DNA of 64,000 nucleotides from Litoreibacter arenae DSM 19593. Lineage in GTDB: Bacteria; Pseudomonadota; Alphaproteobacteria; Rhodobacterales; Rhodobacteraceae. The stretch lies in assembly GCF_000442275.2 (NCBI RefSeq), contig NZ_KE557306.1, forward strand, positions 840,959 through 904,958, written 5' to 3'. The notes under the pieces were generated by a model. It searched no databases and had not been told where the DNA came from. It worked only from the letters and a program-made list of their open reading frames with translations. A program made the translations under genes and the position numbers. Each line of letters begins with the position of its first letter. Within the stretch, counting starts at the first letter, position 1. Shown piece after piece: positions 1 through 64,000 of the stretch.

Positions 1-16
1 TGAAGGCTCAAGTCTC

Positions 17-38
17 GTTGCGACAGATTCCTCTATCT
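17..38 (+). repeat. Left terminal inverted repeat of the IS30 element
   Basis: Shares the core GTTGCGACA and the inner block CTATCT with the opposite end (1050-1070, read on the other strand). The repeat is imperfect, with one base of length difference. Confidence 0.65.
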
Positions 39-1031
39 CAGTTTTATCATTTCTTCTGTGAAAGCTTCCGTTGGGGTGCGCCATCCCAGGCACTTTCTGG
101 GTGTGCCGTTCAGGCGCTCGCAAATCGCCTTTATATAGCGATTTGAGAGCGTCGCGAGCTGAGTGTTGCGGGGCAAGTATCGGCGCGCCCGCTTGTTCAG
201 GTTCTCGACCGATCCCTTCTGCCAGGGGGCTTGCGGGTCACAGAACCAGGCTTCGGTGCCGATCCCCGGCTTCAGCTTGCGCCAGTTCCGGAACTCGATC
301 CCCCTGTCGAAGGTGATTGAGCGGCGCGCGGGCAGGGGCAGCGGTACCATGACGTCCATCAGCCGGTTCATCAGATGCGTCGTGCTGCGGTCGTTGTTGC
401 GGAACAAGACGGCAAAACGGGTCTTTCGCTCGACCAGCGAGGCGACGTTCGCATTGCCTTGAGCGCGCTCGAAGATCATCAAATCACCCTCCCAGTCACC
501 GAATGTCTCGCGCGTCTTCACGTGTTCCGGGCGTTCATGGATCGACCGGTCCGGCGGAAATACAAGGCCCCGCGACCGTCTGGCGTAACGCGGTTTGCGT
601 TTCTTGCGACGGCTGGGCAGATACCGCGCCAGCGCTTCGGATTGACCTTCGCGACTGTAGACATGGGCATAGATCGTTTCATGGCTGACGCGGATAGCGT
701 GGCCTTCGAACCCAAGACGTCCGGCAATCTGCTCGGGAGACCAACCTTCTTTGAGGCGGTCGATTACCGCTTCACGCAACCCATCGGGCCGTATCAATTT
801 CCGGCGCCGCGCGCGACGATCCGAAGCTGACTTCTGGGCAGTCACCCCATAGTAGCCATTCAGATACGGCAGCTCTTCGTCTGTGAAAGAGTTGCGCTTG
901 ATCTCGCGGTAGACGGTTGAGCGATGCCTGCCGATCTCGATTGCAATCTTGGCGACAGGCATCTTCGCGTTCAGCATATCCTCAATTGCGCGTCTCTCAC
1001 GCAAATCCAGCTCCATATGGGTCATCTCCAT
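33..1031 (-). CDS. IS30-family transposase, 332 aa
   Basis: Catalyses cut-out and insertion of its own element. The N-terminus holds a helix-turn-helix (about residues 24-48, with the segment GRHRSTVYREIKRN) that resembles the IS30 end-binding domain. The integrase-core catalytic triad is visible as D183 (in GDWEGD), D242 (in ITFDRG) and E276 (in KGSVENLNKR), with the K/R-rich tail expected after the glutamate. The length is normal for the family and no frameshift or internal stop is present, so the gene may be active. Starts at an ATG 19 bases inside the right inverted repeat. No passenger genes. Confidence 0.95.
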   Translation of the reverse strand: MEMTHMELDLRERRAIEDMLNAKMPVAKIAIEIGRHRSTVYREIKRNSFTDEELPYLNGYYGVTAQKSASDRRARRRKLIRPDGLREAVIDRLKEGWSPEQIAGRLGFEGHAIRVSHETIYAHVYSREGQSEALARYLPSRRKKRKPRYARRSRGLVFPPDRSIHERPEHVKTRETFGDWEGDLMIFERAQGNANVASLVERKTRFAVLFRNNDRSTTHLMNRLMDVMVPLPLPARRSITFDRGIEFRNWRKLKPGIGTEAWFCDPQAPWQKGSVENLNKRARRYLPRNTQLATLSNRYIKAICERLNGTPRKCLGWRTPTEAFTEEMIKLR

Positions 1032-1049
1032 TCTCCTTGCTTTCCAGCA

Positions 1050-1070
1050 AGATAGGGGATTTGTCGCAAC
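1050..1070 (-). repeat. Right terminal inverted repeat of the IS30 element
   Basis: The reverse complement begins GTTGCGACAAATCCCC and ends CTATCT, matching the left end at 17-38. Confidence 0.65.
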
Positions 1071-1197
1071 CCAGTTTAGAATGTGCCCCTACAAAGGCGG
1101 CTAGTTCTAATAATCAGTATTATGTAAATCAAAACTTTCTAGAAATATGGAGCAACTTAAGTAAATGGCACATGTCTTTGTTTTAAAACGAAACTAA

Positions 1198-1884
1198 TCA
1201 GCCTAACGCGTAGCCCGCGCCACGCACTGTACGCAGCGGATCCGAGCCGCCTGTGGAGCATAGCACTTTGCGAAGCCGTCCGACATGGACGTCGACAGTG
1301 CGTGTGTCGATGTAGATATCACGGCCCCAAACGCGATCGAGAAGTTGTTCGCGTGACCAGACCCGTCCGGGGCGTTCCATGAACGTGGCCAGCAGCCGGA
1401 ATTCGGTCGGACCGAGTTTGAGTTGTGTGCTCCCTCTAAAGACCCGATGCTCCTGCACATCGAGAACCACATCTCCGAACTCAAGCCTTTGACCGACCGC
1501 TGAAGGTCGCGAGCGGCGCAGTTGTGTGCGGATACGCGCCAGAAGCTCAGCGACTGAATATGGTTTCACGACGTAATCATCGGCACCGATCTCGAGTCCG
1601 CGGACGCGGTCGACTTCCTCGGATCGTGCCGACAGCATGATTACCGGCGTCTCGCGGCTCTCGATCTTGGCCTTGATCTGGCGGCAAATCTCGATACCGG
1701 AGACTTTCGGCAGCATCCAGTCCAGCACCACCACATCGGGCGCATGTTCCTGCACCATCAGCAGCGCTTCGTCGCCATTTTCGGCTGTTTCAACCACATA
1801 GCCTTCGGCGCGAATGTTGTAGGCCAGAACCTCCCGCTGTGCGGGGTCGTCTTCCACAACAAGAACAATTGGTTGGAGGGACAT
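1198..1884 (-). CDS. phoB: Phosphate regulon response regulator PhoB
   Basis: DNA-binding activator of phosphate-starvation genes. Residues 1-120 form a receiver domain with acidic pocket E11/D12/D13, phospho-acceptor D55 (in VVVLDWMLPK) and a conserved Lys in the VVKPYS motif. Residues about 130-228 form an OmpR-type winged helix (GPTEFRLL, and the RTVDVHVGRLRK recognition region). At 228 aa it has the normal family length. Last gene of the pst-phoU-phoB run and one base downstream of phoU, so transcribed with it. The name rests on both sequence and context. Confidence 0.96.
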   Translation of the reverse strand: MSLQPIVLVVEDDPAQREVLAYNIRAEGYVVETAENGDEALLMVQEHAPDVVVLDWMLPKVSGIEICRQIKAKIESRETPVIMLSARSEEVDRVRGLEIGADDYVVKPYSVAELLARIRTQLRRSRPSAVGQRLEFGDVVLDVQEHRVFRGSTQLKLGPTEFRLLATFMERPGRVWSREQLLDRVWGRDIYIDTRTVDVHVGRLRKVLCSTGGSDPLRTVRGAGYALG

Positions 1885-1885
1885 C

Positions 1886-2605
1886 TTAAACCTTGCTCAC
1901 GGAGATGTCGTAGGAGGTCCGGTCCTGCTTCAAGCGGTCGTCTTCAGGCAGTTCACCATCAACGAGATAGATGACCTGCTCGCAGATCGAGGTGACGTGG
2001 TCACCCATGCGTTCGACGTTTTTTGCTATGAAATGCAAGTGCATACAGGCCGTGATGTTGCGCGGGTCTTCCATCATATGGGTCAGGAACTCGCGGAACA
2101 GCGCATTGTACATCTGATCTACGTCAGCGTCGCGTTGGCGTACGTCTTCGGCCAATTCCACGTCGCGCTGGATATAGGCGTCTAGCGCGTCTTTGAGCAT
2201 GACGTTTACCAGCTGCGTCATACGTCGCAACGCGCCGCCGCTACCGCTGATTGCGGGCATCTCCGACAGCACGGACGTTCGTTTGCCGAGGTTTTTAGCG
2301 TAGTCACCCATGCGTTCCAGGTTACCCGATATTTTCAGCACAGACAGCACGGTGCGAAGATCTCCGGCAGTTGGCGAGCGCACCGCGATGACGCGGGCAA
2401 CCTCGGAGGCGATTTGCTCTTCCAGCGCGTCTATCAGCTTGTCATTGGCGCGGACCTGATCCGCCAACTCGGTGTCGCGCATCTCCAGCGCGCGCGCAGC
2501 ATCAGAAATGGCCGTTTCCACCATGCCACCCATCCGCATAATCAGTGACTGAACGCGATCAAGGTCGCGGTCATAGGCGGAGGCGATATGTTCCTGGTCC
2601 ATCAT
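1886..2605 (-). CDS. phoU: Phosphate transport regulator PhoU
   Basis: Negative regulator linking the PstSCAB transporter to the PhoR kinase in the cytoplasm. The 239-aa protein contains the two repeated three-helix PhoU domains. The metal-binding-type acidic motifs are seen at ERMGDYAKN near residue 97 and ERMGDHVTSICE near residue 199. It begins 12 bases after the pstB stop and ends one base before phoB, which fits a single transcript. Confidence 0.96.
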   Translation of the reverse strand: MMDQEHIASAYDRDLDRVQSLIMRMGGMVETAISDAARALEMRDTELADQVRANDKLIDALEEQIASEVARVIAVRSPTAGDLRTVLSVLKISGNLERMGDYAKNLGKRTSVLSEMPAISGSGGALRRMTQLVNVMLKDALDAYIQRDVELAEDVRQRDADVDQMYNALFREFLTHMMEDPRNITACMHLHFIAKNVERMGDHVTSICEQVIYLVDGELPEDDRLKQDRTSYDISVSKV

Positions 2606-2617
2606 ATTCCCTACTCC

Positions 2618-3382
2618 CTACCCGATCCGTCCGGTGATGTAACTCTCGGTCCGGCTGTCTTCGGGGTTCGTGAAAATCTTGTTCGTATCGCCATATTCCA
2701 CAACATGGCCCAAGTGAAAGAACGCCGTCTTCTGGCTGACCCGCGCGGCCTGTTGCATCGAATGGGTTACGATGACCACAGTGTAGTTCTGCCGGAGGTC
2801 GTCGATCAATTCCTCAACCTGCGCCGTCGCGATGGGATCAAGGGCCGAACATGGCTCGTCCATCAGCAACACCTCGGGCGCTGTGGCGATGGCGCGGCCG
2901 ATGCACAGGCGCTGCTGTTGACCGCCTGACAGGCCGGTGCCGGGCTGGTGCAGACGGTCCTTCACCTCATCCCAGATCGCGGCGCGGCGCAGGGATTGCT
3001 CAACGATTTCATCCAGTTCCGCTTTGCTCTTCGCCAAGCCGTGGATCGTCGGACCATAGGCCACATTGTCATAGATTGACTTCGGGAACGGGTTCGGCTT
3101 CTGAAACACCATGCCGACACGGGCGCGCAGCTGCACGGGGTCGACGGACTTGGCGTAGATGTCTTGCCCCTCCAGCAGGATGTCCCCGGTCACGCGGCAG
3201 ATATCAATCGTGTCGTTCATCCGGTTGATGCAGCGCAGGAAGGTGGATTTGCCACAACCCGAAGGCCCGATGAAAGCAGTCACGGCCTTGTTTTCGATCT
3301 CAATGTCGACGTTCTTGATCGCATGGGTATCGCCGTAGAACACGTCCACGCCCTTGGCGCTGATCTTGATATCTTTGGACAT
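2618..3382 (-). CDS. pstB: Phosphate ABC transporter ATP-binding protein PstB
   Basis: ATPase of the high-affinity phosphate importer. Walker [10 protein letters not shown], the LSGGQQQR signature, Walker B VLLMDEP and the switch histidine in VIVTHS are all present. I place the start at the ATG at 3382 ([11 protein letters not shown], 254 aa), which has a GGAG ribosome site about 8 bases upstream. The frame stays open to 3430, which would add 16 residues and overlap pstA, but the shorter form matches the usual family N-terminus. Belongs to the pstS-pstC-pstA-pstB-phoU-phoB operon. Confidence 0.96.
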
Positions 3383-3423
3383 GGTCCGCTCCGTCAAAAG
3401 GGTCTGGGTTGTATCGAGCATGT

Positions 3424-5202
3424 CTACCACCGTCTTTCAAATCGTTTGCGCAGGATCACGGCGATGGCGTTCATCACCACGAGGAAGAACAGCAGCACGC
3501 AGATCGCTGCGGATGTGCGGGCCTCGAACGCGCGTTCGGGGAAGTCGGACCAGCGGAACACCTGCACCGGCAGAACCGACGCGCTATCGGTGATGGAGCC
3601 GGGGATATCCACGATGAACGCCACCATGCCGATCATGATCAGCGGCGCGGTTTCGCCCAAGGCTTGCGCCATGCCGATAATCGTGCCGGTCAGGATGCCG
3701 GGCATGGCGAGCGGCAGCACATGATGGAACGTGCATTGCAACGGTGACGCGCCAAGGCCCACGGCGGCATCGCGGATTGATGGCGGCACCGCACGGATCG
3801 CGGCCCGTGCGGCGATGATGATCGTGGGCAGCGTCATCAGCGCCAGCACAATGCCGCCCGCCAAGGGTGCGGAGCGCGGCACGCCGAAGACGCCAAGGAA
3901 CACTGACAAGCCCAAGAGGCCGAACACGATGGACGGCACGGCGGCGAGGTTGTTGATATTGACCTCCACGAAATCCGTCAGCTTGTTTTTCGGTGCGAAT
4001 TCCTCAAGGTAGATCGCCGCCAGAACGCCCGTGGGGAAGGCCAGCAGGAAGGTGACAAGCATCGTCCAGAACGATCCTGCGACCGCCCCCCAGATGCCCG
4101 CCAGTTCCGGCTCGCGGCTGTCGCCTGCGGTGAAGAAGCGGGTGTTGAACACCACATCCACCCTGCCCTGCGCCTTGAGCTGCTCGATCCAGATGATCTG
4201 GTTATCGGAAACTTTACGCGACGCTTCCGGCAGGTCGGTGGTGTGAAGACCCCACGCGTTCGTTGCCTCCACCGCGCGCTCCATCGGTACGACGGCCTCG
4301 GCCAGACCACCGTTCGGTGTGATGCGGGTCATCTTGAGCCAGCCTCCCGCCACGCTTATCAGCACCGAACGGTTGTTTTCGTCCAGCACCTCGTCACCGC
4401 CTTCTGCGGCGGCACGGGTCTCCAGATCGTCCGCCTGTGCCAATAGCGCATCACGGGCGGCGGCGCGGGCCTCGGCCAGCCTTTCGTTCTTCTCCCGCTC
4501 CTCGGCGGTGTCTGCCACTTCGGCGCGTCGCCTGAATTCCACTACGCCATTGTCCTGCAACCGCGCCTGACCGCGCAGCTTGGCGGCCTCGGCGACCAAG
4601 CCCTCCTTCACGCGATCCAGCGCTTTGGAAAAGTCATCGGCGGTCGAGGACACAAGGTAGGTGTCCCCATTTCGGGAAAGCGTCAGATTGCCTGTGACCG
4701 GCTTCGATACCAGCTCCCCGAACGCACCTTTCAGATACAGATCGGTCACATCGGAGGCGAGGAACGGGTAGTCGATGGTCTGGCCCACCAGCGACGGGTC
4801 GGCGGCCACCTTGTCGGCCAACTCGAACGCGGCACCGGACGAGGTCAGGTCATACAGCTCGCGCCGTGTCGTGCGGCCCTTGGCGTTGGGGAACTGTTCT
4901 TTCAGCATATCCTTGGTCAGCCCCGAGAAATCAGCGCGGCGGATGATCTTGGGATTGCCCGTGCCGTCAGGGTCGATTTTGGATGCCTCCAGAGTGATCG
5001 GCAGCGTCAGGTAGGTTTCGGTTAATGCACCCCCTGCCTTGGTGAACACAGAGCCCAGAAGCGCAATCAACGCCGCCGCCGCCAGTGACAGCGCGATGAT
5101 GCCGTAAGCCTTCAGCCGCGTCTCGGCGGCGCGGCGCTTGCGAACGCGCTTGGTCGAGGCGGCATCCCCGTGGCGCCCGCTGAGTGTCGTCATATCAACC
5201 AT
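3424..5202 (-). CDS. pstA: Phosphate ABC transporter permease PstA, long form
   Basis: Inner-membrane channel subunit paired with PstC. At 592 aa it is about twice the length of the enterobacterial PstA. The first membrane segment lies at about residues 31-52. Then comes a periplasmic insert of about 300 residues, including an Ala/Glu/Arg-rich probable coiled coil near residues 190-275, and then the usual BPD-type permease domain with the EAA-like loop ([11 protein letters not shown]) in the C-terminal 270 residues. Such long N-terminal extensions (a DUF3333-type region) are known in alphaproteobacterial PstA. Starts 12 bases after the pstC stop. Confidence 0.93.
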
Positions 5203-5214
5203 TGTAGCCAGCCC

Positions 5215-6591
5215 CTAGTCATACAGTTCGCGGTATTTGCGCACCACGCGTTGCGCCGCGATGTTCATCAGCAAGGTCACGCAGAACAGCGTGAAACCCA
5301 AGGTGAAAGCGGGGCCAGCGGCGGTGGAGGCTTCGGTGTCGCCGGTAATCAGCATGACGATTTGCACGGTCACGGTCGTCACGGCCTCCAGCGGGTTGGC
5401 GGTCAGGTTCGCCCCCTGTCCTGCGGCCATCACTACGATCATCGTCTCGCCCACCGCGCGGGACACGCCCAGCAGCACGGCGGAGACAATGCCGGGCAAG
5501 GCGGCGGGCAGCACGACCTGACGGATGGTTTCCGCCTTGGTCGCCCCCAACCCGTAGGAGCCGTCGCGCAAGCTCTGCGGCACGGCGTTGATGACGTCAT
5601 CGCTGAGCGAGGAGATAAAGGGAATAATCATGATCCCCATGACGATGCCCGCCGCCAATGCGCTCTCGGACGCGATGGTCAGCCCGATCGCCTCGCCGGA
5701 GTTGCGGATGGACGGCGCCAGCGTGATTGCGGCGAAGAAGCCGTAGACGACGGTGGGAATACCGGCCAGCAGCTCCAGCATCGGCTTGGCCCACGCACGG
5801 ACACGGGGGCTGGCGAAATCGGACAGGTAAACTGCGGATAACAACCCCACCGGAACGGCGACCAGCATGGCGATGACGGTAATCATCAACGTGCCTGCAA
5901 ACAGCGGCACGGCACCGACCTTTTCGGGGTCCAGCTTACCCGCCTGCACACCGGACAGCGGCGACCATGTGGTGCCGAACAGGAACTTGTGGATCTGCCA
6001 GTCAATGTTGTTGAAGAAGTTTATCGTCTCGAAAATCAGAGACAGGACGATGCCCACAGTGGTCAGCACCGCGATGGCGGCGGTCAGCATCAGGATGCGG
6101 CGGATGATGGTCTCCGACCGGTTGCGCGCGCGCCAGTCTGGCGCGATGCTGCGCAAGGCCCAGATGCCGCCCGCGATGGCAAACAGCATGGACAGGGCGA
6201 TGGTGCCCCATTTCAGCCATGCGTCCTTGCTTGCCACCTGCGCGGCGATGCCTTCGCGCAGCGGGTCGGTCTTGGAGGCAATGCCGCCGGATGCGAGCGC
6301 ACGCGCGTCGGACAGGACCAGTTCGGCCTCGATGGCGGACAGGTTCTGGTCGGCGTTCAGGATCGCGGCCATCAGGTCGCGCTCCAGCCATGCGGCCCAA
6401 AGCGAACCGACGACCACCAGCATCGCGATGCCGCAAATCGCGGAGATCAGCATGGCCAGCGTGCCGTGGAAATTCGGGCGTGAATGCAGCAGGCGCACGT
6501 CCCCGCGCACCACAGCCACCGCCCGGCTGCGCCCGACGACGAAAAACACCAGCGCCAGCGCGAGGATCGCAAAGAAGGTCAGTGTCAGCAT
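5215..6591 (-). CDS. pstC: Phosphate ABC transporter permease PstC, long form
   Basis: Second channel subunit of the phosphate importer. The 458-aa protein has an extra N-terminal part with membrane segments near residues 3-21 and 44-66, a soluble stretch, further segments near 135-190, and then the canonical permease domain with the EAA-like loop GSYGLGATKAETIRQ near residue 345. Longer than the usual 300-320 aa, matching the enlarged PstA beside it. Separated from pstS by a strong hairpin, which suggests lower expression than the binding protein. Confidence 0.93.
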   Translation of the reverse strand: MLTLTFFAILALALVFFVVGRSRAVAVVRGDVRLLHSRPNFHGTLAMLISAICGIAMLVVVGSLWAAWLERDLMAAILNADQNLSAIEAELVLSDARALASGGIASKTDPLREGIAAQVASKDAWLKWGTIALSMLFAIAGGIWALRSIAPDWRARNRSETIIRRILMLTAAIAVLTTVGIVLSLIFETINFFNNIDWQIHKFLFGTTWSPLSGVQAGKLDPEKVGAVPLFAGTLMITVIAMLVAVPVGLLSAVYLSDFASPRVRAWAKPMLELLAGIPTVVYGFFAAITLAPSIRNSGEAIGLTIASESALAAGIVMGIMIIPFISSLSDDVINAVPQSLRDGSYGLGATKAETIRQVVLPAALPGIVSAVLLGVSRAVGETMIVVMAAGQGANLTANPLEAVTTVTVQIVMLITGDTEASTAAGPAFTLGFTLFCVTLLMNIAAQRVVRKYRELYD

Positions 6592-6609
6592 CCGTTCCCC
6601 CGAAGGACT

Positions 6610-6642
6610 GGTGCAGGGGCAGCGAGATGCCGCCCCTGCACC
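6610..6642 (-). promoter_or_regulatory. Intercistronic hairpin between pstS and pstC
   Basis: A perfect 11-bp inverted repeat, GGTGCAGGGGC and GCCCCTGCACC, with an 11-base loop. There is no clear T-run on the minus strand, so it more likely protects or partly terminates the pstS message than ends the operon. Confidence 0.6.
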
Positions 6643-6652
6643 GCGTTTTCGT

Positions 6653-7633
6653 CTAGTTCCACTCGTTGCCCGTCATCGCAGTCAGCGATTTGACATTGCC
6701 CGAGACGGTCCCGAACGCGTCTTCCGGCAGCGGGATCAGGCCCTTGTCGACCAAGTAGCCCTCTTCACCGGCAGCCGCGTCGGACATAAACTCGTCCGCA
6801 AACTCGTGCAGGCCGGGGATCACGCCCACATGCGCGTTCTTGATGTAGAAGTAGAGCGAGCGGGACACCGGATAGGCGCCATCTGCGATGTTGTCGAAGC
6901 TAGGCTCGACCCCGTCGACGCTGGAGCCTTGCAGCACGTCCGAGTTCTGGTCGAGGAACGAGAAGCCGAACACGCCGATCGCGTTGGGGTTGGCTTCCAG
7001 CTTGGAGACGATCAGATTGTCGTTCTCGCCTGCTTCGATAAAGGCGCCGTCCTCGCGGATGGTGATGCCTTCACACGCAATGCCCGCGCCGTCGCAGCCT
7101 TCATGCATGACAAGTTCCTCGAACGCGTCGCGGGTGCCGGAGGATGGGGGCGGGCCAAGCACCTCGATCTTGATGGCGGGAAGTGACGGGTCGACGTCGG
7201 ACCACATTTCAGGCAGCGGGCCTTGGGCGGCAAGTGCCGTGACCAGTTGTTCGCGGGTGACGTTCAGGACGGGGCCGCCCTTGGCGTTGGCGATGACGAT
7301 GCCGTCATAGCCGATGATGGCCTCGGTCACTTCTGTCACACCATTGTCGGCGCAAAGCTTGAATTCCTTCGCCTTCATGCGGCGCGATGCGTTGGTGATG
7401 TCGGGATGCTCGGTGCCGACGCCTGCGCAAAACAGCTTCAGCCCGCCGCCGGAGCCGGTGGCTTCGACCACGGGCGTCTGGAAATCAGTCGAGCGGCCGA
7501 ATTGTTCGGCAACGGCCGTGGAAAACGGGAATACGGTGGACGAGCCGACAATGCGGATCTGGTCGCGTGCATCTGCGGCAGTGGCAGCAGCGGCGAGGAT
7601 TGCGGCAGAGGCCACGGTTTTGACGAACGACAT
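6653..7633 (-). CDS. pstS: Periplasmic phosphate-binding protein PstS
   Basis: Captures phosphate in the periplasm and hands it to PstCA. A Sec signal peptide covers about residues 1-22 (Ala-rich, ending AADA). The ligand loop GSSTVFPFS follows directly, and the second anion-binding region SSGTRDAFEELV is seen near residue 165. At 326 aa the length is normal. Preceded by a GGAG ribosome site (in AAAGGAGTGACC) and by a three-repeat Pho box at 7718-7750, so this gene is the expected start of the phosphate-regulated transcript. Confidence 0.96.
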   Translation of the reverse strand: MSFVKTVASAAILAAAATAADARDQIRIVGSSTVFPFSTAVAEQFGRSTDFQTPVVEATGSGGGLKLFCAGVGTEHPDITNASRRMKAKEFKLCADNGVTEVTEAIIGYDGIVIANAKGGPVLNVTREQLVTALAAQGPLPEMWSDVDPSLPAIKIEVLGPPPSSGTRDAFEELVMHEGCDGAGIACEGITIREDGAFIEAGENDNLIVSKLEANPNAIGVFGFSFLDQNSDVLQGSSVDGVEPSFDNIADGAYPVSRSLYFYIKNAHVGVIPGLHEFADEFMSDAAAGEEGYLVDKGLIPLPEDAFGTVSGNVKSLTAMTGNEWN

Positions 7634-7717
7634 AAGGTCACTCCTTTGGTGTCATGTGCGCGCCCCCACCCCCTTGGTGGCAGCGCATGACCGGCGGTCT
7701 AGAGACGCCGTGCTGAC

Positions 7718-7750
7718 CTTTTGTGAAGGTTTCGTAACGGTTTCATGACA
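7718..7750 (-). promoter_or_regulatory. Pho box: three 11-bp direct repeats upstream of pstS
   Basis: Read on the minus strand the repeats are TGTCATGAAAC, CGTTACGAAAC and CTTCACAAAAG, in tandem with no spacer. They match the PhoB pattern of 11-bp units with a TGTCA-like core and an AT-rich end. The site lies 85-117 bases upstream of the pstS ATG and downstream of phoR, which gives the pst genes their own PhoB-dependent promoter. Confidence 0.75.
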
Positions 7751-7775
7751 ACCGAAGGTGCAGCCCGAATTTTAT

Positions 7776-8801
7776 TCAGACCTCATCAGGAAAGATAATT
7801 GAGAAGCAGCTTCCAACACCTTGTTCTGAGGCGATTTTCAAGCGTCCGCGGTGCCGGTTGACGATATGTTTCACAATCGCCAGTCCCAGTCCGGTGCCAC
7901 CCATGTCGCGCGACCGGTGGTCGTCCACGCGGTAAAACCGCTCCGTCAGGCGGGGAATGTGAAGCGGGTCGATTCCCTCGCCCTCGTCGCGGATGTCGAC
8001 TTGAATGGCCGCTTGGCGCAGAGTTGGGTCACGCTCCAGCCGCCGTATTGCGATATGGATCACCTTGCCAGCGCCACCATACTTGATCGCGTTCTCCAGC
8101 AGGTTCAGAAACAGCTGGATAAGCTGGTCGCGGTCGCCCCGAATGAGCGCTCTGGCGTCCAGATCAGGGGCCGAGACGGTGACACCGGCGTCTGACAGCT
8201 TACCTTCCAACGTGGCGATGACCGAACGCAGGACGCTCGACAGATCCACCTGATCGCGCGGACGGATGCGCTCGTCCACCTCGACGCGGGACAGTGACAG
8301 CAGGTCGGTGACCATGCGGCTCATCCGCTGGGCTTCGTGCTCCATGATCTCCAGAAACCGCTCTTGCGCGTCGGGGTCGTCGCGGGCGGGACCGCGCAGC
8401 GTTTCGATGAACCCCATGAGACTAGTCAGCGGCGTGCGCAGCTCGTGGCTTATATTGGCGACGAAATCCCGCCGCATGGCCTCGCTGTCTTCATGCTGCG
8501 AACGGTCCTCGAAACTGAGCAACGCACGGTGGTCCGGCAAAGGATGCGCGCGCAGGGTGAAGATGTGCGCCCCTGACTGGCCGGACAGCACGAACCGCGC
8601 GCTGGATTGTTGGCCTTCAGTCAGGCACCGCTCCACCGCATCCAGCGCGGCCGCCTGCCGGAGCACGCCAACCCCGTTCTCACCGGTCACATTCCGCCCG
8701 AACAGATCGGTTGAGGCGCTGTTGGCGAGGGTGATGCGATGGTCGGAATTGAGAATCAGAACCGGTAGCGGCACGGCCTCTAGAACTGCTTCAACCGTCA
8801 T
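7776..8801 (-). CDS. phoR: Phosphate regulon sensor histidine kinase PhoR
   Basis: Kinase partner of PhoB. A PAS-like domain occupies about residues 5-60, the dimerisation/phospho-acceptor box is DFVANISHELRTPLTS with H119, and the ATP-binding domain shows the N box (LLENAIKYG) and G boxes (DEGEGI, GGTGLGLAIVK). No hydrophobic membrane segment is visible in the 341 residues. An in-frame TAG lies 12 bases before the ATG, so a longer membrane-anchored form is excluded. Starts 20 bases after proA. The assignment uses both the kinase type and the linkage to pst-phoUB. Confidence 0.88.
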   Translation of the reverse strand: MTVEAVLEAVPLPVLILNSDHRITLANSASTDLFGRNVTGENGVGVLRQAAALDAVERCLTEGQQSSARFVLSGQSGAHIFTLRAHPLPDHRALLSFEDRSQHEDSEAMRRDFVANISHELRTPLTSLMGFIETLRGPARDDPDAQERFLEIMEHEAQRMSRMVTDLLSLSRVEVDERIRPRDQVDLSSVLRSVIATLEGKLSDAGVTVSAPDLDARALIRGDRDQLIQLFLNLLENAIKYGGAGKVIHIAIRRLERDPTLRQAAIQVDIRDEGEGIDPLHIPRLTERFYRVDDHRSRDMGGTGLGLAIVKHIVNRHRGRLKIASEQGVGSCFSIIFPDEV

Positions 8802-8821
8802 CGCCCCCGCCCCCTAGATCA

Positions 8822-10087
8822 CTAGTCGCGCACGGTGCCGTTGCCGGTGACGATGTACTTGAAACTGGTCAACTGCTCCGCCCCGACCGGCCCGCGCGCA
8901 TGCATCTTGCCCGTCGCGATGCCGATCTCCGCGCCCATGCCGAACTCGCCCCCGTCCGCAAACTGGGTCGAGGCGTTGTGCATCAGGATCGCGCTATCAA
9001 GGCGGGACAGGAACAGGTCCGCGGTCGCCTGATCCTCGGTCATGATACAATCGGTGTGGCTGGAGCCGTATTGCCGGATATGGTCCATCGCCTCCTCCAC
9101 GTTGGCAACGGTCTTGGCGGCGATTTCCATGTCGAGGAATTCACGCCCCCAATGTTCATCCGTTGCGGGCGTCGTGCCGTCGATGCCGGCCAGCTTCATA
9201 TCCGCATCCACGGTCACGCCCTTGTCCATAAGCGCGCGGATCACCCCCTGCCCGATCGTGTCGGCGACGTCCTCATGGATCAGCAGACATTCCGCCGCGC
9301 CGCAAATGCCGGTGCGCCGGGTCTTGGCGTTCAGGACCACGTTGAGGGTTTTGACCGGGTCGGCATCCTTGTCGATATAAATATGCACGATGCCTTCGAG
9401 ATGGGCGAAAACCGGCACGCGGGCCTCGCGCTGCACCAGACCCACCAGCCCCTTGCCGCCGCGCGGCACGATCACGTCGATATGGTCGGTCATTTTCAGC
9501 ATTTCCGACACCGCCGCGCGGTCGCGGGTGGGCACCAGTTGAATGGCGTCCTCTGGCAGCTTCGCGTCGCGCAAGCCCTTAACCAGACAGGCATGAATGG
9601 CGCGCGACGAGTTGAACCCCTCCGAGCCGCCCCGCAAAATCACCGCGTTGCCTGCCTTGAGGCACAGCGCGCCCGCATCGGCGGTCACATTCGGGCGGCT
9701 TTCATAGATCACCCCGATCACGCCCAATGGCGTGCGCACCCGCTTGATATGCAGGCCCGACGCCATGTCCCATTCCGCGATCACCTCGCCCACCGGGTCG
9801 ATCTGGTCGGCCACCGTGCGCAGCCCGTCCTTCATGGCGCGGATGAGGTCCTCGTCCAGCATCAGGCGGTCCATCATTGCGGGCGACAGGCCCTTCTCGC
9901 GGCCGTATTCCATGTCCAGCTTGTTGGCCTCAATGATCTTGGCACGGTTCTCCCAAACCGCCTCCGACGCGCTGATGAGCGCCGCGTGTTTGCGCTCCGC
10001 GCTGGTGAAAGACAGCTCGGCTGCGGCGGCGCGGGCTTTGCGGCCGATTTCAGCCATCAGGGCGGGGATGTTCTGGTCGTCGGTCAT
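8822..10087 (-). CDS. proA: Gamma-glutamyl phosphate reductase (proline synthesis)
   Basis: Reduces gamma-glutamyl phosphate to glutamate semialdehyde with NADPH, the second step of proline synthesis. The 421-aa protein has the aldehyde-dehydrogenase-like fold with NADP-binding segment ([26 protein letters not shown]) and the catalytic cysteine in TGICGAAE. Lies 18 bases downstream of proB on the same strand, the usual pairing. Confidence 0.97.
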
Positions 10088-10105
10088 GTCATCGGCTTTC
10101 GTGAG

Positions 10106-12261
<2,156 letters not shown>

Positions 12262-12302
12262 CTAGCGCGGTCATGTTGCCTTACCGCACCCGACCGCTGC
12301 GC

Positions 12303-12839
12303 TCAATCCAGCTTCTTGATATAGGTCCATGTCGGCACGGTCGTGTCCCGAGCCACCGAATAGCTTTCCGCGTCGCCGATATACTCGAAGCCCGCGTTTG
12401 TCAGCACCCGCGCCGAGGCCGGATTGTCCTGAAACACCGACCCGAACAGCGTGCGGCAGGCTTGAGGGTTTGCCGCCACCAAGGCCCCGACCGCCTTGGA
12501 GGCAAAGCCGTTGTTCCACAGCTGCGGCGCGACCCAATACCCGATTTCCGACTGCTCGCGGTCCATGCGGGTCAATCTGATAAGGCCAAGAACTTGCGAG
12601 CGGTCCTCCGACGGGTCGATCACCCAGACATCTTCGGTGCGGTCTTCCGCGAGGCACCGCTCGACGAAATTCTCGGTCGTGCCGGGGGGCAATGGATGCG
12701 GAATGGCCGAGGTGCCCTTGGCGATCCGCGCGTCACCCGCATAAAGGCCGATCTGGCCGCCATCCTCCCGACGTACAGGTCGCAACACAAAACCGTCCGC
12801 CTCGATAACCGGCTGGGTGTAGGTGCCTACAAAACTCAT
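12303..12839 (-). CDS. GNAT-family N-acetyltransferase, RimJ/RimL-like
   Basis: Probable acetyl-CoA-dependent N-acetyltransferase. The 178-aa protein has the RimJ/RimL pattern of a GNAT fold: the segment SEIGYWVAPQLWNNGFASKAV contains the acetyl-CoA contact region, and a later NPASARVLTNAGFEYIG segment is typical. Two adjacent ATGs occur at 12842 and 12839. I prefer 12839 because GGAGG lies 6 bases before it. The start overlaps the lysE stop codon, implying coupled translation. The substrate cannot be told from sequence. Confidence 0.85.
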   Translation of the reverse strand: MSFVGTYTQPVIEADGFVLRPVRREDGGQIGLYAGDARIAKGTSAIPHPLPPGTTENFVERCLAEDRTEDVWVIDPSEDRSQVLGLIRLTRMDREQSEIGYWVAPQLWNNGFASKAVGALVAANPQACRTLFGSVFQDNPASARVLTNAGFEYIGDAESYSVARDTTVPTWTYIKKLD

Positions 12840-13438
12840 CATTTGCCTCCCGCAAATAGAACAAACAGAACGCTGGCAACGGTGAGCGCCGCCAAGGTCC
12901 ACATCAAATATCTTTCCGCCGGAGTCCCGGCGACGCTGCGCGCGATGCGCTCCCCTGCATATGTCCAAATCGGGTGCAAAATAAGTTGCACACCTAGCAA
13001 AATCATGGCGATCACCGCCGTTGCCTCAAGACTAGGCGTCCCGGGCGCGGTGAACGCGGTAAATCCGGCGGTAATCATCGCCCACGCTTTGGGGTTCAGC
13101 GGATGGACGATCAGACCGGCGGCAAAACCGGGCGCCTTGGCCTCTATATTGGTATCCAGCCGCAGATTTGCCACCCTCCACGCCAGCCAAATAATATACG
13201 CGGCGGATATCCACTTAAGCGTCACGAACACCCAAGGGGCGCTTTCGGCCAGTTGCATCAGGCCAAACCCCACGGGCCAGATTACCAGTTGCTTGCCAAG
13301 GGCCACACCTGCCACGAAGGGCAGCGCCGTGCGCAGGCCATAGCGCGCACCCGTTGCCAGCAGGGCCATGTTTGCCGGCCCCGGCGTGCCGACCTGCGAG
13401 GCGGCGAATATGGCGAATGATGCAGCGGCGACGCTCAT
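12839..13438 (-). CDS. LysE/RhtB-family amino-acid exporter
   Basis: Small inner-membrane exporter of 199 aa, the usual length, with about six membrane segments. The N-terminal segment contains [18 protein letters not shown], the family signature near the first transmembrane turn. Conserved NPKAW lies in the third helix region. The family exports amino acids or homoserine lactones; the substrate here is unknown. Overlaps the downstream acetyltransferase start. Confidence 0.88.
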
Positions 13439-13456
13439 GAGCGGCCCTAACGTATC

Positions 13457-13491
13457 AAAAGAAAAAGGGACCGGCTTTTCAACCGATCCCT
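13457..13491 (-). terminator. Rho-independent terminator after rpmA
   Basis: On the minus strand a stem AGGGATCGG pairs with CCGGTCCCT (one mismatch, 8-base loop) and is followed at once by TTTTCTTTT. It lies about 30 bases beyond the L27 stop codon and closes the rplU-rpmA transcript. Confidence 0.8.
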
Positions 13492-13519
13492 CAAATTTTT
13501 CAAACCTTGTGGGTCTCGG

Positions 13520-13789
13520 TTACTCGGCGGCCTCCGCCACCGGGACGATCGAGACGAAGGTGCGGCCTTTCAGGCCTTTGTGGAACTTCACGTTGCCTTC
13601 GACGGTTGCGAAGATCGTGTGGTCGCGGCCCATGCCGACGCCCTCGCCCGGCCACTTCTTGGTGCCGCGCTGACGCACGATGATGTTACCGGGGACCACG
13701 GTCTCGCCGCCGAATTTCTTCACACCAAGGCGGCGACCAGCTGAGTCGCGGCCGTTGCGGGATGAACCACCTGCTTTTTTATGTGCCAT
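13520..13789 (-). CDS. rpmA: 50S ribosomal protein L27
   Basis: Structural protein at the peptidyl-transferase site of the large subunit. The N-terminus [20 protein letters not shown] is characteristic, with the flexible tail reaching the tRNA site. At 89 aa the length is normal. It lies 12 bases after rplU and is followed by a terminator. Confidence 0.98.
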
Positions 13790-13801
13790 CTCGTAGTCTC
13801 C

Positions 13802-14533
13802 TTATGCCAGCTTCTTGGCTTGCTCGATCCAGCCTTCACGCTCGATCCGGCCTTTGAAGGACAGTTTCTCGTCCATATCAGCCACGTCCGATTCCGTCCA
13901 TGCCGCGATTTGGGCAAAGGTCGTAACGCCAGCCTCAAGCAGCTTCTTCTCCAGCGCGGGGCCAACGCCCGACAGCTGTTTCAGATCGTCGCCGCCTTCG
14001 GATTTCGCGGCGGCCTTCTTGGGCGCGGCTTTCTTCGGTGCAGCTTCCTTCTTGGGAGCGGCCTCTTTCTTCGTCTTGGTTGCGGATTTGGCCTTGGCCT
14101 CACCCTCTTCCACGCGCTTTTTCATCTCGGCCTGGTCGGTCTTGTTCTTGGCATAGCGACCCTCGGTCACGGATGCCAGTGCCAGACCTGCACCGCCAAC
14201 GGCGGCTTTGATGCCCGATTTGCCCGCACCCTTCTCAAGGATGTCGGTGATGCGCAGCAGCGTCAGTTGCTGACGGTGGCCCTTGGTGCGCTTGGACGAG
14301 TGCTTACGGCGACGCTTGACGAAGTTGATCGTCTTGACGCCTTTGATCTGGTCGATGACTTCGGCCTGAACGCCTGCATCTTCGACCAATGGCGCACCCA
14401 CGGTGCCGCCGACCATCAGAATTTCGTTGAATTGGACTTTATCGCCAGCGGCGGCGTCCAGCTTTTCGACGCGCAGAACGTCGCCAGAGGCGACCTTATA
14501 CTGCTTGCCGCCGGTTTTCAGAACCGCGAACAT
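13802..14533 (-). CDS. rplU: 50S ribosomal protein L21 with a C-terminal helix-hairpin-helix-like extension
   Basis: Residues 1-103 are ordinary L21 (MFAVLKTGGKQYKV, and the RRKHSSKRTKGHRQ RNA-contact segment). The protein then continues for 140 residues: a short Gly/Ala part, a Lys/Ala/Glu linker of repeated KKEAAPKK-type units near residues 150-185, and a final folded region with LSGVGPALEKKLLEAGVTTF and TESDVADMDEKL, resembling the double helix-hairpin-helix fold seen in DUF4332-like proteins. The leader at 14534-14723 contains a GC-rich hairpin (14588-14604) that might be regulatory. Confidence 0.95.
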   Translation of the reverse strand: MFAVLKTGGKQYKVASGDVLRVEKLDAAAGDKVQFNEILMVGGTVGAPLVEDAGVQAEVIDQIKGVKTINFVKRRRKHSSKRTKGHRQQLTLLRITDILEKGAGKSGIKAAVGGAGLALASVTEGRYAKNKTDQAEMKKRVEEGEAKAKSATKTKKEAAPKKEAAPKKAAPKKAAAKSEGGDDLKQLSGVGPALEKKLLEAGVTTFAQIAAWTESDVADMDEKLSFKGRIEREGWIEQAKKLA

Positions 14534-14723
14534 ATCGCATACCCTTTTATCTTCCGCGTCCTGTGGCCCCGCATTTCGCGGCGTTCATGGGCCCGTTCGG
14601 GCCACCTCGGACAGCGCGCCCCCGGATCGGGACGACATTGCAAAATCTACGCATCATGCGCAGATGCGGGCTTATGTTGGAATTGCGCCTCGCTGTCAAC
14701 AGCCCAAAAGCGCCTATGCGCCC

Positions 14724-15545
14724 TTAAGTGTCCTCGCCGATCATGAACTCGGCGGTGGCGCGGCCCAACTCGTAGCTTTGATGTTCGAACATCTTGTCGA
14801 ATCCCGCAAACAGGACCGTATTCAGGCGCTGCCCGGCCGGAGTTTTCGAGATGTCGATATAGCGCTGAAGCTCTGCCTTGGTCAGGGCACTATAGGCGAC
14901 GGCGGAGAAATTGATCGTCCACTCCTCCATCTCTTGCCGGATTTTCGGCTCCTGCTCCCAGACGGAATTCAGCATGAAGCTTTCTGACAACCCTTCGGAG
15001 TAATCCTCGTTCGTCGCCATCCCGCGATAGAATGCGAGATTGGAGTTCAAGGCCCCGGCGACGTTGCTTTCCACCAGCCCGTTCACCTTGATGAATTCCT
15101 GATACATCAGGTAGAGGGACGGATCCTCGTCGCGAATGTCCGCGACCTTTGCGGCGGCGGCTTCCTCGCCCGCCTCGGAGTTGAGCGCTTTGCGGGCGTC
15201 GATCTCGATCTGGACGATTTTCGCGCCAAGATCCCCCTCGAAGAAGGCCAGCGCCGCCTCGGATGCTTCTATATCGTCGATGCCCTGCATACCTTCCAGA
15301 AACAACGCTTTGGCCTTGTCGGGGTCATAGATACGCTCCAGCCGTGCGGTCCATGCGGGCGACGGCGGCACGCCTTCGGGGCTGGACAAGTCCTGGCCCG
15401 CGGCGACGCCCTCGTCGCGCAGCACTTCGAACACCGTTTCCATGTCCAGCGCTTTGAAATACCGCTCGACCATAGACGCGGTCTGCCCCGACGCGACGGA
15501 GGCGCTGAGTATCAAGGAGGCGAGAGTAACAGTCAGAAGGCGCAT
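14724..15545 (-). CDS. Secreted DUF2059-domain protein
   Basis: Function unknown. The 273-aa protein starts at MRLLTVTLASL, preceded by AAGGGATACCT as ribosome site, and has a signal peptide to about residue 20 (ending ASG). The rest is acidic and helical. The C-terminal third (ALTKAELQRYIDISKTPAGQRLNTV) has the DUF2059 pattern, so a periplasmic location is likely. The frame is open a further 114 bases upstream, but that stretch lacks a signal-like sequence and a ribosome site. Transcribed alone. Confidence 0.8.
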   Translation of the reverse strand: MRLLTVTLASLILSASVASGQTASMVERYFKALDMETVFEVLRDEGVAAGQDLSSPEGVPPSPAWTARLERIYDPDKAKALFLEGMQGIDDIEASEAALAFFEGDLGAKIVQIEIDARKALNSEAGEEAAAAKVADIRDEDPSLYLMYQEFIKVNGLVESNVAGALNSNLAFYRGMATNEDYSEGLSESFMLNSVWEQEPKIRQEMEEWTINFSAVAYSALTKAELQRYIDISKTPAGQRLNTVLFAGFDKMFEHQSYELGRATAEFMIGEDT

Positions 15546-15726
15546 CAGGTATCCCTTTGGGTATAAGTTACCGTTAGGATAAGCCCGTGCCCCGCCTGCC
15601 ACAATGGGCGCACAGGTGAATTTATTGCGAGCGGCAGTGCCGTGGGCGGAAAACGGCACAGATGGGCTTGCAAGGCGCGTGCTTGCCCGCTAAACCGCGC
15701 CCACCTGATCACAAATCAGCCTTTGC

Positions 15727-15816
15727 GGAGAGGTGCCGGAGTGGTCGAACGGGACGGTTTCGAAAACCGTTGAGCTCGAGAGGGTTCCCAGGGTTCGAAT
15801 CCCTGTCTCTCCGCCA
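15727..15816 (+). tRNA. tRNA-Ser(CGA)
   Basis: A 90-base class II tRNA. The acceptor strand GGAGAGG pairs with TCTCTCC (one G-U), the anticodon stem ACGGT/ACCGT encloses the loop TTCGAAA with anticodon CGA (reads UCG), a long variable arm follows, and the T loop is GGTTCGAATCC. The CCA end is encoded. Confidence 0.95.
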
Positions 15817-15886
15817 TCTTCCAAGAAACAACGCCCTCGCAGCTGACGGCTTCCTGAGTTTGACTTGTTCGTGGGCTTAAAGCACA

Positions 15887-15905
15887 GTTCCGATTGTATC
15901 GAAAC
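15887..15905 (+). promoter_or_regulatory. Operator-like palindrome upstream of the LysR gene
   Basis: GTTCCGA, five bases, TCGAAAC. It differs from a perfect 7-5-7 palindrome by one base and matches the site at 16922-16940 in spacing and in both arms. It ends 16 bases before the GTG start at 15922, where an autoregulatory LysR-type site would be expected. Confidence 0.6.
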
Positions 15906-15921
15906 TATTGGGCCTAATTGC

Positions 15922-16884
15922 GTGTTCCTGCCTCGTATATCACTTCAGGCACTGGATGCGTTTGAGCGGGTGGCCCGTTCCGGCTCGGTGCAGATCGCGG
16001 CGGCCGAGATGAAGCTGTCCATCTCTTCGGTGTCGCATCATCTGGCGCGGCTTGAAGAGCAGCTTGGTGTGACGCTGTTCGACAGGTCCTCGCGCCCCTT
16101 CAGCCTAACACGCGAGGGGCATCAGGCGTTGCAGCATCTTGCAAAGGCGCTGCTTCATATCAGGCGTGCAACTGACGACACGGCAATTTCCGGCCTGTTG
16201 GGCACCCGCTCCCTTCGGATTGGTATCGTGGAGGAGTTCGAAAGCAGCGTGACACCGGTGCTTGCGGTCTATCTGACGCAACAGATGCCACGCGCCACGC
16301 TTTCAATCTGCAATGTCCTGAGCCATCAGGCGACGGCCCTTCTACAAAAAGGCGATATCGACCTTGCGGTGGTGTCCGACAGCGGACGCACCAGCATCGG
16401 TACAACCAGCCTGCAAGTCATGCGTGATCCGTTCGTTCTGGCGACTCCGGAAGACCTCGACGTCGATCCCGCCGAGTTGCTGGCAGGCCGCAGCGAGCTT
16501 GCCTTTCTGCGCTTCAATCAAAGCCATCTGATTGGGCAGCAAATCGAGGCGCATCTGGCGCGAAACCAGATCGAGTTGCCACGCCGGTTCGAGTTCGACA
16601 CCGCCCAGTCGATCCTTGCCGTCATCGCTGGCGGCGCGGGCTGGTCAATCCTGACGCCGCTGGGGTTCATGCGGGCCCAGCGGTTCGCCGCAAGCGTCCG
16701 GTTGCACCCTCTCCCGCTGCCCGCTTTCTCGCGCAGGCTGGCCCTTGTATCGCGTGACAGTTTTGACGAGGCGTTGCGGCAGGCGCTTGGCGTCTTGTTG
16801 CGCCAGATTATCCGGCGCGAGGTGGTCAACCAGGCCTGCGACACATATCCGTGGCTGACCGGTCTTCTGGAGATAGAAGAGTGA
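15922..16884 (+). CDS. LysR-type transcriptional regulator (GcvA-like)
   Basis: DNA-binding regulator of 320 aa. An N-terminal winged helix-turn-helix (ISLQALDAFERVARSGS, then SISSVSHHLARLEEQLG) is followed by a periplasmic-binding-protein-like effector domain from about residue 90. I choose the GTG at 15922 because it gives the usual LysR N-terminus and leaves the palindrome at 15887-15905 outside the gene. A TTG at 15865 is the alternative. It lies upstream of, and in the same direction as, flavoprotein 1, and a near-identical palindrome precedes both, so it probably controls that gene. The effector is unknown. Confidence 0.88.
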   Translation: MFLPRISLQALDAFERVARSGSVQIAAAEMKLSISSVSHHLARLEEQLGVTLFDRSSRPFSLTREGHQALQHLAKALLHIRRATDDTAISGLLGTRSLRIGIVEEFESSVTPVLAVYLTQQMPRATLSICNVLSHQATALLQKGDIDLAVVSDSGRTSIGTTSLQVMRDPFVLATPEDLDVDPAELLAGRSELAFLRFNQSHLIGQQIEAHLARNQIELPRRFEFDTAQSILAVIAGGAGWSILTPLGFMRAQRFAASVRLHPLPLPAFSRRLALVSRDSFDEALRQALGVLLRQIIRREVVNQACDTYPWLTGLLEIEE

Positions 16885-16921
16885 GGATGCGGTAAACACC
16901 CAAGCGTTCTGGCGAAAAACA

Positions 16922-16940
16922 GTTTCGAAATAATCGAAAC
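16922..16940 (+). promoter_or_regulatory. Operator-like palindrome upstream of flavoprotein 1
   Basis: Perfect palindrome GTTTCGA, AATAA, TCGAAAC, 64 bases before the chosen start of the downstream gene. Nearly the same 19-bp unit occurs upstream of the LysR gene (15887-15905). The T-N11-A pattern of LysR boxes can be read within it. Confidence 0.65.
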
Positions 16941-17003
16941 AGATGAATTCAAGTTGACCGGTGAAAGAGTCCTGCGTTCATGGAGTGGACTGGGAACCGC
17001 AGC

Positions 17004-19454
17004 ATGGACACGGACGATATGAGAGATCAGGCAAGAGTAGTCGTTATCGGGGGCGGGATCGCTGGCTGCTCCGCGCTGTATCATCTGACGCAGGAAGGCT
17101 GGACCGATGTCATGCTGATCGAGCGGGACGAGCTGACATCCGGCACGACATGGCACTCGGCGGCGCAGGTCACCAACTTCGGCATGACGCAGACCATGGT
17201 CGGGCTGAAGACCCATTCCATAAATCTTTACAAAGAGTTGCGCGACGATCCTGAATATCCTGTCGGCTACAATCACGGCGATGGTGGCATCCGTCTGGCC
17301 AACACGCAGGCGCAGATGGACGGCTACCGGCAATTTGCCTCCATGGCCGCCGGCATGGGGGTTGAGTTCGAGGTTATCGACGCCGCTGAATGCGGCCGCC
17401 GCCACCCGCTGATTTCCACCGACAACCTGCTCGGCGCGCTGTGGGACCCGAGCGACGGCCATATTGATCCCGCGCAGCTGTGTCAGGCGCTGGCCCGCCG
17501 CGCCCGTCTGGCTGGCGCAGAGGTCAACCGCCACACGCCCGTCACGGGGCTGACGCAGCATCCCGACAGCACCTGGACGGTCCACACCGAAAAGGGCGAT
17601 GTGACATGCGAGATCGTGGTGAACGCGGGTGGCTACCGCTGCAACGAAATCGGGGCGATGATGGGGGTTCAACACCCCGTCGCGTCGATGGAGCACCAGT
17701 ATTTCCTGACCGAGGACATTCCCGCCATTGCCGAGGCGGGCCATCGCATCCCGCTGTTGCGCTGCCCGATCAGCGGCTACTACTCCCGTCAGGAGAAAGG
17801 CGGCCTGCTGCTGGGCTTCTACGAGCAGGACTGCCGCACCTGGGGGATGGACGGGATCGACCCGAAATTCACCAATGCGCTTTGCCCCGACGATCTGGAC
17901 CGGGTGACAGATGTGCTGGAGGGGGCGTTCGAGCGGATGCCTGTTTTGATGGAAACCGGCATCCGCGAGGTCGTCAACGGCCCGATCACCTACACCATCG
18001 ACGGCGCACCGCTGGTCGGCCCCATCCCCGGCAAGCGTAATGCGTTTTGTATCATAGGGTTGCGCGCCGGTCTGGGCGAAGGCGGCGGACATGGCTGGCT
18101 TCTGGCGCAACAGATCGTGCATGGCGAGGCGCAGTATGACACCTGGGTCATCGACCCGCGCCGCTTCACCGGACATGCCACCGTCGAATTGACGGCGCTG
18201 AAGGCGATCGAGGACTACCAGAACGAATTCCGTTTCCACTTCCCGCACGAGCACCGCACCGCGGGGCGGCCAATGAAGACGACACCGCTAACCTCGACCT
18301 TTGTGGCGGAGGGTGCGGAAATGGACATCGTGAACGGTTGGGAACGGATCGACTACATCAAGCCCTCGCCCGATTTCGAAGAGACGCTGGGCTTCCGCTT
18401 CAATGAGTTGAAGGACGTGGTCGCGGACGAGGTGAAGGCGATTGCCAACGGTGTCGGCATGACGGAGGTGTCGGGGTTCAACCGGTTCGAGTTGACCGGC
18501 AAGGACGTCCACAGTTTCCTTGACCGGATGATGTGCGGGACTGTCACCAAACGTTGGGGCCGCGTCGGGCTGGGCTATCTGCTCAACGCGCACGGAATGT
18601 TGAAGGGAGAGGCGACCATCGCCAACATCCCCGCGTCGGATCGCGGCGGCAATCGCGTCTGGTACGGCTCGGCTGCGGCTTCTGAATTCCACGACATGGA
18701 TTGGCTGAAAACCCATCTGCGCGAGGATGAGGACGTGGCGATCCGGTCGCTGACCAACGCGCAAACGATCCTTGTCTTGGCAGGCCCCAAATCCCGCGAC
18801 GTCCTGTCCGCCGCCGCCCGCGGTGACTGGTCGCGGGACGCCTTCCCGTGGCTGTCGGTGCGCGAGGCCCATATCGGCATCGCCCCCGCGACGGTTCTGG
18901 GCATCAGCTTTTCGGGCGAGTTGGCATACGAGATTCACGTCCCCAACGAGAGCTTGAGCGCGGCATATGCAGCCCTGCGCAAGGCCGGCGAGCCGTTCGG
19001 CCTGCGTCTGTTCGGGTCGCGAGCCGTTGAGTCGATGCGCCTTGAGAAGGGTTTTCTGCACTGGAAAGCCGAAATCCTGACGGAGTTCGACCCGTTCGAG
19101 ACAGGGCTCGACCGCTTCGTGAGGATGGAGAAAGGCGATTTTATTGGCAAAGCCGCATTGAGCGAGCGCGTCGCCCGTGGCCCGCACCGCAAACTGGTGA
19201 CGATCGTCGTCGATACCGAGGAAGCCCCGGCCCATGGCGGGGCGTCCGTGCGTTCGGACGGACGCATCATCGGGACGGTGACGTCAGGGGATTGGGGGCA
19301 TCGTGTAGGGCTCAATCTGGCCTATGCGTTTGTGGAGCCCTCTTTTGCCGCCGTTGACACGGACCTCACGGTCGACGTCATAGGCGATCCGGTTGCGGCG
19401 CGTGTGATCGAGAGTGGCCCTTATGATCCGGCCTATGAGCGGATCAGGGCGTAG
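17004..19454 (+). CDS. FAD-dependent oxidoreductase with GcvT-like domain (dimethylglycine/sarcosine dehydrogenase-like), paralogue 1
   Basis: Predicted to oxidise an N-methylated amino acid and pass the one-carbon unit to tetrahydrofolate. The N-terminus has the FAD-binding VVVIGGGIAGCSALYHL, an acidic ribose-binding end (LIERDEL) and TWHSAAQ, whose His matches the site of covalent FAD attachment in dimethylglycine dehydrogenases. The oxidoreductase part covers about residues 15-370. The rest is the GcvT aminomethyltransferase-like folate domain with its C-terminal barrel (GDFIGKAAL, GTVTSGDWGHRVG). The start at 17004 has GGGAA seven bases upstream. ATGs at 16980 and 17019 are possible, the last aligning best with paralogues 2 and 3. 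Its end overlaps the convergent UdgX gene by 11 bases. The substrate is not known. Confidence 0.85.
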   Translation: MDTDDMRDQARVVVIGGGIAGCSALYHLTQEGWTDVMLIERDELTSGTTWHSAAQVTNFGMTQTMVGLKTHSINLYKELRDDPEYPVGYNHGDGGIRLANTQAQMDGYRQFASMAAGMGVEFEVIDAAECGRRHPLISTDNLLGALWDPSDGHIDPAQLCQALARRARLAGAEVNRHTPVTGLTQHPDSTWTVHTEKGDVTCEIVVNAGGYRCNEIGAMMGVQHPVASMEHQYFLTEDIPAIAEAGHRIPLLRCPISGYYSRQEKGGLLLGFYEQDCRTWGMDGIDPKFTNALCPDDLDRVTDVLEGAFERMPVLMETGIREVVNGPITYTIDGAPLVGPIPGKRNAFCIIGLRAGLGEGGGHGWLLAQQIVHGEAQYDTWVIDPRRFTGHATVELTALKAIEDYQNEFRFHFPHEHRTAGRPMKTTPLTSTFVAEGAEMDIVNGWERIDYIKPSPDFEETLGFRFNELKDVVADEVKAIANGVGMTEVSGFNRFELTGKDVHSFLDRMMCGTVTKRWGRVGLGYLLNAHGMLKGEATIANIPASDRGGNRVWYGSAAASEFHDMDWLKTHLREDEDVAIRSLTNAQTILVLAGPKSRDVLSAAARGDWSRDAFPWLSVREAHIGIAPATVLGISFSGELAYEIHVPNESLSAAYAALRKAGEPFGLRLFGSRAVESMRLEKGFLHWKAEILTEFDPFETGLDRFVRMEKGDFIGKAALSERVARGPHRKLVTIVVDTEEAPAHGGASVRSDGRIIGTVTSGDWGHRVGLNLAYAFVEPSFAAVDTDLTVDVIGDPVAARVIESGPYDPAYERIRA

Positions 19455-20886
19455 TCGCTTCTATCGAGACGATATCGGCTGCCAGCGACAAATCTGCCCT
19501 GAATTGCTGCAAGACCTGCTCGCGCCGGACGGCGTCCGTCAGCCGCAGAATGTAGGACGGGTGGTAGGTGATCAGGACCGGCACCCCGTCCGAGCCATTC
19601 TCGACCGTTCCGCGCCGCGTGCTCAGTGCCTTGCCATCGCCCGTCAGCGCCAGAGCGGCGGTCGCGCCCATGGCCACCACCAGTTTCGGGGACACTTCCC
19701 GAAGCTCCGCGTGCAGCCACCACTTGCAATGATCGATCTCCGATGTGTTGGGTCGCTGGTGTATCCGGCGCTTTCCACGCGGCGTGAATTTGAAGTGTTT
19801 GACGGCGTTGGTCAGGTAGAGTTGTGACCTGTCCAGACCCACCGCCTGCGCGGAGGCGTCGAATAGCTGCCCCGCCGGTCCCACGAAGGGGCGGCCCTGC
19901 AAATCCTCCAGATCGCCCGGCTGCTCCCCCACGATCATCAGGTCAGCGTCCGGCGGCCCCTCCCCCGGTACGGCTTGCGTGGCGCATTCGTGCAGCGGGC
20001 AGCGTGTGCAGGCGCGGATGGCGGCTGGCAAATCCTCTGCCGGATGCGCCCATGCCGACACGTTGCGGCTTTGCATCGCCTGAGCTTGTGCGGCGCGGGC
20101 GGGTGGCAATGTCGGTGCGGCCTCCGCCATCGCCCGCGCGCGGGCCGGTGCAGTCGCGATCAACTCGGCGATAGCAGCCGCTTCGGGCATGTTCTTCCAG
20201 TATTTCTTCGGCATTTCGGACTGCATCGCCTGAACCTTGAGGCGCGCCGGATTAAAGATATTGCGGAAATAGGTGACCCACAAATCCTCATGCGCGTCAC
20301 TGGGCAAGTCCGGCTTCGGCTGGTCCAGATCGAAACTCAGCACCCCGTCGGTGCAATAGGCGGAGACGTCCGGTGTCAGGATACGCCAGTCCATATCCCC
20401 GAAACGCCGCCGGAAGAACTGCGCCGTGGGTTCCACCGTGTGATGCGTCGGCTCGAACCACGCGGCGAAGGAACGGCGCGGCGCCTTCGGGTCGCCGATT
20501 TCGCGGAAGCGGACGAACGCTTTCATCTTGTGCTGGCAGCGGCGCACGTTCTTCTCCAGCGCGCGCAGTTTCGCCAGCCCCGCGTCACCACGATCAGTCA
20601 TCAACCATGGCGCGGATTGCAGCCGCCACAGGAATTCGTATAGCCGCGCGAAGCGCTGCGGGTCGCTGTGCCAGACCACGGTTTCTGCCATGGAGATGAA
20701 GCTGCGCGGCACGCTGACCTGCCTCTTTGACGATGGGGCGGTGTGGGTGTCGAACAGCCCCGCTGTTGCGGTGTCGTCGCCCCAACACACTTCCTCCGGC
20801 GGCACGCCTTCAGCCAGAAGTCCGCGGGCGGCGTCCCGCCACGCGGTTGCCGTGCCGATCCTGGGCAAGACGATTGCCCGCGTCAT
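19444..20886 (-). CDS. DUF4130-UdgX fusion, uracil-DNA glycosylase-superfamily protein
   Basis: Two domains in 480 aa. Residues about 1-260 form a DUF4130-type domain of unknown role that elsewhere can be a separate gene beside the same partners. Residues about 285-475 form a family-4-like uracil-DNA glycosylase domain of the UdgX type: GEQPGDLED near residue 320, the UdgX-specific loop KRRIHQRP with H376, and the YHPSYIL motif near 441. Cysteines 293, 296, 301 and 387 are candidate Fe-S ligands. UdgX is known to bind uracil in DNA and become covalently linked through the loop histidine. Its ATG overlaps the stop of the radical-SAM gene by four bases (ATGA). Confidence 0.92.
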   Translation of the reverse strand: MTRAIVLPRIGTATAWRDAARGLLAEGVPPEEVCWGDDTATAGLFDTHTAPSSKRQVSVPRSFISMAETVVWHSDPQRFARLYEFLWRLQSAPWLMTDRGDAGLAKLRALEKNVRRCQHKMKAFVRFREIGDPKAPRRSFAAWFEPTHHTVEPTAQFFRRRFGDMDWRILTPDVSAYCTDGVLSFDLDQPKPDLPSDAHEDLWVTYFRNIFNPARLKVQAMQSEMPKKYWKNMPEAAAIAELIATAPARARAMAEAAPTLPPARAAQAQAMQSRNVSAWAHPAEDLPAAIRACTRCPLHECATQAVPGEGPPDADLMIVGEQPGDLEDLQGRPFVGPAGQLFDASAQAVGLDRSQLYLTNAVKHFKFTPRGKRRIHQRPNTSEIDHCKWWLHAELREVSPKLVVAMGATAALALTGDGKALSTRRGTVENGSDGVPVLITYHPSYILRLTDAVRREQVLQQFRADLSLAADIVSIEATTP

Positions 20887-22118
20887 AGCAGGCTCAACTG
20901 CTGCGGCGGGGGCGCGAACCGCGCTCGCAAATCTGCGCTATCCGTTAGCCCTGCGGGTGACCAACCACCCGCAGTGATGAAAGCCCGCGCCTTTTTCATG
21001 GAGGCCCCGATCCGCACCAGATCCTCGTAGCGCAAATGCCGGTGACGGCGGGTCGTAAGTATCCGCGACACGGTCTTGACCCCGAACCCCGGCACACGCA
21101 GCAGCAACTCCTTGCTGGCGCGGTTCACGTCCAGCGGGAACAGACCGCGATGCGCCAGCGCCCATGCGAGCTTGGGGTCGATTTGCAAATCGAGGTTGCC
21201 GTCCGGCGTCACGGAGGTGATTTCCTCCAGACCAAAACCGTAGAAGCGCAGCAGCCAGTCCGCCTGATAGAGCCGGTGTTCACGCTGCAAGGGCGGGCTG
21301 ATGAGCGGCAGCTTGTCGGTGCTGTCGGGAATGGGCGAGAACGCGGAATAGTAGACCCGCTTGAGCTTGTAGCTGGAATAAAGCCGCGTCGACTGGCCCA
21401 GAACGGTCGCATCGTTCGAGCCGTCCGCGCCGATAATCATCTGGGTGGATTGTCCGGCTGGCGCGAATTTCGGGGGGCGTTTGCCTGTATGGCTCCGGTC
21501 CTTGGCGACCTCCTTTTGTACCCTCACATTCGCCATCGCCTCGCGGATTTGGGCGGGGCGCTTTTCCGGCGCAAAGCGCTCCACCGAGGCGTCAGTGGGC
21601 AGTTCCACATTGATCGAGAGCCGGTCCGCCAGACGGCCCGCCTCCGCGATCAGTTCGGGGGCGGCGTCGGGGATCGTCTTGAGGTGGATATAGCCGCGAA
21701 AGTTCTCCTCCTCGCGCAGCTTGCGGGCGATCTGCACCATGTCCTGCATCGTCGCATCGGGCGAGCGGATGATGCCGGACGACAAAAACAGCCCTTCGAT
21801 ATAGTTGCGGCGGTAGAAGTCGATGGTCAGCTGCACCACTTCATCCACCGAAAACCGCGCGCGTGGCACGTTCGACGACACCCGATTGACGCAATAGCTG
21901 CAATCATAGATGCAAAAATTGGTCATCAGGATTTTCAGCAAACTGATGCACCTGCCATCGGGGGCGTAGGCGTGGCAGATGCCGCTCCCCTCGTTCGAGC
22001 CGATGCTTTTGCCGCCCCGCGAGTCGCGTTTGGTCGACCCCGAAGAGGCGCAGGAGGCGTCGTATTTCGCCGCTTCGCTGAGGATTGCAAGTTTGCGTTC
22101 AAGGGTGAGTTTGGTCAT
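20883..22118 (-). CDS. Radical SAM protein of the UdgX-linked DNA repair/modification family
   Basis: Predicted Fe-S enzyme using S-adenosylmethionine radical chemistry on a DNA-related substrate; the reaction is unknown. The cluster motif CIYDCSYC gives C69, C73 and C76 (numbering from the ATG at 22118, 411 aa). The N-terminus AAKYDASCASSGS is typical of this subfamily. The C-terminus contains a helix-hairpin-helix (LLLRVPGFGVKTVSRIL), consistent with DNA contact. A GTG at 22139 is in frame, but it would put the LexA-like box inside the gene and adds no conserved residues. The downstream UdgX fusion overlaps by four bases, so the two form an operon. Confidence 0.92.
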   Translation of the reverse strand: MTKLTLERKLAILSEAAKYDASCASSGSTKRDSRGGKSIGSNEGSGICHAYAPDGRCISLLKILMTNFCIYDCSYCVNRVSSNVPRARFSVDEVVQLTIDFYRRNYIEGLFLSSGIIRSPDATMQDMVQIARKLREEENFRGYIHLKTIPDAAPELIAEAGRLADRLSINVELPTDASVERFAPEKRPAQIREAMANVRVQKEVAKDRSHTGKRPPKFAPAGQSTQMIIGADGSNDATVLGQSTRLYSSYKLKRVYYSAFSPIPDSTDKLPLISPPLQREHRLYQADWLLRFYGFGLEEITSVTPDGNLDLQIDPKLAWALAHRGLFPLDVNRASKELLLRVPGFGVKTVSRILTTRRHRHLRYEDLVRIGASMKKARAFITAGGWSPAGLTDSADLRARFAPPPQQLSLL

Positions 22119-22120
22119 AT

Positions 22121-22135
22121 GTTCTACATATGTTC
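22121..22135 (-). promoter_or_regulatory. LexA (SOS) box upstream of the radical SAM-UdgX operon
   Basis: GTTC-TACATAT-GTTC (GAAC-N7-GAAC on the other strand) matches exactly the alphaproteobacterial LexA direct-repeat motif also present before recA in this window. It ends two bases before the ATG at 22118, so the promoter must be close or the message nearly leaderless. Confidence 0.75.
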
Positions 22136-22178
22136 TCACGCCGCCTGACGCAATAGCCCTGTTGCGGGCAGCCCTGCC

Positions 22179-22934
22179 CTAGAAGTTGTCCTTGCGCTTG
22201 CGAAGCTCTGCGAAAACCTCCGCATCGCTGGCATGTTCCAGCACCAGTGCCTTGCGGATCAACGGGTCGGCGCAGCGCAGGAACGGGTTGGTCTCCAGTT
22301 CCGCGCCGATTGTGCTTGGCACCGTCGGGTCGCCTTGGTCGCGCAATTGCTCCACCTCGATGGCGCGGTTGCGCAGCGCGATGTTGTCGGGGTCCACCGA
22401 CAGCGCGAATTTGGCATTGGCCAGCGTGTATTCGTGCGAGCAATAGACCTTGGTGTCCTCCGGCAGCTCTGCCAGCTTTTGCAGGCTGTCCCACATCGTC
22501 TCCGGGCTTTCCTCGAACAAGCGGCCACAGCCCATGACGAACAGGGTATCTCCTGTGAAAACAACGCGTTCCGAGGCGATATGAAAGTTCAACATGTCCG
22601 AGGTATGCCCCGGCGTGTGGATCACATCAACCTGCCGCCCTGCGAATGTGAAGCTGTCGCCGCCCGACAAGGCGTGGTCAACGCCGTCAATCCCCGTAGG
22701 GCCGTAAACCTTTGCGCCTGTCGCGGATTTCACCTGAGCCAGTCCGGTCACATGGTCGTGGTGATGATGGGTCACCCATATCTGCGTCAGCGTCCAGCCC
22801 GTCTCCTTCAGCGCGGCCAGATAGGACGTCCCGTCCCCCGCGTCGACTGCGGCGGTTTCGCCGGTGTCGGTGTCGTGGATCAGCACCCCGTAGTTATCGA
22901 GTGGCGGGTGGGGAAATTGATGTATCTCTAACAT
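22179..22934 (-). CDS. gloB: Hydroxyacylglutathione hydrolase (glyoxalase II)
   Basis: Hydrolyses S-lactoylglutathione to lactate and glutathione, the second step of methylglyoxal detoxification. The metallo-beta-lactamase motif THHHHDH gives ligands H56, H58, D60 and H61. Further metal ligands lie in HTPGHT, the GDTLF region and SHEYT, and the C-terminal substrate domain has the family Lys/Arg-rich end (RKRKDNF). At 251 aa it has the normal length. Confidence 0.94.
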   Translation of the reverse strand: MLEIHQFPHPPLDNYGVLIHDTDTGETAAVDAGDGTSYLAALKETGWTLTQIWVTHHHHDHVTGLAQVKSATGAKVYGPTGIDGVDHALSGGDSFTFAGRQVDVIHTPGHTSDMLNFHIASERVVFTGDTLFVMGCGRLFEESPETMWDSLQKLAELPEDTKVYCSHEYTLANAKFALSVDPDNIALRNRAIEVEQLRDQGDPTVPSTIGAELETNPFLRCADPLIRKALVLEHASDAEVFAELRKRKDNF

Positions 22935-22958
22935 GGTGCGGGCCTCCGGCGGTCGGGT

Positions 22959-23723
22959 TCAGGGCTCAGGCGTAAAGCGCTTGGCGCAGTCGCGCAAGGC
23001 GGTGCTGAGCAGCGCAATGTCCGACGCCACTGCCACCATCCGCGCGCCCAAATCGACGTAATGCGCCGCGCGGTCGGCGTCGAAGCTCAACGCGCCTGCG
23101 ATCTTGCCGGACGCCACGATCCGGCGCAGCGCGTCGTCAATCGCCGCCTGCACCTCCGGCGCGTCCAGATCGTGCAAATACCCCATCGAGGCGGCAAGAT
23201 CAGCGGGGCCGATGAATACGCCGTCGACGCCGTTCACCGCGCAAATGGCGTCGAGGTTTTCCAGCGCGGTGACGCTTTCGGCCTGCACCATCAGGCACAC
23301 GCGGTCATTGGCCTGCATCATGTAGTCCTTGTCATGGTTGTACCCCGACGCCCGCACCAGCGATGCCCCGATCCCGCGCGTCCCGTTCGGGAACGCCTTT
23401 GACGGGTAGCGCATCGCGCAGGCCATTTCGTGGGCCTGCTCGGCCGTGTCGACCATCGGCACCACGACCGTATGCAGCCCCAGATCAAGCACCTGCTTGA
23501 TCATCCACGTCTCCGCCTGCGGGATACGCACGCAGGCCTCCGGCCCCAGCACCCGCGCCTGCGCGGCGATGGCGGAGATGTCGTATGGCCCATGCTCCCC
23601 GTCGATCAGGCACCAGTCGAAACCGGCGGTCGATGCGATTTCCGTGCTGGCGGGGCAACCCAGCCCCAGCCAGAGCCCGCGTTGCACCTGTCCTGCCTGA
23701 AGCCTCGCTTTCAGTGATCCCAT
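22959..23723 (-). CDS. HpcH/HpaI-family class II aldolase
   Basis: Predicted metal-dependent pyruvate aldolase acting on a 2-keto-4-hydroxy acid. The 254-aa protein has a TIM barrel with CLIDGEHGPYD (D41, E43, H44), VRIPQ (R66), the metal-binding Glu in MVQAES and Asp in GVFIGPADL, all as in HpaI. Divergently transcribed from a TRAP transporter across a 101-base region with two palindromes, which suggests that the transporter supplies its substrate or precursor. The substrate is not known; 2,4-dihydroxyhept-2-enedioate and sugar-acid-type keto acids are the family choices. Confidence 0.86.
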   Translation of the reverse strand: MGSLKARLQAGQVQRGLWLGLGCPASTEIASTAGFDWCLIDGEHGPYDISAIAAQARVLGPEACVRIPQAETWMIKQVLDLGLHTVVVPMVDTAEQAHEMACAMRYPSKAFPNGTRGIGASLVRASGYNHDKDYMMQANDRVCLMVQAESVTALENLDAICAVNGVDGVFIGPADLAASMGYLHDLDAPEVQAAIDDALRRIVASGKIAGALSFDADRAAHYVDLGARMVAVASDIALLSTALRDCAKRFTPEP

Positions 23724-23745
23724 ATGACTACCTTTCGAAACAAAA

Positions 23746-23760
23746 CGGGTTGAACCCGTG
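23746..23760. promoter_or_regulatory. Palindrome in the aldolase/TRAP divergent promoter region
   Basis: ACGGGTT-G-AACCCGT, a perfect 7-1-7 palindrome, 22 bases from the aldolase start. The position suits a shared operator. Confidence 0.5.
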
Positions 23761-23794
23761 CGGAATTAATCCCATGCTCTGTCTCATAAATTTG

Positions 23795-23809
23795 GATGAA
23801 ATACATCCT
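23795..23809. promoter_or_regulatory. Second inverted repeat near the TRAP binding-protein start
   Basis: GGATG-AAATA-CATCC, a perfect 5-5-5 inverted repeat just before the ribosome site of the TRAP binding-protein gene. It may be an operator, and it is short enough to be chance. Confidence 0.35.
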
Positions 23810-23824
23810 GTCTGGGAGGACTCT

Positions 23825-24838
23825 ATGAAAAAACTTATGAAAACCACTTCGGTGGTGGCCCTGACCTTTGCATTTGTCGGCGAAGCTGCGGCGACGGAAT
23901 GGAACGTCTCTGTCTGGGGCAAACGCCGCGCGTTTACCGAACATGTTGAGAAGCTGGCCGAGCTGGTCGCCGAGAAGACCGGCGGCGAATTCACCATGAA
24001 TGTCAGCTATGGCGGCTTGTCGAAGAACCGCGAGAACCTCGACGGTATCTCCATCGGCGCGTTTGAGATGGCGCAATTCTGCGCAGGCTATCACCCCGAC
24101 AAGAACCGCGTTGTGACCGTGCTGGAGCTGCCCTTCCTTGGTGTGTCGAACCTTGAGGAAGAGGTCGCGGTGTCCAATGCGGTCTACGCCCACCCTGCCG
24201 CCACCGAGGAAATGGCGCAGTGGAATGCAAAGCTTCTGATGACCTCGCCCATGCCGCAATACAACATCGTCGGCACCGGCGAGCCGCGCGACACCCTTGA
24301 GAAGATGCAAGGCATGCGCGTTCGGGCGACCGGCGGGCTCGGTGCCGCATTCGAGGCCGCAGGCGCGGTGCCGACATCGGTGACCGCGACAGAGGCTTAT
24401 CAGGCGATGGAATCGGGCGTCGTGGACACCGTGGCCTTCGCCCAGCATGCCCACCTGTCTTTCGGCACGATCAATCAGGCCGACTGGTGGACTGCCAACC
24501 TGAACCCCGGCACGGTCAACTGCCCGGTGGTCGTCAACATCGACGCCTATGAGGCGCTGTCCGACGAAGAGCGCGACGCGCTCGACAGCTCCGTCCCCGA
24601 AGCGCTGGACCACTACCTTGCCAACTATGGCGAGTTGTTGAAGCGGTGGGACGAAGTGCTTGAGGAAAAAGGCGTGGAGAAGGTCGAGATTGACCAATCG
24701 GTGATCGACGAGTTCCGCGCCAAGGCCGCCGACCCTGCCCGCGAGGCATGGATCGCGGATATGGAGGCACAAGGTATTCCCGGTCAGGAGCTTTATGACC
24801 TCGTGGTGAAAACGCTCGCCGACAAGCGCGGCAGCTAA
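23825..24838 (+). CDS. TRAP transporter periplasmic binding protein (DctP family)
   Basis: Captures a small carboxylate in the periplasm for the DctQM permease. A signal peptide ends near residue 23 (GEAAA). The DctP fold follows, with the conserved arginine in GMRVRATGG (near residue 166) that binds the ligand carboxylate. The ATG at 23825 has a strong ribosome site (GGGAGGA), fixing the protein at 337 aa. First gene of a three-gene TRAP operon, separated from dctQ by a strong hairpin. The ligand is unknown; the divergent HpaI aldolase hints at a hydroxy or keto acid. Confidence 0.92.
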   Translation: MKKLMKTTSVVALTFAFVGEAAATEWNVSVWGKRRAFTEHVEKLAELVAEKTGGEFTMNVSYGGLSKNRENLDGISIGAFEMAQFCAGYHPDKNRVVTVLELPFLGVSNLEEEVAVSNAVYAHPAATEEMAQWNAKLLMTSPMPQYNIVGTGEPRDTLEKMQGMRVRATGGLGAAFEAAGAVPTSVTATEAYQAMESGVVDTVAFAQHAHLSFGTINQADWWTANLNPGTVNCPVVVNIDAYEALSDEERDALDSSVPEALDHYLANYGELLKRWDEVLEEKGVEKVEIDQSVIDEFRAKAADPAREAWIADMEAQGIPGQELYDLVVKTLADKRGS

Positions 24839-24848
24839 CGCCCAAAAC

Positions 24849-24871
24849 GCGGCGCCCCAAGCGGGCGCCGC
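24849..24871 (+). promoter_or_regulatory. Intercistronic hairpin between the TRAP binding-protein and small-permease genes
   Basis: GCGGCGCCC-CAAGC-GGGCGCCGC, a perfect 9-bp stem without a following T-run. It is likely to stabilise the upstream message rather than terminate fully. Confidence 0.6.
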
Positions 24872-24894
24872 AACCTTATCGGGGGACATCGCTT

Positions 24895-25524
24895 ATGGCC
24901 GGATCAGCCGCCGTGCTGGAAGACTCCAGTCTTCTCAGCAGGCTCGACCGCGCATTGCTGCCGCTGGAGCGCTTCTTTGCGTTGCAATCAGGCTTGGCGG
25001 TGTTTTCCCTGATGTTTCTGGCCGCCTATTCCGTGACGGGGCGCAAATTCTTCAACATGCCGCTGTCGGGCTATGTGGACTACATCGAGGCGGCCATGCC
25101 CCTGATCGCTTTCATGGGGGTCTCTTACGTCCAGCGCTCCGGCGGGCATATCCGCATGGACATCCTGATCGCGGCGCTGAAAGGCCGCGCGTTGTGGCTG
25201 TTCGAATTGGTGTCCGTTCTGCTGATCCTGCTGCTGATCGTCGGGCTGATCTGGGGAAGCTGGGCGCATTTCGACCGCTCCTTCGATATGAGCAAACCAT
25301 TGTGGAGCCGGGACAGCTCCATTGATATCGGGCTGCCGATCTGGCCGTCGAAGCTGCTGGTCCCCGTCGCGTTCTCGGTCCTTGCATTGCGCCTGATCCT
25401 GCAAGCCTGGGGCTATGCCCGCGCCTTTGTGCTGGGGCTGGAAAATCCAGTCGCGGTGCCGCTGATCCTGACTGTGGCCGAGCAGGCCCGCCTTGAGGCG
25501 GATGCCTTGGAAGGGGCCGACTAG
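24895..25524 (+). CDS. TRAP transporter small permease (DctQ family)
   Basis: Four-helix membrane subunit that pairs with the large permease. The 209-aa protein has four hydrophobic segments, near residues 40-60, 65-80, 100-125 and 155-175, with the conserved GVSYVQRSGGHIRMDIL loop. The ATG at 24895 follows GGGGGACATC. The DctM-type gene begins directly after its stop codon. Confidence 0.9.
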   Translation: MAGSAAVLEDSSLLSRLDRALLPLERFFALQSGLAVFSLMFLAAYSVTGRKFFNMPLSGYVDYIEAAMPLIAFMGVSYVQRSGGHIRMDILIAALKGRALWLFELVSVLLILLLIVGLIWGSWAHFDRSFDMSKPLWSRDSSIDIGLPIWPSKLLVPVAFSVLALRLILQAWGYARAFVLGLENPVAVPLILTVAEQARLEADALEGAD

Positions 25525-26925
25525 ATGGATGAGATCACCATTGGCCTGTGGGTCACGGGCGGCATGCTCGTCATGGTCGTTCTGGGCATGCGCGTGGCTT
25601 TTGCGGCAGCTATGGCCGGATTGGTCGGGCTGGTCTGGTTGCGCTGGAACGGGTTTGACTACGACCCCGACCGGTTGTGGAAATCCATCGAGATCAGCGT
25701 GAAGATCGCGGGCCAAGTGCCTCATTCCAAGGTATCTTCTCAGGCGCTTAGCCTGATCCCGACTTTCATCCTGATTGGCTATCTCGCCTATTACGCCAAG
25801 CTGACCACCGCCCTGTTCGAGGCGGCCAAACGTTGGATCGCGTGGGTGCCCGGCGGTTTGGCCGTGTCGACGATCTTCGCCACTGCCGGGTTCGCGGCGG
25901 TGTCCGGCGCGTCCGTGGCAACAGCCGCAGTCTTCGCCCGCATCGCCATCCCCGAGATGCTCAAGATCGGCTACAACAAGCAGTTCGCAGCCGGCGTGGT
26001 CGCGGCGGGCGGCACCTTGGCGTCTCTCATCCCGCCCTCCGCCATCCTCGTGATATACGCGATCATTGTGGAGCAGGACGTGGGCAAACTGCTGCTGGCA
26101 GGCTTCATTCCCGGTGCGTTCTCGGCAGTGGTCTATGCGTTGCTCATCATCGGTATCGCCGTGGTGTTCAAAAACGTAGGCCCGCCAGTGTCCGGCTTCA
26201 CATGGCGCGAGCGTTTCGTGTCGCTGCCGCCTGCCCTGCCCATCGTCGCGGTGGTCGTGATCATTATCTTTTTCGTCTACAACCCGTTCGGCGACGCGTG
26301 GGGCACGCCCACCGAGGGCGGCGCCGTGGGCGCGTTTATCGTATTTCTCATGGCGCTCTATCGCGGGATGCGGTGGGGCCAGTTGAAAGAGGCCCTGCTG
26401 GAGACCGCCAAGCTGACGGTGATGATCTTCACGATCATCTGGGGCGTGCTGATCTACGTGCGCTTCCTTGGCTTCGCCGACCTGCCCGGCGCGTTTTCGG
26501 ATTGGATCACCTCGCTGGAGATGTCACCGATGCTGATCCTTGTGTGCATCCTGCTGGCTTACGCGGTGCTGGGCATGTTCATGGACGCGATCGGGATGCT
26601 GCTGCTGACCCTGCCGGTGGTCTATCCGGCGGTCATGGCGCTGAATGGCGGCGAGACGGTTGCAGCCGCCGACAGCGCGTTCGGCATGTCGGGCACGATG
26701 TGTGCGATCTGGTTCGGGATATTGGTGGTCAAAATGGCGGAGTTCTGTCTGATCACGCCGCCCATCGGGTTGAACTGTTTTGTCGTCGCGGGCGTGCGGG
26801 ACGACCTGACCGTGCAGGATGTGTTCAAGGGCGTGACACCGTTTTTTATCGCGGACGGGCTGACTATTGCGATGCTGGTGGCGTTTCCGTCCATCGTGCT
26901 CTGGCTGCCGTCGCTTGCGGGGTAG
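25525..26925 (+). CDS. TRAP transporter large permease (DctM family)
   Basis: Twelve-helix sodium-coupled transport subunit, 466 aa. Conserved segments include GFAAVSGASVATAAVF near residue 125 and GGTLASLIPPSAILVIYA near 158. The C-terminal GLNCFVVAGV is typical. The ATG immediately follows the TAG of the small permease. Followed by a copy of the 3'-end sequence element at 26932. Confidence 0.94.
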   Translation: MDEITIGLWVTGGMLVMVVLGMRVAFAAAMAGLVGLVWLRWNGFDYDPDRLWKSIEISVKIAGQVPHSKVSSQALSLIPTFILIGYLAYYAKLTTALFEAAKRWIAWVPGGLAVSTIFATAGFAAVSGASVATAAVFARIAIPEMLKIGYNKQFAAGVVAAGGTLASLIPPSAILVIYAIIVEQDVGKLLLAGFIPGAFSAVVYALLIIGIAVVFKNVGPPVSGFTWRERFVSLPPALPIVAVVVIIIFFVYNPFGDAWGTPTEGGAVGAFIVFLMALYRGMRWGQLKEALLETAKLTVMIFTIIWGVLIYVRFLGFADLPGAFSDWITSLEMSPMLILVCILLAYAVLGMFMDAIGMLLLTLPVVYPAVMALNGGETVAAADSAFGMSGTMCAIWFGILVVKMAEFCLITPPIGLNCFVVAGVRDDLTVQDVFKGVTPFFIADGLTIAMLVAFPSIVLWLPSLAG

Positions 26926-26931
26926 CCGTGG

Positions 26932-27008
26932 TTTTTGAGTATTTGGGACCAAATGGAGACAGGGTGTTGCGCTTCCTGACCAGAGCGCGCGGCGGTTAAC
27001 CTTAATGG
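26932..27008 (+). repeat. 3'-end sequence element, copy A (composite 77 bases)
   Basis: Starts seven bases after the TRAP large-permease stop. The left box contains TTTGAGTATTT and ACCAAATGGAGAC, and the right box is GGTTAACCTTAATGG at 26994. The same two boxes, 75 bases end to end, occur in opposite orientation at 33832-33906, while the middle part differs. It fills most of the gap to the convergent sugar dehydrogenase gene. Confidence 0.6.
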
Positions 27009-27012
27009 ACTG

Positions 27013-28101
27013 TTACGGAGTGATCTCGTAGAGCGCGCCGTCATAGACCGACAGGAACCAGATTTCGCCATTGGGCCCTTCGACGACATCGCGCACCCGG
27101 CCTGTCTCGGGGGCGCTCAGGCGTTCCTCGGCCATGGTTTCACCGTCGAGCCGCGAGATCATGTCGAATTTCAGGGAGCCCACGAAGATGTCGCCTGTCC
27201 ATTCGGGCCAGAGCTTGCCGGAATAGATCATCATCCCCGAGGGCGCGATGGACGGGTCCCAGTAGTGCACCGGTTGCTCCATGCCGTCCTTGGCGGTTCC
27301 TTCGCCGATTTTTGCACCCGAGTAATGGCGCCCGTAGCTGATGACCGGCCAGCCGTAATTCGCGCCAGCGGTGATCGCGTTGACCTCGTCGCCACCTTGT
27401 GCGCCGTGTTCCGAGATGTAGAGGTTTCCCTTCAGGTCCAGCGCCGCGCCTTGCGGGTTGCGGTGGCCGTAGGAGTAGATTTCTGGCTCCGCGCCGGGCA
27501 TGCCGACGAAGGGATTGTCCGGGGGCACGACGCCGCTGCGGCGCAGACGCACCACCGTGCCATTGTGGTTTTGCAGGTTCTGAGCCTCCGGCCGCTCGCC
27601 CCGCTCGCCTATGGTCATGAAGATCGTGCCGTCATGCGCCTCGACGATGCGAGAGCCGAAATGTTTGGCCTGCGTGCTGCCGGCCGCCTGCTGGAAGATA
27701 CGTTTGAACCCGACCAGCTCGGTGCCGATGGTGTTGAGTTTGCCGAGGCCCAACGCGGTGCCGTAGCTGTCACCGTCACGGTTGGCGTAGCTGAGATAGA
27801 CCTCCCGGCTTTCCTCGAAATCGCGCGGGATCATGATGTCGAGCAAGCCGCCCTGCCCGCGATCCACCACCTCCGGCACGCCAGCCACGTTCACGCGGGT
27901 GCCATCAGAAAGCAGATGAATGAGGGTGCCGCCGCGTTCGCTGACCAGTATTCCGCCGTCGGGCAGTGGCGCGACCGCCCAAGGCTCGTCGAACCCGTCG
28001 GCAATCTTGGTGATTTTAAGCGTCCCGACGCTGGACTCGAGCGCGCAGGCGGGGGCTGCGACAGCCAGTACTATGGAAAACAGGGCGATTTTCGGGGTCA
28101 T
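27013..28101 (-). CDS. PQQ-dependent sugar dehydrogenase-like protein (Asd/YliI type)
   Basis: Predicted soluble periplasmic aldose dehydrogenase. The 362-aa form starts at MTPKIALFSIVLAV with a signal peptide to about residue 21. The six-bladed beta-propeller of the GSDH family is recognisable by ADGFDEPWAVAPLPDGG, YGHRNPQG and the signature GDEVNAITAGANYGWPVISYG near the middle of the protein. Whether PQQ is made by this strain is not shown here. Convergent with the TRAP genes. The frame extends 36 bases upstream without a better start. Confidence 0.88.
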   Translation of the reverse strand: MTPKIALFSIVLAVAAPACALESSVGTLKITKIADGFDEPWAVAPLPDGGILVSERGGTLIHLLSDGTRVNVAGVPEVVDRGQGGLLDIMIPRDFEESREVYLSYANRDGDSYGTALGLGKLNTIGTELVGFKRIFQQAAGSTQAKHFGSRIVEAHDGTIFMTIGERGERPEAQNLQNHNGTVVRLRRSGVVPPDNPFVGMPGAEPEIYSYGHRNPQGAALDLKGNLYISEHGAQGGDEVNAITAGANYGWPVISYGRHYSGAKIGEGTAKDGMEQPVHYWDPSIAPSGMMIYSGKLWPEWTGDIFVGSLKFDMISRLDGETMAEERLSAPETGRVRDVVEGPNGEIWFLSVYDGALYEITP

Positions 28102-28154
28102 TGATCTCTCCGGAAGGCGTTGGCGGAAAGATAACACATCAGCGCCGCCGTTCT

Positions 28155-28220
28155 ATAGGGTTCGCCCTATTGTGATGATGGAATCCGACGGGATTAACCG
28201 GCAAATTGCCGTAAAGGCAA
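28155..28220 (+). promoter_or_regulatory. Inverted repeats upstream of the ABC binding-protein gene
   Basis: Two structures lie here: ATAGGG-TTCG-CCCTAT (28155-28170), a tetraloop hairpin, and the overlapping half-sites CGGCAA-A-TTGCCG (28199-28211) and TTGCC-GTAAA-GGCAA (28206-28220). The second group looks like an operator array ending 78 bases before the start codon. Confidence 0.45.
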
Positions 28221-28298
28221 GCCGCGCAAGGCCCCTTTTCTTTTAGGGAATCGGTGCGTAGTGTCAGGCAGTACAAGTTACGATCAGGGAGATCACTC

Positions 28299-29480
28299 AT
28301 GAAAAAACTGTTGCTTGCAACTACCGCCACGGCCCTTTTGTCCGGCGCGGCATTTGCTGAAGACGTCAAGATCGGCATCATTTTGGGCTTCACCGGCCCG
28401 CTGGAATCGCTGGCCCAACAGATGGCTGGCGGCGCTGAAGCGGCGATCAAGGAAGTCAGCGAGTCCGGCAAGCTGCTGGATGGCGCGACTGTCGAGGGCA
28501 TCCGCGCGGACAGCACCTGTGTCGACGCTGCCGCCGCGACATCGGCTGCGGAACGACTGGTCACATCCGACAAGGTAAACGCCATCATGGGCGCGGACTG
28601 TTCCGGCGTGACCGGCGCGATCCTGTCCAACGTGGCGCTGGCAAACGGCACCGTGATGATTTCGCCATCCGCGACGTCCCCCGGCCTGTCCGATGCCGAG
28701 GATAACGGGTTGTTCTTCCGCACCGCCCCGTCCGATGCCCGCCAAGGTGTCGTGATGACCGAAGTGCTGTTGGAAGAAGGTATCGAGTCGGTCGCACTGA
28801 CCTACACCAACAACGACTACGGCAAGGGTCTGGCTGACGCGTTCCAGACCGCCTACGAGGCAGCTGGCGGCACCGTCACCATCTCTGCGGCGCATGAAGA
28901 TGGCAAGGCCGACTACTCCGCCGAAGTTGGCGCACTGGCCTCTGCCGGTGGTGACCGTCTGGTCGTTGCGGGTTATGTTGATCAGGGCGGCTCCGGCATC
29001 GTGCGGGCTGCGCTGGATTCCGGTGCCTTCGACACGTTCCACTTCCCCGATGGCATGATCTCCGACAAGCTGGTCGAGAATTTCGGTTCGGAAATCGACG
29101 GCTCCACGGGTCAGAACCCCGGCACCGACAGCCCCGGCGCGCAGAAGTATCAAGAGATCATCGGCGATGCGTTCAACGCGACATCGCCTTTCTCTGCGGA
29201 AAGCTATGACGCTGCCGCGCTGATCATGCTGGCGATGCAGGCTGCGGGTTCCGCTGACTCGTCCGAGTTCAAGGACAAGGTCATGGATGTGGCCAACGCA
29301 CCGGGCGAGAAAATCTACCCCGGCGAGTTGGGCAAGGCGCTGGACCTGATCAAGGCGGGCGAAGATATCGACTATGTCGGTGCGTCGGCGGTCGAGCTGA
29401 TCGGTGGCGGCGAGTCTGCTGGCAACTACCGTCAGGTGACCTTCACCGACGGCCAGTTGGAAGTGGTCAAGTACCGCTAG
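28299..29480 (+). CDS. ABC transporter substrate-binding protein (branched-chain amino acid type)
   Basis: Periplasmic receptor of the uptake system encoded downstream. A signal peptide covers residues 1-20 (MKKLLLATTATALLSG, ending AFA). A type I periplasmic fold follows, with KIGIILGFTGPLESLAQQM near the N-terminus and SPSATSPGLSD near residue 127, the region that holds the amino-acid backbone in LivJ-like proteins. The start at 28299 has a GGGAG ribosome site, giving 393 aa. A terminator-like hairpin separates it from the ATPase gene. The ligand is unknown and may not be a branched-chain amino acid. Confidence 0.9.
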   Translation: MKKLLLATTATALLSGAAFAEDVKIGIILGFTGPLESLAQQMAGGAEAAIKEVSESGKLLDGATVEGIRADSTCVDAAAATSAAERLVTSDKVNAIMGADCSGVTGAILSNVALANGTVMISPSATSPGLSDAEDNGLFFRTAPSDARQGVVMTEVLLEEGIESVALTYTNNDYGKGLADAFQTAYEAAGGTVTISAAHEDGKADYSAEVGALASAGGDRLVVAGYVDQGGSGIVRAALDSGAFDTFHFPDGMISDKLVENFGSEIDGSTGQNPGTDSPGAQKYQEIIGDAFNATSPFSAESYDAAALIMLAMQAAGSADSSEFKDKVMDVANAPGEKIYPGELGKALDLIKAGEDIDYVGASAVELIGGGESAGNYRQVTFTDGQLEVVKYR

Positions 29481-29502
29481 GTTGTAGCGACGAAGATCTG
29501 AA

Positions 29503-29530
29503 AACAGCCCGGAGCAATTCCGGGCTGTTT
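29503..29530 (+). terminator. Terminator-like hairpin between binding-protein and ATPase genes
   Basis: AACAGCCCGGA-GCAAT-TCCGGGCTGTT, a perfect 11-bp stem running into TTTT. It probably stops part of the transcription so that the binding protein is made in excess over the membrane components. Confidence 0.75.
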
Positions 29531-29550
29531 TGCTAGGGGAGACAAAAATA

Positions 29551-30330
29551 ATGATCGTCGTAGACGACTTGCATAAACATTTCGGCGGATTCCATGCCGT
29601 AGACGGCGCCAGCCTGACCATTCAGGAAGGATCAATCACCGGATTGATCGGACCGAACGGCGCTGGCAAAACCACTCTTTTCAACGTGATAGCGGGCGTT
29701 CTTCAACCAACGTCCGGCAGGGTGACCATGGCGGGCGAGGATATCACCGGCCTGCCGCCGCACACGCTGTTTTCCAAAGGCTTGCTGCGCACGTTCCAGA
29801 TCGCGCATGAGTTCTCCTCCATGACGTTGCGCGAAAACCTGATGATGGTGCCGGGCAACCAGTCCGGCGAGACGCTGTGGAACACATGGTTCGGCCGCAA
29901 ACGCATCGCCGACGAGGAACGCGCGCTGGCGGCCAAGGCCGACGAGGTGCTGGAGTTCCTGACCATCGACCATATCAGTGACGAGCGGGCGGGCAATATC
30001 TCGGGCGGGCAAAAGAAGCTGCTGGAGTTGGGCCGCACCATGATGGTCGACGCCAAGATCGTGTTCTTGGACGAGGTCGGCGCAGGCGTGAACCGCACCC
30101 TGCTCAACACCATCGGCGACGCGATCATCCGGCTCAACAAGGAACGCGGCTACACCTTCGTGGTGATCGAGCATGACATGGATTTCATTGACCGCCTCTG
30201 CGACCCCGTCATCTGCATGGCAGAGGGCCGCGTGCTGGCGGAAGGCACGCTGGACGAGATCAAAGCCAACGAGCATGTGATCGAGGCCTATCTGGGCACT
30301 GGTCTGAAGAACAAGGTGGCCCACGCATGA
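29551..30330 (+). CDS. ABC transporter ATP-binding protein LivG-like
   Basis: First ATPase of the uptake system, 259 aa from the ATG at 29551 (ribosome site GGGGAGAC). Walker A GPNGAGKT, signature ISGGQKKLLELGRTMM, Walker B VFLDEVGAG and switch VVIEHDMDFI are present. The Pro usually following DE in Walker B is Val here, while the catalytic Glu is kept. Overlaps the next gene by ATGA. Confidence 0.92.
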   Translation: MIVVDDLHKHFGGFHAVDGASLTIQEGSITGLIGPNGAGKTTLFNVIAGVLQPTSGRVTMAGEDITGLPPHTLFSKGLLRTFQIAHEFSSMTLRENLMMVPGNQSGETLWNTWFGRKRIADEERALAAKADEVLEFLTIDHISDERAGNISGGQKKLLELGRTMMVDAKIVFLDEVGAGVNRTLLNTIGDAIIRLNKERGYTFVVIEHDMDFIDRLCDPVICMAEGRVLAEGTLDEIKANEHVIEAYLGTGLKNKVAHA

Positions 30331-31163
30331 GCGACGACAAGTATAGCGCCCGCGGTAACAAGGATGCGTCGCTGGGCAAGAACCCGACGCAAGCGGTCGG
30401 CGGCACCATCGAGACGCAGCGCACCAAGCACGCGCCCACCAAGGGTACACCTGACGAGCCCTATCTGATCGGCGATGCGATGTCCGGCGGCTACGGCCAA
30501 GGCCCTGACATTCTGCACGACTGCACCATCGCCGTGAACGAAGGCGAGATTGCCGTGATCGTCGGCCCCAATGGCGCAGGCAAGTCCACGGCGATGAAGG
30601 CGGTCTTCGGGATGCTCGACGTGCGCCGTGGAGCAGTGCGCTTGGGGGGCGAGGATATCACCGCCCTGACCCCGCAGGCGCGCGTGGCGAAGGGGATGGC
30701 CTTCGTGCCGCAAACCTCCAACATCTTCACCTCCATGACGGTCGAGGAAAATCTGGAAATGGGTGCCTTCCTGCGCCGCGACGACATCCAGAAAACCATT
30801 GAGCAGGTCTATGAGCTGTTCCCGATCCTGCGCGAGAAACGCAATCAGGCGGCGGGTGAGTTGTCCGGCGGTCAACGCCAGCAGGTCGCTGTGGGCCGCG
30901 CGTTGATGACCCAGCCGAAAGTGCTGATGCTTGACGAGCCGACCGCAGGGGTCTCGCCCATCGTGATGGACGAGCTGTTCGACCGGATCATCGAGGTTGC
31001 CCGCACCGGTATTTCCATCCTGATGGTGGAGCAGAACGCCCGACAAGCGCTTGAAATTGCGGATAAAGGCTATGTTCTGGTGCAGGGCCGCAACCGCTTC
31101 ACCGATACGGGGCAGGCTTTGCTGAACGACCCCGAAGTCCGCAAAAGTTTTCTGGGGGGCTGA
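30327..31163 (+). CDS. ABC transporter ATP-binding protein LivF-like, with extended N-terminus
   Basis: Second ATPase, 278 aa. Walker A GPNGAGKST lies at residues 80-88, whereas LivF proteins normally have it near 35-43. The first 45 residues are polar and without obvious fold. The ABC part is complete: signature LSGGQRQQVAVGRALM, Walker B VLMLDEPTAG and switch ILMVEQNARQA. The ATG overlaps the livG-like stop, which supports this start and hence the extension. Confidence 0.9.
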   Translation: MSDDKYSARGNKDASLGKNPTQAVGGTIETQRTKHAPTKGTPDEPYLIGDAMSGGYGQGPDILHDCTIAVNEGEIAVIVGPNGAGKSTAMKAVFGMLDVRRGAVRLGGEDITALTPQARVAKGMAFVPQTSNIFTSMTVEENLEMGAFLRRDDIQKTIEQVYELFPILREKRNQAAGELSGGQRQQVAVGRALMTQPKVLMLDEPTAGVSPIVMDELFDRIIEVARTGISILMVEQNARQALEIADKGYVLVQGRNRFTDTGQALLNDPEVRKSFLGG

Positions 31164-31165
31164 GG

Positions 31166-31510
31166 ATGAAGCACCTGTATATCGCTATCGCCGCCGCTCT
31201 CGTGAGCGCACCCGCGCTCGCCACGACATGCACGTTCACCACAGAGTGTTTCGAGGCGGAAGCCTGCGCAGACAGCGCCTTTACGGTCGCCATTGAGGAA
31301 AAAGACGGTGCGACCCGTCTGGTCAGCGACGCCGAAACTATCCCCGTCAGCGTCGGCGGCAGCGACGCCGCCCGCGTCTACGTAGGCGTGACAGACAGCG
31401 CCTTCCACCTGATGAGCAGCAGCGCATCGGGCGTGGCCCGCTATTCGACACATCTCTATGACGGGCCGATAATGGTGAATTACCTCGGAAGCTGCGAGGG
31501 AGCAGAATAA
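31166..31510 (+). CDS. Small secreted cysteine-containing protein within the ABC operon
   Basis: Family not recognised. It has a clear Sec signal peptide (MKHLYIAIAAALVSAPALA, residues 1-19) and a mature part of about 95 residues with Cys at 22, 28, 34 and 110, so two periplasmic disulfides are possible. The rest is rich in Thr, Ser and Val, suggesting beta structure. It starts two bases after the livF-like stop (GAGG ribosome site) and its TAA overlaps the livH-like ATG. Co-translation with transporter subunits points to a role with this system, which is inference. Confidence 0.75.
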   Translation: MKHLYIAIAAALVSAPALATTCTFTTECFEAEACADSAFTVAIEEKDGATRLVSDAETIPVSVGGSDAARVYVGVTDSAFHLMSSSASGVARYSTHLYDGPIMVNYLGSCEGAE

Positions 31511-32520
31511 TGGATTTCTTGAACGCAATCGTCGCCTTCGCCAACTTCGTTCTGGTCCCCGGCACCGCCTACGGCGCACAGCTTGCGCTTGGTGCGCTCG
31601 GGGTGACACTGATTTATGGCATCCTGCGGTTCTCCAACTTCGCCCATGGCGATACCATGGCCTTCGGCACCATGTTCGTGATCCTGATCACTTGGGGCTT
31701 CCAAGGTCTCGGCATCAGCTTCGGCCCCTTGCCCACTGCCCTGCTGGCCCTGCCCCTCGGGATCGTGCTGACGGGCTTCGTGCTGATCGGCACCGACAAG
31801 ATGGTCTACAGCTTCTACCGGCAGCGGAAGGTGAAGCCCGTGGTGCTGGTCATGGTCAGCCTCGGGGTGATGTTCATCATGAACGGGCTGACGCGCTTCA
31901 TCATCGGCCCCGACGACCAACGTTTCGCCGATGGGGAGCGGTTCATCATCTCCGCCCGCACTTTCAAAGAAATGACCGGTCTGGAGGAAGGTTTGGCGAT
32001 CAAGACGACCCAAGGCATCACCGTCATCACCGCCGTGATCGTGGTGGCGATCCTGTTCTGGTTCCTCAACAAGACCCGCACCGGAAAATCCATGCGTGCC
32101 TATTCCGACAACGAAGATCTGGCGCTGCTCTCCGGCATCAACCCGGAACGTGTGGTGCTTTACACATGGTTAATTGTGGCGGCTCTGGCGACCGTTGCAG
32201 GCACGCTTTACGGGCTTGATAAGTCGTTCAAGCCGTTCACCTACTTCCAGTTGCTGCTGCCGATCTTCGCCGCCGCAATCGTCGGCGGCCTGGGCAACCC
32301 GGTCGGTGCCATCGCCGGCGGTTTCGTGATCGCGTTCTCCGAGGTGACGGTGACCTACGCCTTCAAGAAGGTCGCGACCTACATCCTGCCGGATGCGCTG
32401 GCACCCGACGGGCTGCTCCAGTTAATGAGCACGGATTACAAGTTCGCCGTGTCTTTCTCGATCCTGATCATCGTGCTGCTGTTCAAACCGACCGGCCTGT
32501 TCAAAGGACAATCCGTATGA
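31510..32520 (+). CDS. ABC transporter permease LivH-like
   Basis: First channel subunit, 336 aa with about eight membrane segments. LivH features include TLIYGILRFSNFAHGD near residue 35, FGTMFVILI, and GGLGNPVGAIAGGFVIAFSE near 260. The ATG shares a base with the stop of the small secreted protein, and the end overlaps the livM-like start by four bases. Confidence 0.92.
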   Translation: MDFLNAIVAFANFVLVPGTAYGAQLALGALGVTLIYGILRFSNFAHGDTMAFGTMFVILITWGFQGLGISFGPLPTALLALPLGIVLTGFVLIGTDKMVYSFYRQRKVKPVVLVMVSLGVMFIMNGLTRFIIGPDDQRFADGERFIISARTFKEMTGLEEGLAIKTTQGITVITAVIVVAILFWFLNKTRTGKSMRAYSDNEDLALLSGINPERVVLYTWLIVAALATVAGTLYGLDKSFKPFTYFQLLLPIFAAAIVGGLGNPVGAIAGGFVIAFSEVTVTYAFKKVATYILPDALAPDGLLQLMSTDYKFAVSFSILIIVLLFKPTGLFKGQSV

Positions 32521-33821
32521 CCCGCCGCGACGCACTTCTCTTCGTATTCGTCGGTTTCCTGATCCTCGGCACCGGCTTCACCCAGTCGTGGAACTCGGCG
32601 CTGCTGATCCTGAACATGGGACTGATCTCGGCCATCATGGCTTTGGGCGTCAACCTGCAATGGGGCCTCGCGGGCCTGTTCAACGTGGGCGTCATGGGGT
32701 TCGTAGCACTTGGCGGGTTGGCGACTGTCATCACCTCCATGCCCCCCAATGCCGAGGAATGGAGCGTCGGCGGCCTGCGCGTCATCTTCGGCCTGCTTCT
32801 GGGTGCCGGCACGATCATCGCAACCATCATTGCGCGGCGACGCATGTCCAAGGGCCGCGCCCGAACCTTCGCGACACTGGCGATCCTCATCGGCGGCTTC
32901 TTCCTGTTCCGCTACGTCTTCGACGGCGGGGTCGAGGCGATCGAGGCAGTCAATCCGGCCTCCACCGGCTACCTTGGCGGGCTGGGCCTGCCTGTCTTGC
33001 TGGCATGGCCCATGGGCGGTCTGCTGGCAGCCGGGGCCGCGTGGATCATCGGCAAGACGGCGCTTGGCTTACGCTCCGACTATCTGGCCATCGCGACACT
33101 GGGCATCGCCGAGATCATCATCTACATCCTCAAAAACGAGGACTGGCTGTCGCGCGGCGTGAAAAACGTCGTGGGTCTGCCGCGCCCAACGGGTGTGCCT
33201 TACGAGATCGACTTGCAGAACAACGCAGGCTTCGTGGAACGCGCGGCGGGCCTCGGTCTGGACCCTGCGACCGCGTCCACGCTCTACGTAAAAATTGGCT
33301 ATTCGGTTCTGTTCACCGTGGTGTTGGTACTTCTGCTCTGGCTGGCGCAAAAGGCCCTGAACTCGCCTTGGGGCCGGATGATGCGGGCGATCCGCGACAA
33401 CGAGGTCGCGGCCGAGGCCATGGGCAAGGACGTGACCGCGCGGCACCTGCAGGTGTTCATCCTCGGCTCCGCCATTTGCGGCATCGCAGGCGCGATGATG
33501 ACGACACTCGACGGCCAGCTGACCCCCACCAGCTACCAGCCCCTGCGCTACACATTCCTGATCTGGGTGATGGTGATCGTCGGCGGCTCCGGCAACAATT
33601 TCGGCTCGGTCCTCGGCGGCTTCCTGATCTGGTTCCTCTGGGTTCAGGTCGAGCCAATGGGCCTTGCTCTGATGCAGCTTATCACCGCGGGCATGTCGGA
33701 CGGGTTCTGGCTGAAGGACCACCTCATCGACAGCGCCGCGCATATGCGTTTGCTGACCATGGGTCTGGTCCTGCTTCTGGTGCTCCGGTTCAGCCCGCGC
33801 GGCCTGATCCCCGAACGCTAA
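32517..33821 (+). CDS. ABC transporter permease LivM-like
   Basis: Second channel subunit, 434 aa, longer than many LivM proteins because of loops at about residues 75-120 and 210-250. Conserved parts include GLAGLFNVGVMGFVALGG near residue 55, the EAA-like loop SPWGRMMRAIRDNEVAAEAMGKD and GGSGNNFGSVLGGFLIWF. Last gene of the ABC operon, with a GC-rich hairpin 22 bases after its stop. Confidence 0.92.
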   Translation: MTRRDALLFVFVGFLILGTGFTQSWNSALLILNMGLISAIMALGVNLQWGLAGLFNVGVMGFVALGGLATVITSMPPNAEEWSVGGLRVIFGLLLGAGTIIATIIARRRMSKGRARTFATLAILIGGFFLFRYVFDGGVEAIEAVNPASTGYLGGLGLPVLLAWPMGGLLAAGAAWIIGKTALGLRSDYLAIATLGIAEIIIYILKNEDWLSRGVKNVVGLPRPTGVPYEIDLQNNAGFVERAAGLGLDPATASTLYVKIGYSVLFTVVLVLLLWLAQKALNSPWGRMMRAIRDNEVAAEAMGKDVTARHLQVFILGSAICGIAGAMMTTLDGQLTPTSYQPLRYTFLIWVMVIVGGSGNNFGSVLGGFLIWFLWVQVEPMGLALMQLITAGMSDGFWLKDHLIDSAAHMRLLTMGLVLLLVLRFSPRGLIPER

Positions 33822-33831
33822 AGTAACCGCT

Positions 33832-33906
33832 CATTAAGGTTAACGCGCCCCGGTCTGATCAGGGGCGCGCGGACCTCGTTTCCATTTGGTTAAAAATACT
33901 CAAAGA
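33832..33906 (-). repeat. 3'-end sequence element, copy B (composite 75 bases)
   Basis: Read on the minus strand it gives TTTGAGTATTT, AACCAAATGGAAAC, a variable middle and GTTAACCTTAATG, as in copy A. It lies 20 bases past the stop of flavoprotein 2. Confidence 0.6.
33844..33869 (+). terminator. GC-rich hairpin between convergent livM-like and flavoprotein 2 genes
   Basis: CGCGCCCC and GGGGCGCG with a 10-base loop. There is no T-run on either side, so strength is uncertain; it may act for both converging transcripts. It sits inside repeat copy B. Confidence 0.5.
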
Positions 33907-33925
33907 GCCTGGGCTTCAGCTCACA

Positions 33926-36337
33926 CTATGCCCGCAGCTTACGCCCCTCGGGATCAAACGGCGGCTCTGCCAATACCACCCCGCGATGCGGCCGCCCGAG
34001 GATCATCACGTCGACCTCAGCGCCCGCCTCGACGCCTTGCAAAAACCCGAGCGCCAGAGACTTGCCGACGCTATACCCATAGGCCCCCGAACTGACCCGG
34101 CCAACAGGCGTTCCGTCTGGCAAAAATACCGGCTCGCCGCCCGTTGCATCCGCCTGATCCACGTCGAGCACCTCGATAATGCTCAACCGCTCGCGCGGTG
34201 CGTTCTCTTGCAGCACCGCATAGGCGTCCTTGTTCAAAAACGCCTTGTCCATCTTGATCAGATCCGCCAGCCCCACCTCCTGCGGCCAGTATTCCGGGCT
34301 GTATTCGCGCGACCACGACCCGTACCCTTTCTCGATCCGCAGCGACATCAGCGCGCGGGAGCCGACGGGCCCTGCACCGAATGCCCGTCCCGTCTCGATT
34401 AACGCCGCGTAAAGGCGCTGCTGGTCCTGGGTCTTGCAATGCAGCTCCCAGCCCAGATCGCCGGTGAAAGAGACTCGCAGCGCGATGAGGTCCACCCCTG
34501 CTAGCGTGATCCGCTGCGATCGCATGAACGGGAAATCCCGGGTCGCCAGCGACGCGTTGGTCAACCGCTCCAGCAACGCGCGGCTGTCGGGCCCTGCGAC
34601 GTTGAAGCCGCAGATGGCTTCGGTCTTGCTTTCAAACACGACGCTGTCGGGGCGCTCCACCATGTTGAAGAAGCGCAGATGATACCGCTCCGCCATACCG
34701 GAGCCGACGATCAGGAACTCCTCGTCCCCCAGCTTGGTCACGGTAAAATCGCCCGCGATCCCGCCGCGCACGCCGATCAGCGGTGTCAGGCAGGACCGCC
34801 CCACGGCCTTCGGCATGTTATTGGCGAACACTGCGTTCAACCAATCCGACGCCCCCTGCCCGCGCACCGAGTATTTCGCGAAGTTGGAGATGTCGATGAT
34901 CCCCGCCCGCTCGCGGAGCATACGGCACTCATCGCCGACCGGCTCGAACCAGTTTTGGCGGGTGAAACCGTTGGTGTCCTGAACACCGACCTCATCTGCG
35001 AACCATAATGGATGCTCCCACCCGTAGTTCAGCCCGAACACCGCGCCCATGGCTTTTTGCGCCTCGTAAATCGGCCGCACGCGGGCGGGACGTCCGGCGG
35101 AGCGTTCCTCATTGGGGAAGTGGATCGAAAAGCGGTTGGCATATTGGTCGCCAACCTTTGCCTTGGTGAATTTCTTGTCCGCCCACGCGCCAAACCGCGC
35201 CATATCCCACGGGAACATATCCAGATGCGGCTCGCCCGTGACAATCCATTCCGCCGTGAGCGAGCCAAGCCCGCCGGATTGCGAGAACCCCGGAATGATG
35301 CCGTTGCAGCAGAAATACCCTTTCAGTTCCGGCACCGGACCGAACAGCGCGTTGGCGTCGGGTGACCAGATCATCGGGCCGTTGATGACCCGCTTGATCC
35401 CTGCAGTGCCGACGACCGGCACGCGGTCGATGGCGCGCATCATGTTGTCCTCGATCCGCTCCAGATCGTCAGCGAACAGCTCATGCCCGAAGCCTTGCGG
35501 GGTGCCGTCCTCCGCCCAGAAACGCACGTCCTTTTCATAGGCGCCAACCAACAGGCCCTGACCCTCTTGCCGCAGGTAATACTCCCCATCGCGGTCCGCG
35601 ACCGAAGGCAGCCGCCGGTCCATCGCGGCAATCTCGGGAATTGTCTCCGTGACGAAATACTGGTGTTCCGTCGGTTGCAAGGGCAACGCGATCCCCGCCA
35701 GCGCCGCCACTTCGCGGCCCCACAATCCGGCGGCGTTTACCACCACGGGCGTCACGATATCGCCCTTGGGCGTCTTTACCACCCATGTCCCGTCCGATTG
35801 CTGGTCTGTCGCGGTCACAGGGGTGAAGCGGTAGATCTCCGCCCCGTTCTGCCGTGCGCCGGTGGCGTAGGCATTGGTCACGCCGGACGGGTCCACATTG
35901 CCGCCGGACGGCTCGTACATGATGCAGCGGATGCCATCGTAGTTTACCAACGGATGCAGGCGCTCTGCCCCGGCGCGGTCCACCTCGTAGAAGTTTAGCC
36001 CGTAATACTTGGCCTTCGCCGCTTGCAGACGCAGCTGATGTTCCCGCGCCTCGGTCTGCGCCAGATAGAGCGATCCCGGCTGGAACACCCCGCAAGACTG
36101 CCCGGTCTCGGCCTCCAGCGCGTTATACAGATCCATCGTGTAATTCTGGATGCGGGTGATGTTGTTGTTGTCATGCAGCCCGTGAATGTTCGCCGCCGCG
36201 TGCCATGTGGAGCCGGAGGTCAGCTCGTCACGCTCCAGCAGCACCACATCGCTCCAACCCAGCTTGGTCAGGTGGTACAGGATCGAGCAGCCGATCACGC
36301 CGCCCCCGATAACAACGGCCTGTGCGTGGGTCTTCAT
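33926..36337 (-). CDS. FAD-dependent oxidoreductase with GcvT-like domain (dimethylglycine/sarcosine dehydrogenase-like), paralogue 2
   Basis: Predicted N-demethylating flavoprotein coupled to tetrahydrofolate. The N-terminus shows AVVIGGGVIGCSILYHL, LLERDELTSGSTWHAAAN with the His expected to carry FAD, and a segment (EAETGQSCGVFQPGSL) close to that of dimethylglycine dehydrogenase. The oxidoreductase part runs to about residue 390. The GcvT-like part follows (RMLRERAGIIDISNFAKY, VSFTGDLGWELH, MSLRIEKGYGSWSRE). I choose the ATG at 36337 (803 aa) because GAGGAAG precedes it and its length equals paralogue 3. The frame continues to 36394. Confidence 0.87.
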   Translation of the reverse strand: MKTHAQAVVIGGGVIGCSILYHLTKLGWSDVVLLERDELTSGSTWHAAANIHGLHDNNNITRIQNYTMDLYNALEAETGQSCGVFQPGSLYLAQTEAREHQLRLQAAKAKYYGLNFYEVDRAGAERLHPLVNYDGIRCIMYEPSGGNVDPSGVTNAYATGARQNGAEIYRFTPVTATDQQSDGTWVVKTPKGDIVTPVVVNAAGLWGREVAALAGIALPLQPTEHQYFVTETIPEIAAMDRRLPSVADRDGEYYLRQEGQGLLVGAYEKDVRFWAEDGTPQGFGHELFADDLERIEDNMMRAIDRVPVVGTAGIKRVINGPMIWSPDANALFGPVPELKGYFCCNGIIPGFSQSGGLGSLTAEWIVTGEPHLDMFPWDMARFGAWADKKFTKAKVGDQYANRFSIHFPNEERSAGRPARVRPIYEAQKAMGAVFGLNYGWEHPLWFADEVGVQDTNGFTRQNWFEPVGDECRMLRERAGIIDISNFAKYSVRGQGASDWLNAVFANNMPKAVGRSCLTPLIGVRGGIAGDFTVTKLGDEEFLIVGSGMAERYHLRFFNMVERPDSVVFESKTEAICGFNVAGPDSRALLERLTNASLATRDFPFMRSQRITLAGVDLIALRVSFTGDLGWELHCKTQDQQRLYAALIETGRAFGAGPVGSRALMSLRIEKGYGSWSREYSPEYWPQEVGLADLIKMDKAFLNKDAYAVLQENAPRERLSIIEVLDVDQADATGGEPVFLPDGTPVGRVSSGAYGYSVGKSLALGFLQGVEAGAEVDVMILGRPHRGVVLAEPPFDPEGRKLRA

Positions 36338-36351
36338 GGCGGGGCTTCCTC

Positions 36352-36369
36352 GTTTGGTTTTCACCAAAC
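36352..36369. promoter_or_regulatory. Inverted repeat before flavoprotein 2
   Basis: GTTTGGT-TTTC-ACCAAAC, a perfect 7-bp repeat with a 4-base spacer, 15 bases before the start codon. It could be an operator or an RNA hairpin over the ribosome site. Confidence 0.45.
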
Positions 36370-36403
36370 TGACCTGTCGGGCGGCGTCATTCATCCCCCC
36401 AAG

Positions 36404-36431
36404 GCGACAAAACTTTTCTCACCGCGACAAA
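36404..36431. promoter_or_regulatory. Direct repeats TTTGTCGC upstream of flavoprotein 2
   Basis: On the minus strand TTTGTCGC occurs twice, 20 bases apart start to start (about two helical turns), in the 95-base gap between the DUF2254 stop and flavoprotein 2. The two units lie on one DNA face, as in activator sites. Confidence 0.35.
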
Positions 36432-36432
36432 T

Positions 36433-37767
36433 CTACTGCGCTGTTTCGCCGTCCACCTCTTTCAACACAGTTCGCGCGGTGGAGCTGCGCAATCTGTCAA
36501 TGTCAGGCTCGAACAGCAAGGCTGCCTTTGCGCGCCGGAACTCCAGAACCGCTGCGATATGTGCAGCTTCTGCCATTTCAGCGCTGTCATGTTGCATCAG
36601 ACGGGACAGGGCCGATTGCAGGCGTTGCTGGACCTCGATCAACGCCGCGCCGTCCCTTGCCAAAGCGCCATAGCCGTCCTCGATCAAGTCCTTCGGGTCG
36701 AGCGGGCGCACCCAGAGATGGGGGTGTTCGGGCTCGTCGGTGACCTCCGTTTCATCCTTGTACCCGTACAGGATACGCGCCACTCGGGTGATGACGTCGA
36801 TGGCCGTCCCCGGATCGTTGATCCCGGGCGACAGCGCCTTGGACGCGATCTCGCCCAGCACCATCAATCCGAAACGCGGGTCTTGGTCATAGGTCCGCAT
36901 GTCACCGATCTGGATGTGAGAATGCACGATCTCACCCATGTCCTTTTCATCATCAGGCCCGCCGTCACGACCGACCCAATAGGCGATCTTCTCGCCCTTC
37001 ATCACGAACTTGCCTACCGCCGCGCTTAAATAGACGTCGGCGTTATTCTCATGTGCGGCCTCGTTCAGGGACTCCTCGTAATACTGCTGGATATAGCCGG
37101 TCTCCGACGCGCGAACGGCCTCGGCGCCGTCAGGCAGGCTTACATCATCCGTCCACGGATTAGCGCCCAGACAGGGCTTGGCCAGCCGCGCCTCGAACTG
37201 CTTCAGCGTGATCCCTTCAATCTGCCGCGTCGTGTCCATCAGGCTGCCGAAGGTCTGCAAATGCAGCACCCAACGGATCATGGACACAACCACATAGGCC
37301 AGCACCAACACCGTGGTGATGAACAGCACCGCCGCGCGCTCATCCGCAAAAACGCCAAGCTCGCGCAGGATGATCGCGACCAGTGCATAGACATACGCCC
37401 CGATAAACGCGGCAAGCGTGTTCTGGGTCGTCGGGTCCTGAATAATCAGACGGTGTAGCCGCGGGGTGAATTGCGACGAGGAGCTGCGATAGACCGTCAC
37501 CATCACCGTCAGCGAGAACGTGGTGACCGCCAGCATGGCGTTGGCGATGATGCTCAGCAAACGGTCCGCCGCCTTGCCGGAAATATAGCCGTTCATCTTC
37601 TCCGGCAGGAAATGCCCGATGGCCTGCGCCAGAAGCAAGGCCACGATCGCGACCAATCCCATGACAACGACGCGCACCCATAGTTCGCGCCACAACTCCT
37701 TGGCAAAGCGCAACAATGTGTTTGGCCAAGCGGTGAAATGATTGAGGATCGACTTCAGTCTATCCAT
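36433..37767 (-). CDS. DUF2254 integral membrane protein
   Basis: Function unknown. The 444-aa protein starts with a short amphipathic stretch, followed by membrane segments near residues 30-53, 75-100 and 110-165, and then a soluble C-terminal half. The pattern KAADRLLSIIANAMLAVTTFSLTVMV and GEIASKALSPGINDPGTA is that of DUF2254. Sits between two flavoprotein genes but on its own, divergent from paralogue 3 and upstream of paralogue 2, with a 95-base gap; there is no evidence of shared function. Confidence 0.85.
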   Translation of the reverse strand: MDRLKSILNHFTAWPNTLLRFAKELWRELWVRVVVMGLVAIVALLLAQAIGHFLPEKMNGYISGKAADRLLSIIANAMLAVTTFSLTVMVTVYRSSSSQFTPRLHRLIIQDPTTQNTLAAFIGAYVYALVAIILRELGVFADERAAVLFITTVLVLAYVVVSMIRWVLHLQTFGSLMDTTRQIEGITLKQFEARLAKPCLGANPWTDDVSLPDGAEAVRASETGYIQQYYEESLNEAAHENNADVYLSAAVGKFVMKGEKIAYWVGRDGGPDDEKDMGEIVHSHIQIGDMRTYDQDPRFGLMVLGEIASKALSPGINDPGTAIDVITRVARILYGYKDETEVTDEPEHPHLWVRPLDPKDLIEDGYGALARDGAALIEVQQRLQSALSRLMQHDSAEMAEAAHIAAVLEFRRAKAALLFEPDIDRLRSSTARTVLKEVDGETAQ

Positions 37768-37794
37768 GTCGGGGCCTTGGTCTTAATCGACATC

Positions 37795-37830
37795 GGGCGT
37801 CGCTTTCATGCAATTGGGGGGCGTCGTTTC
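37795..37830. promoter_or_regulatory. Direct repeats in the DUF2254/flavoprotein 3 divergent region
   Basis: GGGCGTCGCTTTC at 37795 and GGGCGTCGTTTC at 37819, 24 bases apart start to start, in the 100-base gap between divergent genes. They are a possible regulator site for flavoprotein 3. Confidence 0.4.
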
Positions 37831-37867
37831 TCATAAGGTAGGCTAAAACCAACTGTGAGGAACTTCC

Positions 37868-40276
37868 ATGCAAACTTCCACCCGCGTTTGTGTCATCGGC
37901 GGCGGCGTCGTCGGGGCCTCGGTGCTGTATCACCTGACCAAGCTGGGCTGGAGCGATGTCATGCTGGTCGAACGCTCGGAGTTGACCTCCGGTTCCACAT
38001 GGCACGCGGCGGGCGGGTTTCATACGCTGAACGGCGATACCAACATGGCGGCGCTGCAGGGTTATACGATCAAACTCTACCGCGAGTTGGAGGAAATCAC
38101 CGGCATGTCTTGCGGGTTGCATCACGTGGGCGGCGTGACGCTGGCGGATAACAAGGACCGTTTCGACATGCTGGTCGCGGAGCGCGCCAAGCACCGCTAC
38201 ATGGGGCTGGAGACCGAGATCGTGTCGCCAGAGGAGATCGCCAAGATCGCGCCGATCACCAATCTGGACGGGGTCGTCGGCGGGCTCTACGACCCTCTGG
38301 ACGGCCACCTTGACCCCTCCGGCACGACCCACGCCTACGCCAAGGCCGCCCGCATGGGCGGGGCCACGATTGAAACCCATGTCAAGGTTGAGGCCACTAT
38401 GCAGCGCCCCGACGGCACTTGGGATGTGGTGACCAACAAGGGCAACATTCACGCGGAGCATGTGGTCAACGCCGCCGGTCTTTGGGCGCGGGAAGTGGGC
38501 GCTATGGCGGGCATCTACCTGCCGCTGCATCCGATGGAGCATCAGTATCTGGTGACCGAAGAGACCCCCGAGATCTACGAGCGCGACACCGAGCACCCGC
38601 ATGTGATGGACCCGGCAGGCGAAAGCTACTTGCGGCAGGAAGGCCGCGGCTTGTGCATCGGCTTCTATGAACAACCCTGCCGCCCATGGGCCGTCGATGG
38701 CACGCCATGGGATTTCGGCCACGAGCTGTTGCCTGACGATTTCGACAAGATCGAGGACAGCGTCACCTTCGCGTTCAAACGCTTCCCCGTGCTGGAACGC
38801 GCGGGCGTCAAATCGGTGATCCACGGCCCGTTCACCTTCGCCCCTGACGGCAATCCGCTGGTCGGCCCTGTGCCGGGCTTGCGCAACTACTGGTCGGCCT
38901 GCGGCATCATGGCGGGGTTTTCCCAAGGCGGCGGTGTCGGTCTGATGCTTGCGCAATGGATGATCGAGGGGGAATGCGAGCGCGACACCTTCGCCATGGA
39001 TGTTTCCCGCTTCGGCAACTGGATCACGCCGGGTTACACGCGGCCAAAGGTGGTCGAGAACTACCAGCGTCGCTTTTCGGTCAGCTACCCGAACGAGGAA
39101 CTGCCCGCCGCACGCCCCCACCGCACGACGCCGATGTATGACATCTTCACCGAAATGGGCGCCGTCTGGGGGCAGCAATTCGGGCTGGAGGTCGCCAACT
39201 ACTTCGCCCAAGGCGACGAGCCGACACATGAGACACCCAGTTTCCGCCGCTCCGACGCGTTCGCCGCCACCGCCCGCGAGGTCAAGGCTGTGCGCACAAA
39301 GGCGGGCATCAACGAGGTGCAGAATTTCGGCAAATTCCGCGTCACAGGAGACGGCGCACGCGCATGGCTCGACCGGATCATGGCGGGCCGCATTCCTGAC
39401 GCAGGCCGCTTGTCTCTAACCCCGATGTTGTCGCGCAAGGGCCGCTTGATTGGCGATTTCACCGTCTCCTGCGCCTCCGAGACCGAGTTCTACCTGACCG
39501 CCTCCTACGGCTCACAAGCCTACCACCTCCGCTGGTTCGAGCAGAACGCAGCCGACGGCGTGCGTGTCGAAAACATCTCCGACAAGCTCACCGGTTTCCA
39601 GATCGCAGGCCCCCTGTCGCGCGAGATCCTGCAAGCCTGCACCCGCGACGACGTGGCCTCCATGCGCTTCCTTGACGTGCGTCCGATGACCATAGGCCAG
39701 GTTGCCTGCCGCGTGCAGCGCGTCAGCTATACCGGCGATCTGGGCTACGAGATTTACTGCGATCCGATGGACCAACGTCAGTTGTGGCATACGCTCTGGG
39801 CGGAAGGTCAGCCCAAGGGCCTGACCCCGTTCGGGATGCGGGCGATGATGTCGCTCAGGCTCGACAAGTTCTTCGGCTCGTGGCTGTCGGAATTTTCCCC
39901 CGACTACACCGCTGCCGAGACCGGCATGGACCGCTTCATCAGCTTCAGGAAAGACGCCGGTTTCATCGGTCGCGCCGCCGCAGAGGCAGAGCGTCAAGCG
40001 CCTCCCGCCCGCCAGCTTTGCGCCTTCGAGGTCGATGCGGACGACGCCGATGTCGTGGCTTACGAGCCGATCTTCATCGACGGCAACGTACAGGGGTTCT
40101 GCACCTCAGGCGGCTATGCGCACCACTCCGGCAAGTCCATCGCGCTCGGCCTGATCCCGCGCGAACACGCGGCAGAGGGTCTTCGCGTAGAGATCGAAAT
40201 CCTGGGCCAAATGCGCCCCGCAACGCTCCTGACCACGCCACCGTTTGACGCGGACGGGTCCAGAATGCGCGGCTAA
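37868..40276 (+). CDS. FAD-dependent oxidoreductase with GcvT-like domain (dimethylglycine/sarcosine dehydrogenase-like), paralogue 3
   Basis: Third predicted folate-linked N-demethylase of the window, 802 aa. FAD site VCVIGGGVVGASVLYHL, LVERSELTSGSTWHAAGG with the predicted FAD-linking His, and GGVTLADNKDR follow the same plan as paralogue 2. The GcvT-like C-terminal half contains VSYTGDLGYEIYCDP and MRAMMSLRLDKFFGSWLSE. The start at 37868 has GAGGAAC upstream. Divergent from DUF2254. The three paralogues differ at the residues after TWH (SAAQ, AAAN, AAGG), so they may use different N-methyl substrates. Confidence 0.87.
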   Translation: MQTSTRVCVIGGGVVGASVLYHLTKLGWSDVMLVERSELTSGSTWHAAGGFHTLNGDTNMAALQGYTIKLYRELEEITGMSCGLHHVGGVTLADNKDRFDMLVAERAKHRYMGLETEIVSPEEIAKIAPITNLDGVVGGLYDPLDGHLDPSGTTHAYAKAARMGGATIETHVKVEATMQRPDGTWDVVTNKGNIHAEHVVNAAGLWAREVGAMAGIYLPLHPMEHQYLVTEETPEIYERDTEHPHVMDPAGESYLRQEGRGLCIGFYEQPCRPWAVDGTPWDFGHELLPDDFDKIEDSVTFAFKRFPVLERAGVKSVIHGPFTFAPDGNPLVGPVPGLRNYWSACGIMAGFSQGGGVGLMLAQWMIEGECERDTFAMDVSRFGNWITPGYTRPKVVENYQRRFSVSYPNEELPAARPHRTTPMYDIFTEMGAVWGQQFGLEVANYFAQGDEPTHETPSFRRSDAFAATAREVKAVRTKAGINEVQNFGKFRVTGDGARAWLDRIMAGRIPDAGRLSLTPMLSRKGRLIGDFTVSCASETEFYLTASYGSQAYHLRWFEQNAADGVRVENISDKLTGFQIAGPLSREILQACTRDDVASMRFLDVRPMTIGQVACRVQRVSYTGDLGYEIYCDPMDQRQLWHTLWAEGQPKGLTPFGMRAMMSLRLDKFFGSWLSEFSPDYTAAETGMDRFISFRKDAGFIGRAAAEAERQAPPARQLCAFEVDADDADVVAYEPIFIDGNVQGFCTSGGYAHHSGKSIALGLIPREHAAEGLRVEIEILGQMRPATLLTTPPFDADGSRMRG

Positions 40277-40279
40277 GGG

Positions 40280-40323
40280 TTTCATCTTGGCAAAATATTC
40301 CCGCCGGAGGCATCCCCGGCGGG
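40280..40323 (-). terminator. Terminator after DUF1330, carrying 3'-end element copy C
   Basis: On the minus strand CCCGCCGG pairs with CCGGCGGG over an 8-base loop and is followed by AATATTTTG. The tail continues as CCAAGATGAAA, nearly identical to copy D after the ppx gene. It closes the recA-independent alaS-DUF1330 transcript. Confidence 0.7.
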
Positions 40324-40348
40324 CAACTCATCACACCGCTGGCGCGTG

Positions 40349-40639
40349 CTACTCGATCTCTTCCACAATCACCAAATCACGCTCCGCCGCGCCTTCGGCA
40401 AACTTCAATGCCGCCTGATAAGCGTCTGAATAATAACACTCATGCGCCTTCTGAAGGGACGGAAACCGTGCCACCACATTGCGGGCGCGGTCATTGCCCT
40501 CCAACTGCTCATAGGACCCGTTACGGGCGATGAACACGCCCTCATGGTCGGCGATGGCCTTGGTCGCACCGGCGGCATATTTGGCATAAGCCTCCGCGTC
40601 GGTGACTTTCACATGGGCGATCCACAAAGCTGCGGGCAT
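40349..40639 (-). CDS. DUF1330 protein
   Basis: Small 96-aa protein of the ferredoxin-like (dimeric alpha-beta barrel) class, with the typical WIAHVKVTDAEAYAKYAAG start and a central GNDRARNVVARFPS segment. Biochemical role unknown. It begins one base after the alaS stop codon, and its ribosome site GGAGGA lies within the last alaS codons, so translation is probably coupled. Confidence 0.88.
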   Translation of the reverse strand: MPAALWIAHVKVTDAEAYAKYAAGATKAIADHEGVFIARNGSYEQLEGNDRARNVVARFPSLQKAHECYYSDAYQAALKFAEGAAERDLVIVEEIE

Positions 40640-40640
40640 T

Positions 40641-43289
40641 CTATCCTCCGATCACGGCCTTGGCCGCGTTGATTGCTGCGTCTGAATTCTCGGCGCTGGC
40701 ACCGCCGCCTTGCGCCATTGCTGGGCGGCCTCCGCCGCCCTTGCCGCCAAGCTCGGCCACTGCGGCGCGGACCAGATCGACTGCGGACAACGCTCCCGTC
40801 AGATCATCCGTCACACCGGCCGCTACCGCCGCCTTGCCATCAGCGTCGGCTATCAGCAAAACCGCACCTGACCCCATCCGCGCCTTGTGCTCGTCAATCA
40901 GCGCGGGCAGGTCCTTGCCCGACACGCCCGACAGCACTTGCGCAAAGAACGCCGTGCCACCCACATCTTCATCAGCGACCTGAGCAGCACCTCCGCTCAT
41001 CGCCAGTTCGCGGCGTAGCGTTGCGATCTCATTCGACAGCGCCTTTCGCTCATCCAGCAAGGCTTTGACCCGTGTCGGTACGTCCTCGGCGGAGGCTTTC
41101 AGCATCAGCGCCGTCTCGGCCAATCGTGCATCCTGCGCACTGAGGTAGTCAAACGCCGCCTGCCCCGTCAGTGCCTCGATCCGGCGCACCCCCGCGCTTG
41201 ATGCGCTGTCGCCCAGTGTCACGAACATCCCGATGTCGCCTGTCTGTTTCACATGGGTGCCGCCGCACAATTCAATCGAATAAGTCTGCCCGTCAGAGCC
41301 CTTACCCGTCGCATCACGGCCCATCGACACGACACGCACCTCGTCACCATATTTTTCGCCAAACAGCGCCTGAGCGCCCAATTCGCGTGCATCATCCGGC
41401 GTCATGATCCGCGTCTCGACCGGGCTGTTTTGCCGGATGAAGCGGTTCACATCCGCCTCTATTTGTCGCAACTGCTCCAGCGACAGCGCAGCATTGTGGC
41501 TGAAATCGAACCGCAACCGGTCATCGGCATTCAGCGAGCCGCGTTGCGCGACATGATCGCCCAATGCCTCACGCAGCGCCTCATGCAACAGGTGCGTGGC
41601 GGAGTGGTTCGCCCGGATCGCGCTGCGCCGCGCATGATCCACGACCAGTTCCGCACCCGCGCCCACGCGTAACTCGCCCTCGGTCACCTCGGCGAAGTGG
41701 ATGAACACCCCAGCCGCCTTGCGGGTATCGGTGATAACACCAGCGCCAGCGTCGGTTTTCACAGTGCCGCTGTCGCCGACCTGACCACCGCTTTCAGCGT
41801 AGAACGGCGTCTGGTTGAACACCAACTGCACGGTATCGCCCGCCTTGGCGACATCCACCTGTTTGCCGTCTTTGAGGATAGTTAGTAGCTGCCCTTCGGC
41901 CTGCTCCGTGTCGTAGCCCAGAAAATCCGTCGTGCCATGCTTATCGGCAATGTCGAACCAAACGGTGCTGTCGGCGGCCTCTCCGGTGCCCGCCCAGGAC
42001 GCACGCGCCTTGGCCTTTTGCTCCGCCATCGCGGCGTCGAAGCCTTCGGTGTCAACACCTCGGCCCTTCTCGCGCATCGCGTCCTGTGTCAGATCAAGCG
42101 GGAAGCCGTAGGTGTCATAGAGCTTGAACGCCGCCTGCCCCGGCAAATCGGTGCCGTCCGGCAAGCTGCCCACTTCGTCATCAAGCAGCCGCAATCCGCG
42201 CTCCAGTGTTTGCTTGAACCGCGTTTCCTCGGCCCGCAGGGTCTCTTCGATCAACGCCTGAGCTTGGCCAAGTTCCGGATAGGCAGCCCCCATCTGGCCC
42301 ACCAGCGCGGGCACCAATTGATACATCACAGGGTCTTTCGCCCCCAGCAGGTGCGCGTGCCGCATCGCGCGGCGCATGATCCGGCGCAGCACATAACCGC
42401 GCCCGTCATTGGACGGCATTACCCCGTCCGCAATCAGGAACGAGGTCGAGCGCAGATGGTCCGCGATCACCCGATGATGCACGTTCTGTTCGCCGAACGG
42501 ATCGGTGGAGGTCGCATTGGCCGATGCCTCGATCAGCGCGCGGAAAAGGTCCGTGTTATAGTTGTCATGGCTGCCTTGCAACAACGCCGCGATGCGCTCC
42601 AGCCCCATGCCGGTGTCGATGCTCTGCATGTCCAGCGCGCGCATCGAGCCGTCCTCGAACTGCTCGTTCTGCATGAACACGATGTTCCAGATCTCGATGA
42701 AGCGGTCGCCATCTTCCTCAGGGCTACCGGGCGGGCCGCCCCAGATGTGATCGCCATGGTCATAGAAAATCTCGGTGCAGGGACCGCAGGGACCTGTCGG
42801 ACCCATCTGCCAAAAGTTGTCGGCGGTCGCGATGCGGATAATCCGTTCCTCCGGCACGCCCATTTTCTTCCAGATGGCGTAGGCCTCGTCGTCTGTGTGG
42901 TAGACGGTGACCGACAGGCGGTCCTTGTCGATGCCGAAATCCTTGGTGATCAGTTCCCACGCGAAGGCGATCGCCTCGTCCTTGAAATAGTCGCCGAAGC
43001 TGAAATTCCCCAGCATTTCAAAGAAGGTATGGTGCCGTGCCGTATAACCGACATTGTCCAGATCGTTATGCTTGCCGCCGGCGCGCACGCATTTTTGCGC
43101 CGTCGTCGCGCGGGTGTAGTCACGGGTCTCAACGCCGGTGAACAGGTTCTTGAACTGCACCATGCCCGAGTTGGCAAACATCAGCGTAGGATCGTTGCGC
43201 GGCACCAACGGGCTGGAGGGCACGACCCTGTGGTCCTGCTTTTCGAAGTAGCGCAGGAAGGTCGAGCGGATGTCGTTCAGGCTGGGCAT
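40641..43289 (-). CDS. alaS: Alanyl-tRNA synthetase
   Basis: Charges tRNA-Ala. The class II catalytic domain begins [16 protein letters not shown] and contains [11 protein letters not shown] and [18 protein letters not shown]. The editing domain shows the zinc ligands HSATHLLH and CGGTH near residues 560-670. A DHHA1-type C-terminal domain ends the protein. The ATG at 43289 gives 882 aa; a GTG nine bases earlier is less likely because the ribosome-site-like AGTGAG lies between them. Confidence 0.97.
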
Positions 43290-43377
43290 AAGGCTCACTT
43301 TGCGTTGTTTGAAACAGCAAATATCCCCCCGCGCGGTGCAGGTAAAGCCATCCGCTGCGAATTGCCGCGATGAAACG

Positions 43378-43402
43378 AAAAAGGGCGGCTTGAAAGCCGC
43401 CC
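43378..43402 (-). terminator. Rho-independent terminator after recA
   Basis: On the minus strand GGGCGGCT-TTCA-AGCCGCCC is followed by TTTTT. It lies 26 bases beyond the recA stop codon. Confidence 0.85.
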
Positions 43403-43427
43403 CTTCAGAAGTCTGCGCGTGGAAGGA

Positions 43428-44522
43428 TCAGCCTTCGATCAGGCCGTCCGTGTCATCTTCCGCCACGGCCTTTTTCTCGACCTCGGGCATGTCGAACTCA
43501 AGCCCGTGGGCCGCGCGGATTTTATCTTCGATCTCCAGCGCGATACGGGTGTTTTCCTTCAGGAAGGTCTTGGCATTCTCACGCCCCTGCCCGATGCGGT
43601 CGTCGCCGTAGCTGAACCAGGAGCCGGATTTCTCGACAACGCCGGCCTTCACACCAAGGTCCAGCAGCTCGCCCATCTTGGAGATGCCTTCGCCATACAT
43701 GATGTCGAATTCCACCTGCTTGAACGGCGGGGCGACCTTGTTCTTCACCACTTTCACGCGGGTCTGGTTGCCGACCACTTCGTCGCGGTCTTTCAACGCG
43801 CCGATGCGGCGAATATCCAGGCGCACGGAGGAGTAGAATTTCAACGCATTGCCACCTGTCGTCGTCTCGGGGCTGCCGAACATGACGCCGATTTTCATCC
43901 GGATCTGGTTGATGAAAATCACCATGCAGTTGGACCGAGAGATGGAGCTGGTCAGTTTACGCATCGCCTGGCTCATCAGTCGCGCATGAACACCGACCGA
44001 GCTGTCGCCCATGTCGCCTTCCAGCTCGGACTTTGGCGTCAGGGCCGCAACCGAGTCGACGATAACCATGCTGACAGCACCGGAGCGGACCAACGTATCG
44101 ACAATCTCAAGCGCCTGCTCGCCGGTGTCTGGTTGGGAAATCAGCAACTCATCGAGATCAACGCCCAGTTTGCGCGCATATTGCGGGTCCAGAGCGTGCT
44201 CTGCGTCGACAAATGCACAAACGCCGCCTTGCTTCTGGGCTTCAGCAACACAATGCAGCGTCAGGGTGGTTTTGCCGGACGATTCCGGGCCGTAGATCTC
44301 GATAACCCTGCCTTTGGGCAAGCCGCCAATCCCGAGCGCAATATCCAGCCCGAGCGACCCTGTCGAAACAGATTCGATTTGCTGAATGGCGTTCTCGCCC
44401 CCCAGCTTCATGATGGAGCCTTTTCCGAACTGGCGCTCGATCTGTGCCAGTGCCGAATCCAACGCCTTTTGCTTGCTCGCTTGGTCTTTGGGGTTCATTT
44501 GGAGGAGTTCTGCTGTTGCCAT
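43428..44522 (-). CDS. recA: Recombinase RecA
   Basis: Forms filaments on single-stranded DNA, drives homologous recombination and triggers LexA cleavage in the SOS response. Walker [10 protein letters not shown] is at residues 78-86, the DNA-binding loops are [20 protein letters not shown], and Walker B-type VIVDSVAAL is present. The ATG at 44522 ([13 protein letters not shown], 364 aa) has AAGGG upstream. The frame runs 99 bases further but would cover the LexA box at 44573-44587. Confidence 0.98.
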
Positions 44523-44572
44523 GGTTTCATCCCTTATTTCACACCGCTTTAAGCGCGGCAATGACTGCTTAT

Positions 44573-44587
44573 GTTCGCCTCTTGTTC
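44573..44587 (-). promoter_or_regulatory. LexA (SOS) box upstream of recA
   Basis: GTTC-GCCTCTT-GTTC, an exact fit to the alphaproteobacterial direct-repeat LexA motif, 51-65 bases before the recA ATG. Confidence 0.85.
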
Positions 44588-44702
44588 TGGTACATATGCG
44601 GACAAAAGTAGAACACTTCAAGTAAAATCTTCGGGTATCTTTTAGGGAAGCAAGTTAAAGAGTAGTTTAAAAGTATAACAAAATCAGGCGAACGGCCCAT
44701 CT

Positions 44703-45317
44703 ATGATGATCTTTTTCCAGCAACGTCTGGCTTTCTTGGCTGTTCCAAAAACGGGAACATCCGCGCTGGAACGGGCACTGGGGCAGAAAGCCTCGGCCAT
44801 CTTTCGTGACCCGCCGGGAATGAAACACACGAATGCGCGCAGTTTCGAGGCCAAATACCGCAAATTATTCGAGCGTGGGAAACTTCCGCCGCTCGAGACG
44901 ATGGCCGTGATGCGAGAACCGCTGGACTGGCTTGGCAGTTGGTACCGTTATCGCCAGCGTGCGGCATTGAACGGTCATCCTAACAGCACAGCAGATGTCA
45001 GCTTCGACCAATTCATCGAGGCCTATCTCTCAGAAACCCAGCCCCCCTTTGCCCAGATAGGCAGTCAAGCGCGCTTTGTGACCGATCAGGACGGCGATCT
45101 CTTGATAAATCATCTGTTCTGCTATGAACACCTGTCCACGGCAGTCGATTTTCTAGAACGCCGGTTGGACGAGAAAATTGTGTTGAAACCGGTCAACCAG
45201 TCGCCGAAACGCGACCTGTCGCTATCTGCGGAGTTGGACGCCGAACTCCGCACGATCTACGCTGCGGACTTCGAAATCTATGCGGCACTGGAAGAGGGTC
45301 CGCTCTCCGTTTCCTAG
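44703..45317 (+). CDS. Sulfotransferase-like protein
   Basis: Probably transfers a sulfo group from PAPS to an unknown acceptor. In 204 aa, the 5'-phosphosulfate loop is AVPKTGTSALE (P15-T19) and the 3'-phosphate region MREPLDWLGSWYRYR lies near residue 69. A downstream arginine-poor C-terminus ends with helical segments. Shorter than many sulfotransferases (250-300 aa). The base composition is more AT-rich than its neighbours, for example 30 of 60 G/C at 44821-44880. Transcribed alone, divergent from recA and convergent with cckA. Confidence 0.72.
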   Translation: MMIFFQQRLAFLAVPKTGTSALERALGQKASAIFRDPPGMKHTNARSFEAKYRKLFERGKLPPLETMAVMREPLDWLGSWYRYRQRAALNGHPNSTADVSFDQFIEAYLSETQPPFAQIGSQARFVTDQDGDLLINHLFCYEHLSTAVDFLERRLDEKIVLKPVNQSPKRDLSLSAELDAELRTIYAADFEIYAALEEGPLSVS

Positions 45318-45330
45318 GCGACCGGATGCC

Positions 45331-47643
45331 TCACGCGGCAGCTCTGAGATGCTTGCGCACCGCTGACGTCAATTCGTCCAGAGAAAACGGTTTCGGCAAG
45401 AACGCAGATTCAGGAATTGTCAGTTGTTCTTCGACCGTGCTCCCGTCCGCGTAGCCTGACATGAACACCACCCGCATATTCGGGCGGGTTTTGCGTGCCT
45501 CTTTGACCCATGTGGGGCCGTCCATACCCGGCATGATTACATCGGTCAAAACCACGTCAATATTCAATGTACTGTCATTCATAAGATCAAGCGCCGTTTC
45601 ACCGCAATCCGCTTCGATCACCTCAAATCCGCGATACTGCAACGCACGGCTGGCAAAAGCGCGCACAGGCGCCTCGTCTTCCACCAGCAGCACAACCCCG
45701 TCAGCCGGACCGGTTTCGATAGGCGCATCCGCCACCTTGACCGGTTCCACCGGAGCCAAAGGTCGATCATGCGTTGGGAAATACACCGTAAAAACGGTGC
45801 CTCGGGACATATCACTGTCGACGAAGATGAAACCGCCGGACTGTTTGACGATACCGTAGGCGGTAGAAAGCCCCAATCCAGTGCCATCACCGGTCTTTTT
45901 GGTCGTATAGAACGGCTCGAAAATCTTGGGCATTTTGTCCGCGGGGATTCCGCATCCGTCGTCCGTGACCTTGACAACAACATAGTCGCCGGCCGGGACG
46001 ACGGCCCGGTCGCGACGCAGATCCGACGTGAGCTTGATGTTGCGGGTCTCGATCTCGATCTTGCCCTGACCGTCCAATGCATCGCGGGCGTTCACAACCA
46101 GATTCATCAAAACTTGCTCAAGCTGGCGCCGGTCGGCGCGCACGGACATGAGATTGGGATCATGCGTCAGGGTCAGGGATATTTGCGCACCAACCAGCCG
46201 GTTGAGCAAATGGGTCAGATCCGACAGGGTATCACGCATGTCCAATACCTCCAGCTGGAGGTTCTGTTTACGCGAAAAGGCCAGCAGTTGGCCAACGAGC
46301 GACGCCGCCCGGTTGGCGTTCTGGTTGATCTGTTCCAGATCCGCATAGTCTCCGTCGCCTTGATCATGGCGCAGCATCAGCAGGTCGCAATGCCCTGATA
46401 TGGCCGTCAACAGGTTGTTGAAGTCATGGGCGACGCCACCGGCCAACTGGCCGATTGCCTGCATTTTTTGGCTTTGTACGAACTGCGCTTCAAGAGATTT
46501 CAACTCGGTCGCGTCATTGACCATTACGATGAGCGACACTTCCCCGTCACTGATAACGCGACCCAGGGTGACCTGCACATACATCTCGTCCGGGCCACGG
46601 CTGCACTTCAATACTTCTGGCTTGTGCAAGCCCTTCCCTTCGGCGGCATCGGACAGCCAGTCCTTAATCGGTCGGCCGAGACCCTCAATCAGGTCGCCCA
46701 TCGTTTCGGCCGGCTGGTCTTCCAAAGATAGCAGTGAACTGGCAATCCGATTAAAATCCTTGATACGCCCGTCAGGATCAAGTTCCAACAAGGCGATCGG
46801 AAAGTCTTCAAGCTGCGTCATTGTAGTCTCGGACGCAATTTGTTCGGCGACCGGCGCCAGAAAATACTCCGTGCGCCCCAAAGCGCCGGCCACGATTATG
46901 ACCATGGCGTTGATCCCTCCGTCAGTCCCGCTTACGACGACATGCTGGCCCGAAATCCTGGGTATATCGACAAAAATCGCATCCAATTTCTTTGTGCGGC
47001 CGCCCACCAGTTGACGCATTGCGTCGTTCATGAACAGCACCGCCCCAGATCCCCCGACTGTGAACATCGGCAGCGATAACCGCTCTGCGGCGTGACCAGG
47101 GCCAGAGAACTCCGTATTGGAGTGAATGCGCCAGCTCAGGTAGTCAGAATTGGCGATCCGATGTGCCGCGATGCGAAAGTTGCCCCGTCTGGTCACGACA
47201 TCTTCATGTGCCGCGTCAATTTTTTGTGCTTTAGCCTGAAGGCGGAACACGATTGCGCTTGCATTAGACATGAACTGGCCCAGCACTTTGTCGAGCGAAC
47301 CGGCGTCCGGTGCGTCAAGAAGCTTCTTCGCCGCTGCGTTCCTGTAGAGGATTTCACCTGTTGAATCCGTGATGAAGATCGAGCGCTCATCGTGGGCGAC
47401 AAGGTCTTGCGCGGTGAGAACTGCTTCTGGACCAGCGGAGTTGGACCGTTGCTTCACCAGTAGCAAAACAGCCATCAGCAGACCGACAACCGCGCCAAGC
47501 AGGAGGGTCAAATTGCTAATGTTCATCGCAAACGCCACGATTGCCGCAGCAGCCAGCCCGATGGGCAGCAAGACACGCAACATTGTATTCGGACGTATTT
47601 TCGGCGTCTTTAAGCTACCGCCTGCCTCGCCTAGTTGGCCCAA
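45331..47643 (-). CDS. cckA: Hybrid sensor histidine kinase CckA (cell-cycle phosphorelay)
   Basis: Membrane kinase/phosphatase that feeds phosphate through ChpT to CtrA. Two membrane segments lie near residues 23-40 and 45-63, PAS-like domains cover about 80-180 and 270-380, the phospho-acceptor motif is [15 protein letters not shown] with H406, the kinase domain follows, and the C-terminal receiver has D701 ([13 protein letters not shown]). At 770 aa it fits CckA. The TTG at 47643 is preferred because GGGAG lies eight bases upstream; an ATG at 47583 lacks a ribosome site but would keep both membrane segments. A CtrA-type box lies upstream. Confidence 0.93.
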
Positions 47644-47691
47644 ACCAACACTCCCAATAGAATCAATCCTCTAAACCATCCCGCAGAACCG

Positions 47692-47706
47692 TTAACCGGT
47701 TCTTAA
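47692..47706 (-). promoter_or_regulatory. CtrA-type binding box upstream of cckA
   Basis: TTAA-CCGGTTC-TTAA matches the full CtrA consensus TTAA-N7-TTAA, 49-63 bases before the cckA start. The flanks extend it to GTTAACCGGTTCTTAACG. Confidence 0.65.
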
Positions 47707-47727
47707 CGGGCGATTTCGCCCCACATA

Positions 47728-48906
47728 TTAAGGCCTAGGTTTTTGCGTCAAGTAAGCGATATAGAACCCGTCACCCCCTTCTAGCGGCGAATAGCGGCGT
47801 TCGAACGAGCAATGCCAGCCGTCGTTTTCGGCGCAAAACCGTACGATCTGGTCTTCGTTCTCCCTTCGGAACAACGAGCAGGTGGCAAATGCCAGCACGC
47901 CGTCCGGTGCGACCAATTGCGCCGCTTCGCGTAAAATGTCCTGCTGGGTTTCCAGCAACGCTTCGAATGCGCCACGGGTGAGCGACCATTTCCCTTCGGG
48001 CGAACGGCGCCACGCCCCGCTGCCCGAACATGGAACGTCACATAAGACCAGATCGAACGGCGACGCCGTCCGACACGCAGCCGTGCTCAGAACTCGAACC
48101 TTGAGGCCAGCTCGTTTCGCCCTCGGTTCAAGGTCGCGCAACCGCTGGGGGTTGGCATCATGGGCAAACAGCGCGCCATCATTTCGGTCACCATAGGCCA
48201 ATACCTTGCCGCCGCCGCCCGCGCAGTAATCCAGCATCCGCTGGGCCGGAGGAAGCGCCGCGCAAATGGCCTGCGAGGCGGCATCTTGCAACTCCACAAG
48301 CCCGCTCAGATACGCGGTACTTCCAGAAACTTTTCTGGGGTTATCAATAACTTCAAGGGCGGCTTCCGCCAGATCGTGCGGTTCAGCGGAGATCCCGTCG
48401 GCGGCGAGGGATGTGATCGCTTGGTCAACCGAACCCCGTGACAGGTTCACCCTGAGATAAACCGCCGCCCGCTCGGTCAGCGCGGCGGCTATCGCGGGCG
48501 CGTCGTCTCCGACCGAGGCGACAAGCTCGGCGGTAAGCCAGTCCGGCATATTGTATCGCATCTCTTTCGATGCGGTAAAACGCGTTTGAAACAAGCCGAC
48601 GTTCTCGGCGTCACTTAGCGGGGCCGGAGCATGACCCTCTCCGCTGAACAGGCTGTCGAGATCGGCTCGCGGCGTGTTTTGCGCAGCGTGGCAAAGAACC
48701 AGCCCGCGCCCGCTCAGTCCAAGCCGGGCATAGGCCCCCCGATTACGCAGGCAATCGAACACGATATCACGCACGGCCGCGCGGTCTTTTGACCCCGCAA
48801 ATCGCGAGCGTCGGCCCCAGTTGGTAAGCGCTTTCTCGGCAGCTGTTCCGGCCAGATACTGGTCCAGAACCTCAATCGCCGCCGAAAGTCGCGCCGCAGG
48901 GGTCAT
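47728..48906 (-). CDS. RsmB-like ribosomal RNA cytosine-C5 methyltransferase
   Basis: Predicted SAM-dependent m5C methyltransferase of the Fmu/Sun group. The SAM pocket is DYCAGGGGKVLAYGD. The two catalytic cysteines are in CDVPCSGSGAWRRSPE and FATCSLFRREN. The N-terminal 130 residues are a NusB-like helical part, shortened compared with classical RsmB. At 392 aa it may modify 16S rRNA, but the exact site cannot be assigned. Starts directly after the guaB stop, so is co-transcribed with it. Confidence 0.88.
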   Translation of the reverse strand: MTPAARLSAAIEVLDQYLAGTAAEKALTNWGRRSRFAGSKDRAAVRDIVFDCLRNRGAYARLGLSGRGLVLCHAAQNTPRADLDSLFSGEGHAPAPLSDAENVGLFQTRFTASKEMRYNMPDWLTAELVASVGDDAPAIAAALTERAAVYLRVNLSRGSVDQAITSLAADGISAEPHDLAEAALEVIDNPRKVSGSTAYLSGLVELQDAASQAICAALPPAQRMLDYCAGGGGKVLAYGDRNDGALFAHDANPQRLRDLEPRAKRAGLKVRVLSTAACRTASPFDLVLCDVPCSGSGAWRRSPEGKWSLTRGAFEALLETQQDILREAAQLVAPDGVLAFATCSLFRRENEDQIVRFCAENDGWHCSFERRYSPLEGGDGFYIAYLTQKPRP

Positions 48907-50397
<1,491 letters not shown>

Positions 50398-50469
50398 TCA
50401 CGGATTTCCCTGATGCGAAAGGGCGGATTTTGTGGCAAAGGGGCGCAAACCCGCGCGGAGCACCGAAAT

Positions 50470-50925
50470 ATGCCCTCAATCCTCGTCGATGCCGACGCCT
50501 GCCCCGTCAAGGAGGAGGTCTTCAAGACCGCCTACCGCCTGAATACGCCCGTCATTCTGGTCGCCAACAGCTACCTGCGCACGCCGAACCATCCGCTGAT
50601 TTCCATGCAGGTGGTGTCCGACGGGTTCGACGCGGCAGACGACTGGATTGCGGAGAACGCGGGGCCATCCACCTTGGTCATCACCGCCGACATCCTGCTG
50701 GCTGGGCGTTGTATCGAAGCGGGCGCGACCGTGCTCGCCCCCACGGGCAAGCCGTTCAACTCCTCCAACATAGGTGGCGCAATCGCCACCCGCGCCATCA
50801 TGGCCGACCTGCGCGCGGGTCTGGAGCAAACCTCCGGCCCTGCGCCGTTTTCAGGCAAAGATCGCTCAAACTTTCTGAACGCATTGGATCGCGAGCTGCA
50901 AAGGTTGAAGCGAGTTTCGCTATGA
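50470..50925 (+). CDS. UPF0178 (YaiI/YqxD) family protein
   Basis: Conserved 151-aa protein of unknown role with a PIN/NYN-like fold. The N-terminal ILVDADACPVKEE gives the acidic cluster of that fold, TADILLAGRCIEAGATVLAPTGKPF is the central family segment, and a second acidic site is absent. A further upstream start would add residues lacking conservation. The last codons overlap the ATG of the acyltransferase (ATGA). Confidence 0.9.
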   Translation: MPSILVDADACPVKEEVFKTAYRLNTPVILVANSYLRTPNHPLISMQVVSDGFDAADDWIAENAGPSTLVITADILLAGRCIEAGATVLAPTGKPFNSSNIGGAIATRAIMADLRAGLEQTSGPAPFSGKDRSNFLNALDRELQRLKRVSL

Positions 50926-51986
50926 ACGGAGTTTTACGACGCTATGGCGAAACTGACTTTATTACCGGTCTCCGGGCTATCGCAGCCCTTATGGTTGTAA
51001 TGATCCACACTGGCGCATGGCGCGACTTTGGAGACATTGGTCACTCAATCAGCGATGCGGGCAAATACGGCGTTGACATGTTCTTTGTTATCTCAGGCTT
51101 CACGATTGCCAAGACCTTTCAGGACGCGCCGACATATCACGCCTATCTGACACAACGTATGTGGAGGATCCTACCGCTTTACTATCTCGCAATTACAGCG
51201 ACTCTGGGCCTCTGGGCCTCTGGGCTATTCGGAACACCTCCGCATCTGACTGCCCTTGGTGCAGAGGCTAGCTTCTACAACTGGGCAATCCACATGTCTC
51301 TGCTCAGTTATCTTGATTACACGCACGCCAACTCCATTTTGGGAGTCGAATGGTCCATTCCAATCGAAGTATTCTGGTATTTGTCTCTGCCCTTCGTACT
51401 AATTTGGGCCAACACATCGCGCCGCGTCTGGTTGATTTTGGGCATATCTCTGATAACAAAAGCGTTGCTCGCCTATGTGACGAAGAAAGCTTTCGGAACA
51501 TCGTTGCCCAATGCGTGGCTTCCCACAAGCTACGGACATTTGTTTCTGCTGGGAGCGCTCAGTTTTCGTTGGCGAGAACGATTCTCGAATTTGATTCTGG
51601 CAAAAGCCCAAGGCGTTATTGTCGGAGCGGTCATATTGTTCATACTCGGTCTGAGCACCACAATACCACTAAGAGGTGAAATTATCGCGCTTTCGACTCT
51701 GATGTTACTTTCATTACAAACACCAAGCCGAGGCCGCACGCTCAATGTGATGTTAACTGCCCGCCCCGTGTTGTACTTGGGGTCAATCAGCTACTCGATC
51801 TATCTGTTTCATCCCGTGATCATCTATATTTCGGAGCAGTTGGGCTTTAGTACGAACATGTCATGGCTGAACTTCATAATGGTCACAAGCGCTACTGCCG
51901 CATTCTCGACCATGACTTACCTGTATATTGAGCGCCCTACGAATCTCATTGGCAAGCAAATGGTCCCTAATCGCCCCGCCCTTTGA
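50922..51986 (+). CDS. Acyltransferase family 3 membrane protein (OafA/YrhL type)
   Basis: Probable O-acyltransferase of surface polysaccharide, with about ten membrane segments in 354 aa. Family motifs: [18 protein letters not shown] with the catalytic-type His near residue 30, and [16 protein letters not shown] near residue 48. The coding DNA is strikingly AT-rich (22 of 60 G/C at 51661-51720, against 41 of 60 in the preceding gene at 50761-50820), which suggests acquisition. Its 3' end overlaps the convergent rlmE gene by 20 bases. The acceptor sugar is unknown. Confidence 0.9.
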
Positions 51987-52710
51987 ACCCTTGGGCCACC
52001 ACGAACTTCTCGGAGCTGTCGGACCTGCTGGCCCCCGGCTTGAAGTTCGCCACCTTCTTGAACTTCTGCTTCAGGATTTGCTGCAACTCGCCCTCCGCCC
52101 CGCCGGCCAGAACCTTGGCGACGAACACGCCGCCCTCTTCCAGCACGTCGAACGCGAAATAGGCCGCCGCCTCGCATAGCGCGATGATGCGCAGGTGGTC
52201 GGTCTGCTTGTGCCCACAGGATGCCGCCGCCATGTCGCTCATCACCACATCCGCAGGGCCGCCGAGCCATTCCTTGACCTTGTCGTCCGCACCTTCCTCC
52301 AGAAAATCCAGCACATGCAATTCGCAGCCCGGGATCGGCTCCACCTCTTGGATATCAATCCCCAGCACCGAGCCTTGCGCCTTGCCCGCCCGCTCTCCCA
52401 ACGCGTTCACACGTTTGGAGGCAATCTGGCACCAGCCACCCGGTGCGCAGCCAAGATCGACCACCCGCTTGCCCGGTGTCAGGAAGCGGTACTTGTCGTC
52501 GATCTCGGAAATCTTGTAGGCCGCCCGCCCGCGCAAGCCATCCGCCTTGGCGCGTTTCACGTAAGGATCGTTCAACTGCCGTTGCAGCCATAGCGTCGAG
52601 GACATGGTGCGCCCGCGCGCTGACTTCACCTTGACCTTCAGGTCGCGCTGCCCGCGCCCCGACGTATTGCCGGTCTTGCCGCCTTTTGGTCCGGTTGGTG
52701 ATTTGGCCAT
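51967..52710 (-). CDS. rlmE: 23S rRNA 2'-O-ribose methyltransferase (RlmE/FtsJ)
   Basis: Methylates the 2'-OH of U2552 in the A-loop of 23S rRNA. The SAM motif [16 protein letters not shown], catalytic Asp in DVVMSDMAA, Lys in [13 protein letters not shown] and the K-D-K-E tetrad pattern are visible. The N-terminus of 30 residues is basic and longer than in E. coli. At 247 aa it is otherwise normal. Divided from ppx by a terminator-like element. Confidence 0.94.
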
Positions 52711-52718
52711 GTTCTCAA

Positions 52719-52767
52719 CTTCATCTTGGTAAAAATATTCCCGCCGGAGGCTTCCCTACCCCTCCAG
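52719..52767 (-). terminator. Terminator after ppx/gppA, carrying 3'-end element copy D
   Basis: On the minus strand CTGGAGG pairs with CCTCCGG (one G-T) over 10 bases, then CGGGAATATTTTTACCAAGATGAAG follows in two parts up to the rlmE start. The tail matches copy C over about 30 positions. Confidence 0.6.
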
Positions 52768-52783
52768 CCGCGCAAAGGCCAGC

Positions 52784-53926
52784 TTAGTAAGGCCCTTCCT
52801 CCAAAACCCCGTCACTCGACATCTGGGCGTAGAGCAGTCCTTCACGTAAGCCCCGATCCGCCACAGACAAGCGGTCGGTGGGCCAGACCCGCAGCAAGGC
52901 CTGCAAAATTGCCGCCCCCGACATGATCAGCGCATGGCGGTCCTTGCCGATACGCGGGTCGGTGCGGCGGCCTTCGGGCCCCATATGCAGATAGCTCTGG
53001 ATCACGTGGTCGATCTGGTCCGAGGTCATCCGCAGCCCGTCGACCTTGTTGCGGTCATAACGCTTCAATCCCAGATGCGACGCGGCGACGGTGGTTACCG
53101 TGCCCGACGTGCCGACGATCTGGAACCCCGCCCGCACCTGATCGGCGTCGATATAGGGTGTGAACTCCGCCAGATTTTCCTCGAAGAACCACGACATCAA
53201 CGCGAACCGCGCCCCGTCATCGGTCACATCGTGGAACTGGTCGCGCAATGTGGCGACACCCAGCGGCACCGATATCCAGTCCACCACCTTGGCGGCCGGA
53301 AACTCGCTGTCTTTTGGGTCAAACCCCGTGTGCAATCGCATGATGGCGCGGGGGCGGTCCACCTTCGGCACTCGGCTCAGGTCGATCCACACCAACTCGG
53401 TTGAGCCGCCGCCGATATCGACCACCAGAAGCTGCTCGGTCTGCACCGACACCAGCGGCGCGCAGGAAATGACCGCCAGCCGCGCTTCTTCCTCGGGCTT
53501 GATGATCTCCAGTTCCAGCCCCGTCTCGCGGGTTACCAGATTGATGAATTCCACAGAATTGCTGGCGCGGCGGCAGGCTTCGGTTGCGACCAGCCGCATC
53601 CGCTTTACCTCATGGTGGCGCAGCTTTTTCTGGCAAATCTTCAACGCCCCGACCGTGCGCGCCATGGAATTGCGCGACAGCTTGCCGGAGCTTTCCAGCC
53701 CCGCCCCAAGCTGCACCGATTTGGAGAAGCTGTCGACGACATGGAACTGGCTGCCCTTGGGCTGCGCAATCAACATGCGGCAGGAATTCGTGCCCAGATC
53801 CAGCGCCGCATAGAGGTCTGCCGGGTCGGGTTTGCCTGCGGGTGCAGGCTGGGTCGCGGGCCGCGCGGTCGGCACAAGGGCCGGTTTGACGAACGGGCCC
53901 GCACTGTGCGGCGGACGTTTCGCCAT
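52784..53926 (-). CDS. Ppx/GppA-family phosphatase
   Basis: Predicted exopolyphosphatase or pppGpp phosphatase of the ASKHA (sugar kinase/actin) fold. Phosphate-1 loop ALDLGTNSCRMLIAQ near residue 40 and phosphate-2 loop VDIGGGSTELVW near residue 170 are conserved. At 380 aa it consists of the short two-domain form without the long C-terminal HD part. The N-terminal 35 residues are Pro/Ala-rich and unstructured. Linked to rlmE, a common arrangement in alphaproteobacteria. Which of the two substrates is used cannot be told. Confidence 0.88.
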   Translation of the reverse strand: MAKRPPHSAGPFVKPALVPTARPATQPAPAGKPDPADLYAALDLGTNSCRMLIAQPKGSQFHVVDSFSKSVQLGAGLESSGKLSRNSMARTVGALKICQKKLRHHEVKRMRLVATEACRRASNSVEFINLVTRETGLELEIIKPEEEARLAVISCAPLVSVQTEQLLVVDIGGGSTELVWIDLSRVPKVDRPRAIMRLHTGFDPKDSEFPAAKVVDWISVPLGVATLRDQFHDVTDDGARFALMSWFFEENLAEFTPYIDADQVRAGFQIVGTSGTVTTVAASHLGLKRYDRNKVDGLRMTSDQIDHVIQSYLHMGPEGRRTDPRIGKDRHALIMSGAAILQALLRVWPTDRLSVADRGLREGLLYAQMSSDGVLEEGPY

Positions 53927-54190
53927 GGCGCAGGGCCTCCTAATTCAGGGTTAGGTGTAACGTAGGAGCGCAAACCCGTTGAAGCAAGTAAAGACCTCGC
54001 CGCAGCCTCATAAAAACCATGAGCAATATGAGACACGCCCCCGCTGGCCCATTGATGCGATACACCCTAACTAGAGGCACGACACGGGCTTGGTCGCTCC
54101 CCCTTGCCCATATGTCGAAAACGCACCTCTTGCCCGCAGGTCAGGCGCATAGTCTTGACCGAACGGCACGCCTTGAAAGGATTCGACCCC

Positions 54191-54490
54191 ATGCCCGATG
54201 TGACAATAGTTTACTGGCGCGACATCCCCGCTCAGGTCATCGTGGGCAAGGGTCGTCGAGGCCATAAGGTGCAGCTTCCTGAACGCTTCGAGCAGGCGAT
54301 CGACCGCGCGGCGATGAAGGTGGGCGCCAAGGATGCAGACGCCTATCTCGCCGATTGGCGCAAGGCGACCCCCTACGAAGTCGATGGCGACCCTCAAGAG
54401 GTCGCAAAAGCCGAAGCGGCAAGGCTGGAGGCCGAATACGACACCGACAGGATCAAGCAGCTGATCGCGAATGACGGCAATGCCGCCTGA
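54191..54490 (+). CDS. Virulence-factor domain protein (PF13769-type), small
   Basis: A 99-aa protein of unknown biochemical role. VTIVYWRDIPAQVIVGKGRR and the Glu/Ala-rich C-terminus KAEAARLEAEYDTDRI are typical of this small family, which in related bacteria is found beside methylene-THF reductase genes. The ATG at 54191 is preceded by GAAAGGATT. Ends 31 bases before the next gene, so it heads the one-carbon cluster. The word virulence in the family name should not be read as a function. Confidence 0.72.
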   Translation: MPDVTIVYWRDIPAQVIVGKGRRGHKVQLPERFEQAIDRAAMKVGAKDADAYLADWRKATPYEVDGDPQEVAKAEAARLEAEYDTDRIKQLIANDGNAA

Positions 54491-54521
54491 CACGATCACA
54501 ACGCGCATTAGGGAGGGGCTC

Positions 54522-55445
54522 ATGGCCTTGCTGAACTTCAAACGCACCGCACCGGCTCAAGATGTCACCGTGAACCCACAGGTAGAGACCTTCCTGAAGG
54601 ACTACTCCATCGAGGTCATGCCCCGCACCGCCGAGAAGGTCGAGGATTTCCGCGAGCTGCTACCAGAAGGCACCCGCGTCTACATCGCCCATATCGAAGG
54701 CACGCCGATTGACGAAATGGTCGCCACCGCCGGCCGCCTGCACCGCGACGGCTACAAGGTCATGCCCCACTTCCCCGCACGCATCATCAAGGACCGCGCA
54801 ACGCTCGCTGACTGGATCGCACGCTACCAAGGGGAAGCAGATGTTAAGCAAGCGTTGCTGCTGGCTGGCGGCGTCGCGACGCCGCATGGGGAGTTCGACA
54901 GCTCCATGCAGCTTCTAGAGTCCGGCCTGTTCGGTGACTTCGACCGCCTGCACGTCGCGGGCCACCCCGAAGGGAACCGCGACATCGACACTGATGGCAG
55001 CATGAAGAACGTCTCGGATGCGCTTGCATGGAAACAGAAATTTTCGGAGACGACTGACGCGAAGATGGCGCTGGCCACGCAGTTCGCGTTTGAGGCTGGC
55101 CCGATCATCGAATGGGCCAACTCCATCAAGGCGGCAGGCATCGACCTGCCCGTCCATATCGGAATCGCCGGCCCTGCAAAGCTGCAAACGCTGATCAAGT
55201 TCGCCATCGCCTGCGGCGTCGGCCCGTCGCTGAAGGTGCTGCAAAAACGCGCAATGGACGTGACCAAACTGCTGCTGCCCTATGAGCCGAACGATGTTAT
55301 CGCGGCGCTGGCAGCGCACAAGGCCGCGAACCCCGACTTCAACATCGAAGCCGTGCATTTCTTCCCGCTTGGCGGCATCAAGACCAACTCCAACTGGGCC
55401 ATCGCCAATGGCGGCGCCTCTGCCGTTCCGGCCAACCACGCTTAA
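54522..55445 (+). CDS. Methylenetetrahydrofolate reductase-family protein
   Basis: Predicted to reduce 5,10-methylene-THF to 5-methyl-THF. The 307-aa protein has the TIM-barrel order of MetF, but the classic N-terminal FEFFPPK is replaced by IEVMPRTAEK, and the folate-contact region reads LAGGVATPHGEFDSS. The start at 54522 has the strong site GGGAGGGG. Followed after 12 bases by the methyl-THF:corrinoid methyltransferase. The cofactor may be FAD with NADH or ferredoxin; the sequence does not tell. Confidence 0.85.
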   Translation: MALLNFKRTAPAQDVTVNPQVETFLKDYSIEVMPRTAEKVEDFRELLPEGTRVYIAHIEGTPIDEMVATAGRLHRDGYKVMPHFPARIIKDRATLADWIARYQGEADVKQALLLAGGVATPHGEFDSSMQLLESGLFGDFDRLHVAGHPEGNRDIDTDGSMKNVSDALAWKQKFSETTDAKMALATQFAFEAGPIIEWANSIKAAGIDLPVHIGIAGPAKLQTLIKFAIACGVGPSLKVLQKRAMDVTKLLLPYEPNDVIAALAAHKAANPDFNIEAVHFFPLGGIKTNSNWAIANGGASAVPANHA

Positions 55446-55457
55446 GAAAGATCAAGA

Positions 55458-56540
55458 ATGACCCGCACCGTACTGGAATCAAAAACAAAAACCACTGTGA
55501 TCGGGTTTGACGAGCCGTTCTGCGTGATCGGGGAACGGATCAACCCCACGGGGCGCAAGATCCTCAACGAAGAGCTGGAACGCGGCGACTTCTCCCGCGT
55601 CGAAGCTGACGCAATCGCGCAGACCATGGCCGGTGCCAACGTGCTCGACGTCAACTCCGGCGCGGTCTTCTCCAACAAAATGGCCGAAGACCCCCGCTAC
55701 GCCGACAACAACTTCGTCGAGCCTACCTTGATGAAAGAACTGGTGGAGCGGGTCCAAAAGGTCTCCGACATTCCGCTATGCATCGACTCGTCGGTCCCCG
55801 GCGCATTGGAAAACGGCCTTGCCGCCGCCGAAGGCCGCCCGCTGCTGAACTCCGTCACCGGCGAGGAAGAACGGCTCGAACTGGTGCTGCCGCTGGTCAA
55901 GAAATACAACGTCCCCGTCGTGGCGATCTCCAACGATGACACGGGTATTTCCGAAGACCCCGATGTGCGCTTTGCGGTCGCCAAGAAGATCGTAGAACGC
56001 GCCGCCGATTTCGGCATTCCGGCCCATGACATCGTCGTCGACCCTCTGGTCATGCCCATCGGTGCCATGGGCACGGCTGGCTTGCAGGTCTTCACCCTCG
56101 TACGCCGCCTGCGCGAGGAGCTTGGCGTGAACACCACCTGCGGCGCGTCGAATATCTCGTTCGGTCTGCCCAACCGTCACGGCGTGAACAACGCCTTCCT
56201 GCCGATGGCCATGGCCGCCGGCATGACATCGGCGATCATGAACCCCGTCGCCCTGCCCGTCGGCCCGATCAAGATGCAGGAAAAGCTGGATGCGTTGGCG
56301 AAGGCTGGCATCATCGTTCCCGACGACATCGACCCGGAGTTGCTGGCACAACTGACGGGCCTCGGCTCCACCAAGCCGCAACCCGGCAAGGAGATGGAGG
56401 CCATCCGCGCCGCAAACTTCCTGATGAATCAGGACCCGTCTGGCGGCGAATGGATCAAGTTCAACAAGCCGAAGAACGCAGACGGCACCGCAGCCGCCGC
56501 CCGTGGTGGTCGCGCTGGCGGGCGTCGCCGCCGGGGTTGA
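55458..56540 (+). CDS. Methyltetrahydrofolate:corrinoid methyltransferase (pterin-binding, MetH-barrel-like)
   Basis: Predicted to move a methyl group between 5-methyl-THF and a cobalamin protein. The pterin-binding TIM barrel is complete: CVIGERINPTGRKIL near residue 25, NVLDVNSGAVF, IPLCIDSSVPGALENGL, LLNSVTGEEE, TCGASNISFGLPNRH near residue 225 and DPSGGEWIKFN. At 360 aa it corresponds to the folate domain of methionine synthase without the homocysteine, B12 and activation domains. The C-terminus is a 15-residue basic tail (RGGRAGGRRRRG). Inside the one-carbon cluster. Confidence 0.9.
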   Translation: MTRTVLESKTKTTVIGFDEPFCVIGERINPTGRKILNEELERGDFSRVEADAIAQTMAGANVLDVNSGAVFSNKMAEDPRYADNNFVEPTLMKELVERVQKVSDIPLCIDSSVPGALENGLAAAEGRPLLNSVTGEEERLELVLPLVKKYNVPVVAISNDDTGISEDPDVRFAVAKKIVERAADFGIPAHDIVVDPLVMPIGAMGTAGLQVFTLVRRLREELGVNTTCGASNISFGLPNRHGVNNAFLPMAMAAGMTSAIMNPVALPVGPIKMQEKLDALAKAGIIVPDDIDPELLAQLTGLGSTKPQPGKEMEAIRAANFLMNQDPSGGEWIKFNKPKNADGTAAAARGGRAGGRRRRG

Positions 56541-56631
56541 AGCCAGAAATCACAGGCAAAGCGGCATATTTCGCTTTGCCTGATTGCGCAAATGCGGCAA
56601 AAGCCCTCCATTCTTTAAGGAGTTTTGCCCC

Positions 56632-57774
56632 ATGTCATTTATCCGCCGCCTGAAATCTGAGCTCGAACGCCCGCGCGAGGAACGCCCTTTTGGCAGCGGC
56701 TGGCTCTCCGGCGGTGGCGCGCTTCTGGCGGGCCTGACCTCGGCCGCCTTGCTGGCGGTCATGTATTTCCCCGGGCTGTTCTCCACCCCCGATCTGTCGA
56801 AAGTCATCACGCAAGCGCATCTGCAACTGCTGCTGCAAGTGGTGCTTCTCGTAGGCTACGCCTTCGCGCTGGTGTCCCTGCTGCTGTCCCGCGACAAAAT
56901 CCTCGGTTGGACCGCGCTGTTCATGATCGTGATCGTCTCGCTGATCGGCACGCCCGACGATGGCTCGACCCTGACAGCACCGCTTTATTTCGGCATCGAT
57001 TTCTTCATCCTGAACGTGGTGTTCCTCGGCTTCCTCTTCGTCCCGCTGGAGCGTTACTTCCCGCAGGACCAAGACCAAACCGTCTTCCGCCCCGAATGGC
57101 AGGAGGATATGTTCTACTACCTCGTGTCCTCCCTTATGGTGCAGGTCCTGACCTTCCTGACGCTGATGCCGTCGAACCTGATCACCGGCTATTTCAACAT
57201 GAGCGCCATTCAGGAATGGATCTTCGCCCTGCCCTTCGTGGTGCAGCTTTTCCTGATCATCCTGTTTTCCGACTTCGTGCAATACTGGGTGCACCGCCTG
57301 TTCCACACTGTCCCTGCGCTCTGGCGCTTCCATGCGGTTCACCATTCCGCCAAGAAACTGGACTGGCTGGCGGGCTCGCGCATGCATTTCATTGAAATCG
57401 CCATCCTGCGCGGCTTCACCGCGATCCCGATGTTTACGCTGGGCTTCGATCCGGCGGCCATTCAGGCCTATGTGCTGATCGTGTATTTCTACTCGCATTT
57501 CATCCATTCCAACATCGGCTGGAACCTGAAACCCATCGAGAGCACTTTTGCGACGCCGCGCTTCCACCACTGGCATCACGGCGCGGAGCCGGAGGCCATC
57601 GACGTCAACTACGCCATCCACTTCCCGATCCTCGACCGACTGTTCGGCACCTACCACATGCCCGAAGGCCGCTGGCCGAAATATTACGGCGTGGCAGGCG
57701 AGCAAGTCCCGCGCGGTTTCGTGAAGCAGTTCCTGCACCCCTTCACCAAAAAGAAGGTGCCGGAGGCGGAATAG
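56632..57774 (+). CDS. Sterol-desaturase/fatty-acid-hydroxylase-family membrane protein
   Basis: Di-iron membrane oxygenase family, 380 aa from the ATG at 56632 (AAGGAG upstream). The eight-histidine pattern is present in VQYWVHRLFH (near residue 220), RFHAVHHSAKKLDW and FHHWHHGAEPEA (near residue 307). Hydrophobic segments occur near residues 25-55, 60-85, 90-115 and 120-145. The substrate is unknown; a lipid is likely. It interrupts the one-carbon cluster on the same strand and may simply be inserted there. Confidence 0.88.
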   Translation: MSFIRRLKSELERPREERPFGSGWLSGGGALLAGLTSAALLAVMYFPGLFSTPDLSKVITQAHLQLLLQVVLLVGYAFALVSLLLSRDKILGWTALFMIVIVSLIGTPDDGSTLTAPLYFGIDFFILNVVFLGFLFVPLERYFPQDQDQTVFRPEWQEDMFYYLVSSLMVQVLTFLTLMPSNLITGYFNMSAIQEWIFALPFVVQLFLIILFSDFVQYWVHRLFHTVPALWRFHAVHHSAKKLDWLAGSRMHFIEIAILRGFTAIPMFTLGFDPAAIQAYVLIVYFYSHFIHSNIGWNLKPIESTFATPRFHHWHHGAEPEAIDVNYAIHFPILDRLFGTYHMPEGRWPKYYGVAGEQVPRGFVKQFLHPFTKKKVPEAE

Positions 57775-57898
57775 ACGCTCACCCGATCTCATTCATGATA
57801 ACCATGCGTATTCTTGCAAGATCAGGTCGCAGACGGCCATTGCGGACGGGGGGCAAACGCCTACAACACTAAGTAGAAACAACTGCTTCGGTGCGCCA

Positions 57899-59932
57899 AT
57901 GTCCGACCATGACCCTCTTGTGATCTTTACCCCTTCCGGCAAACGCGGTCGTTTCGCCAAAGGCACGCCCGTGCTGACGGCTGCGCGCCAGCTAGGGGTC
58001 GATCTGGACTCGGTTTGTGGCGGGCGGGGTATCTGCTCCAAATGTCAGGTGACGCCATCTTATGGCGAGTTCCCCAAGCATGGCGTGACAGTCCGTGACG
58101 GTGCCCTTAGTGAGTGGAACAGTGTCGAGCAGCGATATGACGACAAGCGCGGCCTACCCAAAGGCCGCCGTCTGGGCTGTCAGGCGCAGGTCCAGGGCGA
58201 CATTGTCATCGACGTGCCCGCTGAGAGCCAAGTCCACAAACAGGTGGTCCGCAAGCGGGTCGAGGCGCGGGATATCACGCTCAACCCGTCGACCAAGCTG
58301 TTCTATGTCGAGGTCGAGCAGCCCGACATGCACGAACCCTCCGGCGATCTGGAGCGGCTGGTCAAAGCGCTGCGCCATGACTGGGACCTGCCCGAGCTGG
58401 AGGCCGATCTGGGCTTGCTCAAGACGCTGCAACCCATCCTGCGCAAGGGCGAATGGAAGGTCACCTGCGCCGTGCATCTGGGCGACGCCACATCCGGCCC
58501 GCGTATCATGCATATCTGGCCGGGCTTCTATGAAGGCACCGTTTACGGGCTGGCGGTCGATCTGGGCTCAACCACTATCGCAGGGCATCTGTGCGATCTG
58601 GCGACCGGCGAGGTCGTGGCGTCCTCCGGCATCATGAACCCGCAGATCCGCTTTGGCGAAGACCTGATGAGCCGCGTCAGCTATTCCATGATGAACCCCG
58701 GCGGTGCGGATGAAATGACCCAAGCCGTCCGCGAGGGCATGAATGCCCTGTTCGCGCAGGTCGCGGAAGAAGCACAGATAGACCAGAATCTGATCGTCGA
58801 CGCGGTCTTCGTCTGCAATCCGGTGATGCACCACCTGTTTCTTGGCATCGACCCGTTCGAGTTGGGGCAAGCCCCCTTTGCCTTGGCCACGTCTGACTCA
58901 CTTTCTTTGAGGGGCATGGAGTTAGGCCTCGACCTTCATCCATCCGCCCGCGTCTATCTTCTGCCCTGCATCGCGGGCCATGTGGGCGCGGATGCAGCGG
59001 CGGTGGCCTTATCAGAGGCCCCCGACAAATCGGAGGATCTCGTGCTGGTCGTCGATGTCGGCACCAATGCCGAAATCCTGCTGGGCAACAAAGACAAGGT
59101 GCTGGCCTGCTCGTCCCCAACTGGCCCCGCTTTCGAGGGCGCCCAGATCAGCTCCGGCCAGCGCGCCGCCCCCGGCGCGATCGAGCGGGTGGAAATCGAC
59201 CCCGTCACCAAGGAACCACGCTTCCGTGTCATCGGCTCCGACCTATGGTCCGACGAAGACGGCTTCGAGACGGTCGTCGCCGAGACAGGCATCACGGGCA
59301 TCTGCGGCTCCGGCATTATCGAGATGGTGGCCGAGATGCGTCTGGCGGGCATAGTCGACGGCCCCGGCCTGATCGGATCACCTGAACAAACCGGCACAAC
59401 CCGTTGTTTTCTCGATGGAAGAACCTACAGCTATCTCGTCTGGGAAGAGGGTGATCGCAAGATCACCGTGACCAACCGCGACATCCGCGAGATCCAGATG
59501 GCCAAGGCAGCGCTCTACTCCGGTGCGCGTCTGCTAATGGACAAGTTCGGTGTCGACAAAGTCGACCGCGTGGTGCTGGCGGGCGCTTTCGGGGCGCATA
59601 TCAGCCCCAAACACGCCATGGTGCTGGGCATGATCCCCGACGCGCCGCTGGACAAGGTGACCTCCGCTGGCAACGCCGCCGGAACCGGTGCGCGGATTGC
59701 ACTGCTCAACACCGACGCCCGCAGGGAAATCGAAGAAACGGTTCACAACATCCACAAGATCGAAACCGCCATCGAGCCACGCTTTCAGGAGCATTTCGTG
59801 AACGCCTCCAACATCCCCAATGCTGTGGAGCCGTTCCCGATCCTCAACTCCATCGTCACCATCCCGCAGATCACCTTCAACACGGGCGGCGGGGACAAAG
59901 ACGGCGGGCGACGCAGGCGCAGACGCTCTTGA
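57899..59932 (+). CDS. RamA-like corrinoid reductive activator (2Fe-2S ferredoxin plus ASKHA domain, DUF4445)
   Basis: Predicted ATP-dependent protein that reduces oxidised cobalamin back to cob(I)alamin. The N-terminal ferredoxin domain has C40, C46, C49 and C94 as 2Fe-2S ligands. A linker to about residue 200 leads to the ASKHA ATPase region: GLAVDLGSTTIAGHL near residue 222, LVLVVDVGTNAEILLGN near residue 380 and VVLAGAFGAHISPKHA near 558. At 677 aa it is in the size range of RACo/RamA-like activators. Lies 125 bases after the desaturase gene, so may have its own promoter. In roseobacters this family has, to my recollection, been linked to methionine synthesis from B12. Confidence 0.87.
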   Translation: MSDHDPLVIFTPSGKRGRFAKGTPVLTAARQLGVDLDSVCGGRGICSKCQVTPSYGEFPKHGVTVRDGALSEWNSVEQRYDDKRGLPKGRRLGCQAQVQGDIVIDVPAESQVHKQVVRKRVEARDITLNPSTKLFYVEVEQPDMHEPSGDLERLVKALRHDWDLPELEADLGLLKTLQPILRKGEWKVTCAVHLGDATSGPRIMHIWPGFYEGTVYGLAVDLGSTTIAGHLCDLATGEVVASSGIMNPQIRFGEDLMSRVSYSMMNPGGADEMTQAVREGMNALFAQVAEEAQIDQNLIVDAVFVCNPVMHHLFLGIDPFELGQAPFALATSDSLSLRGMELGLDLHPSARVYLLPCIAGHVGADAAAVALSEAPDKSEDLVLVVDVGTNAEILLGNKDKVLACSSPTGPAFEGAQISSGQRAAPGAIERVEIDPVTKEPRFRVIGSDLWSDEDGFETVVAETGITGICGSGIIEMVAEMRLAGIVDGPGLIGSPEQTGTTRCFLDGRTYSYLVWEEGDRKITVTNRDIREIQMAKAALYSGARLLMDKFGVDKVDRVVLAGAFGAHISPKHAMVLGMIPDAPLDKVTSAGNAAGTGARIALLNTDARREIEETVHNIHKIETAIEPRFQEHFVNASNIPNAVEPFPILNSIVTIPQITFNTGGGDKDGGRRRRRRS

Positions 59933-59966
59933 CGCCACCGCGCGGCACACATAAATCAGGCTTTAG

Positions 59967-60040
59967 GCGGGTATGGTGAAAAGGTATCACGGCAGCTTCC
60001 CAAGCTTTAGTTACGAGTTCGATTCTCGTTACCCGCTCCA
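59967..60040 (+). tRNA. tRNA-Gly(CCC)
   Basis: A 74-base tRNA. The acceptor stem GCGGGTA pairs with TACCCGC, the anticodon loop TTCCCAA has anticodon CCC, the T arm is ACGAG-TTCGATT-CTCGT and CCA is encoded. The anticodon stem GCAGC/GCTTT has one C-T mismatch and one G-T pair, as may occur in this isoacceptor. Confidence 0.92.
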
Positions 60041-60046
60041 AATCTC

Positions 60047-60520
60047 ATGACAGACATTCCCTACCATACCCCTCTGGACGCAGACGCCCTTCGCGCCCTT
60101 GACATACCGGAGCCGTGGTCTTTCGGCGTCGCGGATCGCACGCGGTTCAGCGAGCTGGACCCGTTGGGCCACATCAACAACGCCGCCTATCTGGGTTGGT
60201 TCGAGAGCTTCCGCATCCAGTATATGCAGAGCTACGGCATCGCTTATACGGGCGGCGACGCACCGCAACTGGTGCTGCGACAGGTGCAGGTCGACTATCT
60301 GGCCGAGATGAAGCTCGCGGAGGATTACATTGTCACAGGTCGTGCAACTGTGCTTCGCAATTCGAGTTTCAGAATGGACTATGCAGTCTGGTCCGGCGGA
60401 AAACTGAGGACCACGTCGCATGCCATTATCGTGCTGCTCAACGCAGACGGCACGAAACGTCCGATGAGCGCCGGGATGCGAAACTTGCTCAAGACCCGCG
60501 ACGGCGCGGTCGACGGCTAA
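60047..60520 (+). CDS. Acyl-CoA thioesterase (4-hydroxybenzoyl-CoA thioesterase-like hotdog)
   Basis: Hydrolyses an acyl-CoA. The single hotdog domain of 157 aa has the catalytic-type motif [20 protein letters not shown] near residue 35. Specificity is unknown. The ATG lies only six bases after the CCA of tRNA-Gly, so there is no room for a ribosome site outside the tRNA; either the message is leaderless after tRNA processing or the gene is read from a tRNA-spanning transcript. Its stop overlaps the convergent pgi stop by four bases. Confidence 0.88.
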
Positions 60521-62118
60521 TCGGGCTGGCGCAGATAGTTCAATAGCAGACGGGTGGAGCTGTCCTTGCCCTCCTCCGACGCCTCGCCCCGCAGCACGGG
60601 CGTCAGCGCATTGGCAAGCTCCTTGCCCAACTCCACGCCCCACTGATCGTAGGAGTTGATGCCCAGCATCACCCCTTCGACAAACACCCGATGCTCATAT
60701 AGCGCAATGATCTGGCCTAGAACAAAGGGTGTCAGCTTCGGATAGACAAGCGTGGTCGAAGGCCGGTCGCCGGAGAACACCCGATGCCGCGCCTGACGGT
60801 TCAACTCGTCGCCGGTCAGCCCGCGCTTGGCCATGATTGCGGTCGCCTCTTCGAGGCTGCGACCCACCATCAACGCCTCGGACTGCGCAAGACAGTTCGC
60901 CGCCAGCAGCTCGTGCTGATGTGCCAGCGCCGGCTCGTGCCCCTCGCGGGCGACCATGAATTCACACGGGATCACCCGCGTGCCTTGGTGGATCAGCTGG
61001 TAGAACGCATGCTGCCCGTTGGTGCCCGGCTCGCCCCAGACCACAGGGCCTGAGTTCACTTCCAAGGCAGAGCCATCCATCGCCACCGACTTGCCGTTGC
61101 TCTCCATTTCAAGCTGCTGGAAATAGGCAGGCAGCCGCGTCAGGCGCTGGTCATAGGGCAGCACCGCGCGGGTGGCATGGCCGCAGCCCTGATTGTTCCA
61201 GATGCCGACCAAGGCCAGCATGACGGGCAGGTTGCTACCCAGCGGAGCTTCGCAGAAGTGACGGTCCATGTCATAGCCGCCGCGCAGGAACCGGTTGAAA
61301 TCATCCGGCCCGATGGCAATCATCAGTGACAGGCCAATCGATCCCCACATGGAATAGCGCCCGCCGACCCAATCCTCGAAGCCGAACACGCGCTCCGGCG
61401 CGATGCCGAACTCGGCGGTTTTCTCATCGGCGGTTGAGAGGGCCGCGAACTGTGCGCCGGTATCGGACACGGATGTCGCCATCCACTCCTGCGCTGTGCG
61501 GGCGTTGGTCATGGTCTCGATGGTGGTGAAGGTCTTGGAGGCCACGATCACCAGTGTCGTCGCAGGGTCCAGCTCTCGCAGCGTATCGGCCACATCCGCG
61601 CCATCTACGTTGGAGACAAAATGCACCCGTGGCCCGTCGTGATAGGGTGCCAGCGCCAGCACAGCCATCGCTGGCCCAAGGTCGGAGCCGCCGATGCCGA
61701 TATTGACCACATCAGTGATCGCCCCGCCCTGCCCTTTGAACGTACCGCTGCGCACGGCGTCGGCGAACTCGGCCATCCGGTCACGCGTGTTGCGTACGCC
61801 GGGCATGACGTCCTCGCCATCGACCAGCACCGCACGGTCTCCCATCTCGCGCAACGCGGTATGGAGCACCGCGCGGTCCTCGGTTTCGTTGATCTTCTCC
61901 CCCGCAAACATCGCATCGCGTCGCGCCTCGACCCCTGCGTTCGTTGCCATCGACAAAAGCAACGCACGGTCGTCGGCCCCGATATGGGTCTTGGAGTAGT
62001 CGAACAGCATATCACCATGCCGCAGCGAATACTCCGCCGCGCGGTTCGGGTTGGCGTCGAACAGCTCCGCCAAACTGGCGCGGTTGTCGGCGCGGGCTTT
62101 CAGCTCTCCCCAGTCCAT
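60517..62118 (-). CDS. pgi: Glucose-6-phosphate isomerase
   Basis: Interconverts glucose-6-phosphate and fructose-6-phosphate. The SIS-domain signatures [14 protein letters not shown] near residue 145 and [19 protein letters not shown] are complete, with the PGI motif [19 protein letters not shown] near residue 350. The ATG at 62118 shares one base with the pgl stop (TGATG) and gives 533 aa. Last gene of a zwf-pgl-pgi operon feeding the Entner-Doudoroff and pentose pathways. Confidence 0.97.
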
Positions 62119-62765
62119 CACGGTGCCCAATGCACGGTTGCGTTCGCCAGGACGGTGCGGATCGGCGCTTCCAGACGGGTGGAGTGTTGCGCCCGCTCCA
62201 GCGCCTCGCGTTTTTCCTTGCCCGCGATCAGCACATGGGTGCTCATCGCTTCCTCCAACACACGGCCGCTCAAGGTGACACGCGGCTCCAGCCCGTCAGA
62301 GGCCTCGACCAGCATCAAGTCGGGCGCGTCGGGCGCCAAAGCCGCTTCCAGATCGGGCGAGCCGGGGAAAAGCGACGCGGTGTGCATATCCTCGCCCATG
62401 CCGACCACCAGCACCGACAAGGGCAAATGGGCGGAGATGTCGGGCAGTTTATCACCGTCCGGACGGATCGAGACGTAGTTCGCCGCGGCCGCCTTGGAGG
62501 TCAACAACCGCGCGCGGATCATCCGCTCGTTGGAGCGTTCGTGGTCGGCAGGCACCCGCCGTTCGTCCCCTGCAAGGACAGTTATACGCTCCCATTCCAG
62601 CGGCGCTGCGCAAAGCGCATCGAACACCGGACCCGGCGTCGAGCCACCGGGAACGGCGAAACTGGCCGTGTCGTGGGTCATCAATGCTGCGTTCAACTCC
62701 CCCGCCAATGCGTTGGCAAGGTCGAACATCATCAGGTCGCGGTCGGGGTATTCGATGAATTCCAT
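62118..62765 (-). CDS. pgl: 6-phosphogluconolactonase
   Basis: Hydrolyses 6-phosphogluconolactone, the second oxidative step after Zwf. The glucosamine-6-phosphate isomerase/lactonase fold (PF01182) shows [16 protein letters not shown] near residue 44 and [17 protein letters not shown] near residue 130. The ATG at 62765 overlaps the zwf stop by one base (TAATG), giving 215 aa. Confidence 0.94.
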
Positions 62766-64000
62766 TATTTCAGCTCCCTCCATCGCCGCCCGTCACGGTG
62801 CAGCAACATCAACGCATCTTCGGGGCCGGTGGTTCCCGGCTCGTATTGCGCAGGCTTGTCGCCGCGCTTCTGCCAGCCTTCGATGATCGGGTCGGTCCAG
62901 GCCCAGGCGGCCTCGACCTCGTCACCGCGCATGAACAGCGTCTGGTTACCGCGGATCACATCCATGATCAGCCGCTCGTAGGCGTCCGGCACATCCGCGC
63001 CTTCCGGCCCGAGCGCCTCGGCAAATGTCATGTCCAGCGGCACGTCCACCAGACGCATACCCCCCGGCCCGGGCTCCTTGATGGTTACGCGCAAATCCAT
63101 GCCTTCGTCCGGTTGCAGCCGGATCGCCAACACGTTGGCCTTGCTTCCCGCGTCTTCCTCGAAGATGGAGTGCGGCACTTCTTTGAACTGGATCACGATC
63201 TCCGACATGCGCGCCTTGAGCCGCTTGCCGGTGCGCAGGTAGAACGGTGTCCCCTTCCAGCGCCAGTTGGAAATGTCGACCTTCATCGCGATAAAGCTCT
63301 CGGTCTTGCTCTCGGGGTTCTCGGAATGCTCGATATAGGACGCCTGATCCTCATCCGCCGCATATTGCCCGCGCACGATGTTCTCGGCAGCAACGGGATC
63401 GAGCGCCCGGATCACCTTGAGCTTTTCGTCACGCACGGCGTCCGGCTCGAATTGCGAGGGCGGCTCCATTGCGGTCAGGCATAAAAGTTGCATCAGGTGG
63501 TTCTGGATCATGTCCCGCATGGCGCCGGATTTGTCGTAGTACCCCCCGCGCCCGCCGACGCCCACGGTCTCGGCCACGGTGATCTGGACGTGGTCGATAT
63601 ACTGGGCGTTCCAGAGCGGCTCGAACAGCATGTTGGCAAAGCGAACCGCCATCAGGTTCTGCACGGTTTCCTTGCCCAGGTAATGGTCGATGCGGTAGAT
63701 TTGATGCTCGTCGAAGCTGGCAGCCAGAACGGCATTCAGTGCCTTGGCCGAGTCCTGATCGCGACCGAAGGGCTTTTCCACGACAATGCGGCTCTCAGGG
63801 TTGGCGATTTTGTGCTTGTGCAGTCGGGTGGCCAGATCGCCGAACAGGCTTGGACCGACCGAGAAATAAAACGCCTGCACCACGTCCTTGCGCACCAGCT
63901 TGGCCAGCTTGTCCCAGCCGCCCTCGCCCTTGGCGTCGATGGCGGTGTAGTGAAGCTGCCCCAGAAACGCCTCTACAACATCCGGCTTGCGCTTCTGCTC
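62765..64000 (-). CDS. zwf: Glucose-6-phosphate 1-dehydrogenase, partial (5' end outside window)
   Basis: First step of the oxidative pentose/Entner-Doudoroff route. The visible 411 residues contain the catalytic motif RIDHYLGKETVQNLMA and VVEKPFGRD and run to the normal C-terminus. The frame is open to the window edge, where the codons GAG CAG AAG are read. About 75 N-terminal residues including the NADP-binding GxxGDL are missing, judging from the family length near 485. Confidence 0.96.
   Translation of the reverse strand, partial: EQKRKPDVVEAFLGQLHYTAIDAKGEGGWDKLAKLVRKDVVQAFYFSVGPSLFGDLATRLHKHKIANPESRIVVEKPFGRDQDSAKALNAVLAASFDEHQIYRIDHYLGKETVQNLMAVRFANMLFEPLWNAQYIDHVQITVAETVGVGGRGGYYDKSGAMRDMIQNHLMQLLCLTAMEPPSQFEPDAVRDEKLKVIRALDPVAAENIVRGQYAADEDQASYIEHSENPESKTESFIAMKVDISNWRWKGTPFYLRTGKRLKARMSEIVIQFKEVPHSIFEEDAGSKANVLAIRLQPDEGMDLRVTIKEPGPGGMRLVDVPLDMTFAEALGPEGADVPDAYERLIMDVIRGNQTLFMRGDEVEAAWAWTDPIIEGWQKRGDKPAQYEPGTTGPEDALMLLHRDGRRWRELK

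Follow-up and report, generated by a model that had tools for sequence, protein, structure and literature searches.

The closest described relative of the locus studied here is the COG1573-COG4277 gene pair, whose SOS control is described for Bacteroidetes in the accessible text of PMC8565304 and is stated there as reported for Verrucomicrobia and Alphaproteobacteria; COG1573 is a UDG family according to the available part of PMC1839093. The same portion of PMC8565304 gives GTTC-N7-GTTC as the LexA motif of Alphaproteobacteria and names SplB as SOS-regulated, and the LexA boxes of E. coli and P. aeruginosa are listed in the accessible sections of PMC9578287. Going by what PMC8565304 makes available, this gene pair had already been linked to SOS. 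Here, a radical SAM gene and a DUF4130-UdgX fusion gene were analysed together with their relatives, and from the sequence comparisons we put the probability that they form a LexA-repressed SOS operon at roughly 0.87.

The two genes lie on the minus strand of the window, which is the whole stretch of 64,000 nucleotides that was analysed, with the following features:

19444 to 20886, minus strand: gene for DUF4130 (TIGR03915) fused to UdgX (TIGR03914), 480 aa
20883 to 22118, minus strand: gene for the radical SAM protein of family TIGR03916 (rSAM_link_UDG), 411 aa, ATG at 22118
22116 to 22118, minus strand: ATG of the radical SAM gene, its A being the predicted +1 of a leaderless transcript, from the -35/-10 geometry
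22121 to 22135, minus strand: LexA box, GAACATATGTAGAAC on the gene strand (GAAC-N7-GAAC) and GTTCTACATATGTTC on the plus strand, enclosing the predicted -10
22125 to 22130, minus strand: predicted -10 hexamer TATGTA, within the LexA box
22148 to 22153, minus strand: -35 hexamer TTGCGT, predicted from sequence, 17 nt from the predicted -10
44573 to 44587, minus strand: LexA-type box of recA (internal control), the downstream ORF being RecA (TIGR02012)

The initial annotation had placed a perfect GTTC-N7-GTTC at 22121-22135, and the repeat was indeed found there; it was said to touch the start codon, which it nearly does, 2 nt separating it from the ATG at 22118. The claimed four-base overlap of the UdgX fusion gene with the radical SAM gene (19444-20886 against 20883-22118) was recovered as an ATGA, the radical SAM gene coming first. 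The interval given earlier for the operon, 20883-22135, covers the radical SAM gene and the box and misses the UdgX gene. The recA box, which had been offered as an internal control, exists at 44573-44587 before an ORF that matches RecA.

All three NCBIfam models, TIGR03916, TIGR03915 and TIGR03914, score over their cut-offs at the locus; the radical SAM protein matches TIGR03916 with 573.1 bits against a cut-off of 343.5, and Pfam Radical_SAM also matches. We take COG4277 to be equivalent to TIGR03916. In an alignment of 36 radical SAM proteins (the window protein and 35 of the 80 loci of set 1 described below, the best 80 of 592), the cluster motif C69-X3-C73-X2-C76 was invariant in 36/36; C23, C48 and C57 were likewise invariant and may bind a second cluster. 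The C-terminus shows a weak sequence likeness to the helix-hairpin-helix proteins ComEA and RuvA (E 0.05-0.16). The structure model of this protein was of middling quality (mean pLDDT 70), and its fold search returned many radical SAM barrels, all weak, with HydE as the best (E 3.2e-4) alongside biotin synthase and ThiH, and pointed to no particular reaction.

The fusion protein of the window carries GEQPGD (motif A) and KRRIH (R-loop). Among 36 aligned DUF4130-UdgX fusions, comprising the window protein and 35 of 69 candidates of suitable length, G320, E321, P323, G324, R374 and H376 were invariant (36/36) and Q322 was present in 35/36; variation in the R-loop fell on K372 (K in 29/36) and R373 (R in 31/36), and the KRR-x-H string occurred in 26/36. 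By motif, E321 and H376 occupy the places of E52 and H109 in the UdgX of M. smegmatis (PMC10359453, accessible part). The C-terminal domain resembles the M. smegmatis UdgX structures (PDB 6ail and others) with ~46% identity and a TM-score of ~0.88 to the target. From its conserved His and Glu the domain is predicted to excise uracil and then trap the resulting abasic site covalently. The fold search of the fusion model gave UDG-superfamily structures and one phage polymerase chain among the matches listed (50 of 504), none of which informs DUF4130, and the DUF4130 part matched no solved chain by sequence at E 0.01.

A perfect motif before one gene is, taken alone, weak evidence. Perfect GTTC-N7-GTTC sites number 2 in the window against 1.93 +/- 1.47 in shuffles, and the 3.68 Mb genome holds 79 against 158 for the reversed control pattern, a result that leaves the argument from this one genome weak. 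Of these 79 sites, the 18 of the form GTTC-N6-TGTTC were inspected; they include sites before recA, lexA, uvrA, a Y-family polymerase-like gene, a PA0069-family radical SAM gene and the TIGR03916 gene, and others are located within long ORFs or ahead of genes that show no link to repair, such as prfC. The genome has lexA (G000:C4:978721-979398, 187.1 bits against a cut-off of 110.95), which bears its own perfect repeat at C4:978652-978666, 21 nt ahead of the lexA ORF.

Despite these chance-level counts, LexA/SOS control as proposed in the initial annotation is well supported by conservation among relatives, which is far above chance. Set 1 was obtained by a contig scan with the radical SAM protein and consists of the best 80 of 592 confirmed stretches, apparently alphaproteobacterial; the N7 repeat was present between -200 and +30 of the start in 77/80, ten control spacers from 3 to 13 gave 0-3 of 80 (3/80 at spacer 13), and the three misses (L026, L051 and L078) each have a stretch one mismatch off the repeat. 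For set 2, which may share species with set 1, 398 Pseudomonadota genomes were sampled and 99 had a match, of which 84 were over the family cut-off and 15 below it were dropped; the 84 divide into 55 of the window's class (9 families) and 29 of other classes. Within the class, the N7 direct repeat lay upstream in 55/55, CTGT-N8-ACAG in 0/55 and the looser CTG-N10-CAG in 3/55, whereas in the other Pseudomonadota the E. coli-type LexA box CTGT-N8-ACAG was found in 19/29, CTG-N10-CAG in 24/29, the alphaproteobacterial repeat in 0/29 and no box in 5/29. Upstream counts for the control spacers 3-6 and 8-12 stayed at 0-2 in both groups (of 55 and of 29), and inside the gene (+200 to 430) of the 55 genomes the tested spacers, the N7 repeat among them, occurred in 0/55 and control spacer 11 in 8/55. 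A third look at the genus of G351, where 10/13 genomes have the radical SAM gene (one of the 10 also in set 2), found the repeat at 10/10 of these loci. Across alphaproteobacterial loci the half-site spacing was kept exactly while the flanks drifted. The site varies between classes as LexA specificity does, which is not expected of a plain promoter element; no other line of evidence here speaks as strongly for LexA.

No box was found in G074, in G360 or in three genomes of a single genus (f46), all five outside the Alphaproteobacteria. Absence of LexA was considered as the cause and fits G074 only, whose single LexA-family match is C-terminal (family positions 83-202 of 203). In G360 a LexA-like protein scores under the cut-off (99.6 against 110.95 bits), and at least the three f46 genomes are true exceptions, with LexA over the cut-off and a TTAGTAGTAATACTACTAA site at their own lexA and none at the radical SAM gene.

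The regulation appears to follow the radical SAM-DUF4130 pair and not UdgX, since the box is kept at loci where UdgX was not found. Among 135 alphaproteobacterial loci, the DUF4130-UdgX fusion was present in 120 (118 with the box), DUF4130 with no UdgX found in 12 (11 with the box), both parts apart in 1 (with the box) and neither found in 2 (both with the box). The 29 loci outside the class comprise 18 with DUF4130 only (16 with a perfect or near box) and 11 with the fusion (8 with the box). In these counts, no UdgX means none in the sequence stretch examined, and some stretches end early.

The box seems to form part of a promoter from which transcription would begin at the start codon. In the window the predicted -10, TATGTA, is a poor one, and a consensus promoter scan at the locus gave nothing at its threshold. 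When 114 distinct GAAC-type sites were aligned on the box, most upstream flank columns held 0.0-0.1 bit and a few up to 0.26, TTG stood out 18-16 nt ahead of the box (0.2-0.4 bit), and A4 T5 A6 in the interior of the box reached 1.2-1.4 bits, the half-sites being fixed by the search itself. Box positions 5-10 are TATAAT-like, with at least 4 matches, in 77/115 GAAC-type sites, 17 nt from the commonest place of TTG. In 57/135 alphaproteobacterial loci the distance from the end of the box to the start is exactly 2 nt, at which the predicted +1 falls on the A of the ATG.

A further comparison covered 143 distinct promoters drawn from both sets and the third look (set 1 being the best 80 of 592), where a -10-like hexamer was one with at least 4 matches to TATAAT. 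Such hexamers are most frequent at 6 and 8 nt from the ATG, and 87/143 promoters have one that ends within 5-8 nt of it, against a mean of 18 and a maximum of 29 in shuffles, and the control positions 25-28 and 40-43 gave 9/143 and 14/143. Where the box lies 10-30 nt upstream (n=36), 23/36 still have such a hexamer with its end 5-9 nt from the ATG (mean 4.6 and maximum 11 in shuffles), so that the short distance is no mere by-product of the box. SD-like 4-mers were found in 9/143 promoters, about the shuffled rate. No -10-like hexamer has its end 5-9 nt from the ATG in 12 loci whose box lies at 6-9 nt or in 11 others, and in 7/8 f8 genomes the box lies ~85-105 nt upstream, which argues that leaderless expression is not universal. 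The hexamer 5-9 nt before the ATG thus predicts leaderless mRNA in many, not all, relatives, and the transcript of the window operon is probably leaderless with its start on the A of the ATG; the earlier suggestion of a leaderless transcript gains support from hexamers that keep their place when the box is elsewhere. A precedent for a leaderless SOS transcript is offered by the Caulobacter gene CCNA_01391, which has a leaderless start (PMC4287350, accessible part) and is named an early SOS gene with a LexA box (PMC12700426, accessible part). A possible identity of CCNA_01391 with the radical SAM gene was considered; its box as printed is identical to none of those at the 10 loci in the genus of G351, whose Caulobacter-like nature is a guess. 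For the box-to-ATG geometry of this operon no paper was found in a literature search that covered mainly open-access papers.

Other readings of the box were weighed against LexA control. A chance match with no LexA function would agree with the motif counts, which are at chance level in the window and, genome-wide, lower than those of the reversed control (79 against 158), but identical spacing and place in 77/80 (of the best 80 of 592) and 55/55 alphaproteobacterial loci, with flanks that have drifted, and the presence of another LexA motif in the majority of the 29 genomes from other classes leave it practically no credence, and we reject it. We also reject as very improbable that the conserved sequence is a core promoter, the -10 region for a sigma factor, with no part for LexA; the -10-like hexamer inside the box in 77/115 GAAC-type sites would suit it, yet the exact 7-nt half-site spacing persists where the box sits away from the -10, and the motif outside the class is CTGT-N8-ACAG. 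A third reading accepts LexA and moves the transcript start upstream, to a separate promoter or to read-through from a gloB-like gene, with the box as a roadblock near the ATG. The radical SAM gene has this gloB-like gene 60 bp upstream in the same orientation, and neither a terminator nor a consensus promoter was found there, so read-through from it is possible, and the distant boxes of the f8 genomes (7/8) are in keeping with such an arrangement. Against it, gloB stands beside the gene in 0/80 loci (tblastn, up to 3 kb; best 80 of 592), and for two different placements of the box the -35/-10 geometry sets the +1 at the ATG or close to it, which makes an upstream start quite unlikely.

The remaining question concerns which activity the control serves. 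SOS control could be due to UdgX, through base excision after misincorporation by SOS polymerases, and a similar proposal, there on ribonucleotide misincorporation, stands in the accessible text of PMC8565304; the fusion to DUF4130 in 120/135 alphaproteobacterial loci and the conservation of E321 and H376 are consistent with it. The box at 11/12 alphaproteobacterial and 16/18 other DUF4130 loci where no UdgX was found in the stretch speaks against it, and we consider it unlikely, though not negligible. The tentative alternative, to which we give somewhat less than even odds, is that radical SAM-DUF4130 constitutes a separate LexA-controlled lesion-repair pathway, which has stayed in the SOS regulon across the Pseudomonadota even as LexA specificity changed. 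UdgX would then be an optional product trap, and expression would be leaderless in many alphaproteobacteria, where start codon, -10 and LexA box fall within ~20 bp.

Under the favoured model of a LexA-repressed operon, LexA in the undamaged cell would occupy GAAC-N7-GAAC, covering the -10 and nearly reaching the start point, and from this position we infer that it would exclude RNA polymerase. Damage would then lead to RecA-driven cleavage of LexA and free the promoter, and the transcript would start at the A of the ATG, leaderless and too short at its 5' end to hold a Shine-Dalgarno site. The second gene, DUF4130-UdgX, may be translated by coupling through the ATGA overlap, and the most likely task of the radical SAM-DUF4130 pair would be to repair or process damaged bases with UdgX as an optional module; a repair role of the operon seems to us an evenly balanced proposition. 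Such control would place the radical SAM enzyme firmly in the DNA-damage response, its staying with the radical SAM-DUF4130 pair shows which part to assay first, and the leaderless prediction bears on the way in which translation of an SOS gene might do without a ribosome-binding site.

Compared with known families, the locus is a plain member of rSAM_link_UDG, SAM_7_link_chp and UDG_fam_dom (TIGR03916, TIGR03915 and TIGR03914) with no marked difference. It shares with the UdgX of M. smegmatis (PMC10359453, accessible part) the conserved Glu of motif A and His of the R-loop, with the Gln in 35/36 fusions, and differs in that the UdgX in the window forms a fusion with DUF4130 and its gene follows one for a radical SAM protein; the accessible text of PMC10359453 and that of PMC10776899 make no mention of SOS, radical SAM, DUF4130 or an operon. 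The SplB-like radical SAM genes (PMC8565304, accessible part) have in common with it a radical SAM enzyme tied to SOS, and their family differs from TIGR03916. The PA0069-family gene of the same genome is likewise a radical SAM gene with its own LexA-type site and belongs to another family (NF033668 against TIGR03916). The idea that P. aeruginosa PA0069 is a TIGR03916 radical SAM protein was dropped as PA0069 names family NF033668, and within the literature covered no paper was found that joins PA0069 with LexA. The nearest counterpart is the COG1573-COG4277 SOS operon as far as PMC8565304 describes it in its accessible text, with the same kind of gene pair under LexA/SOS control, so the SOS prediction is strongly supported but mostly known, and this is not a new system. 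In contrast to that operon, the alphaproteobacterial repeat here encloses the predicted -10 and abuts the start codon, and a leaderless mRNA is predicted; what is added is the -10-like hexamer, placed within the box or directly behind it, with its end 5-9 nt from the ATG.

A LexA-type site is also found at another radical SAM gene in the Litoreibacter arenae genome, at 12 nt from an ORF of the PA0069 family, and the genome therefore carries two radical SAM genes with boxes of this type. The sites considered here in the same genome are as follows.

C4:1154700-1154714, GAAC-N7-GAAC site (L089), 12 nt 5' of the PA0069-family radical SAM ORF (NF033668)
C4:444073-444087, near-consensus site GAACATAGATAGAAC (L082), with prfC 49 nt away on one side and a short SnoaL-like ORF 19 nt away on the other
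C14:18915-18929, LexA-type site (L098), 26 nt 5' of a Y-family polymerase-like ORF

The locus of prfC and the SnoaL-like ORF is a possible SOS target that was not expected. The Y-family polymerase-like ORF, whose matches score under the family cut-offs, is perhaps an imuB-type gene, and another TG-type site lies about 1.2 kb from the site at this ORF.

Among the eight loci of one family (f8; L120, L121, L122, L123, L127, L128, L131 and L155), the box GTTCATGATATGTTC was identical in seven and lies about 85-105 nt 5', and these seven therefore have a longer leader. The eighth, L155, has a GAAC-type box that is closer to the start than GTTCATGATATGTTC of the other seven. Three genomes of a non-alphaproteobacterial genus (f46; L137, L138 and L142), where the LexA box is absent at the radical SAM gene, share a conserved short inverted repeat with the core TCTCATCCAATGAGA. 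The repeat is positioned directly 5' of the radical SAM start in all three and may be the site for a different regulator.

Upstream of the operon in the window is the following gene.

22179-22934, same strand as the radical SAM gene and 60 bp 5' of it, gloB-like gene

By tblastn, gloB adjoined the operon in none of the 80 named loci (the best 80 of 592 radical SAM stretches, up to 3 kb each). As for the radical SAM protein itself (window gene 20883-22118), all 36 aligned sequences keep C23, C48 and C57 in addition to the radical SAM cysteines, a pattern of conservation which suggests that they might bind a second iron-sulphur cluster.
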